From assembly GCF_000935355.1 (NCBI RefSeq), contig NZ_JXZC01000001.1, positions 744,001-808,000 of the forward strand: a DNA stretch of 64,000 nucleotides, written 5' to 3'. The translations under genes and the position numbers were made by a program. The DNA is from Rossellomorea aquimaris (lineage in GTDB: Bacteria > Bacillota > Bacilli > Bacillales > Bacillaceae_B). Below are positions 1-64,000 of this stretch, piece after piece. Under the pieces are notes generated by a model that saw only the letters and a program-made list of their open reading frames with translations, did no database searches and was not told the origin of the DNA. The first letter of the stretch is position 1, and each line of letters begins with the position of its first letter.

Positions 1-507
1 ATCTAACTCTTCAAATTCTTCATCATCTAAGTCACAATCCCAGTCTTCATCGTCACAACCTTCAGGATTTACAAGGACACATACTTTCGTTTCTCCTATA
101 ACTTCCACTAGGAATTCACGTTCAACGTGAACAATGATATTGTTACCGTTTGGTGAAATGACCGCTTCGCAGCAATTCGGCTGTTGCAGTACTCGAGCAC
201 ATACTTCAATATCATCTAAGCAATCAGGATCACGGTATTTCAGTTTAATGCAATCTGTATACTGTACTCTCTCTGTTACAACGGATGTCTTTGTGTTGTC
301 ACTGTGGGAGTACCATACGTTAATCTCGTAATAACCGTGAATTTCAACCTTCTTGCCTACTTTGTGTGCTTCATACTGATGATTAATGATCCAGCAGCCT
401 AAAATGCTCGATGGATTATGCGGCGGGCTAATCGTATGATGAGACTGTGTGAATTTACGTCCCTTCGCTACGACCGCTTTAGTAATAATCTCTCTATATT
501 CTGCCAT
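1..507 (-). CDS. cotE: Spore coat morphogenetic protein CotE (3' end cut by the window edge)
   Basis: An open frame runs from ATG (505-507) off the window edge and gives 169 residues starting [19 protein letters not shown]. It ends in a very acidic tail ([17 protein letters not shown]), as in CotE. The family is about 180 residues long, so only roughly ten C-terminal residues are missing. CotE is made in the mother cell, surrounds the forespore and is needed to assemble the outer coat; the acidic tail is linked to interactions with other coat proteins. An SD-like GAGGAGG lies just upstream. It sits downstream of ricA behind a terminator, so it should be its own transcription unit. A sigma-K-like promoter is listed separately. 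The identity is secure. Confidence 0.95.
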
Positions 508-608
508 TCGAGCGAACCTCCTCATTCATTTTCAATTCATCTTATGCGACTATCTAGGTGTTTGTGCGAGTAAATTTAATTACATAATGGGATTGTTGCG
601 AGATAATG

Positions 609-635
609 TATTGTATGCGAATACCCATTGAATGT
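609..635 (-). promoter_or_regulatory. Candidate sigma-K promoter of cotE
   Basis: On the minus strand AC (634-635), a 16-nt spacer and CATACAATA (609-617) fit the sigma-K pattern AC-N16/17-CATAnnnTA. It lies about 100 nt upstream of the cotE ATG. In B. subtilis, cotE is transcribed by mother-cell sigma-E and sigma-K promoters. I did not find an equally good separate sigma-E site. The rest of 508-717 shows no gene. Confidence 0.5.
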
Positions 636-717
636 TCCGGAATGCACGATCTCCCTCCATAGAAAATATCGTGAACTCAACGAATACGAAAATGGCAGCA
701 TCAGCAAAAGAGCAGGC

Positions 718-771
718 AAAAAAAACGATCTCTGCATAAAAGGGAGATTCCTTTAAGCAGAGATCGTTTTT
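718..771 (-). terminator. Rho-independent terminator after ricA
   Basis: A perfect stem of about 13 bp pairs 723-735 (AACGATCTCTGC core) with 757-771, followed on the minus strand by an unbroken T-run. It separates miaB-ricA from cotE. Confidence 0.9.
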
Positions 772-795
772 GTAATGTCATTATTTTTTCTTCTA

Positions 796-1227
796 TTAAG
801 AACAGCTTCCAGGCGTCGAGTTTTTCACTTGTGATCCAGTTTCTCCACGTAGTAAGTCTCCCCCGGTGGTTTCGATGATATGATCTGTCACATTATTTGA
901 AATAACGGACGCAACAATTTGAAGTAAATCATTTACATCTGTTTGTGACTCTTTAAATTGTTGTACCACCGGAATGGCATCGATTTCCTTTTCCAGGTTT
1001 TCGATTTTTGCTTCAACCATTTTTAGAGCTTCTATTTTTCCATAATGCTGAAAGTTCACAGCCTGCTTTTGTAAACTCTTAATACTCGCGATCATTTCAC
1101 GTACTTTTTGATTTTCATGAATCTGTGCTTCAGCACGTTTAAAGAAATCCACTTCTTCTGTTTCAGCAATCATTGTTGCCAGCTCTTCCGCTCGTTTCAT
1201 AATATCGTCTTTAGTATACTTTGCCAT
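796..1227 (-). CDS. ricA: RicA (YmcA), regulator of RNase Y / RicAFT complex subunit
   Basis: The product is a 143-residue, mostly helical protein starting MAKYTKDDIMKRAEELATMIAETEEVDFFKRAE. It matches the YmcA member of the YlbF/YmcA family in sequence and size. In B. subtilis RicA acts with RicF (YlbF) and RicT (YaaT) in a complex that directs RNase Y to polycistronic transcripts and is needed for biofilm formation, competence and sporulation. The C-terminus ends in GSCS, and a cysteine there fits the Fe-S-cluster-bearing RicAFT complex. It begins one base after miaB ends, so the two are surely cotranscribed. The target nuclease gene rny is in this same window. Confidence 0.93.
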   Translation of the reverse strand: MAKYTKDDIMKRAEELATMIAETEEVDFFKRAEAQIHENQKVREMIASIKSLQKQAVNFQHYGKIEALKMVEAKIENLEKEIDAIPVVQQFKESQTDVNDLLQIVASVISNNVTDHIIETTGGDLLRGETGSQVKNSTPGSCS

Positions 1228-1228
1228 A

Positions 1229-2794
1229 TTATTTCACCTCTACCGGTTCTTGAAATTCTGATCCAATTAGGCCTTCTTCGACCATTTCCCCATCCAGTGA
1301 CCAAGACTTAGCATCTGTGATCTTAACTTTCACAATTTTTCCAATGGCTGTTTTAGGAGCCTTGAAGTTCACAAGCTTACTGCGTCGAGTATAACCGGCA
1401 AGAATGTCTGGGTTTTTCTTACTCTCCCCGTCTACCAGCACCTCAACGATCTGTCCTGTATAGTTCTTCATGGCTTCAGCCGAGTATTCTTTCACAACTG
1501 CATTTAATCGTTGAAGTCGCTCTTTTTTCACTTCCATCGGTACATTGTCATTCATCTTCGCCGCCGGGGTACCTTCCCTTGGAGAATAGATGTACGTGTA
1601 GGCAGATTCAAATCCGACCTCTCTGTATAGTGAAAGTGTTTCTTCAAACTGCTCGTCGGTCTCATTCGGATATCCAACGATGATGTCAGTTGTTAGAGCC
1701 ACGTCTGGCATCGCTGTTTTTATTTTCCGTACTAATTCTAAGAATTGCTCCCTCGTGTATTTACGGGCCATAATCTTCAGAACATCTGTGGAACCGGATT
1801 GAACCGGTAAATGAATATGCTCAACCAGATTCCCTTTTTTCGCAAGGACTTCGATTAAATGATCATCAAAATCTCTTGGGTGGCTAGTCGTAAAGCGAAT
1901 ACGTGGGATGTCCACTTTACGAAGGTCATCCATTAAATCACCTAAGCCATATTCAAGATCTTCAATATCTTTACCATATGCATTCACGTTCTGACCAAGA
2001 AGAGTGATCTCTTGATAACCCTGGGCGGCCAGATGACGTACTTCCTGAATGATTTCTTCAGGACGGCGGCTTCGTTCCTTACCACGTGTGTATGGAACAA
2101 TACAATAGGTACAGAACTTGTCACAGCCATACATGATGTTAACCCATGCTTTTATATTGCCACGGCGAACTTTCGGAAGGTTCTCAATGACGTCCCCTTC
2201 TTTAGACCACACTTCTACGACCATCGCCTTAGACATATAAGCATCTGACAGGATTTTAGGAAGGCGATGGATATTATGCGTTCCAAAAATCATATCGACT
2301 TGTTGATATGTTTTCAGGATTTTATTTACAACTGACTCTTCCTGGGACATACATCCGCAGACACCAATCAAGAGCTCTGGCTTTTCCCGTTTTAGATGTT
2401 TCAGATGTCCTAATTCACCGAACACCTTATTCTCAGCATTTTCACGAATTGCACATGTATTTAAAAGGATGACATCTGCGTCATCTGTCGAATTCGTCGC
2501 TTCATAGCCAAGTGCCATGAAAATCCCTGCCATTACTTCCGTATCATGTTCATTCATTTGACAACCATACGTACGGATATAGAATTTCTTGCCTTCTCCG
2601 AGTCCCCTGAATTGATCATCAATCGTAAAGTCGTTATGATATTTTATTTCTTCTTTCCCACGCTTTTTTGCATCTTTCAACGAAGGCGGGATATAGACAC
2701 TTTCGAAGTATTTACTGTAATCCTTTTCGGATTTTTGGTCCGATGGAATAACAGACTTCGATTGTTGTCCATGTTTTCGTTGTTCTTCATTCAT
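1229..2794 (-). CDS. miaB: tRNA-2-methylthio-N6-dimethylallyladenosine synthase MiaB
   Basis: This 521-residue radical-SAM methylthiotransferase converts i6A37 to ms2i6A37 in tRNAs that read UNN codons. An N-terminal extension of about 65 residues, typical of Bacillus MiaB, precedes the MTTase domain ([15 protein letters not shown], with cysteines near residues 77, 113 and 147). The radical-SAM core carries the cluster motif CDKFCTYC near residue 225, and a TRAM domain lies at about 450-515. The start ATG follows an AAGGGG SD. It heads the miaB-ricA unit and is divergent from the coiled-coil gene at 3043. In B. subtilis tdh-kbl lies upstream; here that place is taken by the coiled-coil gene and korAB. 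Confidence 0.96.
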
Positions 2795-2883
2795 GAAAAA
2801 TCCCCTTTCTACCTCTATAACAAAACCGCTTATCTTCTATTATAAAAAGATCTCACAAGATATACATTCTTGCACATTATAAT

Positions 2884-2912
2884 AGTATAAAGGTTTTCTG
2901 GTCTACATACAA
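2884..2912 (-). promoter_or_regulatory. Sigma-A-type promoter for miaB-ricA
   Basis: On the minus strand TTGTAT (2907-2912), a 17-nt spacer and TATACT (2884-2889) fit the sigma-A consensus with ideal spacing. It lies 90 nt upstream of the miaB ATG in the divergent intergenic region. Confidence 0.6.
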
Positions 2913-2982
2913 TAGAGGCGCTTAAGTGTTGAAAAATGTATACATCTTTCTTTAGCAGCCTTACATTAACTGGGTGCTTGTA

Positions 2983-3010
2983 ACAATCGTCGATACCATT
3001 ACATAGACTA
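2983..3010 (+). promoter_or_regulatory. Candidate sigma-K promoter for the coiled-coil gene
   Basis: On the plus strand AC (2983-2984), a 17-nt spacer and CATAGACTA (3002-3010) match the sigma-K pattern AC-N16/17-CATAnnnTA at every defined base. The predicted start near 3017 falls just before the AGGAGG ribosome-binding site at 3029-3034. I see no convincing sigma-A promoter at that spacing. Confidence 0.5.
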
Positions 3011-3042
3011 ATGTATCAGAAACTGACCAGGAGGAGATTACC

Positions 3043-4170
3043 ATCGATGAGGAAAAAGTGGTTTATCCACTATATAACATTTCAAATCAAGAAAGCTTCT
3101 TTTTACTATCGGAGATTAATAACCTAAAACAGACTATAAAAAAGTTAAAAACCAGCTACCTTTACGCTGAGAATGAACATTTAAAAGAAGAAATCAGTCA
3201 AAAGAATCGTGAACTAGAGCTTGCCTACGAACAAATAAAAGTAAATGATCTGTACGAAACAGAACTGTTAAAGGATAGAAACTCATTAACAGAAGCGAAA
3301 GAAAAAATAGAATCCGAGTTAAAAAATGCAAACAAGATAATCATGCATAATGGGGCTCATATTCAAACACTTGAAAATGAAAAAAAAGAATTAGAGAAAT
3401 TTCTTTTAATAGAAAAACATAAAATCAAAGAAGTCAGAAAACAGCTGGAAGAAATTCAAACAGAAATATATTCATTGAAAGAGTCTGAAAATGTTTTACT
3501 ATGCGAAATAGATACTTTGAATGCAGATTTAGTTGAAAAAGATAGGATTATCTACTCACTTGAAAATGAAATAGCTATTAAGGATACACACCTAAAAGAA
3601 TTAAACCGAGCACTTTCACATTCGGAAGAAACAAAAAAAGATCTCTTTCAGGACTTATTGACAAAAGCAGAAAAATTAGAAGGACTGTCGGTTGAAAGGG
3701 ATCAATTAATTCTTAGATTTGAAGAATCCAAAGAAAAATTAATGGAATCTGAAAAAATGAAAGTGGATTATTTCGAAAGAATGATTGAAGCTGTTCAGCA
3801 GCAGATCGAGGAGAATGAATGGTGGCTGACAAATCAATTCGCTGACATTGATCGATCATCCAAGAAGCAGGAAGAAAAAATGGACTCACTTGAATTGATA
3901 ATGAATGATTCATTTGAAAAAGTGCTAAGTAAAAAAGATAATATGTTGAACGAACTTGAAAAATTCGATTCCCAACTTTCACATATCATCCAACAGATGA
4001 ACACACTTTACCAGACCGAGTCATCTATATTTCACGGAATTGATTCTCTTAAAACACTGATCGATTCTAATAAAAATCAAGATACGAACAAACTTATGAC
4101 AACCAAAAAAGGCGTCTATAAAATTGAAGCAAGGGAAAGCACGCCAATAATCAGGGATAAAACAAGATAA
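3043..4170 (+). CDS. Unrecognised coiled-coil protein, the only plus-strand gene in the window
   Basis: I do not recognise this protein. It has about 370-375 residues and is almost entirely charged heptad-like sequence rich in Glu, Lys, Leu and Asn (for example LKEEISQKNRELELAYEQIK). I see no signal peptide, membrane segment or catalytic motif. A short non-coiled head contains VVYPLYNISNQESFF and a basic tail ends IIRDKTR. The start is unclear. AGGAGG (3029-3034) is followed eight bases later by an in-frame ATC (3043). An ATG at 3047 is in another frame, and a GTG at 3058 is in frame but 23 bases from the SD. The sigma-K-like promoter and spore-gene neighbourhood suggest mother-cell expression, which is inference. 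Base composition is AT-rich compared with neighbours. Confidence 0.75.
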   Translation: MDEEKVVYPLYNISNQESFFLLSEINNLKQTIKKLKTSYLYAENEHLKEEISQKNRELELAYEQIKVNDLYETELLKDRNSLTEAKEKIESELKNANKIIMHNGAHIQTLENEKKELEKFLLIEKHKIKEVRKQLEEIQTEIYSLKESENVLLCEIDTLNADLVEKDRIIYSLENEIAIKDTHLKELNRALSHSEETKKDLFQDLLTKAEKLEGLSVERDQLILRFEESKEKLMESEKMKVDYFERMIEAVQQQIEENEWWLTNQFADIDRSSKKQEEKMDSLELIMNDSFEKVLSKKDNMLNELEKFDSQLSHIIQQMNTLYQTESSIFHGIDSLKTLIDSNKNQDTNKLMTTKKGVYKIEARESTPIIRDKTR

Positions 4171-4197
4171 ATCACTACAATGCACATACAACAAAGA

Positions 4198-4230
4198 TAG
4201 AAAGGACTTCCAATTTGGAAGTCCTTTCTA
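4198..4230. terminator. Bidirectional terminator between the coiled-coil gene and korB
   Basis: A perfect 14-bp stem pairs 4198-4211 (TAGAAAGGACTTCC) with 4217-4230 around a 5-nt loop, with A/T runs on both sides. It lies between convergent genes and can serve both. Confidence 0.85.
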
Positions 4231-4239
4231 CAATCAGTA

Positions 4240-5106
4240 TTACATAAATTCTTTCACTAATTCATCAAATTTACTTTCATCCAACCTTAAATCATGAGTG
4301 CTTAGAGGCTCTTCGGAGTAACCTGCTACAAGATCTTGGTACGATGGCTGTTCTTTATTCTGATAAATCAAACCAGTAACCAGTCCATCCTTTTCCATGA
4401 GCATATTCATCGCTTGTTCACGATTTGATGGATCATAGCCTTCAACATCTGAGAGCCTTGTCAGGTTTTCTTTAAACCAGTCGTACGTATTAATCTTGTT
4501 ATATGTTACACAAGGACTAAATACGTTGATCAATGAGAAGCCTTTATGATTAAGTCCAGCTTCAATTATCGCCGTAAGCTCTTTCAAGTCAGAAGAAAAG
4601 CTTTGGGCAACGAATGTTGCACCTGCTGTCAGTGCCATTTCCATCGGTGCGAGTGCAGGCTCGATACTTCCCTGAGGCGTAGACTTTGTCTTGAAACCAG
4701 ATGATGAGCGCGGGGAGGTTTGTCCTTTTGTCAGCCCATAAATCTGGTTATCCATAACGATGTATGTAACATCAACATTACGACGGATCGCATGGATCGT
4801 ATGGCCAAGCCCGATGGCAAACCCATCACCATCCCCACCTGAAGCGATAACGGTTAAATCCTTATTCGCCATTTTTAATCCCTGAGCGATAGGAAGGGAA
4901 CGTCCATGAATGCCATGAAAACCGTATGAGTTAATATAACCTGATATACGTCCGGAACAACCAATCCCGGAAACGACAGCTAATTGTTCAGGATCCAGCC
5001 CCACATTTGCCGATGCACGTTGAATCGCTGCTTGTACAGAGAAGTCACCACACCCAGGACACCAGTTTGGTTTAACATTATTTCTGAAATCTTTAAAGGT
5101 AGCCAT
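4240..5106 (-). CDS. korB: 2-oxoacid:ferredoxin oxidoreductase, beta subunit
   Basis: This 288-residue thiamine-diphosphate-binding subunit of a 2-oxoglutarate/2-oxoacid:ferredoxin oxidoreductase is paired with the alpha subunit directly upstream. The N-terminus has WCPGCG (cysteines near 16 and 19) and GIGCSGR (cysteine near 50), which are cluster ligands in two-subunit enzymes of this family. The ThDP/Mg motif is GGDGDGFAIG (near 90) with a downstream DNQIYGLTKGQ. The enzyme decarboxylates a 2-oxoacid to its acyl-CoA and reduces ferredoxin. The substrate cannot be read from sequence; 2-oxoglutarate is the usual assignment in Bacillus. It starts three bases after korA ends, so the two are translationally linked. 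Confidence 0.92.
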   Translation of the reverse strand: MATFKDFRNNVKPNWCPGCGDFSVQAAIQRASANVGLDPEQLAVVSGIGCSGRISGYINSYGFHGIHGRSLPIAQGLKMANKDLTVIASGGDGDGFAIGLGHTIHAIRRNVDVTYIVMDNQIYGLTKGQTSPRSSSGFKTKSTPQGSIEPALAPMEMALTAGATFVAQSFSSDLKELTAIIEAGLNHKGFSLINVFSPCVTYNKINTYDWFKENLTRLSDVEGYDPSNREQAMNMLMEKDGLVTGLIYQNKEQPSYQDLVAGYSEEPLSTHDLRLDESKFDELVKEFM

Positions 5107-5109
5107 GGA

Positions 5110-6852
5110 TCAGATCAACTCCTTACATCTGGAATGAATTTCATTTGGTAAATATGGTGTTCCATCATATTTTGTCATTTTCGTGATTTTATTCCCATAC
5201 CCAACATTCATTTTTATAATATTTGCCAGTTGTCCAGTAGCATTATGTTCAATCACGACCACTTTCTTCGCTGATTGCATTAGTGGCTCCAGTTCATCTG
5301 CCGGGAACGGGTGGATTAAGCGAACATGCGCATGGTTCACTTTCAGCCCATCGGCATCAAGGCGTTCCATTGCTTCTTCAATTACACCACGTGTGGAGTT
5401 GAAACCAACTAATAATAAATCGGCTTCTTCATGTGGTGCATGAGTGTGAATTGGATTAGTAAAGCGGATACTTTCCACCTTACGCATACGTTTATCCATC
5501 TGCGCCTGCCTGTTTACAGGGGATTCAGAGGGCTTCCCTGTTTCATCATGTTCTACTCCTGTTACATGATGAATACCGTTCTTCATTCCAGGAATGACAC
5601 GTGGTGATACACCATCTTCAGTCACTTCAAAACGTTTAAAGTATTTTTTCGGTTCTAATTCATTTAGTTCAGATTCATTTCCAACAAGCTTTCCTCTACG
5701 AATTTCCACTTTGCTGTAATCAAGAGGTTCAACTGTTTGTTTCCCTAATGAAAGTTGCAGATCTGAAAGAATGATGACTGGACATTGATACTCTTCGGCT
5801 AAGTTAAATGCCTCTACTGTATCATAGAACGCTTCCTGTACTGTACTTGGAGCCAGGACGATCTTGGGAATCTCTCCATGTGTACCATAAATCATGGCCA
5901 TTAAATCGGACTGCTCCTGTTTCGTTGGAAGCCCCGTGGACGGCCCTCCACGTTGAGTATCCACCACTACTAAAGGCTGTTCTGTCATTCCGGATAATCC
6001 GATTGCTTCCATCATAAGTGAAAGACCTGGTCCAGCCGATGCAGTGAATGAACGGATTCCTCCGTAGTTAGCTCCGATTGCCATCGTTGCGGCTGCAATC
6101 TCATCCTCTGTTTGAATAACCGTTCCTCCAACCATCGGGAGCTTTTTAATAAGATATTCCATAATTTCAGAGGCTGGAGTGATTGGGTATGCAGCCATCA
6201 AACGAACGCCACCTGCGAGTGCCCCAAGAGCAATTGCGTCATTTCCGATCATAAACATACGTTTATTGCCGTCAGCTTCTTTCAGCTGTAAGGCACCAAC
6301 ATTGCTTCCAAGCTCTTCTTTCATCGTTTGGAAGCCCTGTTTGATCGCTTCCATGTTTTTCTCTACTACCGTTTCACCTTTGCGGCCGAAGATTTCTTCA
6401 ACAACTTCCTTAAAAACTTCCGGATCAAGGTTTAGAACGGCACATGTCGCACCTACAGCTACCATGTTCTTCATTAACGACGTTCCAAGTTCCGTGGCTA
6501 ACTGGGTGAATGGGATGATATAGAGGGAAGCTTCTGTATCTTCAGGCTTCTCAGGCTTAAACTTCTCATCAGCTATAATGACACCATTGCTATGTAGTTC
6601 TTTATAATTCACATCAATCGTTTCTTGGTCAAATGCAACTAAAATATCTAAGTCATCAGCAATCGCACGCACTTGTGTAGTACTTACCCGAATTTTATTA
6701 TTCGTATGGCCTCCCTTAATACGAGAGGAGAAATGACGGTAACCGTATAAGTAATATCCAAGGCGGTTAAGAGCCATAGAGAAGATTTCACCCGTACTCT
6801 CTATTCCTTCACCTTGCTGGCCACCAACTTTCCATGAAAGTTGTTCCTTCAT
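5110..6852 (-). CDS. korA: 2-oxoacid:ferredoxin oxidoreductase, fused gamma-alpha subunit
   Basis: This 580-residue protein joins the gamma domain (residues 1-180, starting MKEQLSWKVGGQQGEGI) to the alpha pyrimidine-binding domain. The alpha domain is marked by GNDAIALGALAGGVRLMAAYPITPASEIMEYL near 203-235 and the TQRGGPSTGLPTKQEQSDL stretch near 300. A C-terminal transketolase-like domain follows. With KorB it forms the CoA-dependent oxidative decarboxylase that supplies reduced ferredoxin. The SD AAGGGG lies just before the ATG. A terminator after the upstream dipeptidase suggests korAB has its own promoter in 6853-7040. A weak extended -10 (TGATAAACT) is all I can point to there. Confidence 0.93.
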   Translation of the reverse strand: MKEQLSWKVGGQQGEGIESTGEIFSMALNRLGYYLYGYRHFSSRIKGGHTNNKIRVSTTQVRAIADDLDILVAFDQETIDVNYKELHSNGVIIADEKFKPEKPEDTEASLYIIPFTQLATELGTSLMKNMVAVGATCAVLNLDPEVFKEVVEEIFGRKGETVVEKNMEAIKQGFQTMKEELGSNVGALQLKEADGNKRMFMIGNDAIALGALAGGVRLMAAYPITPASEIMEYLIKKLPMVGGTVIQTEDEIAAATMAIGANYGGIRSFTASAGPGLSLMMEAIGLSGMTEQPLVVVDTQRGGPSTGLPTKQEQSDLMAMIYGTHGEIPKIVLAPSTVQEAFYDTVEAFNLAEEYQCPVIILSDLQLSLGKQTVEPLDYSKVEIRRGKLVGNESELNELEPKKYFKRFEVTEDGVSPRVIPGMKNGIHHVTGVEHDETGKPSESPVNRQAQMDKRMRKVESIRFTNPIHTHAPHEEADLLLVGFNSTRGVIEEAMERLDADGLKVNHAHVRLIHPFPADELEPLMQSAKKVVVIEHNATGQLANIIKMNVGYGNKITKMTKYDGTPYLPNEIHSRCKELI

Positions 6853-7040
6853 TTATTACACCCCTTCAATCAATTTTTGCAACATCTAGTAGAGATGCTT
6901 TTCTCTTCATTTCGTTCAAACAATCTATTATTACAAAGGATGGTTGCAACTTGTGTTCACTCTATCAGTTTATCACTTTTTGATTTAATTCACTACTGTA
7001 TCGAAGAAATTATGAATGTAAACGGGTACAACTTGGCAAA

Positions 7041-7074
7041 AAATAAACCGCTAAAGGTTTTACCTTTAGGGGTT
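7041..7074 (-). terminator. Terminator after the M19 dipeptidase
   Basis: On the minus strand AAACCCCTAAAGG pairs with CCTTTAGCGGTTT around a short loop and is followed by ATTTTTT. It begins immediately after the dipeptidase stop codon. Confidence 0.8.
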
Positions 7075-7998
7075 TCAATCTGGTAATCTGGCAAAAAAGT
7101 TTTCAAATAAGAATTTCTTAACTTGCTTTTCACTATAGTATCGTTGAAGTGTGTTGATTAAGTTATCATATTGATTGAATGAGGATAAACCTTGTACCGT
7201 TTCAGATATACCATCAAAATCGGAGCCAAAGCCAATATGATTTTCACCACCCAAACTGCATACATGCTCGATATGCCTTATCACGTCTGAAATTTCCGCT
7301 GATCCTTTTTTGTTTAAAAAGGGAGGAACAAAAGTGATCCCCATGACACTATCTCTTTTTATTAGCGCTTCAATTTGATCGTTTTTCAAATTACGGGGAT
7401 TGGGACATATAGAATAGGCGTTCGAATGAGAAGCAATCGGATAATCAGCCATTTCGATTGTATCCCAGAATGCTTTCTCGCATAGATGGGAAACATCCGT
7501 CCAAAGCCTTTCCTCGTTTAAAAATGATACTACCTCATGTCCAAAATTGGTTAATCCCCCACCCCTCGGCTCCAGTGCACCATCTGCACAAGCATTGGCC
7601 CAATTCCACGTCAATCCTACAGAACGTACCCCAAGCCGGGAAAGAATTTCAAGCTTCGTGAGGTCCTCTTCTATAGCCTCAGCACCTTCCAGTGTCAGCA
7701 TCGCACCAATTTCATCATCGGCCAGTCTTTCTACTTCCTGTTTTGAAGTCACAAATTTAAGTTTTGGGTTTGGTTTTAAAATTTCATTATGAAACAAGTT
7801 CACCATCTCTAACGCAGCTTGGAATCTTTGACCTGGTTTCAAATAAGATGGAATATAGATCGCAAACAATTGTACTTTACTCCTGCTTTCAAGAAGCTGG
7901 GGGTAAGTAATATGCATTGTATGTTTAGATTGAAATGCTCCCTTCCCTGGTTCCAGGTATAACTTCATTAACACATCGCAGTGTGCATCAAATAACAT
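7075..7998 (-). CDS. M19-family membrane-dipeptidase-like metallopeptidase
   Basis: This 307-residue TIM-barrel peptidase is of the renal dipeptidase (M19) family. Metal-ligand motifs are visible: DAHCDVL at the N-terminus, LEGAEAI near 126, DVSHLCEKAFWD near 192, ASHSNAYSICPNPRN near 212 and IGFGSDFDGI near 278. The family hydrolyses dipeptides, including some with D-residues; the substrate here is unknown. It has no signal peptide and is probably cytoplasmic. Its own terminator separates it from korA, while spoVS lies upstream behind another terminator, so it is probably monocistronic. Related genes sit in the spoVS-kor-miaB neighbourhood of other Bacillaceae. Confidence 0.9.
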   Translation of the reverse strand: MLFDAHCDVLMKLYLEPGKGAFQSKHTMHITYPQLLESRSKVQLFAIYIPSYLKPGQRFQAALEMVNLFHNEILKPNPKLKFVTSKQEVERLADDEIGAMLTLEGAEAIEEDLTKLEILSRLGVRSVGLTWNWANACADGALEPRGGGLTNFGHEVVSFLNEERLWTDVSHLCEKAFWDTIEMADYPIASHSNAYSICPNPRNLKNDQIEALIKRDSVMGITFVPPFLNKKGSAEISDVIRHIEHVCSLGGENHIGFGSDFDGISETVQGLSSFNQYDNLINTLQRYYSEKQVKKFLFENFFARLPD

Positions 7999-8045
7999 AA
8001 TACTTCATCCTTTCAGGGCACCTATCTTATATGTATTACGATTAA

Positions 8046-8090
8046 TAGTATAAAGGCTGTCCACTAAAGAATCCTCTTTAATGAACAGCC
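8046..8090 (-). terminator. Terminator after spoVS
   Basis: On the minus strand GGCTGTTCATTAAAGA pairs with TCTTTAGTGGACAGCC (8055-8070 with 8075-8090) with two mismatches. It is followed by TTTATACT, a modest T-tract. Confidence 0.75.
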
Positions 8091-8099
8091 CATTGTTTA

Positions 8100-8360
8100 T
8101 TATCTTGGTTCTACGATTAACTTTATCGCCGTACGCTCTTCTCCATCAATTAAAATATCTGTAAATGCCGGGATACATATTAAATCTAAACCACTAGGAG
8201 CCACAAAGCCTCTGGCAATCGCAACCGCTTTAACTGCTTGATTTAAAGCTCCTGCACCAATAGCTTGAATCTCAGCTCCTCCTCTCTCACGAAGAACACC
8301 GGCGAGTGCACCAGCTACAGAATTAGGATTAGATTTTGCTGAAACTTTTAATATTTCCAT
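8100..8360 (-). CDS. spoVS: Stage V sporulation protein S
   Basis: This 86-residue protein starts MEILKVSAKSNPNSVAGALAGVLRERG and is a nearly invariant small Alba-like protein. In B. subtilis it is expressed early from sigma-H and affects asymmetric septation, coat assembly and heat resistance; its fold suggests nucleic-acid binding. The length equals the family norm. The SD AAGGAGG precedes the ATG closely. It lies downstream of rny-ymdB, as in B. subtilis, but is preceded by a sigma-H-like promoter and followed by a terminator, so it can be made as a monocistronic message. Confidence 0.97.
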   Translation of the reverse strand: MEILKVSAKSNPNSVAGALAGVLRERGGAEIQAIGAGALNQAVKAVAIARGFVAPSGLDLICIPAFTDILIDGEERTAIKLIVEPR

Positions 8361-8441
8361 TCCTTTTCCTCCTTGTCATTTCCCCCATACCGTATGTCCG
8401 TGGTAAAGAACAAACTTGGTATAAATGATTCCACTGATACT

Positions 8442-8471
8442 ATATTCAGGAAATGGACAAATCATTCCGGT
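8442..8471 (-). promoter_or_regulatory. Candidate sigma-H promoter of spoVS
   Basis: On the minus strand ACCGGAATG (8463-8471), a 12-nt spacer and CCTGAATAT (8442-8450) resemble the sigma-H pattern RnAGGAwWW-N11/12-RnnGAATww, each box having a mismatch. spoVS is a sigma-H gene in B. subtilis. Confidence 0.5.
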
Positions 8472-8497
8472 CACACCGAAAAAAGGAAAGAAAACAT

Positions 8498-9301
8498 TTA
8501 GTATTCTGCCATAAATGGATGGTCTTCGTTGATTAAAATACGCTCGATTTTTTTCGCTTTACCAGTTTTTTGATCAACTTCGATTAGACAGGCACTCAAG
8601 ATTTTGCGTCCTGTCTTTGGGACTTCAAAACGAACCGGTAAACTAGTCTGGAATCTCTTAAGAACAGAATCCTTGCTCATCCCTAATACTTCATCATATG
8701 GTCCCGTCATACCGACATCGCACATAAATGCGGTTCCATTTGGAAGGATGCGATTATCTGCCGTTTGAACATGTGTATGGGTTCCTATTACAGCAGATAC
8801 ACGTCCATCTAGAAACCAGCCAACCGCCTGCTTTTCACTTGTTGCTTCTGCATGAAAGTCAACGAAGATAATCGACGTTCTTTTCTTTGCTTCGTATACA
8901 AGTTCATCAAGTGCCTTAAACGGGTCATCAAGGGGAGGCATAAATGTTCTTCCTTGAGCATTGATGACGGCAACTTCTTTTCCGTACACTTCAGCGAACA
9001 CCAGACCGCTTCCCGGCGTGCCTTCCGGGAAATTCGCCGGTCTAACCATCTGTTTAGATGAGTCGATAAAATTGAAGATATCTTTATTATCCCATGTATG
9101 ATTTCCTAAGGTCACCATATTGGCGCCATCTTGTAAGAATTGTTTATAAATCTTCTCCGTTATCCCTCTGCCTGATGCAGCATTCTCTCCATTAACGATC
9201 GTAAAATCGGGTGAATGCTTCTTCTTTAACTTCGGCAGGTATTCTGTGATCATTTCTCGGCCCATTGAACCGACAACGTCTCCTACAAATAATATTTTCA
9301 T
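8498..9301 (-). CDS. ymdB: YmdB, calcineurin-like phosphodiesterase
   Basis: This 267-residue metallophosphoesterase has a full metal-binding set: GDVVGSMGRE at the N-terminus, NGENAASGRGI near 38, LGNHTWDN near 65, DFHAEATSEK near 148 and GTHTHVQTAD near 173. B. subtilis YmdB hydrolyses 2',3'-cyclic nucleotides, and its loss alters biofilm formation, motility and RNase Y-linked RNA turnover. It lies downstream of rny as in B. subtilis, though a terminator and a weak extended -10 promoter lie between. The start ATG has an AGAAGGG SD. The length is normal for the family. Confidence 0.96.
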   Translation of the reverse strand: MKILFVGDVVGSMGREMITEYLPKLKKKHSPDFTIVNGENAASGRGITEKIYKQFLQDGANMVTLGNHTWDNKDIFNFIDSSKQMVRPANFPEGTPGSGLVFAEVYGKEVAVINAQGRTFMPPLDDPFKALDELVYEAKKRTSIIFVDFHAEATSEKQAVGWFLDGRVSAVIGTHTHVQTADNRILPNGTAFMCDVGMTGPYDEVLGMSKDSVLKRFQTSLPVRFEVPKTGRKILSACLIEVDQKTGKAKKIERILINEDHPFMAEY

Positions 9302-9339
9302 GAAAAATCCCTTCTCTATATGTATTGAGTCCTGTAGTT

Positions 9340-9350
9340 ATTGTATCACA
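9340..9350 (-). promoter_or_regulatory. Extended -10 promoter candidate for ymdB
   Basis: On the minus strand TGTGATACAAT (TACAAT at 9340-9345) makes an extended -10 element without a clear -35. It lies 40 nt upstream of the ymdB ATG and after the rny terminator. Confidence 0.45.
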
Positions 9351-9418
9351 AAATCCTTAGGGTCTATTCATGAATGAGGGATTCTCCCAATGATCCTTAT
9401 CACTGATGTTGGCAACGA

Positions 9419-9461
9419 TAAAAAAAGCTGACTCAAAAAGGGGATATCCCTTTTCGAGTCA
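9419..9461 (-). terminator. Terminator after rny
   Basis: On the minus strand TGACTCGAAAAGGG pairs with CCCCTTTTTGAGTCA around ATAT and is followed by GCTTTTTTT. Confidence 0.88.
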
Positions 9462-9466
9462 ACCAC

Positions 9467-11026
9467 TTATTTAGCGTATTCGACAGCCCTTGTTTCACGG
9501 ATGACCGTTACTTTAATATGGCCTGGATAGTCAAGCTCATCTTCGATCCGTTTACGGATATCCCTTGCTAATCGATGAGATTCCAAATCGTCAATGGCTT
9601 CAGGTCTTACCATAATACGTACCTCACGCCCCGCCTGGATAGCGAAGGATTTCTCAACGCCTTCATAAGACTCTGAGATTTCTTCGAGCTTCTCTAAACG
9701 ACGGATATAGTTCTCGAGCGTCTCACTTCTTGCCCCAGGTCTTGCAGCAGATAAAGCATCAGCAGCAGCTACCAGAACAGCAATGATTGACGTAGGCTCT
9801 GTATCACCGTGGTGAGAAGCAATACTGTTAATGACCACAGGATGTTCTTTATATTTCGTTGCGAGTTCTACACCAATTTCCACGTGACTTCCTTCTACTT
9901 CATGGTCAATCGCTTTTCCGATATCGTGAAGTAATCCTGCACGTTTAGCGAGTCTTTCGTCTTCACCTAGCTCAGCTGCCAGTAATCCCGAAAGATATGC
10001 GACTTCCATTGAGTGTTTTAGAACGTTTTGACCATAACTTGTACGATACTTCAAACGTCCCAGGATCTTAATTAAATCCGGGTGAAGCCCGTGAACGCCA
10101 ACTTCAAACGTTGTTTGTTCACCAATTTCACGAATATATTCGTCTACTTCACGTCGAGATTTATCCACCATCTCTTCAATTCGTGCAGGGTGGATACGTC
10201 CATCCTGTACTAATTTTTCTAATGCAATTCGAGCCGTTTCTCTACGAATCGGATCAAAACCAGAAAGAATAACTGCTTCAGGAGTATCATCAATAATTAG
10301 ATCAATTCCTGTTAAAGTTTCCAGCGTACGAATGTTACGTCCTTCTCGCCCAATAATTCGACCTTTCATCTCATCATTCGGTAGGTTCACAACACTAACC
10401 GTTGTTTCAGCCACATGTTCTGCAGCACAACGTTGTATAGCCAGTGAAAGGACTTCTTTCGCTTTCTTATCTGCCTCTTCTTTCGCACGGGTTTCATGCT
10501 CTCTGACCATAATGGCGATATCATGGGAGAGTTCATTCTCAACGCGGTCAAGAATAATTCCTTTCGCTTCGTCACGAGTTAAGCTAGAGATACGTTCTAG
10601 CTCAGTTTGCTGTGATCGTACCATCTCGTCCACTTTGCTTTCCATCTCTTCAATATGTTGTTGTCTCTCGTTAAGAGTTCCCTCTTTTCTTTCAAGTAAA
10701 GCTTCACGCTTATCAAGCGTTTCATCTTTTCGATCGAGGTTTTCCTCTTTTTGCATTAAACGGTTTTCTTGTTTTTGCAATTCATTTCTTCGTTCACGAA
10801 GTTCATTTTCCATTTCTGTGCGAAGTTTATGATTTTCGTCCTTTGCTTCTAAAAGTGCTTCTTTCTTCAGAGCATCTGCCTCGCGCTTAGCATCTTCTAA
10901 AATCTGCTCCGCTGAACCTTTGGCACCAGCAATCTTTGCTTCAGCAATGGACTTACGAATTAGGTATCCAACAACTACACCGACGATAAGGCCAAGCAAA
11001 ATGGAGATGATTGTTATAGGTTGCAT
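9467..11026 (-). CDS. rny: Ribonuclease Y
   Basis: This 519-residue endoribonuclease initiates mRNA decay in Bacillus and is membrane-anchored. An N-terminal transmembrane helix ([18 protein letters not shown], residues 5-22) is followed by a long coiled coil (about 30-180), a KH domain ([22 protein letters not shown] near 210) and an HD domain with [12 protein letters not shown] near 365. The length is close to the B. subtilis protein (520). It is driven by a strong sigma-A promoter and ends in its own terminator. Its regulator ricA lies about 8 kb downstream and ymdB is next door. Confidence 0.97.
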
Positions 11027-11159
11027 TATTTCACCTCCTCTTGCTATGAACTGTCATCATGTCTTTTACATGTCGGCTTGTACATTGCTCACTAGAACAA
11101 AATATACAGCGCTAGGCTTTCAAATATTCATTCGAAAAATTTGTAAAATATACATGTTA

Positions 11160-11188
11160 ATTTTAAATCTCTGAAAATTTATTGTCAA
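11160..11188 (-). promoter_or_regulatory. Sigma-A promoter of rny
   Basis: On the minus strand a consensus -35 TTGACA (11183-11188), a 17-nt spacer and TAAAAT (11160-11165) form a strong sigma-A promoter. This leaves an untranslated leader of about 125 nt before the rny ATG. Confidence 0.8.
11165..11179. promoter_or_regulatory. CodY-box-like sequence inside the rny promoter
   Basis: AATTTTCAGAGATTT on the minus strand matches 13 of 15 positions of the CodY box AATTTTCWGAAAATT. It fills most of the spacer of the rny promoter. AT-rich DNA produces such matches by chance, so this is only a candidate. Confidence 0.3.
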
Positions 11189-11429
11189 GGGGTAGAGCCC
11201 TCTATCACTAGATTTCTAAAGGGATTTTTTCCAATCGACATTATTTGACACTGCCGCTGTGGGGTTATGAATGATTTTCAAGCAAAACCATCTTTTTTCA
11301 TTTTTTGTTTGAGTGTAAGGACAATCACCAAAAACTGGATACACATTTGTACATTCATACCGATCAGACATAATCTTTGTGAAAAAGGGTTTGTCACTAT
11401 TTTCTACATATAAGTTGTTTGACATACAT

Positions 11430-11464
11430 AATAAAGAGAAGCAAACCATAGTGGCTGCTTCTCT
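11430..11464 (-). terminator. Terminator after recA
   Basis: On the minus strand AAGAGAAGCAGCC pairs with GGTTTGCTTCTCTT (11455-11463 with 11433-11441 as the core 9-bp stem) and is followed by TATT. The 200 bases between this and the rny promoter hold no gene I can support. Confidence 0.75.
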
Positions 11465-11474
11465 TATTTGTGGA

Positions 11475-12512
11475 TTAGTCCTCTAAAAGACTTAATTCAC
11501 TTTGATCATCCGTTTCGGCACGGCCTGTGTCCAAACCGTAGTGTTCACGGATTTTCAGCATGATTTCACTGCGGATTTCAGGATTTTCTTTAAGGAAAAT
11601 CTTCGCATTCTCGCGGCCTTGACCCAGACGCTCTTCGTTATAAGAATACCAGGCACCACTCTTTTGAACGATGTCCAACTCAGACCCAAGATCCACGATT
11701 TCACCTTCTTTAGAAATCCCTTCTCCGTACATGATATCTACTTCAGCTACACGGAAAGGTGGAGCTACTTTATTTTTAACGACTTTGATCTTCGTTTTGT
11801 TCCCTACCATTTCATTCCCCTGCTTAAGTGTTTCAGCGCGACGGACTTCTAAACGAACAGATGAATAGAACTTCAGTGCGCGTCCACCAGGAGTCGTCTC
11901 AGGATTACCGAACATGACTCCAACCTTTTCACGAATTTGGTTAATGAAAATCGCGATGGTTTTCGATTTGTTAATAGCACCTGAAAGCTTACGAAGAGCC
12001 TGTGACATTAAACGGGCTTGAAGACCTACGTGAGCATCTCCCATCTCTCCTTCGATTTCCGCTTTCGGTACAAGCGCCGCAACCGAGTCAATAACGATAG
12101 CGTCTACCGCTCCACTACGCACCAAAGCTTCCGCAATTTCCAGCGCCTGCTCACCTGTATCAGGTTGAGAAAGTAATAATTCATCTATGTTTACCCCAAG
12201 CTTTTGAGCATATTCAGGATCAAGTGCGTGCTCTGCATCGATAAATGCAGCCTGACCGCCTTGAGCTTGAACTTCTGCAATGGCATGAAGTGCTACTGTT
12301 GTTTTACCAGACGATTCCGGACCATACACCTCGATAATTCTTCCTCGAGGATATCCGCCAACTCCCAAGGCTGCGTCCAACGCTAGTGAACCACTTGGAC
12401 AAGTTACTACTTTTCTATCAGTTTGCTCCCCCAGCTTCATTATAGAGCCTTTACCAAACTGCTTTTCTATTTGTTTTAACGCCATATCTAAGGCTGCTTT
12501 ACGATCGCTCAC
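11475..12512 (-). CDS. recA: RecA recombinase
   Basis: This 345-residue RecA (B. subtilis 348) pairs homologous DNA, triggers LexA self-cleavage and acts in repair and transformation. Walker [10 protein letters not shown] lies near residue 66, Walker [14 protein letters not shown] near 140, and the loop L2 stretch [27 protein letters not shown] is intact. The C-terminus is acidic ([11 protein letters not shown]). The start is GTG at 12510-12512 with SD AAGGAGG, giving [14 protein letters not shown]. The frame stays open to 12629, but that upstream part crosses the promoter and is not RecA-like. A LexA box and promoter lie directly upstream. Confidence 0.98.
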
Positions 12513-12584
12513 AAATCTTCCTCCTTTGAATATATAACTTGAAATAGACAACTTATCAGCTTGTCTCAAATCCAACCTATCTAT

Positions 12585-12613
12585 ACTATAAACGTTTTTT
12601 AAATAGAAAACAA
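12585..12613 (-). promoter_or_regulatory. Sigma-A promoter of recA
   Basis: On the minus strand TTGTTT (12608-12613), a 17-nt spacer and TATAGT (12585-12590). It lies just downstream of the LexA box and about 70 nt ahead of the recA GTG. Confidence 0.65.
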
Positions 12614-12622
12614 GAAAAAAAT

Positions 12623-12636
12623 CGAACATTCATTCG
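12623..12636. promoter_or_regulatory. LexA (DinR) SOS box of recA
   Basis: CGAATGAATGTTCG on the minus strand matches the Gram-positive SOS box CGAACnnnnGTTCG at nine of ten defined bases. It lies nine bases upstream of the recA -35, where LexA can block RNA polymerase. Confidence 0.85.
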
Positions 12637-12769
12637 GTTTTTTTCTAAGGGTGTTTTCAATTGAATTGGGAGTTGTTTCACTAGAATAAATGAAGGTGAA
12701 TGGAGGTGGTCAATTTATATTAACTGGCAGATATCCTCTCCCCGCAAAGTAAAAACTTTTCTCCACACT

Positions 12770-12802
12770 AAAAAAACTGCCTTCCCTATACTGGAAGACA
12801 GC
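12770..12802 (-). terminator. Terminator after cinA
   Basis: On the minus strand CTGTCTTCC pairs with GGAAGGCAG (one mismatch), followed by TTTTTTT. The stretch 12640-12770, between the recA control region and this hairpin, holds nothing I recognise. Confidence 0.8.
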
Positions 12803-12813
12803 TCGTCTAGCAC

Positions 12814-14049
12814 CTAACTTAATTCTTTAATTAAATAATGCCAGCCGTATTTCGCTGTTCTCACTCGATTTGCATTCCTTCCACCACCGAGATTCAATAG
12901 AAACGCTTTAGTAGGCCGATCTTTAATCGACAAACCAATCCACACGGTTCCTGCAGGCTGACCTTCATGTGATCCCGGGCCTGCTACTCCTGTGAAACTG
13001 ATTCCTATATCTGATGAGAAAAGCTCTCTTACATTCTCAGCAAGTTCCCGTGCACACTGTTCACTTACTGATGTATGCTCTTTCAATGTACTCTCTTTCA
13101 CAGATAAAATCGTCTTCTTAACTTCATCCTGGTAACAAACCACCCCGCCATTCAGGATAAATGATGCTCCAGTTAACGACGCTAATTGAGCTTGAAAGAG
13201 TCCCCCGGTTAAGCTTTCTGCACAGGATAAGGTGAGACCTTTTTCTTTTAACAATTTGAATCCTACCTCAAAGAGAGAATCCTGATTGTATCCATAGAAG
13301 TAATCTCCTACAATAGCCATAATTTCCTCTTCTACTGCATCCAAAAGGGAGACGGCAATCTCCTTTGACTCGTGCTTCGCCGTCAACCTAAGGGTCACTT
13401 CTCCATCACCCGCCAATGGTGCAATGGTAGGATTGGTTTGTTTGTCGATCAAGTCTTCCAACTCTGTTTCCAACTGAGCTTCCCCAATGCCGAAAAAGCG
13501 CATTACCCGGGAATGGATGATTTCTTTCTTCTTTAATAAAGTAAAGATCGCTTGTTTGCCGTATTTACTAAACATAGGTTTCATTTCAGATGGGGGACCT
13601 GGTAAAAGCATGTATGCTTTATCATCCTTTTTCAGTAGCATCCCAGGAGCCATACCGTGTTCGTTCTTCAGTACTTGAGAGCCTGCTAAAATGAGGGCCT
13701 GCTTTTCATTATTGGGGGTCATTTCCCGATTCACTTTGTTAAAGTAGCTTTTAATTGATTCCAACGCATCTTCGTCCATGGTCAAAGTTGTACCTAATGA
13801 CTTTGCTATTGTTTCTTTCGTTAAATCATCCTTCGTCGGTCCAAGTCCCCCCGTAAAAATCAACAGGTCTGCTCTCCCTTCCGCTACTGTAATCGCGTGG
13901 TGCAACCGTTCAGGGTTATCTCCCACACTAGTGTGGTAATAGACATTCACCCCCACTTCAGCCAGTTGCTCTGATATGAATTGAGCATTGGAATTGACGA
14001 TCTGACCTAATAGTAGTTCAGATCCGACCGCTATGATTTCTGCATTCAT
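12814..14049 (-). CDS. cinA: CinA, competence/damage-inducible protein
   Basis: This 411-residue protein has two domains. An N-terminal molybdopterin-binding-like (COG1058) domain starts [25 protein letters not shown] and includes [15 protein letters not shown] near 65. A C-terminal PncC-like amidase domain has [19 protein letters not shown] near 275. Homologues carry ADP-ribose pyrophosphatase and nicotinamide-mononucleotide deamidase activity. In naturally competent Gram-positives cinA lies upstream of recA and can be cotranscribed. Here a terminator and the LexA-controlled promoter lie between them. The length is usual for the family. Confidence 0.95.
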
Positions 14050-14073
14050 CCTTATTCCCCCTATTGATGATGT

Positions 14074-14110
14074 AAAGAAGGGGATGATTCCAGTTGAATC
14101 AATCCCCTTT
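14074..14110 (-). terminator. Terminator after pgsA
   Basis: On the minus strand AAGGGGATTGATTC pairs with GAATCATCCCCTT around AACTG, followed by CTTT. The T-run is short, so readthrough into cinA is possible. Confidence 0.65.
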
Positions 14111-14121
14111 AATAGAACACC

Positions 14122-14700
14122 TTATTTCGAATTTACAAATGCTTTTTTGTTATGCTTGAAATAATCCCAGCCTGACCAGATGGTAAAGAACATAGCTACC
14201 CAAAGGGCAATGGTCGCAAATGGAAGGTTGATCAGTTCAAAAATGGCATTATGCAGAAGCAGCGCTGAAATAGCGATAATCTGTGCCCATGTTTTGATTT
14301 TCCCAAGTTGGCCCGCAGCAACCACTTCCCCTTCCCCGGCTAATACAAGGCGAAGACCGGTTACAGCAAACTCCCTGCTGATGATGATAATAACAATCCA
14401 TGAAGGAGCAAGACCCAGTTCAACAAGCACAATCAGTGCAGCGGAAACAAGCAATTTGTCCGCTAATGGATCTAAGAATTTCCCCAGGTTAGTCACAAGG
14501 TCAAGCTTTCGGGCATAATAACCGTCGATCCAATCGGTTGTTGCTGCAATAATGAATATCAATGCTCCTACAAAATGTTTGACTGGCATTTCTGCCCCAA
14601 GAAATATCATGTCACCCCAATTTAATGGGGCCAGCATAATGATTAAAAATAATGGAATTAAAAATATCCTCGAAACTGTAATCTTATTAGGTAAGTTCAC
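14122..14700 (-). CDS. pgsA: CDP-diacylglycerol-glycerol-3-phosphate 3-phosphatidyltransferase PgsA
   Basis: This 192-residue integral membrane enzyme makes phosphatidylglycerol phosphate from CDP-diacylglycerol, whose synthase cdsA is also in this window. The CDP-alcohol phosphotransferase motif is visible as DWIDGYYARKLDLVTNLGKFLDPLADK (DG-x2-AR-x8-G-x3-D-x3-D). Hydrophobic helices surround it. The start is GTG at 14700 giving MNLPNKITVSRIFLIP, with GGAGG just upstream. The open frame extends ten codons further without support. It lies between rodZ and cinA as in B. subtilis. Confidence 0.96.
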   Translation of the reverse strand: MNLPNKITVSRIFLIPLFLIIMLAPLNWGDMIFLGAEMPVKHFVGALIFIIAATTDWIDGYYARKLDLVTNLGKFLDPLADKLLVSAALIVLVELGLAPSWIVIIIISREFAVTGLRLVLAGEGEVVAAGQLGKIKTWAQIIAISALLLHNAIFELINLPFATIALWVAMFFTIWSGWDYFKHNKKAFVNSK

Positions 14701-14747
14701 CTTTCTACCTCCAATACATATAAAACACATTCTACCTATAGTATGTA

Positions 14748-14776
14748 AGAAAAAGGAGTTATTAAAACTCCCTCCA
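14748..14776 (-). terminator. Terminator after rodZ
   Basis: On the minus strand a GGAGTTTT / AACTCC stem is followed by TTTTTCTT. The stem is short (6-7 bp), so termination may be partial and pgsA may receive readthrough. Confidence 0.6.
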
Positions 14777-14782
14777 TCTTAA

Positions 14783-15676
14783 TTATTGTGCTGCTTGCGG
14801 TTCGTAGTTAATCACAATGTCCTGCCTCACAACATCAGTGGATGATACTTTATACTCAAGCTGTTTGCCGTTTACTAAAATGTCTGTGTTCGCAGCGTTT
14901 CCGATTACAAGATAAGCAAGTTTATCTGAGGAAAAATCAAAGTCCTTTTTATTTCCCTCTTTCAGTAAACCTTCAAACAATAATTCATCCTTGGTGTTAT
15001 AAACCCCAATCCAAGTGTCGCCTTTAGCCGATAATTGCAACTTGAACTCATCTGCATTTTTAAGGTCATAGGTTGTTTTCTTGCCAGCTGTATTAACTGC
15101 CTCCAGAGATTGTTCAGGCTTTTGCTCCTGTTCTTCATCAGCTTTTTCATCCTCTGAAGGTTTGCTTTCTTCTTTATCTTCGGTTTCTACCTCAGGCTTA
15201 TCGCTTTCAGCGGTTTTATTTTCATCTACCGCTACTTGTTCTTGATTTTCAGACCCTTGTGTCTCCGGAGCTTTATCTCCGACTTTCCCTTGCCAAAACA
15301 CCCAGACTGCAATCAACGCACCAATGACGAATAATGCTATAAGAAGCTTAGGAAGGAAGTCAAACACTTTGGTAGAGCTTTCTGAAACAGACTTTCTAGA
15401 TTGGACCCTGGAAAGGGAAACCGGTATTTCATCTTCATAGGTTGTCGGAATTTCATTTTTATGCTCCTCAAAAATAACTTCAGGAGGAAGACCAACCGCT
15501 TCACAATACTGTTTAATAAATGCACGAACATAGAACTTCCCAGGCATCACATCATATGCGCCCTCTTCGATTCCAATCAAATAGCGTTTTTGAATCTTTG
15601 TTACCTTTTGTAAATCATCGAGGCTATAGCCTTTAGCTTCACGAGCTTCCTTTAAACGATTTCCTAATTCCGTCAC
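14783..15676 (-). CDS. rodZ: RodZ-like protein (YmfM): HTH, one membrane helix and DUF4115
   Basis: This 297-residue bitopic membrane protein has an N-terminal XRE-type helix-turn-helix (residues 3-70, GNRLKEAREAKGYSLDDLQKVTKIQKRYL). One transmembrane helix follows near 110-130 (LLIALFVIGALIAVWVF), then a long acidic Glu/Lys/Ser linker (about 135-195) and a C-terminal DUF4115 domain. RodZ binds MreB-type filaments through the HTH and links them to wall synthesis. The linker is low complexity, but the reading frame is intact. It starts 19 bases after ymfK ends. Confidence 0.92.
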   Translation of the reverse strand: MTELGNRLKEAREAKGYSLDDLQKVTKIQKRYLIGIEEGAYDVMPGKFYVRAFIKQYCEAVGLPPEVIFEEHKNEIPTTYEDEIPVSLSRVQSRKSVSESSTKVFDFLPKLLIALFVIGALIAVWVFWQGKVGDKAPETQGSENQEQVAVDENKTAESDKPEVETEDKEESKPSEDEKADEEQEQKPEQSLEAVNTAGKKTTYDLKNADEFKLQLSAKGDTWIGVYNTKDELLFEGLLKEGNKKDFDFSSDKLAYLVIGNAANTDILVNGKQLEYKVSSTDVVRQDIVINYEPQAAQ

Positions 15677-15695
15677 TACTTAACACCTTCCAATA

Positions 15696-16487
15696 TTAAA
15701 AATCAAAACCTCCAAAATCGGAATTTTGAAATAGATTATTTTGTTCTACTAATTCGTATGTAATTTCTTCATCAGGATCGTTTCTAAGTTCAATGATATA
15801 ATCAAAATCTTCAAGTGAATATTCAGAGTTTTGAACGAATACATCAGGATGTTCAATTACTTTCACTGCTGGTAATCTCATGATTTCCCTTACAAGCTGC
15901 CAATGCTTTTCACTTGCACGCCTGGTTGAAACGATACCGTCAATGATAAATAAATTTTCAGATGAGTACTCGTCTTCAATCAGCTTGCTTCTTATTGTTT
16001 GTTTCAACAAAGTAGAGGAGACAAAGAGCCACTTCTTATTTGCACATACACTTGAGGCCACGATGGATTCGGTCTTCCCTACCCGGGGCATCCCTCTGAT
16101 CCCAACAAGCTTATGTCCCTCTTGCTTAAATAGCTCAGCCAGGAAGTCCACTAATAAACCCAGCTCATCACGAACAAACCGAAACGTTTTCTTATCATCG
16201 GCATCACGCTGAATATAGCGGCCGTGACGAACGGCAAGGCGATCCCTTAATTTCGGTTCCCGGAGCTTTGTCACATTAATTGTATCCATCGTTTGTAAAA
16301 TGGACTCTAACCTTGTGATCTGTTCATCATTATTCGCAAGAAGAAGCATTCCCCTTCTTCCTTCATCCACTCCATTTATCGTCACTATATTTATAGAAAG
16401 CATTCCTAATAATGAGGAAATATCACCTAAGAGGCCAGGACGATTTTTTTGAATTTCATATTCCAAATACCATTCTTTGCGTTCCAT
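15696..16487 (-). CDS. ymfK: YmfK: ACT-like (DUF3388) plus P-loop protein of unknown function
   Basis: This 263-residue protein is conserved next to rodZ in Bacillus. The first 75 residues look like an ACT domain (YLEYEIQKNRPGLLGDISSLLGMLSI, typical of the first strand and helix). GMPRVGKT near 132-139 has the spacing of a Walker A motif, and NLFIID near 178-183 could be Walker B. This suggests a small-molecule-sensing NTPase, but no reaction is known to me. The start ATG has SD GGAGGTAA. The 240-base gap upstream contains no gene. It is read in the same direction as rodZ, from which it is 19 bases away. Confidence 0.85.
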   Translation of the reverse strand: MERKEWYLEYEIQKNRPGLLGDISSLLGMLSINIVTINGVDEGRRGMLLLANNDEQITRLESILQTMDTINVTKLREPKLRDRLAVRHGRYIQRDADDKKTFRFVRDELGLLVDFLAELFKQEGHKLVGIRGMPRVGKTESIVASSVCANKKWLFVSSTLLKQTIRSKLIEDEYSSENLFIIDGIVSTRRASEKHWQLVREIMRLPAVKVIEHPDVFVQNSEYSLEDFDYIIELRNDPDEEITYELVEQNNLFQNSDFGGFDF

Positions 16488-16729
16488 TGGTTACCTCCTG
16501 AAAGATCCGTGACATTTCAATTCGATAAAAATTGACATAATTCGAAAAGTCTTTTAAACATCTAGGTATTATAATAAATGATTTTCCGGTAATAGAAAAG
16601 TAAAACCTACATAAATATGTACAATTTCTCATTTTATACCTAAAGGGCTGTTTATTGAAAAGATGCATAGACTGGGCCTAATAAAATGACTCGCGACTCA
16701 ATTGATTCCTTTTTGAAGAGTATGTATAA

Positions 16730-16760
16730 GAAAAAGGAGAGGAAAAAATCCCTCTCCTTA
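16730..16760 (-). terminator. Terminator after ymfJ
   Basis: On the minus strand AAGGAGAGG pairs with CCTCTCCTT around an 8-nt loop and is followed by TTTCTTAT. The stem begins at the ymfJ stop codon. Confidence 0.75.
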
Positions 16761-17015
16761 ACGAGTACCATTGTTATTTACAAGTTTAACCATCATGTTC
16801 GCAATGGCATGTTGTTCTTCAGGGGAAGCGACAGACCATAAATCCGCTAACACTTTCTCCTGATCGTTCTTAGCTTCGACTTGATTCGCTAAGTAGTCGC
16901 CAATTTGGTATGCTAAGTCAGATACCGTTTCATTTTCCATCCCACCGTGTTGAGCTTGGTGAAGACGATCGCCTAAGAAGTTTTTCCAATCAGACCAGTT
17001 ATCTAATACAGACAT
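16758..17015 (-). CDS. ymfJ: YmfJ, DUF3243 family
   Basis: This small acidic protein of 85 residues starts MSVLDNWSDWKNFLGDRLHQAQ and belongs to the DUF3243 family found throughout Bacillus. It has no membrane segment or known catalytic motif. Its function is unknown to me. The SD GGAGG precedes the ATG. It lies between ymfI and ymfK as in B. subtilis and ends in its own terminator. Confidence 0.9.
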   Translation of the reverse strand: MSVLDNWSDWKNFLGDRLHQAQHGGMENETVSDLAYQIGDYLANQVEAKNDQEKVLADLWSVASPEEQHAIANMMVKLVNNNGTR

Positions 17016-17104
17016 TTGTCATGACCTCCTTTATTGAAATACAACCTTAGTTTGTATCCCGGAGAAAAAATTATGCGCCCTAATCTTTTGACTGAAAAAA
17101 CTTT

Positions 17105-17821
17105 TTATGTATGCCAGCCACCATTGATTGAAAGTGTTTGACCTGTAATATAGGAAGCTTTAGGTGAAATAAGAAACTGGATCGAGTCTGCAATTTCGTC
17201 CGCTTGAGCAAGGCGCCCCATTGGTATCTCTTCCTCCAAAGCTTTTAAATCTCCTTCAGAAAAAATGTTCATCATTGATGTATCGACGGCTCCCGGAGCA
17301 ATCGCATTAATCCTTACGCCACTTAAGGCAAGCTCTTTACTTAATGATTTAACAAATGCCAATTGAGCACCCTTCACTGTTGAGTATATAACCTCACAGG
17401 CTCCACCAATTTGCCCCCAAATAGAGCTTACCATTACAATATTCCCGTTACGCTCTATAAGCTTAGGCAATAATTTTTGAACAAGAAGCAAAGGGCTTTT
17501 CACATGAACGTTAATCATATAGTCCATTTCGTCTTCAGTCTGATCTTGAAACAGTCCCCAGCTTGAATTTCCGCTGCAATAAATAATTGTATCAAGTTGA
17601 AAAATATTGTTCACAACATTTCCTACTTCTTTGGGAAGGGCAAGATTGGCTCGAATGGGTATTGCCTCAACCCCATGCTTTTCGATTTTATGTAATAACT
17701 CTCTCATAGCTTCTTCATTCGAATGGTAATGTAAATATAAATTCCATCCCTCTTCTGCCAGGCTTAAAGCCGTACTGCTCCCTATTCCTCCTGAAGCCCC
17801 TGTTATTAAGGCATATTTCAT
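17105..17821 (-). CDS. ymfI: SDR reductase YmfI (EF-P 5-aminopentanone reductase)
   Basis: This 238-residue short-chain dehydrogenase/reductase has a nucleotide-binding motif TGASGGIG (residues 7-14). The active site has Ser (VMVSSIWG) with YSTVK near 165-169, and the C-terminal SINGGWHT is typical of the family. In B. subtilis YmfI reduces a 5-aminopentanone group on lysine of elongation factor P to 5-aminopentanol, which aids polyproline translation and swarming. Synteny with ymfH and ymfJ supports this assignment over a generic FabG. It lies 61 bases after ymfH and is probably cotranscribed. Confidence 0.88.
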   Translation of the reverse strand: MKYALITGASGGIGSSTALSLAEEGWNLYLHYHSNEEAMRELLHKIEKHGVEAIPIRANLALPKEVGNVVNNIFQLDTIIYCSGNSSWGLFQDQTEDEMDYMINVHVKSPLLLVQKLLPKLIERNGNIVMVSSIWGQIGGACEVIYSTVKGAQLAFVKSLSKELALSGVRINAIAPGAVDTSMMNIFSEGDLKALEEEIPMGRLAQADEIADSIQFLISPKASYITGQTLSINGGWHT

Positions 17822-17882
17822 CTATTCTCACCTCTATGTCTACATAAAGAGAGGAACTACCCTAGAGCAGCTCCCTCCGATA

Positions 17883-19172
17883 TTATGATTTAGGTACTAC
17901 CTGACACACCGTAAAACGCTCTTCACTAATAATGGCACTCGCAACGGTTTGAATATCATCATACTTCAATGATTCAAGTGTAGGTACAACCTCAAAAAGA
18001 TCCATTTCATTAAACGCATAGCGTGTAAATTGATTTGCAATAAATTCAGGTGAATTAATGGCCCGTAAAAACGCACCAATTTTCTTTTTCTTCGTTCTTT
18101 CTAACCCCTCTTCTGTAAAGAGAGATTCTTGTTTCGCTTTAAGCAGCAGTGATTGTACCTTTTCGGCCAGCTCATCCGGCTTTTCCGTATCTCCACCGAC
18201 GGTCAGGAACCCAAAGCCATTTTCTTGTGTATAGTCATAGTGGAATGTTTCATCAATCAACCCATCATTGTATAGTTCAGAATAATATGTTGAGCTTTTA
18301 CCAAATAACATATCCAGGAAAACGTTCATCGAAAGTTCTTGTCTAAGCATTTCCTTGCCTTGCTGATGAGGTTCAGGCGCTTTAAGGCCCACCAGGCACT
18401 TAGGGCTTTGTACATTCATCTTAAGGACCTGCTTCTTCTCAGCAACCGTTTCTGGTTCATCATCAAATTTCCGCTTGATTTCAGGCATTTTTTCATAATC
18501 CTTCTTTTCCTGATTCGAACGAATCTGATTCATGATTTGATCCGGATCTACAGATCCCACTACAAAGAGGAGCATATTGCTTGGGTGGTAGAATGTGTTA
18601 TAGCACTGATACAACATATCTTTCGTGATTGGTGTGATGGACTCAATCGTTCCTGCTATATCAATCTTCACAGGGTGATTCTTGTACATATTTTGAATCA
18701 CGCCAAAGTATAATCGCCAGTCAGGGTTATCATCATACATGGTGATTTCCTGTCCGATGATGCCTTTTTCTTTTTCGACAGTCTTTTCTGTAAAATACGG
18801 GTCTTGAACAAAGTCGATGAGCGTTTCTAAATTTCGTTCTACATTGGTAGTACTTGAAAATAGATATGCAGTTCGTGTAAAGGAGGTGAATGCATTAGCC
18901 GACGCTCCCTGGCGGCTGAATTGCTGGAATACATCCCCATCTTCTTTTTCAAACAATTTATGCTCTAAGAAGTGGGCGATCCCGTCTGGAACCTTAACGA
19001 ATTCTTCTTCGTTCAGAGGGACAAAATGATTGTCGATGCTTCCGTACTTCGTCGTAAACGTAGCATACGTCTTATTGAATCCTTTTTTCGGGAGAATATA
19101 GACATCCAGTCCGTTAGACATTTTTTCATAATATAAGTTTTCTTGTAGTTGATCGAAGGAAATCTTCTTCAT
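17883..19172 (-). CDS. ymfH: M16 metallopeptidase YmfH (active-type partner)
   Basis: This 429-residue M16 (pitrilysin-like) zinc peptidase has the inverted zinc motif HFLEH (near 67-71) in the context IAHFLEHKLFEKEDGDVFQ. The third ligand Glu lies in the downstream EKEKGIIGQEI stretch. It has no signal peptide. It starts two bases after ymfF ends. YmfF lacks the zinc motif, so the two probably form a heterodimer with one active site. The physiological substrate is not known to me. The length fits the family. Confidence 0.92.
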   Translation of the reverse strand: MKKISFDQLQENLYYEKMSNGLDVYILPKKGFNKTYATFTTKYGSIDNHFVPLNEEEFVKVPDGIAHFLEHKLFEKEDGDVFQQFSRQGASANAFTSFTRTAYLFSSTTNVERNLETLIDFVQDPYFTEKTVEKEKGIIGQEITMYDDNPDWRLYFGVIQNMYKNHPVKIDIAGTIESITPITKDMLYQCYNTFYHPSNMLLFVVGSVDPDQIMNQIRSNQEKKDYEKMPEIKRKFDDEPETVAEKKQVLKMNVQSPKCLVGLKAPEPHQQGKEMLRQELSMNVFLDMLFGKSSTYYSELYNDGLIDETFHYDYTQENGFGFLTVGGDTEKPDELAEKVQSLLLKAKQESLFTEEGLERTKKKKIGAFLRAINSPEFIANQFTRYAFNEMDLFEVVPTLESLKYDDIQTVASAIISEERFTVCQVVPKS

Positions 19173-19174
19173 CT

Positions 19175-20449
19175 TTATCCCTCCATTCCTGTTAAAAAGT
19201 AGATGGTATCAAGCTCAACTTTATTTGCTGCTTTCACGATGTCTTCTTTCGTCGTTTTCTCTATCTCATCAAGCCAGTGTTTTAAATCGATTTCTTCATG
19301 GGCTACAGCATTATGATATAGGACCTCTACCAACCCACGGGACGTATCTATGGTTTCAAGCAGTTGATTGCGGATGACCGCTTTCGTTTGTTCGATCTCT
19401 CCATCTGTAAAGTCTCCATCCTTCATGGCTTGCAGCTGATCATTGATGATTCCGACAGCTTGATCATATTTCTCAAATTCTATTCCAGACATAACCATCA
19501 ATAATCCTTTGTGACTTTCCAGTCTACTCGCTGCATAGTAGGCCAAGCTCGCTTTTTCCCTCACATTTATGAACAACTTGGAATGTGAAAATCCACCGAA
19601 TATGCCATTGAAAACCTGCAGGGCAAAGTAATCATCATCGCCATATTGTGTATGTGTCCGGTAGCCCATATTAAGCTTCCCTTGCTTCACATCCTGCTTT
19701 TCTTTCACGACGTTTTCCCTTTCTTTTGGTTTCACTTCCGATGAATCCACTTCACGGGGGACCCGTTCGTTTAAATGAAGGAGTTGATCACACAGATTTT
19801 CAACTTCCGCAACATCTACATCGCCGATGACATAAAGATCGAATTGATCTTCATTCATGACTTTTTGATAATATTCATATAAACTCTTGGCCGTTATGGA
19901 CTCTACTTCTTCACTGATTCCATTAACATGAAGGGCAAACCGCTCTCCCTTACACATTTCTTCTACAAGCCGTGAATTAGCGTAACGCATTTTATCGTCA
20001 TAAACCGCCTGTATTCTTACCTTCTGGTTTCGTTTTTCTTTCTCGACCGTCTTTTTATCGAATTCATTATTTTCAATATGAGGATTTTGCAGCACGTCAG
20101 CTAAAAATTCAATTCCTTTTTGGAGTAAAGGTTCTGAGTCCCTCAGAAACTTTTCGTTGGCAATTTCAACTGACATGCTGACCACGTGGTACTCACCCTT
20201 CTTACCCAAATCCGTAAAGAAGTTAGCACCATATAATTCATCCAGGTAGGATCTTAATTCCGTTGTACTTGGATAGGTCTTTGTACTGCTTTGCATCACA
20301 TGGGGGAGTAATCCGCGTAAGGTCACCGTTTCTTGATCTAATGGAGCTTTCATTTTCAAAATCAGACTGTTGGTTTTATACTTATCCGTTTGAACGATAT
20401 GTAGCGTATACCCTTGTTTCTTTTTTACTACTTCATTTATGGCTGTCAT
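19175..20449 (-). CDS. ymfF: M16-family protein YmfF, zinc motif missing
   Basis: This 424-residue M16-fold protein is paired with YmfH. At the place where HxxEH should be, the sequence reads LLPHVMQSSTKTYPSTTEL, so the zinc ligands are absent. The downstream EKEKRNQKVRIQA stretch is kept as structure. It is a likely non-catalytic partner, as in other two-subunit M16 enzymes; heterodimer formation is inference. The SD AAGGAGG precedes the ATG, and a sigma-A promoter at 20536-20565 probably drives ymfF-ymfH-ymfI. Confidence 0.9.
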   Translation of the reverse strand: MTAINEVVKKKQGYTLHIVQTDKYKTNSLILKMKAPLDQETVTLRGLLPHVMQSSTKTYPSTTELRSYLDELYGANFFTDLGKKGEYHVVSMSVEIANEKFLRDSEPLLQKGIEFLADVLQNPHIENNEFDKKTVEKEKRNQKVRIQAVYDDKMRYANSRLVEEMCKGERFALHVNGISEEVESITAKSLYEYYQKVMNEDQFDLYVIGDVDVAEVENLCDQLLHLNERVPREVDSSEVKPKERENVVKEKQDVKQGKLNMGYRTHTQYGDDDYFALQVFNGIFGGFSHSKLFINVREKASLAYYAASRLESHKGLLMVMSGIEFEKYDQAVGIINDQLQAMKDGDFTDGEIEQTKAVIRNQLLETIDTSRGLVEVLYHNAVAHEEIDLKHWLDEIEKTTKEDIVKAANKVELDTIYFLTGMEG

Positions 20450-20535
20450 CGTACCGTCCTCCTTAGTTCCACACTTCCGTCATTTTTGAAATCAAAAAAG
20501 ATATAAACACCCTTATTGTGCGGTATTTATGTATA

Positions 20536-20565
20536 ACTATACATGTAGTGAGATGTTGATTTCAA
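20536..20565 (-). promoter_or_regulatory. Sigma-A promoter for ymfF-ymfH-ymfI
   Basis: On the minus strand TTGAAA (20560-20565), an 18-nt spacer and TATAGT (20536-20541), about 90 nt upstream of the ymfF ATG. Confidence 0.65.
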
Positions 20566-20652
20566 GCATCTTCCTCTATTGGAAAAATACCCATAGAGTA
20601 AACTATTATATGTATGGAAAGTATTCAATATGTTTCATTCTTTTGTTTTCAC

Positions 20653-20691
20653 AAAAAAAAGGTACCTCGAATGTCGAGATACCTTTTTTTG
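20653..20691. terminator. Terminator of the nup operon
   Basis: AAAAAAAGGTATCTCGA pairs with TCGAGGTACCTTTTTTT across a 3-nt loop (one mismatch), with long A and T runs on both sides. It ends the nup transcript just after nupQ. Confidence 0.9.
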
Positions 20692-20708
20692 TGCATTGCT
20701 CATGGAAA

Positions 20709-21668
20709 TTAACGATTGCCTTTGATGTACGGTGTACCAAGAGCTTTTGGCGCATCTGCACGACCGATGAAGCCGGTAAGTGCAAGGATTGTTAATACGT
20801 AAGGCGCGATTAACAGATATACACTTGGAATATTCTCAAATAATGGAATGCTCGATCCGATGATACTTAAACTTTGAGCGAATCCAAAGAATAATGCTGC
20901 ACCCATGGCACCCAGTGGATGCCACTTACCGAAGATCAGAGCGGCCAAGGCCATGAACCCTTGCCCACTGATCGTCGCATGACTAAAGTCTGACGAAATG
21001 GATTGAGCATATACTCCCCCACCCACTCCTGCAAAAGCACCAGAAATGATGACACCGATATAGCGCATTTTCGTTACGTTGATTCCCATTGTGTCTGCTG
21101 CCATTGGATGTTCGCCGACCGAACGGAGTCTTAGTCCAAATGGAGTCTTAAACATAATGAACCAAACAATGATGGATACAAGTATGGCTACAAACGGAGG
21201 CCAATATGTGTTCGAGAAGAAAATATCCCCAATCACTGGAATTTTATTCAGTAACGGTACATCCACTTTCCCAAATCCTTCAGAAATAATATCTGTTTGA
21301 CCTTTTCCGTAAATACGTTTTACTAGGAAAAGCGTTAATCCAATAGCAAGCAGGTTGATCGCCACACCCGATACGACCTGATCAGCTCTGAACGTGATAG
21401 AGGCAACAGCATGCAAGACTGCCAGTAATGCTCCCATGACCATGGCTATGAGCAGAGCTACCCAAGGAGTTGCATCACCGAATACATCTGAGAAAGCAAG
21501 GTTGAAAACGATGCTTGCGAAAGCCCCTATGACCATTAAACCTTCAAGCCCAATATTAACGACACCAGAACGTTCAGAGAACGCTCCGCCTAAAGCAGTG
21601 AAAATAAGTGGAGATGCCCATAGTAACGTTGAAGGAATAAGGATTGTCAAGATATCAATAAAGCCCAC
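20709..21668 (-). CDS. nupQ: Nucleoside ABC transporter permease NupQ
   Basis: This 319-residue polytopic membrane protein of the BPD_transp_2 type has about nine hydrophobic segments. The N-terminus reads GFIDILTILIPSTLLWASPLIFTALGG, and the conserved GVVNIGLEGLM motif lies near 35-45. It is the second permease of a BMP-family nucleoside importer (B. subtilis NupNOPQ takes up guanosine and other nucleosides). It starts directly at the nupP stop with no gap, so translation is coupled. It is the last gene of the operon, followed by a strong terminator. Confidence 0.92.
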   Translation of the reverse strand: MGFIDILTILIPSTLLWASPLIFTALGGAFSERSGVVNIGLEGLMVIGAFASIVFNLAFSDVFGDATPWVALLIAMVMGALLAVLHAVASITFRADQVVSGVAINLLAIGLTLFLVKRIYGKGQTDIISEGFGKVDVPLLNKIPVIGDIFFSNTYWPPFVAILVSIIVWFIMFKTPFGLRLRSVGEHPMAADTMGINVTKMRYIGVIISGAFAGVGGGVYAQSISSDFSHATISGQGFMALAALIFGKWHPLGAMGAALFFGFAQSLSIIGSSIPLFENIPSVYLLIAPYVLTILALTGFIGRADAPKALGTPYIKGNR

Positions 21669-22718
21669 TTACTTCACCCCCTTTTTACTAAATCGTTGAA
21701 TCAGATAACGAATCATATAACCAGATGCTACAAAGAAAATGATAAGGGCAATAATAATGTCCACTAGTTCATTGGGAATACCTGCTTCAAGAGGCATATT
21801 CAATGCACCTACTTTTAGCCCTCCAAATAATAGTGCTGCGAACACAACACCAATGGCAACATTCCCTCCCAATAGAGCTACAGCGATCCCGTCGAAACCG
21901 ACCCCTGTAAATCCTCCTTTAATAGAAGCATATCCAAATGTCCCTAAACCTTCCATAGCACCAGCGAGTCCGGCAAACGCCCCTGAGATGACCATAGAAA
22001 GGATAATGTTTCCGTTTACGTTCATCCCGGCATATTGAGAAGCATGCTGGTTAAAACCAACAGAACGCAGTTCATATCCGCGAGTCGTTTTCTCTAATAG
22101 GAACCACATGATGAATACACACAGAAGGGCAATGAAAACTCCCCAATGCAGGCGAGAGTAATCCGTTAAGCTTTCGAAGAACGGAGACTTAAGTGATGCC
22201 GTTTCTGCGATATAATCAGTACGATCTTTGCGCTCTGTTAACACATCCCGGATAATCGCATTCGTGACGTGAAGAGCAATATAGTTCATCATGATTGTTA
22301 CAATTACTTCGTGTACGCGAAATTTTGCTTTAAGCAATCCAGGAATAAAGCCCCATAATGCCCCAGCTAATGCTGCTGCAATGATGGCAAGGGGCAAATG
22401 AATGATTTTTGGTAACTCATCGAAAGCAACCCCTACCCAAACAGCAGCAAGCCAGCCAACAATCAATTGTCCTTCGACCCCGATATTGAATAATCCGGTT
22501 CTAAATGCAAAGGCCACAGCCAATCCTGCTAAAATGTATGGTGTCACTTGACGTACCGTTTCACCTATATAGTAGATTTCGCCGAAAATACCTTGCCATA
22601 AGGCAGAATATCCGGCAATCGGATCATATCCGCTCACAAGCATGATTATGGTTCCGACAATAATACCTAAAAGGACTGAAATAATCGGGATTAATATATT
22701 TGTTAATCGATTAGACAT
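21669..22718 (-). CDS. nupP: Nucleoside ABC transporter permease NupP
   Basis: This 349-residue polytopic membrane protein pairs with NupQ to form the channel. The family signature GLFNIGVEGQLIVGWLAAVWVG lies near 73-95. Hydrophobic helices run throughout, beginning with ILIPIISVLLGIIVGTIIMLVSG. Its start overlaps the nupO stop by eight bases, as is usual for tightly coupled subunits. The substrate specificity (nucleosides) rests on similarity to the NupNOPQ/Bmp group and not on visible residues. Confidence 0.92.
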   Translation of the reverse strand: MSNRLTNILIPIISVLLGIIVGTIIMLVSGYDPIAGYSALWQGIFGEIYYIGETVRQVTPYILAGLAVAFAFRTGLFNIGVEGQLIVGWLAAVWVGVAFDELPKIIHLPLAIIAAALAGALWGFIPGLLKAKFRVHEVIVTIMMNYIALHVTNAIIRDVLTERKDRTDYIAETASLKSPFFESLTDYSRLHWGVFIALLCVFIMWFLLEKTTRGYELRSVGFNQHASQYAGMNVNGNIILSMVISGAFAGLAGAMEGLGTFGYASIKGGFTGVGFDGIAVALLGGNVAIGVVFAALLFGGLKVGALNMPLEAGIPNELVDIIIALIIFFVASGYMIRYLIQRFSKKGVK

Positions 22719-24246
22719 GTGAACTTCCCCCCGTTTCCTTCCTCTTTGATCCAGCCATTAGCAGCCCAAGCTCTTGTTCGGTCGTTTCTTTTGGATTTAC
22801 GATCGCTACGATTTGACCTTCATAAATAACGGCGATGCGATCACTTACATTCATGATTTCATCTAGTTCAAATGAAAGTAATAGCACGGCTTTCCCGTTA
22901 TCCCGCTGCTCGATCAGGCGCTTGTGGATAAACTCAATGGCCCCTACATCCAATCCGCGAGTCGGTTGAGCCGCAATCAACAAGTCCGGGTCACGATCAA
23001 CTTCCCTGCCGATAATCGCCTTTTGTTGATTACCACCGGACAATGCCCGGGCAAGAGTATATTCCGAAGGTGTTCTTACATCAAACTCTGAGATTAGTTT
23101 TCTCGCTTGATTGTAAATATTTTTATAGCTTAATACCCCTTTATTGGAATAAGGCTTTTGATAATAGGTTTGTAGAACCATATTTTCACCAATCGGAAAA
23201 TCAAGTACTAATCCATGTTTGTGACGATCCTGAGGAATATGACCTACTCCTGTTTCATAAATCTTACGCGGTTTCATATTGACTATTTCTTTTCCATTCA
23301 GCTTGATCGAGCCACCATCGGTTTTGTGTAATCCTGTAATGGCTTCTATCAGTTCACTTTGACCGTTGCCATCTACTCCTGCAATACCCAGGATTTCCCC
23401 AGCTTTCACTTCAAGGCTCAATCCTTTTACAACTGGAACATTGCGATGATCTTTTACGTTTAAATCACGTATCTCAAGTACATTGCCCGCAGGATTTGCT
23501 TCTTTTTTCTCAGTCTTAAAGGTTACTTCGCGCCCTACCATGAGACTGGCAAGGTGGTTCGGGTCAGTCTCTGATACTTTCACTGTCCCAATCCCTTTAC
23601 CTTTCCTGATAACGGTTACATTATCACACACTTCCATAATCTCTTTTAGCTTATGGGTGATAAGAATGATGGATTTGCCTTCTTGAATGAGAGTTTTCAT
23701 AATTTGAATAAGTTCTTTGATTTCTTGAGGAGTCAGTACCGCCGTTGGCTCATCAAAAATCAAAATTTCTGCCCCGCGATAAAGTGTTTTCAAGATCTCA
23801 ACACGTTGCTGCATACCTACTGAAATTTCAGAAATTTTGGCAGTCGGATCCACTTTCAAGCCATATCTTTCCGAGATCTCCAGAATATCCTTCTCAGCCT
23901 TTTTAATGTCCACTGTTGCACCGGACTTAGGCTCTCTTCCGAGAATAATATTTTCTGTTACAGTAAAGGTATCCACGAGCATAAAGTGCTGATGGACCAT
24001 TCCGATCCCCAAGTCGTTGGCGATATTGGGATTGGTGATGTTTACTTTCTTACCCTTTACACGAATTTCTCCTTGCTCAGGTTGATAAAGTCCAAATAAT
24101 ACATTCATCAGTGTGGACTTTCCTGCTCCATTTTCACCAAGAAGCGCGTGAATTTCACCTTTTTTGAGCTGGAGGGTAATATTATCATTTGCTACGATGC
24201 CTGGAAATTCTTTGCGGATATTCAGCATCTCAATTACATAATCCAT
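22711..24246 (-). CDS. nupO: Nucleoside ABC transporter ATPase NupO (duplicated nucleotide-binding domain)
   Basis: This 511-residue protein carries two ABC ATPase domains in tandem. In the first, Walker A is GENGAGKST near 37, the signature is ISVGMQQR near 141 and Walker B ends LIFDEPTAVL. In the second, Walker A is altered to GVDGNGQSE and the signature is LSGGNQQK near 407, as in sugar and nucleoside importers of this class. It energises NupPQ. A strong intergenic terminator separates it from the binding-protein gene, so the ATPase and permeases should be made in smaller amounts than NupN. Confidence 0.94.
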   Translation of the reverse strand: MDYVIEMLNIRKEFPGIVANDNITLQLKKGEIHALLGENGAGKSTLMNVLFGLYQPEQGEIRVKGKKVNITNPNIANDLGIGMVHQHFMLVDTFTVTENIILGREPKSGATVDIKKAEKDILEISERYGLKVDPTAKISEISVGMQQRVEILKTLYRGAEILIFDEPTAVLTPQEIKELIQIMKTLIQEGKSIILITHKLKEIMEVCDNVTVIRKGKGIGTVKVSETDPNHLASLMVGREVTFKTEKKEANPAGNVLEIRDLNVKDHRNVPVVKGLSLEVKAGEILGIAGVDGNGQSELIEAITGLHKTDGGSIKLNGKEIVNMKPRKIYETGVGHIPQDRHKHGLVLDFPIGENMVLQTYYQKPYSNKGVLSYKNIYNQARKLISEFDVRTPSEYTLARALSGGNQQKAIIGREVDRDPDLLIAAQPTRGLDVGAIEFIHKRLIEQRDNGKAVLLLSFELDEIMNVSDRIAVIYEGQIVAIVNPKETTEQELGLLMAGSKRKETGGSSHV

Positions 24247-24290
24247 TGCTTTTCACTCCTTGCGTAGGATAGGGATATTTATCTAGTAGT

Positions 24291-24303
24291 TAGAGGTCAG
24301 ACC
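24291..24303. promoter_or_regulatory. Possible second YmfC-type operator half-site
   Basis: AGAGGTCAGACCT contains the inverted repeat AGGTC-A-GACCT. It shares the 8-mer TCAGACCT with the palindrome ahead of ymfC (26360-26377). It lies 45 nt upstream of nupO. This is a weak but shared motif, offered as a candidate only. Confidence 0.25.
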
Positions 24304-24404
24304 TTAACTTGCCAGAAAAAAAGGGTTTCCCCGAATAAAAATCTAAATGAAAGATAGAAAATATTTCTATACTTCAATTAAATTTTTAATTATTGTGAAT
24401 ATTC

Positions 24405-24453
24405 CTTTTAAAAAAGGGATAAGAGGCCGGCTATCCTTGGCCCGCTTATCCCT
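24405..24453 (-). terminator. Intra-operon terminator between nupN and nupO
   Basis: On the minus strand GGGATAAGCGGGCC pairs with GGCCTCTTATCCC around a short loop and is followed by TTTTTTAAAA. It sits directly after the nupN stop. Similar hairpins commonly lower expression of the membrane and ATPase genes relative to the binding protein. Confidence 0.85.
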
Positions 24454-24460
24454 ATTAAAA

Positions 24461-25558
24461 TTAGTTAGCTGAGAAAGACTCCGCTTCTTTTACAGATTCT
24501 GGAACCTTCACATCTCCACTATTAATTTTCTCTTTCCACTCATCAACTTTTTGCATAACTTCATCTTTATTAGAAAGCTCTTCATTTAATTCAGCAAGTC
24601 CTACACCGTCTTCTTTAAGACCGTATAAGATTTGTTCCCCACCAGGGAAATTTCCATCTTGAGCTTTTGTTGCAAGGTCTTTAACCGCGTTATCAACACG
24701 TTTCAAAGCAGATGTCAGAACAATGTTATGGTCCCCGACTTTACCTTCTGCAGCTTGATCAGAGTCAACACCGATTGCCCAAAGCTCACGGGAAGGATCT
24801 TTCTCTTTTAAGTCACGCGCTTCTTTGAATAAGCCGTTTCCAGTACCACCAGCTGCATGGAAAATTACATCTACATCTTGAGAATACATCTTAGAAGCGA
24901 TCGTCTGACCAAGTTCAGCTTTATCAAAAGCCCCTGCATAGTCCGCAACGATTTCCGCATCCGGGTTAACTGATTTAACACCAGCGATGAAACCAGCATG
25001 AAAACGTTCGATAACCGGAATTTCCATACCGCCGATGAATCCGATTTTATTCGTTTTGGTAGCTAATCCAGCTGCTACTCCAGCAAGGAAAGAAGCTTCT
25101 TGTTCTTTAAACATGATGCTTGCAACGTTTGGTTGATCTACAATAGCATCAACGATTGCAAAGTGAGAATCTTTTTGTTGTTGTGCAATATCATTGATTG
25201 CACCTTCCATAAGGAAGCCGATACCATATACTAAGTCAAAGTCTTGACGAGCTAATGTGTTTAAGTTCGTAGCATAGTCAGCATCAGATTGTGATTGAAG
25301 GTAGTCATATCCTTCTTTACCTTTTTCTAAGTCATTTTCTTCACCGAAAGCTTTTAAACCTTCCCAAGCCGATTGGTTGAAAGATTTGTCATCTACTCCA
25401 CCAACATCTGTAACCATAGCTACTGTAAATTGATCTTCTTTCTTGTTACCTTCACCACTAGATGCACCTTCTTTGTCCTCGCTTGTTCCACAAGCACCTA
25501 ACAATGTACCTGCAGCCAGAACAAATGACAACGCTAAACCAAATTTACGTTTTTTCAC
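24461..25558 (-). CDS. nupN: Nucleoside-binding lipoprotein, BMP family (NupN)
   Basis: This 365-residue substrate-binding lipoprotein has a basic N-terminus (MKKRKFG), a hydrophobic core and the lipobox LGAC with the lipidated Cys at residue 23. An acidic Gly/Ser/Lys linker follows. The Bmp/PnrA fold is marked by [22 protein letters not shown] near 47-68 and [23 protein letters not shown] near 172-194. It captures nucleosides outside the membrane for NupOPQ. The start is GTG at 25556-25558 with GGGGG upstream. It lies 49 bases after the regulator ymfC, whose product probably controls it. Confidence 0.94.
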
Positions 25559-25607
25559 CTAGAGTACCCCCTATTATTGTAATAATTAGTAGTAAGATGG
25601 ATTGTTT

Positions 25608-26333
25608 TTATACACGCTTTCTTAATACGTGGAAGCTAAATTTGTCTGACCTGAAATAGTTTACTGAATACAGAATCGGCTCATCGTTTTCATCAAAATG
25701 CATTTGCTTTAAAACGAGTAATGCCGTTTCCGGTTCACAATTTAGAATAGGGGAGATTTTATCGTGATAACCCATAGGCTCAATTTGTGCGACGGCATGA
25801 GTAATTCTCTTATTCTCTCGTTTTTCTAAAACAGTGAAAATAGAGTTGTCTTCATGGGTAAAATTACGTGGCATAACCTTTTCAGGAATTTTGTCCACAC
25901 AATACACAACCGGTTCCCCGTTTGCCGTACGAACCCTCTCAATCAGGATCACGTCGTCCTCTTCATCGCAAGTAAACCTCTTCACATCATCCTCAGTAGC
26001 TTCTTGAGTTGTTGAGCTTAAGAAAATGGTCCCTGGCTCCATACCAGCCTGCTTAATCATGTTCGTTACACTGTTCAGCTGCTCGATACCAGAAGTAAAG
26101 AGCGGTTTGGCATTTACAAATGTACCTACCCCATGACGTCTTACGATGACACTTTCTTCCTCAAGAATTCTGAGAGCTTCACGGAGAGTAGCCCTACTCA
26201 CACCTAGTTGTTTGGAGAGATCAAATTCAGATGGGAGTTTTTCTTTTTCTTTGTAAACCCCCGCCTCAATATCTTTCTTCAAACGGTCAATCACTTGTAA
26301 GTATAAATGTCGATTGTCTGTTTTTATTGTCAC
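25608..26333 (-). CDS. ymfC: GntR/HutC-family transcriptional regulator YmfC
   Basis: This regulator has about 241 residues. An N-terminal winged helix ([28 protein letters not shown] near 39-66) and a C-terminal UTRA effector-binding domain (about 90-235, ending [21 protein letters not shown]) place it in the HutC subfamily. The start is uncertain: GTG at 26331-26333 ([13 protein letters not shown]) has GGTGG at good spacing, but GTG and TTG codons up to 26348 are also in frame. A palindrome in its leader suggests autorepression. Its position ahead of nupN makes nucleoside-uptake control the likely role (inference). Confidence 0.88.
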
Positions 26334-26359
26334 TGGAACCACCACCAAATTTTCTCAAG

Positions 26360-26377
26360 ACATCAGACCTCTGATGT
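26360..26377. promoter_or_regulatory. Candidate YmfC operator
   Basis: The inverted repeat ACATCAGA-CC-TCTGATGT has two perfect 8-bp arms. It lies between a -10-like TATAGT (26402-26407, minus strand) and the ymfC start, where a bound repressor would block elongation or initiation. GntR/HutC proteins bind palindromes of this size. Confidence 0.5.
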
Positions 26378-26705
26378 ATATCTTTCCTACTAATCGAAAA
26401 TACTATAACACTTTTCTTTTCATAAATAAATAGCATTGTGTGATTTTGTCGAAAAAAATGATTAGAATGACAATTTAAAATCCTTTTTTGTTAATAAATA
26501 GTAATTTTATTGTGATGTATAGGTTTACAAGGAGTGTTTTTACAGATATTTTACAAAATGAAGAGTTTTCATTTTCATTCTTTACAATAGTTAAACAATG
26601 GCATTACATATGAAAACGCTTTTAATAGTATAACACATTGGTGGATAAACTAGAATAATATAAAATGAATCGTATTCATATTAAGCTTTCTTTCTTAATT
26701 TCAGA
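26378..26705. other. Gene-free AT-rich stretch upstream of ymfC
   Basis: About 330 very AT-rich bases with no credible reading frame lie here. It holds the ymfC promoter region (TATAGT at 26402-26407 on the minus strand, without a clear -35). I see nothing else in it that I can name. Confidence 0.6.
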
Positions 26706-26757
26706 CAAAAAAAAGGTGTGTAACCCCAATTATTTTTAATAGGGTAACACACCTTTT
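26706..26757 (-). terminator. Terminator after spoIIIE
   Basis: On the minus strand AAAAGGTGTGTTACCC pairs with GGGGTTACACACCTTTT around an AT-rich loop and is followed by more than eight T. It begins right after the spoIIIE stop codon. Confidence 0.9.
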
Positions 26758-26758
26758 A

Positions 26759-29122
26759 CTAAGAGCTTTGCTCTTCAGAAGGTTTACCGATTAAGACTGT
26801 TCTTGGCTTACTTCCTTCATAAGGTCCTACGACTCCTCTTATTTCCATTTCATCAATCAACCTGGCGGCTCTCGTATAACCGATCCTGAACCTTCTTTGA
26901 AGCATGGATACGGAAGCAGTCTGCATTTCAGCGATTAGCTGAACTGCATCATTGTATAGTTCGTCTTCTGCTTCGCCCGTTTTCTCATCTTCTTGAATTT
27001 CATCAGGGATCATTTCTTCCTGATACTGTGCCTTTTGTTGTGAAATAACAAAATCAACGATTTCCTCTACTTCTTCATCAGATAAAAAGGCGCCTTGAAC
27101 CCTTGTAGGCTTTGAAGCCCCTACAGGCATAAAGAGCATGTCTCCTCTGCCCAATAGTTTTTCAGCACCCCCTGAATCCAAAATGGTTCTGGAATCGGTT
27201 TGAGATGATACGGCAAACGCAATCCGTGATGGTATATTCGCTTTGATGACCCCTGTTATAACATCTACTGAAGGACGCTGGGTCGCAATAATTAAATGAA
27301 TCCCTGCGGCACGTGCCATCTGTGCGAGTCTAGTGATGGCATCTTCAACATCGTTTGAAGCTACCATCATCAAATCGGCTAATTCATCTACTATGACCAC
27401 AATGTATGGAAGTAGCGGCTGCTTTTCTTCGTTCTCGAGATTCTGTCTCTTAACATAGTCGTTGTAGCCTTCAATATTTCTTGTTCCTGTGTGAGAGAAC
27501 AATTCATATCTCCGTTCCATTTCGCTTACAACCTTTTTTAATGCCTGTGAAGCTTTCTTCGCATCGGTTACAACGGGAGCTAAGAGGTGCGGCACCCCGT
27601 TATATACATTTAATTCTACCATTTTCGGATCTATCATCATGAGCTTAACTTCATGTGGCTTAGCTCTCATTAGAATACTGGTGATGATTCCATTGATACA
27701 TACACTCTTTCCACTCCCTGTAGCACCGGCTACAAGTAAGTGGGGCATTTTATTCAGTTCTGCAAGTACGGCTTCACCCGTAATATCGCGTCCTAAACCA
27801 ATCTGAAGCTTTGCATCAGGTTTATTATGTTCCTTTGCTTCAAGTACTTCTCGCAAAGAGACCATTGCTACCTCTGAGTTAGGAACTTCGATACCGATAG
27901 CCGATTTCCCTGGAATAGGGGCCTCGATTCGAATATCTTTAGCCGCTAGAGCCAATGCTAAATCATCACTAAGATTTACGATCCGGCTTACTTTCACTCC
28001 AACATCAGGGTGGACTTCATACTTCGTGACTGCGGGGCCCAAGTGGACTTGGGTTACTTTTGCTTTCACCCCAAAACTTTGGAAAGTCCGTTCCAACTTT
28101 GCTGCATTGGCGTGAATCAATTGATATTCATTACTTTGATCTGTTTTTCTGGGACTCTTTAATAAAGAAATAGATGGAAGTTTATAATCCTTATTTTCAA
28201 CTTCAGTAAACGTGATCGGAGGTGCAGAATCAGCTTCTCCTTCTGAATCAGGCATACCTTGAGCTTTAGCATCTTCTTTTTCATCATTTATTCCAGCTCC
28301 TGCAGACGCCTGGTCTTCTTTAGTCTGAGTCCCTCCGTAAGCACGTTCTGCGAAGTTTGAGATAATCGGTTCTCTCGTTTCCTCTTCCTGAGGCAGCACC
28401 CGTTCACCCGCTTCCTCCTGTTTCATTGGAACTTCTTTCTTTTTCTTTTCTTTTACTTCTTTTTTCTTCGACTGTTCTTCTTTCCAATCACTCATATCTT
28501 GTTTGAAAGCCGACCATTGACCACCCAAGAATGCACCAAAGCGCTTCCCTGCTCTCCCTAACACATCCCCGATGGATTTTCCTGTCACTAATATTATGCC
28601 GATCATTATGAATGTTGCACTAACAATTCTTGCTCCTTGAGAGTCAAATAGAAAATAAGAAACGGCAAATAGAACGCTCCCTATCATTCCTCCTCCAAGA
28701 TCCGATGTACTCGTTTCACCACCAATATCCATCCAATACAAATCCCACGTATTCATGATGACACTTGGATTATCAAAAGAACCATTATTTGAGAGTAAAT
28801 CAAATAATTTCACATGACTCAATAGTAAGAAACTCGCAATAATGATGTAAATCCCTATAAGTCTCCGACTAAACAACATAGGGACGTCCCGTTTAATCAT
28901 GAGGTATCCTGCCACATACAGCATCCACAAGAGGGCTACCATATACCATTCACCAAGAAAGAATCGATAGAAATACACCAATGCTTTGCCTACAGCTCCA
29001 AGCTCAATGATGGAAATCAAACTGAGGGCAGCGAGGATCATGCCTGTTATTTCGTATTTAATGGTTTGTTTTAAGGTTGAACTCGTTGAAGATCGTTTTT
29101 TTCTTCTTTTTCGTTTTGCCAA
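26759..29122 (-). CDS. spoIIIE: DNA translocase SpoIIIE/FtsK
   Basis: This 787-residue hexameric DNA pump moves the chromosome into the forespore through the septum. The N-terminus is basic ([12 protein letters not shown]) and followed by about four membrane helices (residues 25-180). A variable charged linker follows (about 200-330). The motor domain has Walker [10 protein letters not shown] near 465 and Walker [15 protein letters not shown] near 573. The C-terminal gamma winged helix ([29 protein letters not shown]) reads SRS sequences. The length matches B. subtilis SpoIIIE (787-789). It has its own promoter and terminator. Confidence 0.97.
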
Positions 29123-29270
29123 TCCATTTCACCTAAATTCTTTTGAAGTCTTTCTTCTTATGTACATAAAGATGAAGAAAGGGCTGATCCTTTGGGGCAA
29201 TATATGTGCCTAAGGTGTCAGACCCTTCCCGTTAACTTAAAGTATCATTATGATTGTCTCTTCCAGTAAT

Positions 29271-29281
29271 ATTATAGCATA
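29271..29281 (-). promoter_or_regulatory. Extended -10 promoter of spoIIIE
   Basis: On the minus strand TATGCTATAAT combines a TRTGn extension with a perfect TATAAT (29271-29276). The -35 region is poor, as is usual with an extended -10. The leader is about 140 nt long. Confidence 0.6.
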
Positions 29282-29312
29282 ACCACTATTTCGGGAAAAT
29301 CCTCTTTCTCTC

Positions 29313-29519
29313 TTAATTGTTGATAAATTCACCCGGGCATATCTGATCTTGGAGATAATGTGCAGGGTCACTGCTCATCACCCTGACTATTCGATACCGG
29401 TTTTCTTCCTGCTGGACAAGGATAGGGACACCCTGATATTCCATCATCATTTGACCACTGAATTCACTTGAATCTGTTGGAAATACAAGGTCATTGGGAA
29501 CCACTGTATAAAGGATCAT
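29313..29519 (-). CDS. ylzJ: YlzJ-like small protein
   Basis: This 68-residue protein starts [16 protein letters not shown] and belongs to the YlzJ-like family found between tepA and spoIIIE in Bacillus. It contains [23 protein letters not shown], typical of the family. Its function is unknown. Its ATG overlaps the tepA stop region by four bases (ATGA-type junction), so it is translated with tepA. Confidence 0.85.
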
Positions 29520-30271
29520 TGAACCAACCCCTCTTGTTGATCAGATTGCTTTTTCATCTCAATTAGCTCGTTGATCTTCTTTATGGCCGTTCCAATGCCC
29601 CCGATTCCATCTATCAACCCGTATTCAACGGCATCGTCCCCTACCACATTCGTACCAATGTCCCGTGTAAGGTTACCTTTTGCAAACATCAGATCTTTAA
29701 AATCCTCTTCTGATATGTTGCTGTGCTTCGTTACAAAACTCACTACCCGATCCTGCATTTTATCCAAATACTCAAATGTCTGCGGTACCCCGATCACTAA
29801 TCCCGTCAAGCGAACCGGGTGGATCGTCATGGTAGCAGTACTGGCAATGTAGGAGAAATCGCATGAGACGGCAATCGGTACACCAATACTATGCCCTCCT
29901 CCTAATACAACGGAAACTGTAGGTTTAGAAAGGGAAGCGATCATTTCAGAAATAGCGAGGCCAGCTTCCACATCACCCCCTACGGTATTTAAAATCACTA
30001 CCAATCCTTCTATTTTCGGGTTTTGTTCGATTGCTACAAGCTGAGGGATAACATGTTCATACTTTGTTGTTTTATTTTGGGGTGGAAGCTGCATATGTCC
30101 TTCTATTTGACCCACTATCGTTAAGCAATGGATATTGGAATCCTGTGAGAGTTGGGGGACATTGGTTTGCCCTAACTGCTGAATCTTTTCCATTAATCCT
30201 GATGGTTTATCTTTACTATCATCCTGGCCTTTATTTGGTTGTTCCTGCATACGTCCATGACTTTCTTCCAT
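29516..30271 (-). CDS. tepA: TepA (YmfB), ClpP-like translocation-enhancing protein
   Basis: This 251-residue ClpP-fold protein has a charged, low-complexity N-terminal segment of about 40 residues, then a protease-like core. A serine in [15 protein letters not shown] near 123-137 and a histidine in [14 protein letters not shown] near 150 fit the ClpP catalytic layout. In B. subtilis TepA is linked to degradation of signal peptides or small spore proteins and to enhanced secretion. I judge activity likely but unproven here. Neighbours rnjB upstream and ylzJ downstream match B. subtilis. Confidence 0.9.
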
Positions 30272-30354
30272 GAAAACATCTCCTTTTCATTTGCATTCTC
30301 TTGTTATTATTTTAATAAGGGAGCGTTTTCATACTTTATAGTTTAGGTACAAAT

Positions 30355-30404
30355 AATAAAAGTGAGGCTATTTGTTCAAACATACTCAAACAAATAGCCT
30401 CACG
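30355..30404 (-). terminator. Terminator after rnjB
   Basis: A perfect 15-bp stem (GTGAGGCTATTTGTT with its complement, 30362-30376 and 30389-30403) is followed on the minus strand by TTTTATTATTT. Confidence 0.85.
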
Positions 30405-30406
30405 TA

Positions 30407-32074
30407 TTATACTTCCATGATGATCGGTAAAATCATTGGTCTTCTTCGTGTCTTGTTGTATAAATAGTAATTAAGTTGATCTCTTATATCCTGTTTGATG
30501 GTTGTCCATTCAAAAGAGCCTTTTTGTAAATAGGAATGTACCACATCAGTCACGATACCTCCTGCTCCTTCAATCAACTCTTCTGATTCCCTCACGTAAA
30601 CGAAGCCGCGTGAAATAATTTCAGGACCGGACACAATCGATTTGGATCTGCGGTTGATGGTCACAACGACCGTAAAGACACCATCTTCTGATAATAGTTT
30701 GCGATCTCGAAGGACGATATTCCCTACGTCCCCTACACCTATTCCATCGATCAGCACATTCCCTGCTTGAACCCTGCCGCTCATTCTCATCTTGCCGTCC
30801 TTGTATTGAAGTACATCTCCTTTATCCAAAATGAAAATTTGTTTATAAGGAAGACCGATATCGTGAGCGATTTGGGTATGGGCCACCAGCATTTTATACT
30901 CACCTTGTATTGGTATGAAATATTTCGGCTTCATGATATTTAACATTAACTTTAGGTCTTCCTGGCTTCCATGACCTGAAACATGAACCTTCTTATTTGC
31001 AGTCAATACGTTGGCTCCTGCTCTGTAAAGCATGTCAATTGTCTTACCTACGGTGACTTCCATGCCAGGTGAAGGGGAAGCTGTAATAAGAACTGTATCA
31101 CCTTCTTCGATATTTACAAGACGATGGGAGCGTTTTGACATTCGCTGCAGTGCTTCAAACGGTTCTCCTTGTGTCCCGGTCGCGATGATGACGACTTCAT
31201 CTTTAGGGTAATCACCAATCTCATCAATTCCGATGATCATCTCATCCCTTACGTAAAGATAGCCTAATTTTAATGCTACATCATATACTCTCTTTAAACT
31301 CTTACCAACCACGGCCACTTTTCGATTATTTTGCTCTGCTGCATCAAAAACTTGCTGGAGGCGAATTAAATTAGATGCAAAGCAAGCTACAATCACTCTA
31401 CCAGATGCAGTTCGTAAAGCGTCTGTTATATGCTGTTCAATGACTGCCTCGGATGTGGTGTAGCCAGGTCTCTCCGCTTCGGTGCTGTCAGACAACAAAC
31501 AAAGCACACCTTTCTCACCGATTTGAGCCATTTTGCCTAAATCCGGTCGATAAAGGTGTTTAGCAGATTGATCAAATTTGAATTCCCCAGTATGAACAAT
31601 GACTCCCTCAGATGTATGTATACAAACACCTACAGAATCCGGAATACTATGTGTGGTCTTAAAGAACGTAACATTCACTCCATCAAAGGTGAGATGGCTA
31701 TCGGAATGAATTGTATAGAACTTCACATTTTCCCGGATATTTTCATCCTTCAAGCGTGCCTTTACAAGAGCATTCGTTAAACGTGTGCCATAAACCGGTG
31801 CCTTTATCTTATTGAGTACGTATGAAATGGCTCCAATACTATCCTCATGCCCATGAGTCAAGAAGATTCCTTTCACACGTTCTTTATTTTCAATGAGGTA
31901 TTGAATGTCAGGAATCACGATATCAATTCCGAGCATTTCATTTTCAGGGAACATCAGCCCGGCGTCAACCACGAAAATTTCCTGATCCACTTCGATCACG
32001 TACATGTTCTTACCAATTTCCCCCACCCCTCCGAGCGGTATGATCTTTATACTTTCATTCTTTGTCTTACTCAC
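30407..32074 (-). CDS. rnjB: Ribonuclease J2
   Basis: This 555-residue metallo-beta-lactamase/beta-CASP ribonuclease is a partner of RNase J1 in RNA maturation and 5' exonuclease decay. The metal motif reads HGHEDSIG (residues 74-81). The last metal-binding His of HxHxDH is Ser79, as expected for the weakly active J2 paralogue rather than J1. The beta-CASP region and the C-terminal oligomerisation domain follow. The start is GTG at 32072-32074 with SD GGAGG; the overlapping ATG reads straight into TGA. The gene order dapA-rnjB-tepA matches B. subtilis. Confidence 0.95.
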   Translation of the reverse strand: MSKTKNESIKIIPLGGVGEIGKNMYVIEVDQEIFVVDAGLMFPENEMLGIDIVIPDIQYLIENKERVKGIFLTHGHEDSIGAISYVLNKIKAPVYGTRLTNALVKARLKDENIRENVKFYTIHSDSHLTFDGVNVTFFKTTHSIPDSVGVCIHTSEGVIVHTGEFKFDQSAKHLYRPDLGKMAQIGEKGVLCLLSDSTEAERPGYTTSEAVIEQHITDALRTASGRVIVACFASNLIRLQQVFDAAEQNNRKVAVVGKSLKRVYDVALKLGYLYVRDEMIIGIDEIGDYPKDEVVIIATGTQGEPFEALQRMSKRSHRLVNIEEGDTVLITASPSPGMEVTVGKTIDMLYRAGANVLTANKKVHVSGHGSQEDLKLMLNIMKPKYFIPIQGEYKMLVAHTQIAHDIGLPYKQIFILDKGDVLQYKDGKMRMSGRVQAGNVLIDGIGVGDVGNIVLRDRKLLSEDGVFTVVVTINRRSKSIVSGPEIISRGFVYVRESEELIEGAGGIVTDVVHSYLQKGSFEWTTIKQDIRDQLNYYLYNKTRRRPMILPIIMEV

Positions 32075-32124
32075 ATTATGTCCTCCTATGCTGTGCCTTT
32101 CCCGATCTTCAATCAGTTACATTT

Positions 32125-32154
32125 ATTATACTTGATAATATTTTGGGAGTACAA
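32125..32154 (-). promoter_or_regulatory. Sigma-A promoter of rnjB
   Basis: On the minus strand TTGTAC (32149-32154), an 18-nt spacer and TATAAT (32125-32130), 50 nt upstream of the GTG start. Confidence 0.7.
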
Positions 32155-32298
32155 CCAATTTTATCCTACCTATAACTAGAAATAGAAAAAGACTGCATTC
32201 ATTTTTACTACATTACTATTTCGATACAATGCGATTAAATCCTTCTTCTCTAAAATAAATTAATCAAATACTGACTTTAAGGCTGCTTCCTCCCTATA

Positions 32299-32336
32299 AT
32301 AAAAGACTGTGAAGGAATGGCCTTCACAGTCTTTTT
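32299..32336 (-). terminator. Terminator after dapA
   Basis: On the minus strand AAAGACTGTGAAGG and its complement form a 14-bp stem with a tiny loop, followed by TTTTATTATA. It closes the dpa-asd-dapG-dapA unit. The stretch 32160-32298 holds nothing else I recognise. Confidence 0.88.
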
Positions 32337-32337
32337 C

Positions 32338-33219
32338 TTAAGATAATACCTGTAACAATTGAGACAGCTTTGCTCTTTCCACTTCTGTTAGTGGAATTAA
32401 TGGTAAGCGGACAGATCCAACGTCCAGGCCTTTCATCTGCAGGGCTGTTTTAACTGGAGTAGGGTTTGGACTTGTAAATAACCCTTTCATGATCGGAAGA
32501 AGTTTTTGATGAAGTCCCGCTGCCTGCATTGGATTTCCACCAATAAATGCAGCAACCATCTCCTGCATTTCGTTCCCGATGATATGTGAGGCAACGGACA
32601 CGATACCAGTTCCACCTATTGACAATACAGGCAGAGTAAGACCGTCATCGCCACTATACAGCATAAAGTCGTCTGGCGTGTGTGATATAATCTCAGTCAT
32701 GCTATCTAAGTCACCACTTGCTTCTTTAACAGCTACGATGTTTTCAATTTCTGACAATCGAATGATGGTTTCAGGTGAAACATTGACGCTTGAACGTCCA
32801 GGGATATTATACAGCATGACAGGTAAGCTCGTCGATTCAGCAATCGCCCTGAAATGCTGGAACAACCCTTCCTGACTCGGCTTATTATAGTATGGAGCCA
32901 CCAGCATGATGGCATCTACGCCTGCCTCGACTGCCTTTTTGGTAAGCTCGATTGAGGCGTGCGTGTTATTGCTTCCCGTCCCTGCAATAACAGGTACCCT
33001 CCCGTTTACTACTTTTACTACATGCCGAAATAAAGCAATCTTCTCTTCTTTTGTTAAAGTAGGAGACTCACCAGTGGTCCCGGCTACTACTAACGAATCT
33101 GAGCCATTTTCAATCAAATACTGAATTAATTGGGTCGTCTTGGTAAAATCAATATTTCCTTTACGGTCAAATGGAGTAACCATCGCCGTAGAAACGCGGC
33201 CAAAATTCAATCTTGTCAC
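32338..33219 (-). CDS. dapA: 4-hydroxy-tetrahydrodipicolinate synthase
   Basis: This 293-residue TIM-barrel enzyme condenses pyruvate with aspartate semialdehyde. The Schiff-base lysine lies in VAVKEASGD near 162, the pyruvate-binding GTTGESPTL near 47 and the active-site Tyr in MLYNIPGRSSVNV near 136. It supplies dihydrodipicolinate both for lysine and peptidoglycan and for DpaAB, which oxidise it to the spore component dipicolinate. It lies 13 bases downstream of dapG and is cotranscribed. The length is normal. Confidence 0.97.
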   Translation of the reverse strand: MTRLNFGRVSTAMVTPFDRKGNIDFTKTTQLIQYLIENGSDSLVVAGTTGESPTLTKEEKIALFRHVVKVVNGRVPVIAGTGSNNTHASIELTKKAVEAGVDAIMLVAPYYNKPSQEGLFQHFRAIAESTSLPVMLYNIPGRSSVNVSPETIIRLSEIENIVAVKEASGDLDSMTEIISHTPDDFMLYSGDDGLTLPVLSIGGTGIVSVASHIIGNEMQEMVAAFIGGNPMQAAGLHQKLLPIMKGLFTSPNPTPVKTALQMKGLDVGSVRLPLIPLTEVERAKLSQLLQVLS

Positions 33220-33232
33220 TCTCCTCTTTTGT

Positions 33233-34471
33233 TTATCCTACCCTGAATGTAGCGGTTCTCTCCTGTAGTTGAAACGTATCATGAAGTGCATTAATCGCAT
33301 TAATAAGGTCCATCTCTTTCACCAGGACCCAAATAGTCGTATGGCTATCTGCTGACTGCAGGATACGGATTCCTTCGTTGGAAAGCGACGATACAATGGC
33401 TGAGGTCACCCCGGGAACCCCCGTCATTCCGGCACCCACTACTGAAATCTTAGCGCATTCTGACTCAACAATCGGATGATGACCTATATTCTTCAGAACA
33501 GCAATCGCTTCGTCTGCTACCGATGAGGCAACAGTGTAAACAACTCCCCGTGGTGAGATGTTGATGAAATCTACACTTATTCCTTCCTTAGCCATCGCTT
33601 TAAAGACTTCAGCTTGAAGATTGTATTGATCTTCCTTAGCGAAAACCTTGATTTGTGTAAGATTGGGAACATGAGCGATTCCTGTTACGGGATGACTTCG
33701 AAATTCTTTATGTGCTTTCGTATTTTCAAGTGTGGTCACAAGCGTGCCTTCACCTTTAGAGTAGGTAGAACGAATTCGAATCGGGACGTTCGAATTCATT
33801 GCAATTTCAACGGCTCTTGGGTGAATCACCTTTGCTCCCTGATATGCCATATTACACACTTCATTATAGGAAACAACAGTTATAGGTCTAGCTTTTGATG
33901 AAATGCGGGGATCAGCAGTCATGACCCCTTCAACATCAGTGAAAATATCGATGAATTCAGCTTTTAATGCCACTCCTAAAGCAGAAGCAGAAGTATCACT
34001 TCCCCCTCTGCCAATCGTAGTGACATCACCATCTTTCGTTGCTCCTTGAAAGCCGGCAACGACCACTGCATCGTGAATCTCCAGCTCTTTTACCAAACGG
34101 CTGCATTTCATTTCCAAAATCTTCGCATTGTTAAAATCATTATTTGTCCGGAATCCGGCTTGAGCCCCCGTTAAAGCCGTTGATCGGATTCCATGTTCCA
34201 GCAGCATGTTAGAGAAGACCAGGCTAGATATGATTTCTCCACAAGATAATAATAAGTCTTGCTCTCTCTTACTTATTGAAGTATTTCTGCCACCGATTAG
34301 TGATAATAGGGAGTCAGTAGCGTAAGGTTCACCTTTTCTTCCCATAGCTGAAACGACTACCACCACTTTATATCCCTTATCAATAGCTTGCTTTGTGTGC
34401 TCTAGTGCCTTTAGGCGGCTTGCTTCATCACGTACAGACGTTCCACCAAATTTTTGAACGATCACTTTCAT
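33233..34471 (-). CDS. dapG: Aspartokinase I (DapG)
   Basis: This 412-residue aspartate kinase starts MKVIVQKFGGTSVRD. The kinase domain includes TTIGRGGSDTSASALGVAL near 155 and two C-terminal ACT domains follow (about 275-405). In B. subtilis DapG is the diaminopimelate-inhibited isoenzyme expressed for spore and wall synthesis. It is identified as DapG, not LysC or YclM, mainly by its place in the asd-dapG-dapA cluster. I see no lysine riboswitch in the 88 bases before it, which agrees with DapG rather than LysC. Confidence 0.95.
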   Translation of the reverse strand: MKVIVQKFGGTSVRDEASRLKALEHTKQAIDKGYKVVVVVSAMGRKGEPYATDSLLSLIGGRNTSISKREQDLLLSCGEIISSLVFSNMLLEHGIRSTALTGAQAGFRTNNDFNNAKILEMKCSRLVKELEIHDAVVVAGFQGATKDGDVTTIGRGGSDTSASALGVALKAEFIDIFTDVEGVMTADPRISSKARPITVVSYNEVCNMAYQGAKVIHPRAVEIAMNSNVPIRIRSTYSKGEGTLVTTLENTKAHKEFRSHPVTGIAHVPNLTQIKVFAKEDQYNLQAEVFKAMAKEGISVDFINISPRGVVYTVASSVADEAIAVLKNIGHHPIVESECAKISVVGAGMTGVPGVTSAIVSSLSNEGIRILQSADSHTTIWVLVKEMDLINAINALHDTFQLQERTATFRVG

Positions 34472-34559
34472 GACTACACCTCATTGTCATATGTTCAAGA
34501 GGTATGAGAGAACGAATAGTGGAATTATATAGATCTATTTCTGGAATGGTCCCTCTCCG

Positions 34560-35606
34560 TTACTTAACTAAACCAAGTTTCATTAAACTTTCTGCGATTT
34601 GAACTGAGTTCCAAGCCGCTCCCTTAAGTAAGTTGTCAGATACAACCCACATATGGAAGCCCTTATCTTCGTCAAGATCCTTCCGCACTCTGCCTACAAA
34701 AACATCCGGTTTTCCTACAGCATGTGCAGGCATCGGATAAATTTGTTCTTCCGGGACGTCTTCTAAGGTTACCCCTGGAGCATTTTTTAACAGTGAGTGA
34801 ATATCTTTCACTGAAACAGAATCCTCCTCAATTTCAATATATACACTTTCCGAGTGACCTGTTACAACAGGTAATCTCACACAAGTTGCAGATACTTTTA
34901 AAGAAGGCATATGCATAATTTTTTTCGTTTCATTGATCATTTTCATTTCTTCAAATGTAAATCCATTCTCTTGAAATTTATCAATTTGTGGTATGGCATT
35001 ATAGGCAATCTGATAATGCTTTTTATCCCCTTTTACAGGTAGGACACTTGGCTCAAATGTTTCACCGGACAATATGGCTTGTGTTTGGTCGTGTAGCTCA
35101 TCGATTGCCACTGCACCTGCCCCTGAAACTGCTTGATAAGTTGACACGATTACTTTCGATAATCCATATTGTTTACGAATCGGTTCAAGTGCTGCCACCA
35201 TCTGGATGGTAGAACAGTTAGGGTTCGCAATGATTCCATTATGAAGTTTGATATCTTCTTCGTTCACCTCTGGAACAACAAGAGGAACATCTGGATCCAT
35301 ACGGTATGCACTTGTGTTGTCCACCACAATTGCCCCACGTTTAACGGCTTCAGGAGCAAGAAGTTTGGATACACTCCCACCTGCACTAAATAAAGCAATG
35401 TCGACTCCTTCGAAACTTTCAGGTTTCGCTTCTTCAACCGTCCATTCTTTCCCTTTAAAGGTAACTGTAGACCCTGCAGAGCGTGCTGAAGATAATAATG
35501 TTAATTGTTTTATTGGAAAATCCCTTTTTTCTAATGTTTGTAGCATTTGCTGTCCCACTGCACCTGTAGCACCGACAACTGCTACATGAAATCCCGTTGT
35601 ATTCAA
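34560..35606 (-). CDS. asd: Aspartate-semialdehyde dehydrogenase
   Basis: This 348-residue enzyme reduces aspartyl phosphate to the semialdehyde, the step between DapG and DapA. The NADP-binding GATGAVGQQ lies near 11-19, the catalytic cysteine in NPNCSTIQM near 129, and a His in [11 protein letters not shown] near 250. I place the start at TTG 35604-35606 ([15 protein letters not shown]), because AGGAGAG lies seven bases before it; the frame stays open to another TTG at 35624 that precedes the SD. It is downstream of dpaA-dpaB, with a terminator between. Confidence 0.95.
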
Positions 35607-35771
35607 AATCTTCTCTCCTTCCAACCATTCAGTATTCTCATAGTAGGTATAACGTTTTAGTCTATTACTATAATAAAGAATATTTTAACATAAACAATTA
35701 TTCGACAATAGGGAATTCTTTATATAAGTTTAATTTTAAATTTAATAAGAGCCATAATCTTCTATATGCAT

Positions 35772-35812
35772 GAAAAGAAGGCCATCTTAACAGTGCAAGG
35801 TGATAGCCTTCT
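35772..35812 (-). terminator. Terminator after dpaB
   Basis: On the minus strand AGAAGGCTATC pairs with GATGGCCTTCT around a longer imperfect loop and is followed by TTTTC. It lies between dpaB and asd, so sigma-K transcripts and asd-dapG-dapA transcripts can be separated. The AT-rich gap 35607-35771 should hold the asd promoter, but I cannot choose one among several TATA-like boxes. Confidence 0.65.
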
Positions 35813-35818
35813 AGAGTA

Positions 35819-36412
35819 TTAATCTAAATATCTTTCGATTACGACAGGCTGGAGCTGTCTTCCTTCAATTGCCGCCTCAATGGTTTCCTGAATCAAAGTC
35901 ATTCTGGCTACCATCGATTTTGGCTTACTTTCAGGTGCATCCTGCCCAAACGGGATAAAGTAAATATCTTTCGTTGATATTAATCTCATTAGATTTACAC
36001 CGTTTAAGCCAAGAGCATCGTTTGTTGAAATCCCCAAAACTACCGGACGGTGATTACGAAGAGTCGCCTTGGCAGCCATTAATACCGGAGAATCAGTCAT
36101 TGCATTTGCGAATTTACTCATTGAATTTCCTGTAAGGGGAGCGATCACCATACAATCCAATGGAATCTTAGGACCGAGTGGCTCTGCCTTTACGATTGAA
36201 TCGATCACCTTATGGCCCGTAACGTCCTCAATCCGCTTGATCCAGTCTTCTCCCTTACCGAATCTCGTTTCCGTATTCATAACGGTCGACGTTACAATCG
36301 GCATCACTTCTGCACCGTTATTCACTAAACGCTCGATTTCGGGGAATACTGCATCATACGTACAATGAGATCCTGTCAGACCAAACCCGATTCGTTTTCC
36401 TTTCACACTCAT
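35819..36412 (-). CDS. dpaB: Dipicolinate synthase subunit B
   Basis: This 197-residue flavoprotein-like subunit starts MSVKGKRIGFGLTGSHCTYD (Rossmann-like flavodoxin fold of the DFP/UbiX group). It includes PLTGNSMSKFANAMTDSPVLMA near 95-115. With DpaA it forms dipicolinate synthase, which oxidises dihydrodipicolinate to pyridine-2,6-dicarboxylic acid in the mother cell for export into the spore core. Its ATG overlaps the dpaA stop by four bases (ATGA), showing translational coupling. The length matches the family. Confidence 0.96.
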   Translation of the reverse strand: MSVKGKRIGFGLTGSHCTYDAVFPEIERLVNNGAEVMPIVTSTVMNTETRFGKGEDWIKRIEDVTGHKVIDSIVKAEPLGPKIPLDCMVIAPLTGNSMSKFANAMTDSPVLMAAKATLRNHRPVVLGISTNDALGLNGVNLMRLISTKDIYFIPFGQDAPESKPKSMVARMTLIQETIEAAIEGRQLQPVVIERYLD

Positions 36413-37311
36413 GATGAACTCTCCTTTCCTAAATCAAAATCTTCCTCTAACAATTGACATAGAACATTCGCCAGAATCTGCCCGGCTGTCTTAGGTGCCA
36501 CGATTCCAGGCAATCCAGGGGCCAACAATGCTTTAATGCCCCGCTTTTCTGCATAACGGAAATCTGTACCTCCAGGCTTTGAAGCCAAATCAATAATTAA
36601 TGTATGAGCTGGCATTTTGGCTATCACAGCAGCCTTCACTATATGCACTGGAATTGTGTTTATACATATATCACAATTCTCAACCTCTTTTTCTAAGTTA
36701 TCTAAGTGGAATGGTTCTAAGCCCATTTCGGTCACCCTGGCCAGATGCTCACTTTTACGAACACCCACTTTCACCTTTCCGCCTAAATGATGAAACGTTC
36801 TAGCTACACTCATACCTACCCTACCCAGACCCAATATGACAATGGTAGATCCGTGAATAGTAAAGTCTGTATGTTGAATAGCCATCATAATCGTTCCCTC
36901 TACTGTAGGAATGGAATTATAAATGGCAACATCATCTCTCTCAAACATCTGAACAAGTTTACGGTTTGTTGAAGACATCACTTTATCCAAGTACTTATTA
37001 CTAATTCCTGAATAGATCGTACAGTGCTCTGGCGTCTGTGACACGATTTCTTCTGTTAAAATGATTTTCTCGTTGGAAAAAATCGTATCAATTTCTCCTT
37101 GTAGATTCGTGCCGGGTACAGGTAAGATAATGGCATCAATAATAGAAAAGTCCACTTCACTCAGCTTTTCTTTCGTAGCCCCTGTAAAGGCATGATCTAG
37201 TTGTTCAAAACCTACGAGTGAGATCTTAGCATCCAACTCCGTAAGCTTCCGAATAATCTCAAGTTGACGAGCATCTCCGCCTAGAACTGCGATCTGCATT
37301 CCGGTCAGCAT
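36409..37311 (-). CDS. dpaA: Dipicolinate synthase subunit A
   Basis: This 300-residue NAD(P)-dependent subunit of dipicolinate synthase starts MLTGMQIAVLGGDARQLEIIRKL, followed by a second nucleotide-binding motif IVILGLGRVGMSVARTF near 158-174. I use ATG 37309-37311, which follows AGGTGA. A GTG one codon upstream is also possible. It heads the dpaA-dpaB unit, and a sigma-K-like promoter lies 57 nt upstream, consistent with mother-cell expression late in sporulation. Confidence 0.96.
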   Translation of the reverse strand: MLTGMQIAVLGGDARQLEIIRKLTELDAKISLVGFEQLDHAFTGATKEKLSEVDFSIIDAIILPVPGTNLQGEIDTIFSNEKIILTEEIVSQTPEHCTIYSGISNKYLDKVMSSTNRKLVQMFERDDVAIYNSIPTVEGTIMMAIQHTDFTIHGSTIVILGLGRVGMSVARTFHHLGGKVKVGVRKSEHLARVTEMGLEPFHLDNLEKEVENCDICINTIPVHIVKAAVIAKMPAHTLIIDLASKPGGTDFRYAEKRGIKALLAPGLPGIVAPKTAGQILANVLCQLLEEDFDLGKESSS

Positions 37312-37367
37312 CACTGATTTCACCTACTTTTTACATAATCGCTATTCTAAATCCCTTTTCACTTCAA

Positions 37368-37395
37368 CAGTGTATGTTGCACATACCTAATGGGT
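37368..37395 (-). promoter_or_regulatory. Candidate sigma-K promoter of dpaAB
   Basis: On the minus strand AC (37394-37395), a 17-nt spacer and CATACACTG (37368-37376) match AC-N16/17-CATAnnnTA except for the last base. The B. subtilis dpa genes are sigma-K dependent. Confidence 0.45.
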
Positions 37396-37496
37396 GAGAA
37401 GAAAAGCGATTGAAGGCTATTTAGAGTGCAAGGTTGTTTTGAAAGGGGGTGTTCAGGAGGGTGGGGGATTGTTCACACTATAAATGAAAGACAAAA

Positions 37497-37521
37497 TAAA
37501 AAAACGGGGAATCCCCGTTTT
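37497..37521 (-). terminator. Terminator after ymxH
   Basis: A compact stem AAAACGGGGA / TCCCCGTTTT is followed on the minus strand by TTTTATTTT. The region between it and the dpaA promoter has no gene. Confidence 0.85.
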
Positions 37522-37539
37522 AATGAACTCTCTCTTCCG

Positions 37540-37773
37540 TTAATCATTTGATACTTCCAGAATGATCATATCTGCTCCGATTGTTCTTATTTGGTGCCAG
37601 GGTACCCGGATTTCCCCGCCCTGTTTGCGCAGCCATTTACCAGTGGGAATGATAAGCGCATTAATACTTCCCGACTTATCATTAAATTCAAGATCGGTTT
37701 GCCCAAGAATCCCCAGACGTTCTGCTTTTTTATAATCGACTATTTCTTTTCCGCTTAACTCGCTTAATCTCAT
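37540..37773 (-). CDS. ymxH: YmxH, YlmC/YmxH-family sporulation protein (PRC-barrel)
   Basis: This 77-residue protein starts MRLSELSGKEIVDYKKAERLG and is a single PRC-barrel-like domain of the YlmC/YmxH family. I use ATG 37771-37773, preceded by AAGGGGGAAA; the open frame extends 17 codons upstream without family similarity. Family members are linked to sporulation, and the molecular role is unknown to me. It lies between mlpA and dpaA as in B. subtilis. The repeat element at 37861-38400 lies in its upstream region. Confidence 0.88.
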   Translation of the reverse strand: MRLSELSGKEIVDYKKAERLGILGQTDLEFNDKSGSINALIIPTGKWLRKQGGEIRVPWHQIRTIGADMIILEVSND

Positions 37774-37910
37774 GAAGGTTTCCCCCTTAAAAAAGCTCTG
37801 TATTACAATGTATACACTGTCCACTTTTTTTAGAAGAATTTCTTCGGTGTTTCATCATTTAAAAAGGCTCTTTTCGCAAAGTTTGTGGTTATCATAATGA
37901 AGAATGTAGT

Positions 37911-38038
37911 AGTTGATTTCCGCTCCAGGATGCTCGCTTTCCGCGGGGCTGGCGGTGAGCCTCCTCGGCTGCGCCTCCGGGGTCTCACCTGTCCAGCTAT
38001 TCCCGCAGGAGTCGATCATCCTTCCGCTCCAATCAACT
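37911..38038 (-). repeat. Structured core 1 of the intergenic repeat
   Basis: AGTTGATT (37911-37918) and AATCAACT (38031-38038) form the outer arms, AGGATG/CATCCT and GGTGAG/CTCACC form inner arms, and TCCGCTCC occurs as a direct repeat. On the minus strand it carries the blocks GACTCCTGCGGG, GGTGAGACCCCGG and GCCGAGGAGGCTCACCG. The form matches a repeat family common in Bacillus intergenic regions. Whether it is transcribed is not known. Confidence 0.6.
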
Positions 38039-38203
38039 TTCTAAGCCTGTATCCTTAAGGGAAATCAATAAAAACAAGAATTTTAGCAAACAACCTTAAT
38101 TAAGAGTAGAAATTATTTCCCCTTTTATAAAAGAAGAATTATTCTTTCTAGTTATATGGTTTTATTACGCATGTTGAAGCTCTGTCACAATAAAACTATT
38201 AAA

Positions 38204-38322
38204 GATGGTGAGAGGAACTGCGTAGACTCCGGCGGATTTCGGGCGTGCCGAGACCCCGTTCGGCTAAGCTGAGGAGGCTCGGTCGAACGCCAGCTGCAAG
38301 TGGAGAGGTTCCCCTCACCATC
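38204..38322 (+). repeat. Structured core 2, divergent and inverted relative to core 1
   Basis: Outer arms GATGGTGAGAGGAAC (38204-38218) and GTTCCCCTCACCATC (38308-38322) pair over 15 bases with one mismatch. Inside, the blocks GACTCCGGCGG, GCCGAGACCCCG and GAGGAGGCTCGG recur in the same order as on the minus strand of core 1. This suggests a diverged relative in the opposite orientation. Confidence 0.5.
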
Positions 38323-38395
38323 CAGCACATGCTGATTGGCAGAGCTCAAGCAGACCGTTATGTTAATAGCAACAATCTTTACGAAAAGAGCCTTG

Positions 38396-38428
38396 AAAAA
38401 AAGCAGACTGTTTGAGCAGTCTGCTTTT
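38396..38428 (-). terminator. Terminator after mlpA
   Basis: A 12-bp stem AAAAGCAGACTG with its complement around TTTGAG is followed on the minus strand by TTTTTTTC. Its T-run merges with the right terminus of the repeat element. Confidence 0.88.
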
Positions 38429-38432
38429 CCTA

Positions 38433-39674
38433 TTATTTTCTCATATTTTGAGGAAGATTCCCGTCCGGACTGATGAGGGATATTGCATAATCATCTTTAA
38501 AGATGTCCAGGGCCAACTGATTTACTTTATCCATCGTAACTCCGTCGATTTCTTCGACAATTTCATCAAGCGTCCGGTGTCTTTTTAGTAATAGCTCATT
38601 TTTACCGTTACGACTCATCCGGCTATTGGTGCTTTCTAAACTGAGCATAAGGTTACCCTTTAATTGTTCTTTGCTGTTTAGTAATTCTTTGGAGGTTATA
38701 CCGTCAGCTTTCAAGGCTTGCAAGGTGCTGTCGATTGTATCGAATAATTGATCTAACTGATTTGCCCCCGTCCCACCATAGATGGTTACCATTCCACTAT
38801 CTTCATAAGCGGAGTGATAAGAAAATACGGAGTAAGCAAGTCCTCTTTGCTCTCGAACCTCCTGAAACAGACGGGATGACATACTGCCACCTAATACGTT
38901 GTTTAATACGATCAGGTTATAGATGTCTGGATGCCCGATTTGCAGCCCGTCAAACCCCAAGCATAAATGAGCTTGTTCTGTATCTTTTTTGCGGGCAAGC
39001 TTATTGTTGTGAAAGGCAGGCTTAACACGGTCCTCAGGCCCTTTACCACCTTCATAGGATCCAAATAGCTTCTCTACTTCTTTGATAAACGTTTCATCTA
39101 CATTTCCTGCTACAGATACCACTACTTGCTCTGGAGTATACATGTCATGCATATATTCTTTTAATTTAGCTTGATTGAATGAGTTCAGTGTTTCTTCCGT
39201 TCCCAAAATCGGATAGCCAAGGGGATGCTCTTCATAGATTGCCTTGCTGAGCAGGTCATGAACGATATCGTCTGGCGTATCCTCATACATTTTAATCTCT
39301 TCATACACTACATTCTTTTCCTTATTCAATTCCTCTTCTACATAGGTAGAATGAAAGAACATGTCAGAAAGTGTATGTAATGCATAATCTGCATGATTGT
39401 CCAATACTTTTGCATAGTAGCAGGTGTATTCCTTTGAAGTAAATGCATTTACTTGACCGCCAATGCTATCGAAGGACTCTGCAATTTCACGTGCTGTTTT
39501 GGTCTTAGTCCCTTTGAAAAACATATGCTCCAGGAAATGGGAAATACCATTGTTTTGTTCCGTTTCATTTCGTGAGCCTGTTGCGATCCAGACCCCTATC
39601 GCTACTGAGCGAACATGCGGGATTTCTTCCAGCACGATTCGCAGTCCATTTTGGCAAGTATATTTCTTTATCAA
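38433..39674 (-). CDS. mlpA: M16 zinc metalloprotease MlpA (YmxG)
   Basis: This 413-residue processing-peptidase-like M16 enzyme is intact, with ISHFLEHMFFKGT giving HxxEH near 46-50 and the downstream third Glu in EEIKMYEDTPDD. It has no signal peptide. In B. subtilis MlpA (YmxG) is linked to regulation of extracellular protease production and lies between ylxY and ymxH, as here. It starts 45 bases after ylxY ends and may be cotranscribed with it. The length is close to that of the B. subtilis protein (409). Confidence 0.93.
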   Translation of the reverse strand: MIKKYTCQNGLRIVLEEIPHVRSVAIGVWIATGSRNETEQNNGISHFLEHMFFKGTKTKTAREIAESFDSIGGQVNAFTSKEYTCYYAKVLDNHADYALHTLSDMFFHSTYVEEELNKEKNVVYEEIKMYEDTPDDIVHDLLSKAIYEEHPLGYPILGTEETLNSFNQAKLKEYMHDMYTPEQVVVSVAGNVDETFIKEVEKLFGSYEGGKGPEDRVKPAFHNNKLARKKDTEQAHLCLGFDGLQIGHPDIYNLIVLNNVLGGSMSSRLFQEVREQRGLAYSVFSYHSAYEDSGMVTIYGGTGANQLDQLFDTIDSTLQALKADGITSKELLNSKEQLKGNLMLSLESTNSRMSRNGKNELLLKRHRTLDEIVEEIDGVTMDKVNQLALDIFKDDYAISLISPDGNLPQNMRK

Positions 39675-39719
39675 AAAACTTCCTCCTATTCATGATGCAA
39701 AAGTTACTGCTTCTTCTTA

Positions 39720-40709
39720 CTATTTCCTTGCCCGAGATGAATTATCGACGTCTTCTACGATTCGTTCTTCTTTAACAAGACTTGAAATCGTACCCAGTCT
39801 CAAATCTTTTTCTTTTATTTGAAGGATTAACGAATTCAATGAATTGGCTGTAGAAGCTGTAGGGTGCATGAGAACAATTGCTCCCTTATGCACCTTACCC
39901 ATAACACGTTCCACTAATACATGAGGCTGTGGTTTTTGCCAATCAATGGTATCCACGCTCCACATAATTGTCCTCATGTGCATCTCGTCTGCAATATTAA
40001 CAACTTCATCACGATAGCTTCCGCTAGGCGGAGCAAACCACTTCACTTTTTCACCAGTAGTGACCTCAATGATCTCATTTGTCCTCTTCAACTCTTCCCT
40101 AACTTTGGATGACTCTAAAGTTTTCATATCAGGGTGGGAATATGAATGATTACCTACTTCATGTCCTGCATCAACAATCATCTTTGCTAAGTCAGGGTTA
40201 TTTTTAACCCATCTCCCCTCTAAAAAGAAGGTAGCATACACTTGATGCTTTTTCAAAGTTGCAAGCATATCTGGAATGTACTCATTTCCCCATGCCACAT
40301 TTATGATAAAGGAAACCATTGGTTTTTCCGGATTGCCTCTGTATACAGGAGAAGCGGGCAAATCCGGTAAATGCTTTTCAGGAGAGATCTGTTTGTAGAT
40401 CAGTTTATCTTCATCAAATGATTTTTCTTTTTTCATATTTTGAAGGGACGCTTCTACATCCACTTTTAAACCATTGTAGCCTGGTGTAGCTTTCCAAACT
40501 GTATCTATTACAGCATCTTGAGCTGGGATTTCTCTCAATTTTGCTTCTTCTTTTATTTTACGAGTTAGATCATTGGGTTCGCTGACTCCATTTACTTCTA
40601 GTGATTCTTGTTTTAGTCCTGTCACATACTGATCTGATAACGGGTTTTCAACAACTACTAAAGTCAGAATAGCAATTAGACTAATTCCAATCAAGTATTT
40701 TTTTTCCAT
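39720..40709 (-). CDS. ylxY: YlxY, polysaccharide-deacetylase-like protein with degenerate active site
   Basis: This 329-residue protein has an N-terminal signal-anchor (KYLIGISLIAILTLVVVE) and a NodB homology domain at about 130-315. Motif 1, normally TFDDG, reads FIINVAWGNEY, so both aspartates are replaced by Asn and Val. Motif 3 reads FAPPSGSYRD and lacks the usual Arg. The His motif NHSYSHPDM, the SVDTIDW motif and the terminal LMHPTAS are kept. It is probably an outside-facing wall protein with little or no standard deacetylase activity. It lies between pnp and mlpA as in B. subtilis. Confidence 0.93.
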   Translation of the reverse strand: MEKKYLIGISLIAILTLVVVENPLSDQYVTGLKQESLEVNGVSEPNDLTRKIKEEAKLREIPAQDAVIDTVWKATPGYNGLKVDVEASLQNMKKEKSFDEDKLIYKQISPEKHLPDLPASPVYRGNPEKPMVSFIINVAWGNEYIPDMLATLKKHQVYATFFLEGRWVKNNPDLAKMIVDAGHEVGNHSYSHPDMKTLESSKVREELKRTNEIIEVTTGEKVKWFAPPSGSYRDEVVNIADEMHMRTIMWSVDTIDWQKPQPHVLVERVMGKVHKGAIVLMHPTASTANSLNSLILQIKEKDLRLGTISSLVKEERIVEDVDNSSRARK

Positions 40710-40793
40710 ACCTGTCCACCTTCCTTCTCATAAAAACATATGAAGTAAGTGGACTTCGTAGAACATAGAGCGTTTATGGCCAACTCTTCAGAT

Positions 40794-40837
40794 AAAAAAA
40801 GCCGTCCCGGAGGAGAGTTTGCTCCTTACAGGACAGC
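40794..40837 (-). terminator. Terminator after pnp
   Basis: On the minus strand GGCTGTCCTG...GGAG pairs with CTCC...CGGGACGGC (long stem with mismatches) and is followed by TTTTTTT. Confidence 0.88.
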
Positions 40838-40854
40838 CTGCCAATCTCAAAAGA

Positions 40855-42978
40855 TTATGCTTGGTTTTGTTCTTCCTTTTCACGCTGTTCTTTAAGAACG
40901 GCTTTTCTTGATAAGTTGACTCTACCCTGGTTATCGATATCCAGAACCTTAACAAGGATCTCATCACCGATGGCTACCACATCTTCAACTTTGCGAATAC
41001 GCTCTTCTGCAATTTCAGAAATGTGGACAAGTCCATCTTTACCACTGAAGATTTCTACAAATGCACCAAATTTTTCAATTCGTTTTACTTTACCAAGGTA
41101 CATTTGTCCAGCTTCAACTTCTCTTACGATATCTTCGATTGTTTTCTTGGCCACTTTGTTCATCTCTTCATCAGTAGATGAGATGAAGATCGTTCCGTCC
41201 TGCTCAATATCAATCTTAACGCCTGTTTCGTCGATGATTTTATTGATTTGTTTTCCACTTGGTCCAATGACATCACGGATCTTATCAGGATTAATATGCA
41301 TCGTCAGGATTTTCGGAGCGTATTGGGACAGGCTCGTTCTTGCTTCACCGATTGTTGCTAACATGCTATCAAGAATCTGCATTCTTCCCTTTTTAGCTTG
41401 TTGAAGTGCTTCCTCAAGAATCTCCCGGGATAGACCTTCGATTTTGATATCCATTTGAAGAGCGGTTACACCCTTAGAAGTCCCGGCTACTTTAAAGTCC
41501 ATATCACCAAGGTGATCTTCCATTCCTTGAATGTCTGTCAGGATGGAGTAGTTTTCACCTGACTTGATCAGACCCATTGCAATCCCGGCCACAGGCGCTT
41601 TAATAGGAACACCGGCATCCATCATTGCGAGGGTACTTGCACAAATGCTTGCTTGAGAAGTTGAACCATTTGATTCAAGTACTTCCGATACAAGACGGAT
41701 TGTATAAGGGAAGTCTTTTTCGTTCGGAATAATTGGATCCAGAGCTTTTTCTCCCAGTGCTCCATGTCCAATTTCACGACGGCCCGGTCCTCTGATCGGT
41801 CCTGTTTCCCCTACACTGAATTGAGGGAAATTATAATGGTGCATGAATCGTTTTGATTCTTCAATCCCTAAACCATCAAGAACCTGAACATCTCCCAGAG
41901 CCCCTAATGTACAAATGCTTAGTGCTTGAGTTTGTCCACGTGTGAAAAGTCCTGAACCATGTGTTCTAGGCAGTAATCCAACCTCTGAAGAAAGTGGACG
42001 AATTTCGTCAACTTTACGGCCATCAGGACGGACCTTATCTTCAGTAATCAAGCGGCGGACTTCATTTTTCACAAGCTTATCCAACACTTTCTTCACTTGC
42101 TTCAGGGTAGCTTCATCGGCTTCCTTTTCTTCTTCATAAACAGCCATTACTTTATTCTTTACTGCTTTGATTGCTTCTTCACGAGCATGTTTTTCTTGAA
42201 CTTGAATAGCCGGGATCAGTTCACTTTCACATAATGAACGAACCTCTGCTTCAATGTCTTGATCTAATTCCACAAGTTGGATTTCAGATTTTTCTTTACC
42301 GACTTTAGCGACGATTTCCTCTTGGAAAGCAACTAAACGCTTAATTTCTTCATGACCAAACATGATTGCCTCAAGCATTGTCTCTTCCGGTACTTCATCC
42401 GCACCCGCTTCAACCATGTTGATGGCATCTTTTGTACCGGCTACAGATAAATGAATCTCACTCTTTTCAAGTTGCTCTACTGAAGGGTTAATGATGAATT
42501 CTCCATCAATCAGACCAACTATGACACCGGCAATCGGACCCTCGAATGGGATATCAGAAACAGATAGTGCCAGTGAAGATCCAAACATAGCTGCCATTTC
42601 AGATGAACAGTTTTGGTCTACGCTCATCACTATACTGATTACTTGTACTTCGTTACGGAATCCATCAGCGAACAATGGACGTATAGGACGGTCGATCAAT
42701 CGACTTGCCAGGATCGCCTTTTCACTTGGACGTCCCTCACGTTTAATGAATCCTCCTGGAATTTTACCCACTGCGTATAATCTTTCTTCATAATTAACCG
42801 TCAGCGGGAAGAAATCCAGTGGTTTTGGCTCTTTTGAAGCTGTTGCACTACTTAATACCGCAGTATCTCCGTAGCGTACCATTACCGCTCCATTGGCTTG
42901 TTTGGCAAATTGGCCTACTTCGACCGTTAATTCTCTTCCTGCCCAATCAATGGAAAAGGTTTGTTTAGTTTGTTCCAT
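40855..42978 (-). CDS. pnp: Polynucleotide phosphorylase
   Basis: This 707-residue phosphorolytic 3'-5' exoribonuclease is the main mRNA 3' degrader in Bacillus and is also needed for competence. Two RNase PH domains (about 10-230 and 310-540) are joined by an all-alpha domain. A KH domain ([18 protein letters not shown] near 563) and an S1 domain ([18 protein letters not shown] near 623) follow. The C-terminus is charged (REKEEQNQA). The length equals the B. subtilis norm (705). A 300-base leader with a small hairpin separates it from rpsO. Confidence 0.98.
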
Positions 42979-43278
42979 AAAGTGTACCCCTCTCTTTATA
43001 CATCACTTAAAGGGTTTCGGATGTACCTTACCCGTATAAATCTCGTTATTATTAATCTATATCATGCACGATGGTGCCGTTATATTCGTAAAAGTGGATT
43101 ACATAAATGTCTATGTAAATGCAGGTGCGCTTTCTACACAAAGTCAGAGACGTTTAGTCCAATATTCTGTTCATATTATGTATTGTTGACAAAAACCATG
43201 AAATTGAATACTTTTTCAGGTGATAATGATGAAAAATTTGTGGTTCATCATACAATGATTTCCACTTATCAAAACTAA
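42979..43278. other. Gene-free pnp leader
   Basis: About 300 AT-rich bases between the rpsO terminator and pnp hold no convincing gene. A perfect 8-bp hairpin ATGATGAA/TTCATCAT lies at 43226-43251. A -35-like TTGTCA lies nearby on the minus strand, but no -10 sits at proper spacing. A long leader could carry control of pnp, but I see no recognised RNA family. Confidence 0.5.
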
Positions 43279-43305
43279 AGAAAAAGCGGGACATAATCCC
43301 GCTTC
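43279..43305 (-). terminator. Terminator after rpsO
   Basis: On the minus strand AAGCGGGA / TCCCGCTT forms an 8-bp stem with a 5-nt loop and is followed by TTTCTTTAG. Confidence 0.8.
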
Positions 43306-43315
43306 CTTTGTCTGT

Positions 43316-43585
43316 TTATCGACGTAAACCTAATTTGTTAATTAACTCACGGTAGCGTTGTACATCTTTCTTACGTAGGTAAGATAATAGATTACGACGG
43401 TGACCTACCATTTTTAGAAGACCGCGACGAGAGTGGTGGTCTTTCTTGTGAACGCGTAAGTGATCGTTCAGGTTGTTAATTTCTTCAGTTAGGACAGCAA
43501 TTTGAACTTCTGGAGATCCAGTATCGTTCTCATGTACTTTGTATTCACTGATAAGTTCGTTTTTACGCTCTTTAGTGATAGCCAT
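43316..43585 (-). CDS. rpsO: 30S ribosomal protein S15
   Basis: This 89-residue protein starts [36 protein letters not shown] and has the S15 signature [25 protein letters not shown]. It binds the central domain of 16S rRNA early in 30S assembly. The start is ATG 43583-43585 after SD AGGAGGTGA; an ATG three codons upstream lies inside the SD and is rejected. It has its own promoter and terminator between ribF and pnp. Confidence 0.98.
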
Positions 43586-43597
43586 CCTTTTCACCTC

Positions 43598-43676
43598 CTA
43601 ATAATTTCTTTCAAATCCCCTGTTACTGAGCAGCCGTTGGTGAATCGTGATGCCAAGCAAAGGTTCATTTCATACG
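43598..43676 (-). ncRNA. Possible S15 autoregulatory leader
   Basis: The rpsO leader, about 90 nt from the predicted start, contains GC-rich complementary segments such as TTGCTTGGCATC and CAACGGCTGC ahead of the SD. Several Firmicute rpsO leaders bind S15 and repress translation. I cannot fold this reliably by eye, so it is a candidate only. Confidence 0.3.
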
Positions 43677-43682
43677 CTATTT

Positions 43683-43711
43683 AGAATACTACTCTTTTCA
43701 GCAAAAATCAA
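43683..43711 (-). promoter_or_regulatory. Sigma-A promoter of rpsO
   Basis: On the minus strand TTGATT (43706-43711), a 17-nt spacer and TATTCT (43683-43688). It lies directly after the ribF stop codon. Confidence 0.65.
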
Positions 43712-43720
43712 GTATAATCC

Positions 43721-44665
43721 TCAAATTTCCGAAAAGTAGTGAATCGCTTTGTCTTTATCTTTTTGAATTTGCGAGATTAATTCCTCTATCCCGGAAAACT
43801 TCTGTTCATCTCTAATTCTCTCATACCATTCAATATAGACTTCTTCGCCATATATTGAAGAATGAAAATCAAAAATATGAACTTCAATCGAAAGGGAATA
43901 TTCATCAGGATTCTTAAAAGTGGGCTTGTATCCAATATTACATACACCATCAAACCATTTATCATGAATTTTGATTTTAACAGCATACACTCCCACTTTA
44001 GGAGTCAGATAGTCGTCGGCTAATTCAATATTGGCAGTAGGGAAGCCGATTTTCCTGCCTCTCTTATCCCCGTGAATGACTGTCCCTTTCATTTTAAACG
44101 GTCTTCCCAGGAGCTGATGAACCTTCTTTACGTCCCCTTCTTCAAGGCTTCCTCTTATGAAAGTTGAACTTACTTTCAAATCCTCGTCTGTCAATTTCGA
44201 GACTGTAGTGGATGTAAACTTATCCCTTGAATGGAATGGAAGGGTTTCCATCGTCCCTTTTCCCAACCTCCCATATGAGTAATCGAATCCTGCTACTACA
44301 TGCAGTACATTGAGTCCGATAATATATTGATCGACAAAGTCCTGTGGAATCAGACTTGCAAATTCAGATGTAAAACGAACAATAAATAAATAATCTACTC
44401 CCAGCTCCTCTATGATTTCTTTCTTATCTTCGAGAGGGGTTATGTAGTGTATATGTTTGTGTTTATGGCCCAATACAACTGAAGGATGGGGATCAAATGT
44501 CATGACCGCACTACTGACATTGAGTTCCTTTGCTTTTTTTACTGCTGTCGTGATCACCCTTTGATGTCCTCTATGTACTCCATCGAAGTATCCAAGAGCC
44601 AATACAAGGGGAGGAAAATCATTCTTACTATTAGAATGGGGATGATGTACAGTTATTACTTTCAC
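43721..44665 (-). CDS. ribF: Bifunctional riboflavin kinase / FAD synthetase
   Basis: This 314-residue protein (called RibC in B. subtilis) turns riboflavin into FMN and FAD. The N-terminal nucleotidyltransferase has LALGYFDGVHRGHQRVI near 23-39. The C-terminal flavokinase has GTVIHGDKRGRKIGFPTANIEL near 193-214, and YGVYAVK-like and EVHIFDF segments follow. It ends the rimP-nusA-infB-truB transcription unit and starts 18 bases after truB. Loss of function derepresses riboflavin genes through the FMN riboswitch. Confidence 0.97.
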   Translation of the reverse strand: MKVITVHHPHSNSKNDFPPLVLALGYFDGVHRGHQRVITTAVKKAKELNVSSAVMTFDPHPSVVLGHKHKHIHYITPLEDKKEIIEELGVDYLFIVRFTSEFASLIPQDFVDQYIIGLNVLHVVAGFDYSYGRLGKGTMETLPFHSRDKFTSTTVSKLTDEDLKVSSTFIRGSLEEGDVKKVHQLLGRPFKMKGTVIHGDKRGRKIGFPTANIELADDYLTPKVGVYAVKIKIHDKWFDGVCNIGYKPTFKNPDEYSLSIEVHIFDFHSSIYGEEVYIEWYERIRDEQKFSGIEELISQIQKDKDKAIHYFSEI

Positions 44666-44683
44666 AGTATTTCACCTTTTTCA

Positions 44684-45592
44684 CTAGTCGTTGAAAAGCA
44701 CCTTAACAGGCTTGATAATCCCAGGTTTGTCCGGATGACGATGATAGATGGCAATGACCTTGCCTTGGTACTCCATCACTACTTCTTTGCTTTCTGGCCA
44801 ATCTTCAGGCTCTTCTAAGCGTGCTCCGTTCTTCACTTTCTCTGCTAATGTATCACTAATTGCCATTTTCGGCAAATGAGAAAGTCCCATTTCCAACGGA
44901 AGAAGAAGTCCCTTTGTATTTTCATTCTCAACAAACTCTTTTACATCTTCTAAGGTAAAACAGTCCTCTTTTCTAAAACTAGCTGATTGCGTACGGGTAA
45001 GGGCGGACATATGAGCCGGATATCCAAGTCTATTTCCAATTTCAACTGCAAGTGTCCTCACATAGGTCCCTTTGCCACAAGCCACTTCAAAAGAAAAAGA
45101 TGGATCATCAATGTCTAACTCATTCCACTCCTCCAGCAAGTGAAGCTTATGGATATGAACAGTTCTTGATGGTCTTTCTACTTCAATCCCAAGCCTTGCA
45201 TATTCATATAACCGTTTGCCATTTACCTTGACCGCCGAAAACATTGGAGGCGTTTGAACAATATCGCCTGTCAAACTTCGGAGTATCTCCTCAACCTCTG
45301 CTCTTGTAATCGTCCGGTCCACCTTCTTTTCTTCCACGAGCTCACCCCAGGCATCTTCCGTCGTAGTCGAAAAACCGAGAGTGACCTCCCCTTCGTAGGT
45401 TTTACCCGATGCTGTAATGTACTCGGCTATCTTCGTCGCCCTTCCAATACAAATTGGCAGTACACCAGAAACTTCCGGATCCAGGGTACCAGTATGGCCA
45501 ACCTTCTTCGTTCTAAGGAGCTTCCTTAATTTAAATACACAATCATGGGACGTCATGCCGCGGGGCTTCCATAAGGGCAGGATTCCATTCAT
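44684..45592 (-). CDS. truB: tRNA pseudouridine(55) synthase TruB
   Basis: This 302-residue enzyme makes pseudouridine 55 in tRNA. It starts MNGILPLWKPRGMTSHD, with the catalytic Asp in VGHTGTLDPEVSGVLPICIGRATK near 39. A C-terminal PUA domain follows. I use ATG 45590-45592, which follows GGAGG at good spacing; the open frame extends 13 codons upstream without similarity. A hairpin lies between rbfA and truB. It is upstream of ribF as in B. subtilis. Confidence 0.97.
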   Translation of the reverse strand: MNGILPLWKPRGMTSHDCVFKLRKLLRTKKVGHTGTLDPEVSGVLPICIGRATKIAEYITASGKTYEGEVTLGFSTTTEDAWGELVEEKKVDRTITRAEVEEILRSLTGDIVQTPPMFSAVKVNGKRLYEYARLGIEVERPSRTVHIHKLHLLEEWNELDIDDPSFSFEVACGKGTYVRTLAVEIGNRLGYPAHMSALTRTQSASFRKEDCFTLEDVKEFVENENTKGLLLPLEMGLSHLPKMAISDTLAEKVKNGARLEEPEDWPESKEVVMEYQGKVIAIYHRHPDKPGIIKPVKVLFND

Positions 45593-45635
45593 CTTACTAC
45601 CTCCACTAATGTTCATTCTGCATTTCAACAAATAG

Positions 45636-45690
45636 AAAACAAAAGGACCGATCCATTTGGAATTGTACTTCCGTCCGGATCAGCCCTTTC
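45636..45690 (-). terminator. Terminator-like hairpin between rbfA and truB
   Basis: On the minus strand AAAGGGCTGATCC pairs with GGATCGGTCCTTTT around a 22-nt loop and is followed by GTTTTC. The T-run is broken, so partial termination or processing is more likely than a full stop inside the operon. Confidence 0.55.
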
Positions 45691-45693
45691 TAG

Positions 45694-46062
45694 TTACTCT
45701 TCTGTATCTTTAGACTCTTCTGGTTCATCTTGAACTTTTCTTAATAAAGATTCAATATGATTACCATAATCAATCGATTCATCAAACTCAAAAATAATTT
45801 CAGGTGTTTTGCGGAGACGGATTCGCTGTCCTACTTCAGAACGGATGAACCCTTTTGCCTTCGCCAGACCTTTAAGAGTGTTTTCTCTTTGGTCTTCTCC
45901 ACCCAGAACGGTAATATACACTTTTGCCTGTTGTAAATCCCCAGTTACCTGTACATCTGTAACCGTTACAAAGCCAATACGTGGATCCTTTATTTTTCGT
46001 CCGATAATATCGCTGAGCTCTTTTTTCATTTGCTCGCCAACACGATTCGCACGATGGCTCAT
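45694..46062 (-). CDS. rbfA: 30S ribosome-binding factor A
   Basis: This 122-residue KH-fold maturation factor starts [20 protein letters not shown] and contains [26 protein letters not shown]. It binds immature 30S subunits near the 16S 5' end. The start ATG 46060-46062 follows GAGGTG. The C-terminus is acidic ([10 protein letters not shown]). It is in the nusA-infB operon, 52 bases after ylxP. Confidence 0.97.
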
Positions 46063-46114
46063 CAATATCACCTCTTATATCGTTATGGGTATATGTTGAA
46101 ATATAAGCAGCTAA

Positions 46115-46393
46115 TTACAATGACTCAACTCGCGTTTCCAGTCTTTCCCACTCCGGGAAAGAATCTATAAATTTCAATGCATGCTCTATTTCTCTTTCAC
46201 TCGCCCCTTTAGAAGAAGCGACGGTGACGATGGCAATCTTTGTTCGTTGCCATACATCCTGATGTCCGATTTCAGAGACAGATACATTGAATTTTTGTTT
46301 AAGTCGTGACAAGACCCTCTGCAGGACCGCCCGCTTTTCTTTTAAAGAGTGAGAATCATAAATCATACACTCACATTCAACATACGTGATCAT
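46115..46393 (-). CDS. ylxP: YlxP, DUF503 family
   Basis: This 92-residue protein starts [28 protein letters not shown] and belongs to the DUF503 family, present in the infB-rbfA operon of most Firmicutes. It may help ribosome assembly, but its function is not established. Its ATG overlaps the infB stop by four bases (ATGA), so it is translationally coupled to infB. Confidence 0.92.
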
Positions 46394-48561
46394 TTACGTG
46401 TAATTTCCTCCATGATGAAGGCTTCGATAACGTCGCCTTCTTTCACATCGTTAAAGTTCTTAATCGTAATACCACATTCGTAACCTTTGGCTACGTCTTT
46501 CGCATCATCCTTAAAGCGTTTAAGGGCATCGAGTTCACCTTCAAAGATAACAATTCCATCACGGATCAGACGAACACCGCTATCGCGAGAAATTTTACCT
46601 TCTGTTACATAGCTTCCCGCAATCGTACCAACTTTAGACACTTTAAATGTTTGACGGACTTCTGCCTGACCAATGATTTTTTCTTCGAATTCTGGATCCA
46701 GCATCCCTTGCATAGCAGCTTCAATTTCCTCCATCACCTTATAGATAATGCGGTGTAATCGAATTTCAACGCCTTCTGCCTCAGCAGTACGTTTAGCATT
46801 TACATCCGGGCGTACATTAAAACCTATCACAATGGCATTGGAAGCTGCTGCAAGTGTAATATCTGATTCGTTAATCGCTCCAACACCTGTATGGATGATT
46901 CGAATATTTACACCTTCAACTTCAATTTTCAGCAATGAAGCTGCAAGAGCTTCAACTGATCCCTGAACGTCCGCTTTAAGAACAAGGTTAAGGTCCTTCA
47001 TTTCTCCTTGTTTCATTTGTTCAAACAGGTTTTCAAGGCTTACTTTAGACTTTTCTCCGCGCTGTGCTTGTAATGCTTGAGATGCACGGGCTTCACCAAC
47101 CGAACGAGCCGTCTTCTCGTCTTCAAATACAACGAAACGATCTCCTGCTTGAGGAACATCATTTAAACCTGTGATTTCAACAGGGGCAGATGGACCTGCT
47201 TCTTTCACACGGCGGCCAAGATCATTGACCATTGCACGTACACGACCAAACGTGTTTCCTACAACGATAGGATCTCCAACTTTTAAAGTACCGTTTTGAA
47301 CAAGTAAAGTCGCAACAGATCCTCGACCTTTGTCTAATTGTGCTTCAATCACTGTACCTTGTGCAAGGCGATTTGGATTCGCTTTTAGCTCTTCCACTTC
47401 ACTTACAAGGACGATCATTTCAAGTAAATTATCGATACCTTCACCAGATAATGCAGATAGCGGTACGAAGATTGTGTCTCCACCCCACGCTTCAGGAACC
47501 AGTTCATATTCCGTTAATTCTTGCATTACACGATCTGGATTTGCAGCTTCCTTATCCATTTTATTAACGGCTATGATAATTGGAACTTCAGCAGCTTTCG
47601 CATGGTTGATTGCCTCGACTGTTTGAGGCATGACACCATCATCAGCGGCTACGACGATGATCGCAATATCCGTTACTTGAGCACCGCGGGCACGCATCGT
47701 TGTGAACGCAGCATGTCCAGGAGTATCAAGGAATGTGATTTTCTTTCCATCTACTTCTACTTGATAAGCACCGATATGCTGAGTGATTCCTCCAGCTTCT
47801 CCTGCCGTTACTTTTGTGTTACGGATAGAATCAAGCAGAGTCGTTTTACCATGGTCAACGTGACCCATGATTGTCACAACGGAAGGACGCTCTTCTACTT
47901 GCTCTTCGGTATCTTCTGTGAAGTATACTTCAAGATCAGTAGCATCAACTTTGATCTCTTCTTCTACTTCCACTCCATATTCTCCTGCAATCAGCTCAAT
48001 CGAGTCTTTATCCAACTCTTGGTTGATTGTTGCCATCACCCCAAGCATGAATAGCTTTTTAATGATTTCAGATGGCTCTTTGTGAAGCTTTTTCGCAAGC
48101 TCTGAAACCGTTAATGACTCTGAGAAAGTGATTTTTGAAGGAAGCTCTTTTTTCTTGGCAGGCTGCTGTTGCTGTGGAGCCTGTTTGAAATTTTTATTTT
48201 GCTTATTTTGTCTATTATTTTTGTTTTTGTTGTTGTTATTATTATTATTGAAGACCTTCTTCTCCTTTGATTGGTGCTGTTGTTCGTGTTTTTTTCCTTC
48301 ACGACTTTTCGGTGCTGATTTTACTTTTTCCTTGTTAGGAGCTTCTTCTGACTTCGATGCATTGGGATCTTTTTGGGCAGCTTTATTCCCTTGACCTTTT
48401 GAATCACCTTTATACATCGCGTCTAATTTCGTTACTGCGTCGTCTTCTATAGTTGCCATATGGTTTGATACCTCAATATTCAGTTGCTTTAATTTTCCGA
48501 TAACATCTTTGCTTGAAACATTGTATTTTTTTGCATATTCATAAACACGCATCTTGCTCAT
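46390..48561 (-). CDS. infB: Translation initiation factor IF-2
   Basis: This 723-residue GTPase places initiator tRNA on the 30S subunit. An N-terminal IF2-N domain ([31 protein letters not shown]) is followed by a low-complexity Lys/Asn/Gln linker (about 55-140, with a run of seven Asn). A second IF2-N domain, the G domain (GHVDHGKTT near 234, DTPGH near 280, NKMD near 334) and C-terminal domains follow. I start at ATG 48559-48561 after GGGGG; an open extension of 20 codons overlaps ylxQ and is rejected. Confidence 0.97.
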
Positions 48562-48565
48562 ATGT

Positions 48566-48883
48566 TCACCCCCACTGAGATTCATCGAGCAGTTCGGATA
48601 ATTTCCCGGCAAAGCCTGCATCCATAATAGCCACCACTACCCTGGCTTCTTTTCCAATGGCCTGACCTAAATCATTTCTGCTATCCACCAAACTAACCTT
48701 GACATTGTAAGATTTACATTTGTCCGTGATTTTCTTGTGCGTATTAGCAGAAGCATCTTTGGAAAGAATGACAAGTTTTGCTCGTCCACTACGAACTTCT
48801 TTAATAACAAGCTCTTCACCTGAAATAATCTTACGTGCCCGATTCGCCAATCCTAAAAGTGACATCCAACGATTTTGATTCAT
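48566..48883 (-). CDS. ylxQ: YlxQ, L7Ae/L30e-family RNA-binding protein
   Basis: This 105-residue protein starts [31 protein letters not shown], the typical start of the L7Ae/L30e/S12e/Gadd45 family. Members bind kink-turn RNA, and this one is thought to act in ribosome or RNase P-related RNA biology. It lies between ylxR and infB with gaps of only 10 and 4 bases. The length matches the B. subtilis protein (100). Confidence 0.94.
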
Positions 48884-48893
48884 ACGCTAAACG

Positions 48894-49163
48894 TTACTCC
48901 TTCTCCACAAGGCTAATCAATTCATCGTATAGAGATTCATCTATTTTCGCTTGTAATTGATTGGCTAAAGTATTTTTCTTTTTAGCTTGTAAAATGACGT
49001 CTTTATCCTTTGAAAGATAAGCTCCCCGTCCTGATTTCTTACCGGTAGGATCGATGGAAACCTCCCCTTCTTTCGAGCGGACAATCCGGATCATTTCTTT
49101 CTTCGGTTTCATCTCACCCGTTGCCACACATTTGCGCAATGGGATCTTCCTATTCACACTCAT
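48894..49163 (-). CDS. rnpM: YlxR / RnpM, RNA-binding protein (DUF448)
   Basis: This 89-residue protein starts MSVNRKIPLRKCVATGEMKPKKEMIRIVR and contains PTGKKSGRGAYLSKD, the DUF448 signature. In B. subtilis the protein binds RNase P RNA and modulates its activity (RnpM). I use ATG 49161-49163, since GAGGTG lies six bases before it. An in-frame GTG at 49170-49172 falls inside the SD. It lies 12 bases after nusA. Confidence 0.93.
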   Translation of the reverse strand: MSVNRKIPLRKCVATGEMKPKKEMIRIVRSKEGEVSIDPTGKKSGRGAYLSKDKDVILQAKKKNTLANQLQAKIDESLYDELISLVEKE

Positions 49164-49175
49164 CTGACTCACCTC

Positions 49176-50309
49176 TTAATCTTGATTGTCGAAATCAATA
49201 TTTAAAGGCTCGTTATCATATTCTTCCTCTTCATCTTGAGGAAGGAATGACTCTTCTCGAGGATACAATCCCAGTTCACGAGCGTCTGTTTCACTCTTGA
49301 TATCAATCTTCCAGTTTGTCAATTTAGCTGCAAGGCGAGCATTTTGACCACGTTTACCGATTGCAAGTGAAAGCTGATAATCCGGTACAACTACCCTTGT
49401 CGCTTTATCATCTTCATTCACCTGTACATCCAGCACTTTCGATGGACTTAATGCATTGGCTACGAATGTTACAGGATCCTCAGACCATTGAACAATGTCA
49501 ATTTTTTCACCTTTTAATTCGTTTACAATTGCCTGTACACGTGCACCCTTGGTTCCTACACAAGCACCAACAGGATCCACCTCTGAATTTTCTGCATGAA
49601 CAGAGATTTTAGAACGATCTCCGGCTTCACGTGCAACAGATTTGATTTCTACCGTTCCATCAAAGATTTCGGGAACTTCGATTTCAAACAAACGTTTCAG
49701 TAATCCGGGGTGTGTCCGTGAAACAAAGATTTGAGGACCTTTTGTAGTCTTTTCAACCTTTGTGATAAACACTTTGATGCGATCATGAGGTTTATATGTT
49801 TCATTTGGCATCTGCTCGCTCACTGGTAAGAGCGCTTCAATCTTCCCTAGCGCCACATAAATAAAGCGATTGTCCTGTCGTTGAACGATACCTGTCATGA
49901 TATCTTCTTCGCGATCCACAAATTCGGAATATATAATTCCTCTTTCAGCTTCTCTTACTCGTTGGGTAACAACCTGTTTAGCCGTTTGCGCAGCGATACG
50001 GCCAAAGTCCTTAGGTGTAACTTCCAACTCAACAACGTCTCCCACCTCGTAGCTGGGGTTGATTTCCCCGGCGTCTTCAACAGAAATCTCAAGGCGGGAA
50101 TCAAATACTTCGTCTACAACTTCTTTACGAGCAAAAACTCTCATCGTACCCGTTTCAAGATTTAGGTCTACACGGACATTTTGTGCTTGGTTAAAATTTC
50201 GTTTGTAAGCTGACACAAGTGCAGCTTCAATTGCTTCAATGATGACATCTCTTGCAATGCCTTTCTCTTTCTCTAAAACAGTAAGAGCATCTAATAACTG
50301 AGTGCTCAT
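49176..50309 (-). CDS. nusA: Transcription elongation/termination factor NusA
   Basis: This 377-residue factor promotes pausing and intrinsic termination. It has an N-terminal RNA-polymerase-binding domain (about 1-125), an S1 domain (GIVQRQDNRFIYVALGKIEALLP near 138) and tandem KH domains (DPVGACVGTKGARVQAIV near 245 and LAIGKRGQNARLAAKL near 311). An acidic tail follows (QDEEEEYDNEPLNIDFDNQD). It lacks the C-terminal AR repeats of E. coli, as in other Bacillus. It lies 35 bases after rimP. Confidence 0.98.
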   Translation of the reverse strand: MSTQLLDALTVLEKEKGIARDVIIEAIEAALVSAYKRNFNQAQNVRVDLNLETGTMRVFARKEVVDEVFDSRLEISVEDAGEINPSYEVGDVVELEVTPKDFGRIAAQTAKQVVTQRVREAERGIIYSEFVDREEDIMTGIVQRQDNRFIYVALGKIEALLPVSEQMPNETYKPHDRIKVFITKVEKTTKGPQIFVSRTHPGLLKRLFEIEVPEIFDGTVEIKSVAREAGDRSKISVHAENSEVDPVGACVGTKGARVQAIVNELKGEKIDIVQWSEDPVTFVANALSPSKVLDVQVNEDDKATRVVVPDYQLSLAIGKRGQNARLAAKLTNWKIDIKSETDARELGLYPREESFLPQDEEEEYDNEPLNIDFDNQD

Positions 50310-50344
50310 GGTGGTTTCATCCCCCTTTATAGTGCGGTTCGTTC

Positions 50345-50815
50345 CTATGAAAATGTAACAGCTAATCGTGCGACAGCTATCTTATCTGTTGGAATTTCAA
50401 CCTTCTTTTTTCGAGTCTTAATGGTTACTTCTAATGCTAATTGGTCTGAAGTATAGGAAAGAAGTGTGCCTTCGAAGGCCTTTTCACCGTTCAACGGCTC
50501 ATATGTTTTCACATAAACGTTTTTGCCGATGGCTTTCTCAAAGTCCTTTTCTTTCTTTAAAGGACGTTCAGCCCCCGGTGAAGAAACTTCTAAAAAGTAA
50601 TTATGAGGAATTGGGTCAATTTCATCTAACTTTTCACTAAGTCTTTCACTTACTATTCCGCATTCTTCAATGTCGACACCTGAATCTTTGTCGATGAATA
50701 CTCGAAGAAACCAATTGGATCCTTCTTTCACATATTCCATGTCGATGAGTTCTAGTGACATGTCATCTAAGATAGGTGTAACAAGTTCTTCTACGAGTGT
50801 TGTTATTTTGCTCAT
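50345..50815 (-). CDS. rimP: Ribosome maturation factor RimP
   Basis: This 156-residue protein starts [32 protein letters not shown] and contains [18 protein letters not shown], the RimP signature. It acts in 30S assembly (pseudoknot formation and S12 incorporation). The start is ATG 50813-50815 after AGGAGGTAAGT; the open frame extends 12 codons upstream past the SD and is rejected. It is the first gene of the nusA-infB operon, behind the polC terminator. Confidence 0.96.
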
Positions 50816-50890
50816 ACTTACCTCCTGGTCTATATGAAAATCTTGCACCAAGACTAGAAATGATAGTTCAAAAAATCTCCATGTAATAAC

Positions 50891-50917
50891 GAAAGAGTGG
50901 GGTGCGACCCCACTCTT
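50891..50917 (-). terminator. Terminator after polC
   Basis: On the minus strand AGAGTGGGGT pairs perfectly with ACCCCACTCT around CGC and is followed by TTCGTTATT. The stem is strong but the T-tract is weak. Confidence 0.7.
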
Positions 50918-51001
50918 CTACCTTTAGAGCTATCTTTAGTATTTCCAATAAAAATATACCATAATCAACATTTTTATGCAAACAATTCCCATGGTATCAG
51001 C

Positions 51002-54000
51002 TTAGAATAGGGATAGTTGGTTCTTATCCGGCAAGGCTTCCAAACAGCCGTGATTGTCCAGGTACTCGATAATGGTCTTGGAGACGCGACCTCTTTGTTG
51101 AAGATCTTCTTTAGATAGAAATTCCCCATTTTGTCTTGCATTGACAATATTGATGGCTGCATTCGTACCAAGCCTGGGAATCGAGTTGAACGGTGGAATC
51201 AATGAATCTCCATCTATCACAAATTCAGCCGCTTGTGAACGATACAGATCTACCTTTTGGAACTTGTATCCCCGTTCACACATCTCAAGGGCCAACTCCA
51301 GTACTGTTAACGTGTTCTTTTCTTTTGGAGATGCATCCAGGCCCTTGCTATTGATTTCTTCTATCTTGGCCCTGACAGCTTGTGACCCCCTCACCATGGC
51401 TTCGATATCGAAATCCTCTGCACGAACGGTGAAGTAAGCAGCATAGTAAAGAAGAGCATGATGCACTTTAAAGTAAGCAATACGGACAGCCATTAATACA
51501 TAGGCAGCCGCATGGGCTTTTGGGAACATATATTTGATCTTCAGACAAGAATCAATATACCAGTCCGGTACCCCATTCTTTTTCATCTCTTCTACCCATT
51601 CATCCTGCAGTCCCTTACCTTTACGTACAAATTCCATGATCTTAAAGGCAAGTGAAGGCTCGAGTCCTTGATAGATGAGATAAACCATAATATCATCACG
51701 ACATCCGATTACTTCGCTCAGATTACAAATATTATTATGAATAAGCTCTTGTGCATTGCCAAGCCATACATCAGTACCATGTGAAAGCCCTGATATTTGT
51801 ACAAGCTCAGAAAATGTCGTCGGTTTTGTATCCTCGAGCATTTGACGAACGAATCGTGTACCGAATTCCGGGATTCCGAGCGTCCCGGTCTTACACATGA
51901 TCTGGTCCTCTGTCACTCCGAGCGATTCCGTCCCACTGAAGATTTTCATTACTTCAGGATCATCTGTTGGAATCGTTTTAGGGTCTACACCAGATAAATC
52001 TTGGAGCATACGAATCACGGTTGGATCATCGTGTCCCAGGATATCAAGCTTTAAGAGATTATCATGTATGGAATGGAAATCAAAATGTGTTGTTTTCCAT
52101 TCCGAGCTTGAATCATCAGCAGGGAACTGGATGGGTGAAAAATCGTAAATATCCATATAATCAGGTACTACGATGATACCTCCAGGATGCTGACCAGTTG
52201 TTCTTTTCACCCCGGTACACCCGCTTACCAATCGATCGATTTCCGCTCCACGGATTTGCAGCTGATGGTCATTCGCGTATCCTTTAACATACCCATAGGC
52301 GGTCTTTTCCGCCACTGTACCGATAGTACCTGCCCGATATACATTGTCTTCACCGAACAGAACCTTCGTATAGTTATGGGCGTTAGGCTGATATTCACCT
52401 GAGAAGTTCAAATCGATATCAGGAACTTTATCTCCTTTAAACCCAAGGAATGTTTCGAAGGGTATATCATGACCATCCTTCTTGTATGGAATTCCACAAT
52501 CAGGACAATCCTTATTAGGCAAATCAAACCCGGATCCTACCGATCCATCATCAAAGAACTCGGATTTCTTGCAAGCTGGACAAACATAGTGGGGAGGTAA
52601 AGGATTTACTTCCGTTATTTCTGTCATCGTGGCGACAAAAGAAGATCCTACTGATCCACGGGATCCTACCAGGTAACCATCATCCAATGACTTCTTCACG
52701 AGCTTATGTGAGATTAAATAGATGACTGCGAATCCATGCCCGATAATACTCTTTAATTCCTTTTCTAGCCTAGCTTCTACGATTTCAGGAAGCTCTTCTC
52801 CGTAGATGCTTTTTGCCATGGAATAACTCATGCGACGCATTTCTTCATCTGCACCTTCAATTTTAGGTGTATAGAGATCATCTCTAATTGGTTTAATAAC
52901 ATCTACAAGATCGGCTATTTTGTTGGAGTTATCCACAACAATTTCTTTCGCTGTTTCTTTCCCTAAGAAAGAGAATGCATCCAGCATCTCATTCGTTGTT
53001 CTGAAATGAACATCAGGAAGTTCATGTCGGTTTAACGGATTCGCCCCGCCTTGAGAGCCAACGAGAATCTTACGGTAAATCTTGTCGTTTTCATTTAAGT
53101 AATGAACATTACCAGTAGCCACAACGGGCTTATCCAATTTCTTACCAAGATCCACAATGTTTTTAATGATATCTTCAAGGTTTTTCTGACTTTGCACCAG
53201 ATCCAACTCGATTAAGTGTTGATAGACTTCTTTTGGATGAACTTCCAGGTAATCATAGAATTGAGCAGTTTCCTCAACTTCTTCTTTCCCCTTTTGCATC
53301 ATCCCTTCAAATACTTCGCCCTTGTCACAGCCTGAACCGACGAGAATTCCCGTTCGGTATTTTTGAAGCTGAGACCGGGGAATTCGCGGCACACGGAAAA
53401 AGTAATTCATGTGAGAAATGGATACTAGTTTATAGAGGTTCTTTAACCCTTCTTCCGTTTGAGCAATCAGTGTACAATGATATGGTCTTGACCGCTTGTA
53501 TGCATCGCCTTTTCCCATGTAATCATTAAATTGATTATGATTGGTGATTCCTTTTTCAACGGCATCCTTCAGCATTTTCAATAACAGGTAACCAGTTGCT
53601 TCTGCATCATAGATTGCACGGTGATGCTGCGTTAGTTCAACATCGAATTTCTTGGCTAACGTATTCAGACGGTGATTCTTAAATTGAGGGTACAGAAGCC
53701 TGGCCAGTTCCAATGTGTCGATAACCGGATTGGTTGCCTTAGGTAATCCGGCTTTTTGATACCCGGCATTTAAAAATCCCATATCAAAGGATGCATTATG
53801 GGCGACTAAAATATCGTCCCCTACCCATCTATGGTAGTCATGAAGAACATCCTTTATTTCAGGAGCCGTTTGCACCATGTCATCTGTGATCCCCGTTAAT
53901 TCGATGGTTGTTGCCGATAACGGGTGATGGGGGTTGGCAAACGATTCGAACTTATCAATGACTTCTCCGTCTTTGATTTTCACTGCGGCAAGTTCGATGA

Positions 54001-55321
54001 TCGTATCATAAACGGCTGAAAGCCCCGTAGTTTCAACATCAAAAACAACATAGGTACTATCTTCGAGAGGAAGGTCTCGATCATTATAGGCGATTGGTAC
54101 TCCATCATCTACAAGATTGGCCTCTACTCCATAGAGCAGTTTAATATCGTTCTTCTTGCTTGCGCTATACGCCTCAGGGAATGACTGTGCAACGGCATGA
54201 TCCGTGATGGCTACAGCTTTATGCCCCCATTTTTTTGCTTGAGACACTAAACTTGATACGGAAGATACAGCATCCATCTGACTCATGGGTGTGTGCATGT
54301 GAAGCTCTACTCTTTTCTCATCTGCAGGGGCTGTATCCAGTCTCAGAACAGGTTTGATTTCGTTCACATCATTGGCAATCATCACAAGGTCGCGTACGAA
54401 CGTATCATTTTGAATACTTCCACGACATCGTACCCACATACCTTTTTTCATAATGTTCATAACCGCTGCGTCTTCTTTATCCCTTGAGAACATTTTGACC
54501 AGGATGGAACTTGAGTAGTCGGTTACTTTAAACGTTAGTAATGTACGACCGCTTCGTAATTCGCGCGTTTCACAATCAAAGACATATCCTTCGATAGCGA
54601 TTCGTCGTTCTTCATCATAAATCTCTTCAATCTTCCGGAAGTCAGCATCATCTTTAATTGTAAGACCCAGCATGAATGGACCGCTGGGTGCATCACTTGC
54701 TTCCTCTTTTTCAGCCTTTTCCATTTCAATAAGAGCCTGTTTCGCTCTTTCTTGATCTTCTTTAAGCTTTTCTTCTAAAAATTTCTCATACTCATTGCTC
54801 TGTTCCTCTACCTGACTAACTTCTGCATCTAAAACCAGCTTAGGAAAACCAAAGTTCTCGAAGGTAGAGGTGATCATGTCACCGTATTTTCTCTTTAATT
54901 GGGTTGCTTCTGTATCATTCGATGCCCGAACAATGATTTTGTTTCCATTGATTTTTGGTTTTTGGGTATTTAATAATTTTAATAATGGCGGTGATATCCC
55001 TTGGATTTCTTTCACACAGTCCTGCCAATAATCCAAAATATGCTTTTCAGTTATTTGGGTATTCAATACTTTAATGGTAAAACCAACATTTGCAATATGT
55101 TTAAAGGATGTTTGCAGCGCAATTGAAAATTCACTCCACACATTACATGGAATGATTTCCTCAAAAGTAAAGTAAAAATGCCATTTCTTCTCCTTGCGAA
55201 ACACCGCTAGTTTTTCAATTTCAGCGTTTTGAAAGTACTTTACAAAGGCATCTTCTGTTAACCCTAATTGACTTAGCAACAGTTGAAACCTTTCTCTTTT
55301 GCCCAGGGGCTTTTCTTCCAT
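51002..55321 (-). CDS. polC: DNA polymerase III PolC (alpha subunit with 3'-5' exonuclease)
   Basis: This 1439-residue replicative polymerase (B. subtilis 1437) has an N-terminal OB region. A PHP domain ([15 protein letters not shown] near 337) is interrupted by a DEDDh proofreading exonuclease ([23 protein letters not shown] near 425). The C-family palm has [12 protein letters not shown] near 970 and a zinc module CPAC/CPDC near 920-945. Fingers and HhH regions follow, and the C-terminus ends in the clamp-binding motif QLSLF. All parts are intact. It is downstream of proS, behind a terminator. Confidence 0.98.
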
Positions 55322-55359
55322 GATTCTTTTCCCCCATTTCTAATCGTGTTATTTACAGT

Positions 55360-55411
55360 AGAAAAAGGGCTGACAGCCAAGGATTGCCTCCTTCAAAGTC
55401 GAGCCCTTTTA
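55360..55411 (-). terminator. Terminator after proS
   Basis: On the minus strand AAAAGGGCT pairs with AGCCCTTTTT, with inner pairing GAAGGAG/ATCCTT, and is followed by TTTCTACTG. It lies between proS and polC. Confidence 0.75.
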
Positions 55412-55414
55412 TGT

Positions 55415-57124
<1,710 letters not shown>

Positions 57125-57188
57125 CTATTAGCACCTCAGTTACCATTTATGTAGTGTGGGAATTTCCTTCTCACTATTTTATCTTAAA

Positions 57189-57242
57189 TTAACAGGCAGT
57201 AACACCCTCATTTTTTCATTCTTGAGGGAGAAACTGCCTGTT
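57189..57242 (-). terminator. Hairpin between rasP and proS
   Basis: Outer arms AACAGGCAGT / ACTGCCTGTT (57191-57200 with 57233-57242) and inner arms CCCTCA/TGAGGG make a long stem. On the minus strand it is followed by AATTTAAG, a poor T-tract. It is probably a partial terminator or processing site. Confidence 0.55.
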
Positions 57243-57262
57243 CACGATTCACACATTATATT

Positions 57263-58531
57263 TTATAAGAAGAATCTTTGAATGTCATTCCATGTTACAA
57301 CGAGCATCAGAACCATGAGAAGAGCAAACCCGACAAAATGGACCATTCCCTCCATTTGGCGGTCCACCGGTTTTCCTCTTACCGCTTCAACAGCGAAGAA
57401 AAGGAGTCTGCCTCCGTCAAGGGCAGGGATTGGCAGAAGATTCATAATTCCCAGGTTGATACTTAAGATGGCCGCCCATCTCATCAAGTAGTATATACCT
57501 GATTTAGCAACAACATCTGTTGACTGATAGATTCCGACCGGTCCTGATAACGCATCGATTGAGAACTCACCGGACACAAGCTTTCCTAGCAGAACAAAAA
57601 TCATTTTGGTCCATTCATAGGTTTGTTGTGCACTATTGGTCACCACTTTGAGGGGGGACTTTTCAACAGGACTATGAACCCCAATGATACCTATTTCTTC
57701 CCCTTCAATTTCTTGAGGCTTTGGTGTGACAGGAATCTCAGTGTTTGAGCCATTCCGATCAACATTAAATCTCAGCTCATCCCCAGGGTGTTTCTGTATG
57801 ATTGTAACAATATCTTCCCATGTTGAAATCTCTTTACCGTCTATACTTAAAACAATGTCATTTTCCTGAAGACCGGCTTCTTTAGCTGCACCGTCTTCTG
57901 TCAATTCGCCAAGGACAGGATCATTCGTCGGAACCCCTTGCAATAGGCCCACAAGGATGAAAATGAAGAAGGCCAGGATAAAGTTAAAAAGCGGACCTGC
58001 AAAAATGGCCATGGCTCGTTGTGGCAGGGATTTAGAAGCAAATTGACGATCCCAAGGCGCAATTTGTGTTTCCACTCCATCTTCAATGAACACGGCTTCC
58101 CTTGAGATCGAGAAGGTTTTCAGTTCCTCCTCGTCTTCTTCGTATCCACGAATATGTAGCCTATGCTCTAAATCTGCTTCTTCTACTTCAATGACACGAA
58201 TGTTCGGATACCGATCTTTGTTATTTAAGACAATTTTTCTTATCTTCTCATCCTGATCAAGTACAAGACCAACCCGATGTCCAGCCTTAAGCTCGACCAT
58301 TTCTGGGTCTTCCCCGGCCATACGCACAAAGCCCCCAAGAGGCAATAATCGAATCGTGTAGGTTGTTTCATCCTTTTTGTAAGAAAAAACTTTAGGACCA
58401 AACCCAATGGCGAATTCACGGCATAGGATGCCTGCACGCTTAGCAAAAATCAAATGTCCAAGCTCATGAAAGAAAACTAAAGCTCCAAAAATAACAACAA
58501 AGGCAATCACCGTTTGCAAATAAAAAACCAC
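57263..58531 (-). CDS. rasP: Intramembrane metalloprotease RasP (RseP family)
   Basis: This 422-residue site-2 protease has the zinc motif HELGH (near 22-26) in the first membrane helix, a PDZ domain (about 185-265, AGLQENDIVLSIDGKEI), and LLPIPALDGGRL near 366 supplying the third ligand. About four membrane helices are visible. It cleaves membrane anti-sigma factors such as RsiW, the division protein FtsL and remnant signal peptides. It lies between dxr and proS. The length matches B. subtilis RasP (420-422). Confidence 0.97.
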   Translation of the reverse strand: MVFYLQTVIAFVVIFGALVFFHELGHLIFAKRAGILCREFAIGFGPKVFSYKKDETTYTIRLLPLGGFVRMAGEDPEMVELKAGHRVGLVLDQDEKIRKIVLNNKDRYPNIRVIEVEEADLEHRLHIRGYEEDEEELKTFSISREAVFIEDGVETQIAPWDRQFASKSLPQRAMAIFAGPLFNFILAFFIFILVGLLQGVPTNDPVLGELTEDGAAKEAGLQENDIVLSIDGKEISTWEDIVTIIQKHPGDELRFNVDRNGSNTEIPVTPKPQEIEGEEIGIIGVHSPVEKSPLKVVTNSAQQTYEWTKMIFVLLGKLVSGEFSIDALSGPVGIYQSTDVVAKSGIYYLMRWAAILSINLGIMNLLPIPALDGGRLLFFAVEAVRGKPVDRQMEGMVHFVGFALLMVLMLVVTWNDIQRFFL

Positions 58532-58633
58532 CTTTTTTATAACCTGTCGGTAACAGATCTAAATGTTTAAAGTCCAGGCAAACACGTCCACTATCATACT
58601 ACGTTACAGATCATGTAAACATGCCCAAGTACT

Positions 58634-59779
58634 CTACAACCAACTTGAAACGAGTTGGCGGGTCTGCCGGTCAATCTCATGTATGGTTTCAAGGTCAGGT
58701 CTATGTATCACTTGATGGGTATTCATAGCCTTTTCAATGTACATTTCAATATCGAGGAAAGATATTTTATTATCCAGGAACAAAGCAACAGCCGCTTCAT
58801 TGGCAGCATTTAAAACCGTTGTCATACTACCGCCAATTCGACCTGCTTCATATGCAAATGCCAAACAACGGAATCGCTGTAAATCCATCTTCTCAAAATG
58901 AAGCTTACCCATTTCCACTAAATCCAATCTTTTACCTGGCCTTTGAAGCCTGTCTGGATATGTTAAAGCATATTGGATCGGCACACGCATATCAGGCGTG
59001 CCCAGTTGAGCCATAACAGATGAATCATGAAATTGAATCATGGAATGGATAATGCTTTCCCTATGCTGCACAACCTCGATACGATCATAAGGAATATCAA
59101 ATAACCAATGAGCCTCAATCACCTCTAATCCCTTGTTCATCATAGAAGCAGAGTCGATGGTGATCTTCGCTCCCATCGACCAGTTCGGATGATTCAGCGC
59201 TTCTTTTACCGTGACACCAACTAATTCTTCTCTCGCACGGTCTCTAAAGCTGCCCCCGGAAGCAGTAATGATCAATTTTTCAATGTTCTTCTCTTGTTCT
59301 CCTTGAAGAGCTTGGAAGATAGCAGAATGCTCACTATCAACAGGCAATAGAGTGGTGCCCTTTTTCTTGGCCGCTTCCATCACCAGGTGTCCAGCTGTTA
59401 CAAGAGTTTCCTTATTGGCGATTGCTATCATTTTCCCTGCCTCAATGGCTTGCAGTGTAGGATAGAGCCCCACACTTCCCAGGACTGCATTAACGAGTAT
59501 GTCAGCTTCCTGGTGACAAGCCACCTCCACAAGACCTTCTTCCCCATACAGTACCTTGATGGATGTAGATAATTCTTTCGTTAATAATTCCGCATCTTCT
59601 TTATTCTGAACAGAAACCAACTGAGGATTGAATTCTTCAATCATTTTTCTTGCTTCTTCTATATTTCTGCCAACAGACATAGCTGTCAGTTTGAATTCTT
59701 CAGGATGCTCTCGAATTACATCAAGGGTTTGTGTTCCAATAGAACCCGTAGCTCCCATTAAGCTGATCTTTTTCAACAA
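58634..59779 (-). CDS. dxr: 1-deoxy-D-xylulose 5-phosphate reductoisomerase
   Basis: This 381-residue enzyme catalyses the first committed MEP-pathway step toward isopentenyl diphosphate, which feeds UppS in the same cluster. The NADPH motif is GATGSIGTQ (residues 9-17). Metal and substrate motifs include [15 protein letters not shown] near 144 and ASGGSFRDR near 178. The length is typical. It lies 34 bases after cdsA, and rasP follows about 100 bases downstream. Confidence 0.97.
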
Positions 59780-59813
59780 CTACACTCCTCCCGCTAGAAG
59801 CCTTCTACCTTTA

Positions 59814-60599
59814 CTATAAAAGAAAGTGAAGAAGGGGTAACACAAATAATAAACTATCAAAACGATCAAGCATTCCACCATGGCCAGGTAATAAGTGACC
59901 TGAATCTTTTACTTTGTAATGTCTTTTCAGTGCGGATTCGACTAAGTCTCCCACTTGTCCAAACACAGAAAGAATCCCGGTCACGATAATGAGTTTAGGA
60001 ATGGACATATCAAGATCTGTGAAGAATGTCATGATGACACCGACTACGATGGCACAAATGATCCCGCCTACAAAACCTTCAATGGTTTTATTCGGACTGA
60101 TTTCAGGCCAGAGCTTCTTTTTCCCCATCGCTCTTCCTATGAAATAAGCACCTGAGTCTGTCGCCCATATAATAAATAAAGCATAGAAAACAAACTGTAC
60201 TCCTTCATCCAAACGGATCTCCATGAAGTAATAGAAACCAATCCCTACATATAAAATGCTTAATAGAGCAAATGCCACATCATCGAATGTGTAGCGGTTC
60301 TTGGTTGCCACTGTATATGTTAAAAAGAGAAGCACAGCAAGAAAAGCCATTTCAATTTTGGAATAGCCAAAGTCAGCTATGATCCCAATAGCATCGGTTG
60401 GAATCAAGAAAACCCATAAAAGGGCAAGAGATAATAAACCGGGAATGGTAAAGATCCATTGTCCCCTCATCTTTAATGCTTCATATAAACTGATAGAAGC
60501 AATAAGATACATTAAAATAATAAATGGTGTTTCACCAAAAATGATGATCGGTAAAAATATTGCTGCAGCTACCACAGCTGTAATAATTCTTTGTTTCAT
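59814..60599 (-). CDS. cdsA: Phosphatidate cytidylyltransferase CdsA
   Basis: This 261-residue polytopic membrane enzyme makes CDP-diacylglycerol, the precursor used by PgsA. About seven hydrophobic segments precede the family signature SALKRHYKVKDSGHLLPGHG, which continues GMLDRFDSLLF at the C-terminus. Its ATG overlaps the uppS stop by one base, so the two are translationally coupled. The length is close to the B. subtilis enzyme (269). Confidence 0.96.
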   Translation of the reverse strand: MKQRIITAVVAAAIFLPIIIFGETPFIILMYLIASISLYEALKMRGQWIFTIPGLLSLALLWVFLIPTDAIGIIADFGYSKIEMAFLAVLLFLTYTVATKNRYTFDDVAFALLSILYVGIGFYYFMEIRLDEGVQFVFYALFIIWATDSGAYFIGRAMGKKKLWPEISPNKTIEGFVGGIICAIVVGVIMTFFTDLDMSIPKLIIVTGILSVFGQVGDLVESALKRHYKVKDSGHLLPGHGGMLDRFDSLLFVLPLLHFLL

Positions 60600-61390
60600 T
60601 AGGATTCCTCGCTTTGTAACCCACCAAATCTTCTTGAACGACCTTGATATGCTTCAATTGCTTCTATTAACTGTTCTTTGCCAAAATCCGGCCACAGTAC
60701 GTCTGTAAAAAAGAACTCTGTATAAGCTAATTGCCAAAGCATAAAGTTACTTAAGCGGATTTCTCCACTCGTTCGAATAAGCAGGTCTGGATCTTTTAAA
60801 TCTTTCGTCATCAAGTAACTCGAAAACACTTCTTCATTCAATTGGTTCTCATCTAGTATTCCATTCTGAACATCTTTTAAGACATGTTTCATGGAATCTA
60901 TAATTTCTGAGCGGCTGCCATAATTTAAAGCAAAGTTTAATATCAAACCGTCATTAAGCTTCGTAGCTTCCATCGCCTTAGTGACAGCTTTCTTCGTGTG
61001 GTTCGGCAGGGCATCAGGAGAACCCATCATTTTAACTTGAACATTTTCTTCTACTAATTCGGGCAGGAAAGTTCCTAGGAATTCCTCTGGCAACTTCATC
61101 AGGAACTCAACTTCCATTTTTGGGCGTTTCCAGTTCTCGGTTGAAAAAGCATAGAGTGTTAAGGCCTCTACACCCAGTTCGTTTGCCAATTTAGTGATTC
61201 TTCGCACACATTTCATGCCTTCATGGTGTCCGGCCACTCTGGGCAAGGCCCTTTTTTTGGCCCAGCGTCCATTGCCATCCATGATAATTGCTATATGACC
61301 CGGAATAGGGTGTTTTACTAATTCTTGAAATCGATCATCCACTTCCTCGGAAGTTTGCTGTCGTTTCCATTGCTTAAGCTTGTTTAGCAT
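60599..61390 (-). CDS. uppS: Undecaprenyl diphosphate synthase
   Basis: This 263-residue cis-prenyltransferase makes the C55 lipid carrier for wall synthesis. The motif HIAIIMDGNGRWAKKRALPRVAGHHEGM near 30-57 includes the catalytic Asp and phosphate-binding residues. ALTLYAFSTENWKRP and the C-terminal DLLIRTSGEIRLSNFMLWQLAYTEFFF are intact. I use ATG 61388-61390 after GGAGG; the frame stays open to 61465 but that part crosses the promoter. It heads uppS-cdsA-dxr-rasP. Confidence 0.97.
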   Translation of the reverse strand: MLNKLKQWKRQQTSEEVDDRFQELVKHPIPGHIAIIMDGNGRWAKKRALPRVAGHHEGMKCVRRITKLANELGVEALTLYAFSTENWKRPKMEVEFLMKLPEEFLGTFLPELVEENVQVKMMGSPDALPNHTKKAVTKAMEATKLNDGLILNFALNYGSRSEIIDSMKHVLKDVQNGILDENQLNEEVFSSYLMTKDLKDPDLLIRTSGEIRLSNFMLWQLAYTEFFFTDVLWPDFGKEQLIEAIEAYQGRSRRFGGLQSEES

Positions 61391-61433
61391 AAAAAATCCT
61401 CCACCAACAATCCAAAAAATATTTACCCTTACT

Positions 61434-61442
61434 ATCATATCA
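61434..61442 (-). promoter_or_regulatory. Extended -10 promoter for uppS-cdsA
   Basis: On the minus strand TGATATGAT (TATGAT at 61434-61439) makes an extended -10. A TTGAAG lies 20 nt upstream, longer than the ideal spacer. It is 44 nt ahead of the uppS ATG. Confidence 0.45.
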
Positions 61443-61499
61443 AAAAATAAGGAAGATATCTTCAAGAAAATAGATTATGTATATTCATATAGGTTTCTT

Positions 61500-61550
61500 G
61501 AACGTTTTATACACCGTTGTTCCGCCCTGTCACAACTCATATAAACGTTC
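61500..61550. repeat. Unexplained 51-nt inverted repeat ahead of uppS
   Basis: GAACGTTTTATA (61500-61511) and TATAAACGTTC (61540-61550) form the outer arms, with GTTGT/ACAAC pairing inside. No T-run follows on either strand, so it is not a standard terminator. It lies between the frr terminator and the uppS promoter. Confidence 0.6.
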
Positions 61551-61601
61551 TATCAGAGAACATGGGAAGTTTGCTATCAACACGCATACTCTAAACAAGC
61601 A

Positions 61602-61656
61602 TAAACAAAGGGACTGTCCCATAAGGAATATGAGTTCACTTATAGGACAGCCCCTT
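61602..61656 (-). terminator. Terminator after frr
   Basis: On the minus strand AAGGGGCTGTCCTATAAG pairs with CTTATGGGACAGTCCCTT over 18 positions with two mismatches and is followed by TGTTTATG. Confidence 0.75.
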
Positions 61657-61674
61657 AGGATTAGAATATGATCA

Positions 61675-62231
61675 TTAAACTTCTAACATTTCTTGTTCTT
61701 TATCTTTTGCAATGCTATCGATCTTGACGATGCTCTCGTCTGTTGCTTTTTGAACGTCATCAGAGTATCCACGAAGATCATCTTCTGTTATATCTCCGCT
61801 CTTCTCTTTCTTTTTAAGATCGTCATTTGCATCACGACGGATGTTACGGATCGCCACTTTTGCATCTTCAGCTTCTTTTTTCACAAGCTTCACAAGCTCT
61901 TTACGACGCTCTTCCGTTAAGGCTGGAACAACGATCCGTATTATATTCCCATCGCTCGTAGGTGTAATTCCCAGGTCTGATTTCAAAATCGCTTTCTCAA
62001 TATCACCTAAAGCAGATTTGTCATAAGGCTGGATCACAAGCATACGGGCCTCTGGAATAGAAATACCCGCTAATTGATTTACAGGTGTCGGTGCACCATA
62101 GTAATCAACTGTGATCTTATCAAGTAGTGATGCGTTAGCCCTACCAGCTCGGATGCTTGCTAACTCACGAGAAAATGTTTGAATAGCTTTTGTCATTCTT
62201 TCTTTCGCATTTGCAATGATCGTATTTGGCA

Positions 62232-62232
<1 letters not shown>
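61675..62232 (-). CDS. frr: Ribosome recycling factor
   Basis: This 185-residue three-helix-bundle protein starts [40 protein letters not shown] and ends with the helical [15 protein letters not shown]. With EF-G it splits terminated ribosomes. The length equals the family norm. Its ATG overlaps the pyrH stop (TAATG) by one base, with AGGGGG as SD inside pyrH. A terminator follows the gene. Confidence 0.98.
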
Positions 62233-63018
<786 letters not shown>

Positions 63019-63044
63019 TTATAGATGTTTAACTTTAGCTGCTC

Positions 63045-63926
63045 TTATTTGTTTACTTGGTTCATTACTTCTTCTGCGAAGTTTTCTTGACGCTTCTCAA
63101 GACCTTCTCCTACTTCGTAACGTGTGAAGTCAGTTAAAGTAGCGTTATTTGCTGCAAGGTATTGACGTACTTTTTGATCTGGATTCTTTACGAATGTTTG
63201 ATCTAAGATACAGATATCCTCGAAATATTTCCCTAGGCGACCTTCAACCATTTTTTCAACGATGTTTTCAGGTTTTCCTTCATTTAATGCCTGTTGCTTT
63301 AGTACTTCACGCTCACGCTCTACTTCTTCAGCAGAAACCTGGTCGCGGGATACATATTTAGGATTTAATGCTGCAGCATGCATCGCAACATCTTTCGCTA
63401 CATTTGCATCAGTTGTACCTTCAACAACTGTAAGAACAGCAATACGGCCACCCATGTGCAGATATTCACCGAACGCAGCGTTATCAGCTTTCGTACGGAT
63501 TTCAAAACGACGAAGCGTGATTTTTTCTCCGATTTTAGCGATAGCGGCATTGATGAATTCACTTACAGTTGAACCATTTGTCATTTTTTGATCAAGTGCT
63601 TCTTCAACAGAAGCTGGTTTGTTTGCAAGCAGGTGGTCAGATAATTCTTTTACAAGGTTTTGGAAGTTTTCGTTTTTAGCAACGAAATCTGTTTCTGCAT
63701 TTACTTCAAGAATAATTGCAGTGTTTCCTTCGCTTGCAATGTAAGTAGTACCTTCAGCTGCGATACGGTCAGCTTTCTTAGCTGCTTTCGCAATCCCTTT
63801 TTCTCGTAAAAAGTCAATTGCTTTGTCCATATCTCCGTCAGTTTCTGTTAACGCTTTTTTACAGTCCATCATTCCAGCGCCAGTTTTTTCACGAAGTTCT
63901 TTAACCATTTGTGCAGTAATTGCCAT
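63045..63926 (-). CDS. tsf: Elongation factor Ts
   Basis: This 293-residue nucleotide-exchange factor for EF-Tu starts [44 protein letters not shown], the conserved UBA-like N-terminal domain. The core has [20 protein letters not shown] near 73-92 (the TDFVAKN signature) and a C-terminal dimerisation segment. The length matches B. subtilis (293). SD AAGGAGG lies close to the ATG. rpsB should lie just beyond the window edge. Confidence 0.98.
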
Positions 63927-64000
63927 AGTGGGTTTCCTCCTTAGATTAACTATGTAGACTATGTCACCAGTAGGTGAGAGTCAAAAATGTACTGTCTCAA
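63927..64000. other. tsf leader at the window edge
   Basis: These 74 bases before tsf contain the SD and a small hairpin TCACC-TACT-GGTGA. No rpsB coding sequence is visible, so the rpsB-tsf spacer is longer than the part seen here. Confidence 0.6.

Follow-up and report, generated by a model that had tools for sequence, protein, structure and literature searches.

A 64-kb stretch of the Rossellomorea aquimaris genome (the 64,000 nucleotides analyzed here, referred to as the window) carries a coiled-coil gene that reads against its neighbors. To what family does its product belong, when is it made, and where does its translation begin? Sequence comparison makes it likely that the gene encodes a low-dose coiled-coil rod of the spore coat, a diverged homologue of YknT (Cse15), that would be read by sigma-K with GerE and started at an AUH codon (AUA, AUC or AUU).

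The gene and its setting in Rossellomorea

In a mechanical survey of non-overlapping open reading frames (ORFs) of at least 90 aa in the window, 53 were kept, and the plus strand held only two of these: the reading frame at 3058-4170 and a 105-aa ORF at 42961-43278. ORF totals are 1,431 nt on the plus strand versus 54,981 nt on the minus strand, so the initial annotation of a lone plus-strand gene was sound. The gene was also described as AT rich, and 500-nt segments from 3001 to 4250 indeed contain 29-34% GC, with most surrounding segments at ~36-47%. Its main features are as follows.

3058-4170, plus strand: reading frame as first noted, 370 codons from a GTG start
3043..4170, plus strand: coiled-coil protein gene, putative distant homologue of YknT/Cse15, 375 codons plus stop
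3808..3852, plus strand: conserved motif EENEWWLTNQFADID, of invariant or near-invariant columns, with its FADID part in the predicted helix break
4198..4230, unstranded: terminator-like inverted repeat, a 33-nt self-match on the opposite strand at 97% identity

The inverted repeat sits between the plus-strand gene and the convergent kor operon. The product had been called nearly all coiled coil, and AlphaFold2 (21 sequences, single chain, mean pLDDT 79, pTM 0.27) agrees in predicting helices at residues 13-265 and 276-351. The low-confidence break between these predicted helices, at 266-275, coincides with the conserved FADID.

In a first survey, which was rerun with a profile for the genus, the gene was matched in 32 of 36 Rossellomorea genomes, including its own, and in none of 25 genomes from other genera. 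Genomes G006, G009 (84% complete), G014 and G033 gave no match, and in G006 korB follows ~0.6 kb after miaB. The frame is open in 31 of the 32 matching genomes. The remaining copy, L045 of G011, is broken into pieces and was dropped, leaving the 31 genomes used in the start, promoter and tree counts. Within that assembly, which has 7% contamination, miaB with two in-frame TAA codons and the fragmented gene copy lie at G011:C9:205678-207195 and G011:C1:225621-226988, reflecting either decay or assembly errors.

A survey of the miaB-kor interval in relatives, as the initial annotation had proposed, put the gene upstream of miaB, reading away from it, in loci reaching both. The neighborhood comparison covered 35 loci, not one per genome, several of which repeat a place already represented. 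The convergent neighbor is either korB or an unassigned 403-aa protein; the latter, at L040:11287-12498 (minus strand), occupies this position in many loci and matches nothing in Pfam or NCBIfam at E 0.01. In G030, a CryBP1-domain gene (PF07029; L046:8325-8921, plus strand) lies between the gene and miaB.

Promoter pattern and spore-surface neighbors

Immediately upstream of the gene are three candidate regulatory elements.

2968..2979, plus strand: GerE-box-like site AACTGGGTGCTT, core TGGGT at 2971-2975, one base off the full consensus
2983..2984, plus strand: sigma-K-type -35 element (AC)
3002..3010, plus strand: sigma-K-type -10 element (CATAGACTA)

Pattern scans used the consensus sequences of sigma-E, sigma-K and GerE. 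The AC-N17-CATAGACTA on which a sigma-K-type promoter had been proposed is present at 2983-3010, and its conservation supports that proposal. Within the 110 nt before the start of 31 genes (the window gene and 30 homologues), with expectations taken from dinucleotide shuffles, 28 genes carry CATANNNTA (1.4 expected) and 25 of 31 the full AC-N16/17-CATANNNTA (0.106 expected), counts that, like those for GerE and the start codon below, overstate independence because the genes are related. The pattern is nevertheless kept in otherwise differing sequence in the window pair, L021, L015/L017/L020, L025-L031, L032/L044 and L005-L014. The -10 CATANNNTA is missing in L016, L018 and L019, and an AC at the right distance is missing in L022-L024. 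The layout and spacing of sigma-K elements are given in the accessible part of PMC517825. In the window, the sigma-K pattern with a 16- or 17-nt spacer occurs four times over both strands, and one occurrence is upstream of cotE. There, at 635-508 on the minus strand, AC-N16/17-CATANNNTA lies just upstream of cotE with its AC at 635, an arrangement compatible with a late promoter for cotE.

Ten genes (L005-L014) have CATACAATA or CATACTATA as their -10 element, and either would suit sigma-E too. A scan for the strict sigma-E pattern ATA-N15-18-CATACNNT found it in none of the 31 upstream regions, which says little alone because the chance expectation is merely 0.05. In the stretch from -130 to -50 relative to the start, the GerE-like core TRGGY is present in 24 of 31 genes versus 7.5 expected from dinucleotide shuffles, and the full consensus RWWTRGGYNNYY in 12 of 31 versus 0.43 expected; most lie 67-84 nt ahead of the start. 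The gene shares with late coat genes under sigma-K and GerE the combination of AC-N16/17-CATANNNTA and an upstream TRGGY core; it differs from them in that the core is missing in 7 of the 31 genes, the window's own box being degenerate, and in that the promoter is known here by its pattern. From these patterns, it is most likely a late mother-cell gene transcribed from a sigma-K promoter, with help from GerE possible to probable.

On the miaB side of the gene in nine species lies an island comprising cotZ (PF10612), an Alp7A-like actin gene and CsxC-family genes. It was seen complete in L037, L040, L090-L093, L095, L096 and L107, with family searches made on L040. The actin gene is chromosomal (PF17989, PF22128; L040:4289-5470, minus strand), has a small gene beside it (3881-4285, minus strand) and lies between cotZ and the CsxC-family genes, an arrangement that recurs with the island in nine Rossellomorea loci. 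The initial annotation had suggested a structural role in the mother cell, and the adjoining cotZ and CsxC-family genes in nine relatives, together with homology to the gene at the rok-mobA locus (below), support this.

The same island raises the possibility that the gene is one of a spore-surface set and that its product sits further out than the coat proper, in one of the outermost layers, the crust or exosporium. Glycosyltransferase-looking genes (judged from sequence) near the gene in L033 would be in line with such a location, as would late timing under sigma-K and GerE. However, the window has no such island in its miaB-kor gap, and the homologue YknT is listed among coat proteins: yknT appears in the spore-coat gene list in the available section of PMC3533761, and in Table 2 of PMC8005191, the part consulted, YknT is one of the coat proteins detected in spores, by 2 and 4 peptides. 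We found no literature linking YknT with the inner coat. A place in the outermost layers is therefore possible but somewhat doubtful, and we retain the coat as the preferred location.

The translation start

The initial annotation began the protein at GTG 3058. This start is probably misplaced, since the frame is open upstream and 30 homologues point to ATC 3043-3045, five codons earlier.

3029..3034, plus strand: Shine-Dalgarno sequence AGGAGG, with a 16S-tail duplex of -13.3 kcal/mol for a start at ATC 3043 versus -6.1 kcal/mol for GTG 3058
3043..3045, plus strand: proposed non-canonical start ATC (AUH), conserved 8 nt after GGAGG/GGGGG

Starts were assigned by scanning in frame until an AUH or canonical codon appeared 8 nt after GGAGG/GGGGG, a rule that placed 28 rows; those of L018, L032 and L044 were placed by hand. 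At this position 28 of the 31 genes carry an AUH codon (ATA in 19, ATC in six and ATT in three). Its first two bases are invariant (28/28) and the third is A, C or T, whereas both flanking codons vary, the one before it taking 15 forms. The exceptions near the aligned start are ATG in L018 and GTG in L032 and L044. In L020 an ATG lies one codon upstream, with an acceptable distance of 5 nt to GGAGG; L016 and L019 have one two codons upstream, 2 nt from GGAGG. Setting these three genes aside leaves a strict AUH count of 25 out of 31. Other upstream canonical codons are a GTG three codons up in L012 and ATGs further up in L024 and L027. Pairing with the 16S tail is stronger at the proposed start than at the next canonical codon in all 31 genes (medians -13.2 versus -4.0 kcal/mol). 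A point against the AUH reading is that two codons before the proposed start 22 of 28 genes have ATT, and three have AAG or AAA; this position is, however, 2 nt from GGAGG, and the conserved ATT would fit extended 16S-tail pairing.

Could the AUH codon instead lie in an untranslated leader, with translation starting at the next canonical codon (GTG 3058 in this species, ATG in many relatives)? This is the choice expected of gene callers, and in this species and its closest relative a GAGG lies 5 nt before the GTG. The GTG is common to L004 only. However, the strong, conserved Shine-Dalgarno sequence would be 15-90 nt further off than from the AUH codon. Six genes (L016, L019 and L021-L024) would have no canonical codon for the next 19-30 codons. 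The invariance of the first two AUH bases beside so variable a preceding codon also argues against a leader, as do the codons between AUH and ATG in L005-L014, which vary mostly at synonymous or conservative sites. We therefore regard a downstream start as quite unlikely, and judge that translation probably begins at ATC 3043. The out-of-frame ATG 3047 was also considered, as the origin of a programmed frameshift, and rejected, since among the compared sequences it is common to L004 only.

Among 45 minus-strand frames of the window, 15 have GGAGG before a canonical start, at a spacing of 5-9 nt (mode 7), and in none of the 45 does GGAGG-N8-AUH occur near the start. When three genes from the rok-mobA locus are used as outgroup, three changes are needed on the tree for the AUH/canonical class and seven for the codon itself, on a tree with long branches and a base without resolution. 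The aligned start in the rok-mobA-locus genes is ATG, except for TTG in L121.

Conserved starts of this kind are known elsewhere. According to the accessible text of PMC13009471, AUU/AUA reporters of Staphylococcus aureus cvfC1, ccpN and citZ give ~10% of the AUG level, with ccpN reaching up to 30% in rich medium, and conserved AUA/AUU starts in that species come with extended Shine-Dalgarno pairing. The GTC start of Streptomyces sigR is repressed by IF3, as stated in the portion of PMC5472188 consulted. The gene described here is like infC, ccpN, cvfC1 (AUA/AUU) and sigR (GTC) in having a strong Shine-Dalgarno sequence followed by a conserved non-AUG start, and it resembles infC, ccpN and sigR, in which rare starts limit translation. 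Those genes encode an initiation factor, regulators, a small protein or an enzyme, whereas a developmental structural protein would be involved here.

In the same genome, infC appears from its sequence to start with ATT after GGAGG. Genome-wide, CATANNNTA-N5-35-GGAGG-N8-ATH has three matches, as does its reversed-pattern control: the window gene, a DUF3243 gene, and one site without a long frame. The pattern AAAGGAGG-N8-ATH, which does not include the window gene (its sequence is CAGGAGG), has 12 sites versus 22 in the reversed control. Six of these sites lie 1-3 nt from a canonical codon whose frame is at least as long, and another three lack a long frame; that leaves the DUF3243 gene, L172 (110 codons) and L179 (301 codons). 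Because these scans are no richer than their reversed controls, AUH starts are no general habit of the genome. The DUF3243 gene (PF11588; L137/L139, G000:C23:100982-101326, minus strand, with homologues L140-L151) is likely, from its sequence, to be a second AUH-start gene in the genus. It reads AAGGAGG-AATTC-ATT-ATC at the start, a pattern found in 13 of its 14 closest matches (at least 89% identity, own included; L152, with an internal stop, is not shown), and its first in-frame canonical start is an ATG ~11 codons on, with no visible Shine-Dalgarno sequence. The CATA motif of the DUF3243 gene lacks conservation.

Homology to YknT and a proposed role in the coat

The gene had been thought to match no known family, and in Pfam and NCBIfam it gives sub-threshold coiled-coil matches and no assignment. 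It does, however, have a distant homologue at the rok-mobA locus, by position yknT/cse15. All ten genes of this kind, from genomes of a single other genus (f43/g43), lie between rok (PF23159 in L110) and mobA. We take rok-yknT-mobA to be the gene order of B. subtilis, and named the reference genes YknT by position. Profile against profile, hhalign gives a probability of 99.3% (E 6.5e-21, 304 columns), and the genus profile scores 72-85 bits (hmmsearch, full sequence) on all ten rok-mobA-locus genes. In the reverse direction, a ten-row rok-mobA profile finds 29 of the 31 genus proteins, missing L022 and L023 and reaching merely E 7.6 for L024. Two motifs recur in both groups of proteins, QE-x-LYLKSE toward the start and W...FADID toward the end.

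Across 397 genomes of the order, with the best five candidates per genome scored, the genus profile had outside matches in two genomes (f43/g43) and in seven weak, coiled-coil-like cases, missing 8 of the 10 g43 genomes. The seven (L081-L087, 22-40 bits to the family profile) were judged from their sequences to be coiled-coil background. A two-row YknT profile found its gene in 10 of these genomes, every one of them g43; at E <= 1e-5 it picked up none of the sample's 16 Rossellomorea genomes. The earlier label of lineage-specific thus stands for this locus and for the divergent form of the gene; it fails for the gene as a whole, given its homology to the rok-mobA-locus gene.

Alternatively, the similarity could be coiled-coil periodicity and nothing more, and the gene an orphan of unrelated origin. 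Both proteins are nearly all helix with a strong composition bias (44-59 bits), and SMC-type models match weakly too. Nevertheless, the match collapses in reversed controls, to 3.9% and 0.9% in hhalign and to at most 8 bits in hmmsearch, where three of the ten reversed rok-mobA-locus genes scored at all (3.5-8 bits). The best match that is not YknT-like among nine outside loci reaches 39.8 bits, and the two shared motifs occupy the same ends of the proteins. An origin unrelated to YknT is accordingly very unlikely. That the gene is decaying and has lost its ATG is scarcely credible: the ATG is missing, divergence is high, one copy is broken (G011) and four genomes (G006, G009, G014 and G033) have no match, but the frame stays open in 31 of 32 matching genomes, with promoter, Shine-Dalgarno sequence and AUH spacing conserved.

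The favored homologue, B. subtilis yknT, is BSU14250, and the excerpt of PMC517825 assigns it to sigma-E, with expression raised by SpoIIID. The two genes have in common a long coiled coil, both motifs, a full-length profile match and the character of a mother-cell sporulation gene. They differ in several respects. Identity is ~20%; YknT lies at rok-mobA, whereas the gene here lies at miaB-kor/sat, the rok-mobA neighborhood not being found for the Rossellomorea gene, which is on the miaB side in loci reaching miaB. Control of YknT is reported to be by sigma-E, versus sigma-K here by pattern only, and YknT starts with ATG, versus AUH here in most species. Given the different locus and a promoter class that is probably different too, we claim membership with YknT as distant homology only, leaving orthology aside, and the YknT identity itself is by locus position. 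The accessible parts of the literature found on cse15/yknT, the Rossellomorea spore coat, non-canonical starts and GerE/sigma-K do not mention the gene.

We propose that a sigma-K promoter, probably with help from GerE, reads the gene, which would place its expression late in the mother cell. A strong Shine-Dalgarno sequence would recruit ribosomes, and initiation would take place at the AUH codon, ATC 3043 in this species. The product would be a rod of ~375 residues whose two long predicted helices meet at the conserved WW...FADID hinge. Modeled as a single chain, the rod would likely form a coiled-coil oligomer, and within the spore coat this oligomer may be a minor component with a connecting or scaffolding role. 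AUH initiation would be inefficient, so that under this proposal the protein would stay scarce beside the bulk coat proteins, at a dose that may be sensitive to IF3; by analogy with other rare starts, the AUH codon may keep the rod below its partners. A stronger version, in which the AUH start acts as a gate on translation during development and allows bulk rod synthesis only when IF3 activity falls late in the mother cell, seems to us rather unlikely, but if true the timing or dosage of coat assembly would be set by initiation fidelity.

These comparisons tie a previously unassigned Rossellomorea gene to a known coat protein family and suggest that between genera the YknT family moved to another locus and perhaps came under another sigma factor. 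With it, a developmental structural gene would join the short list of those with conserved AUA, AUC or AUU starts, for which ordinary start-codon annotation does not look. The gene may therefore offer a testable case of coat stoichiometry controlled at translation initiation.
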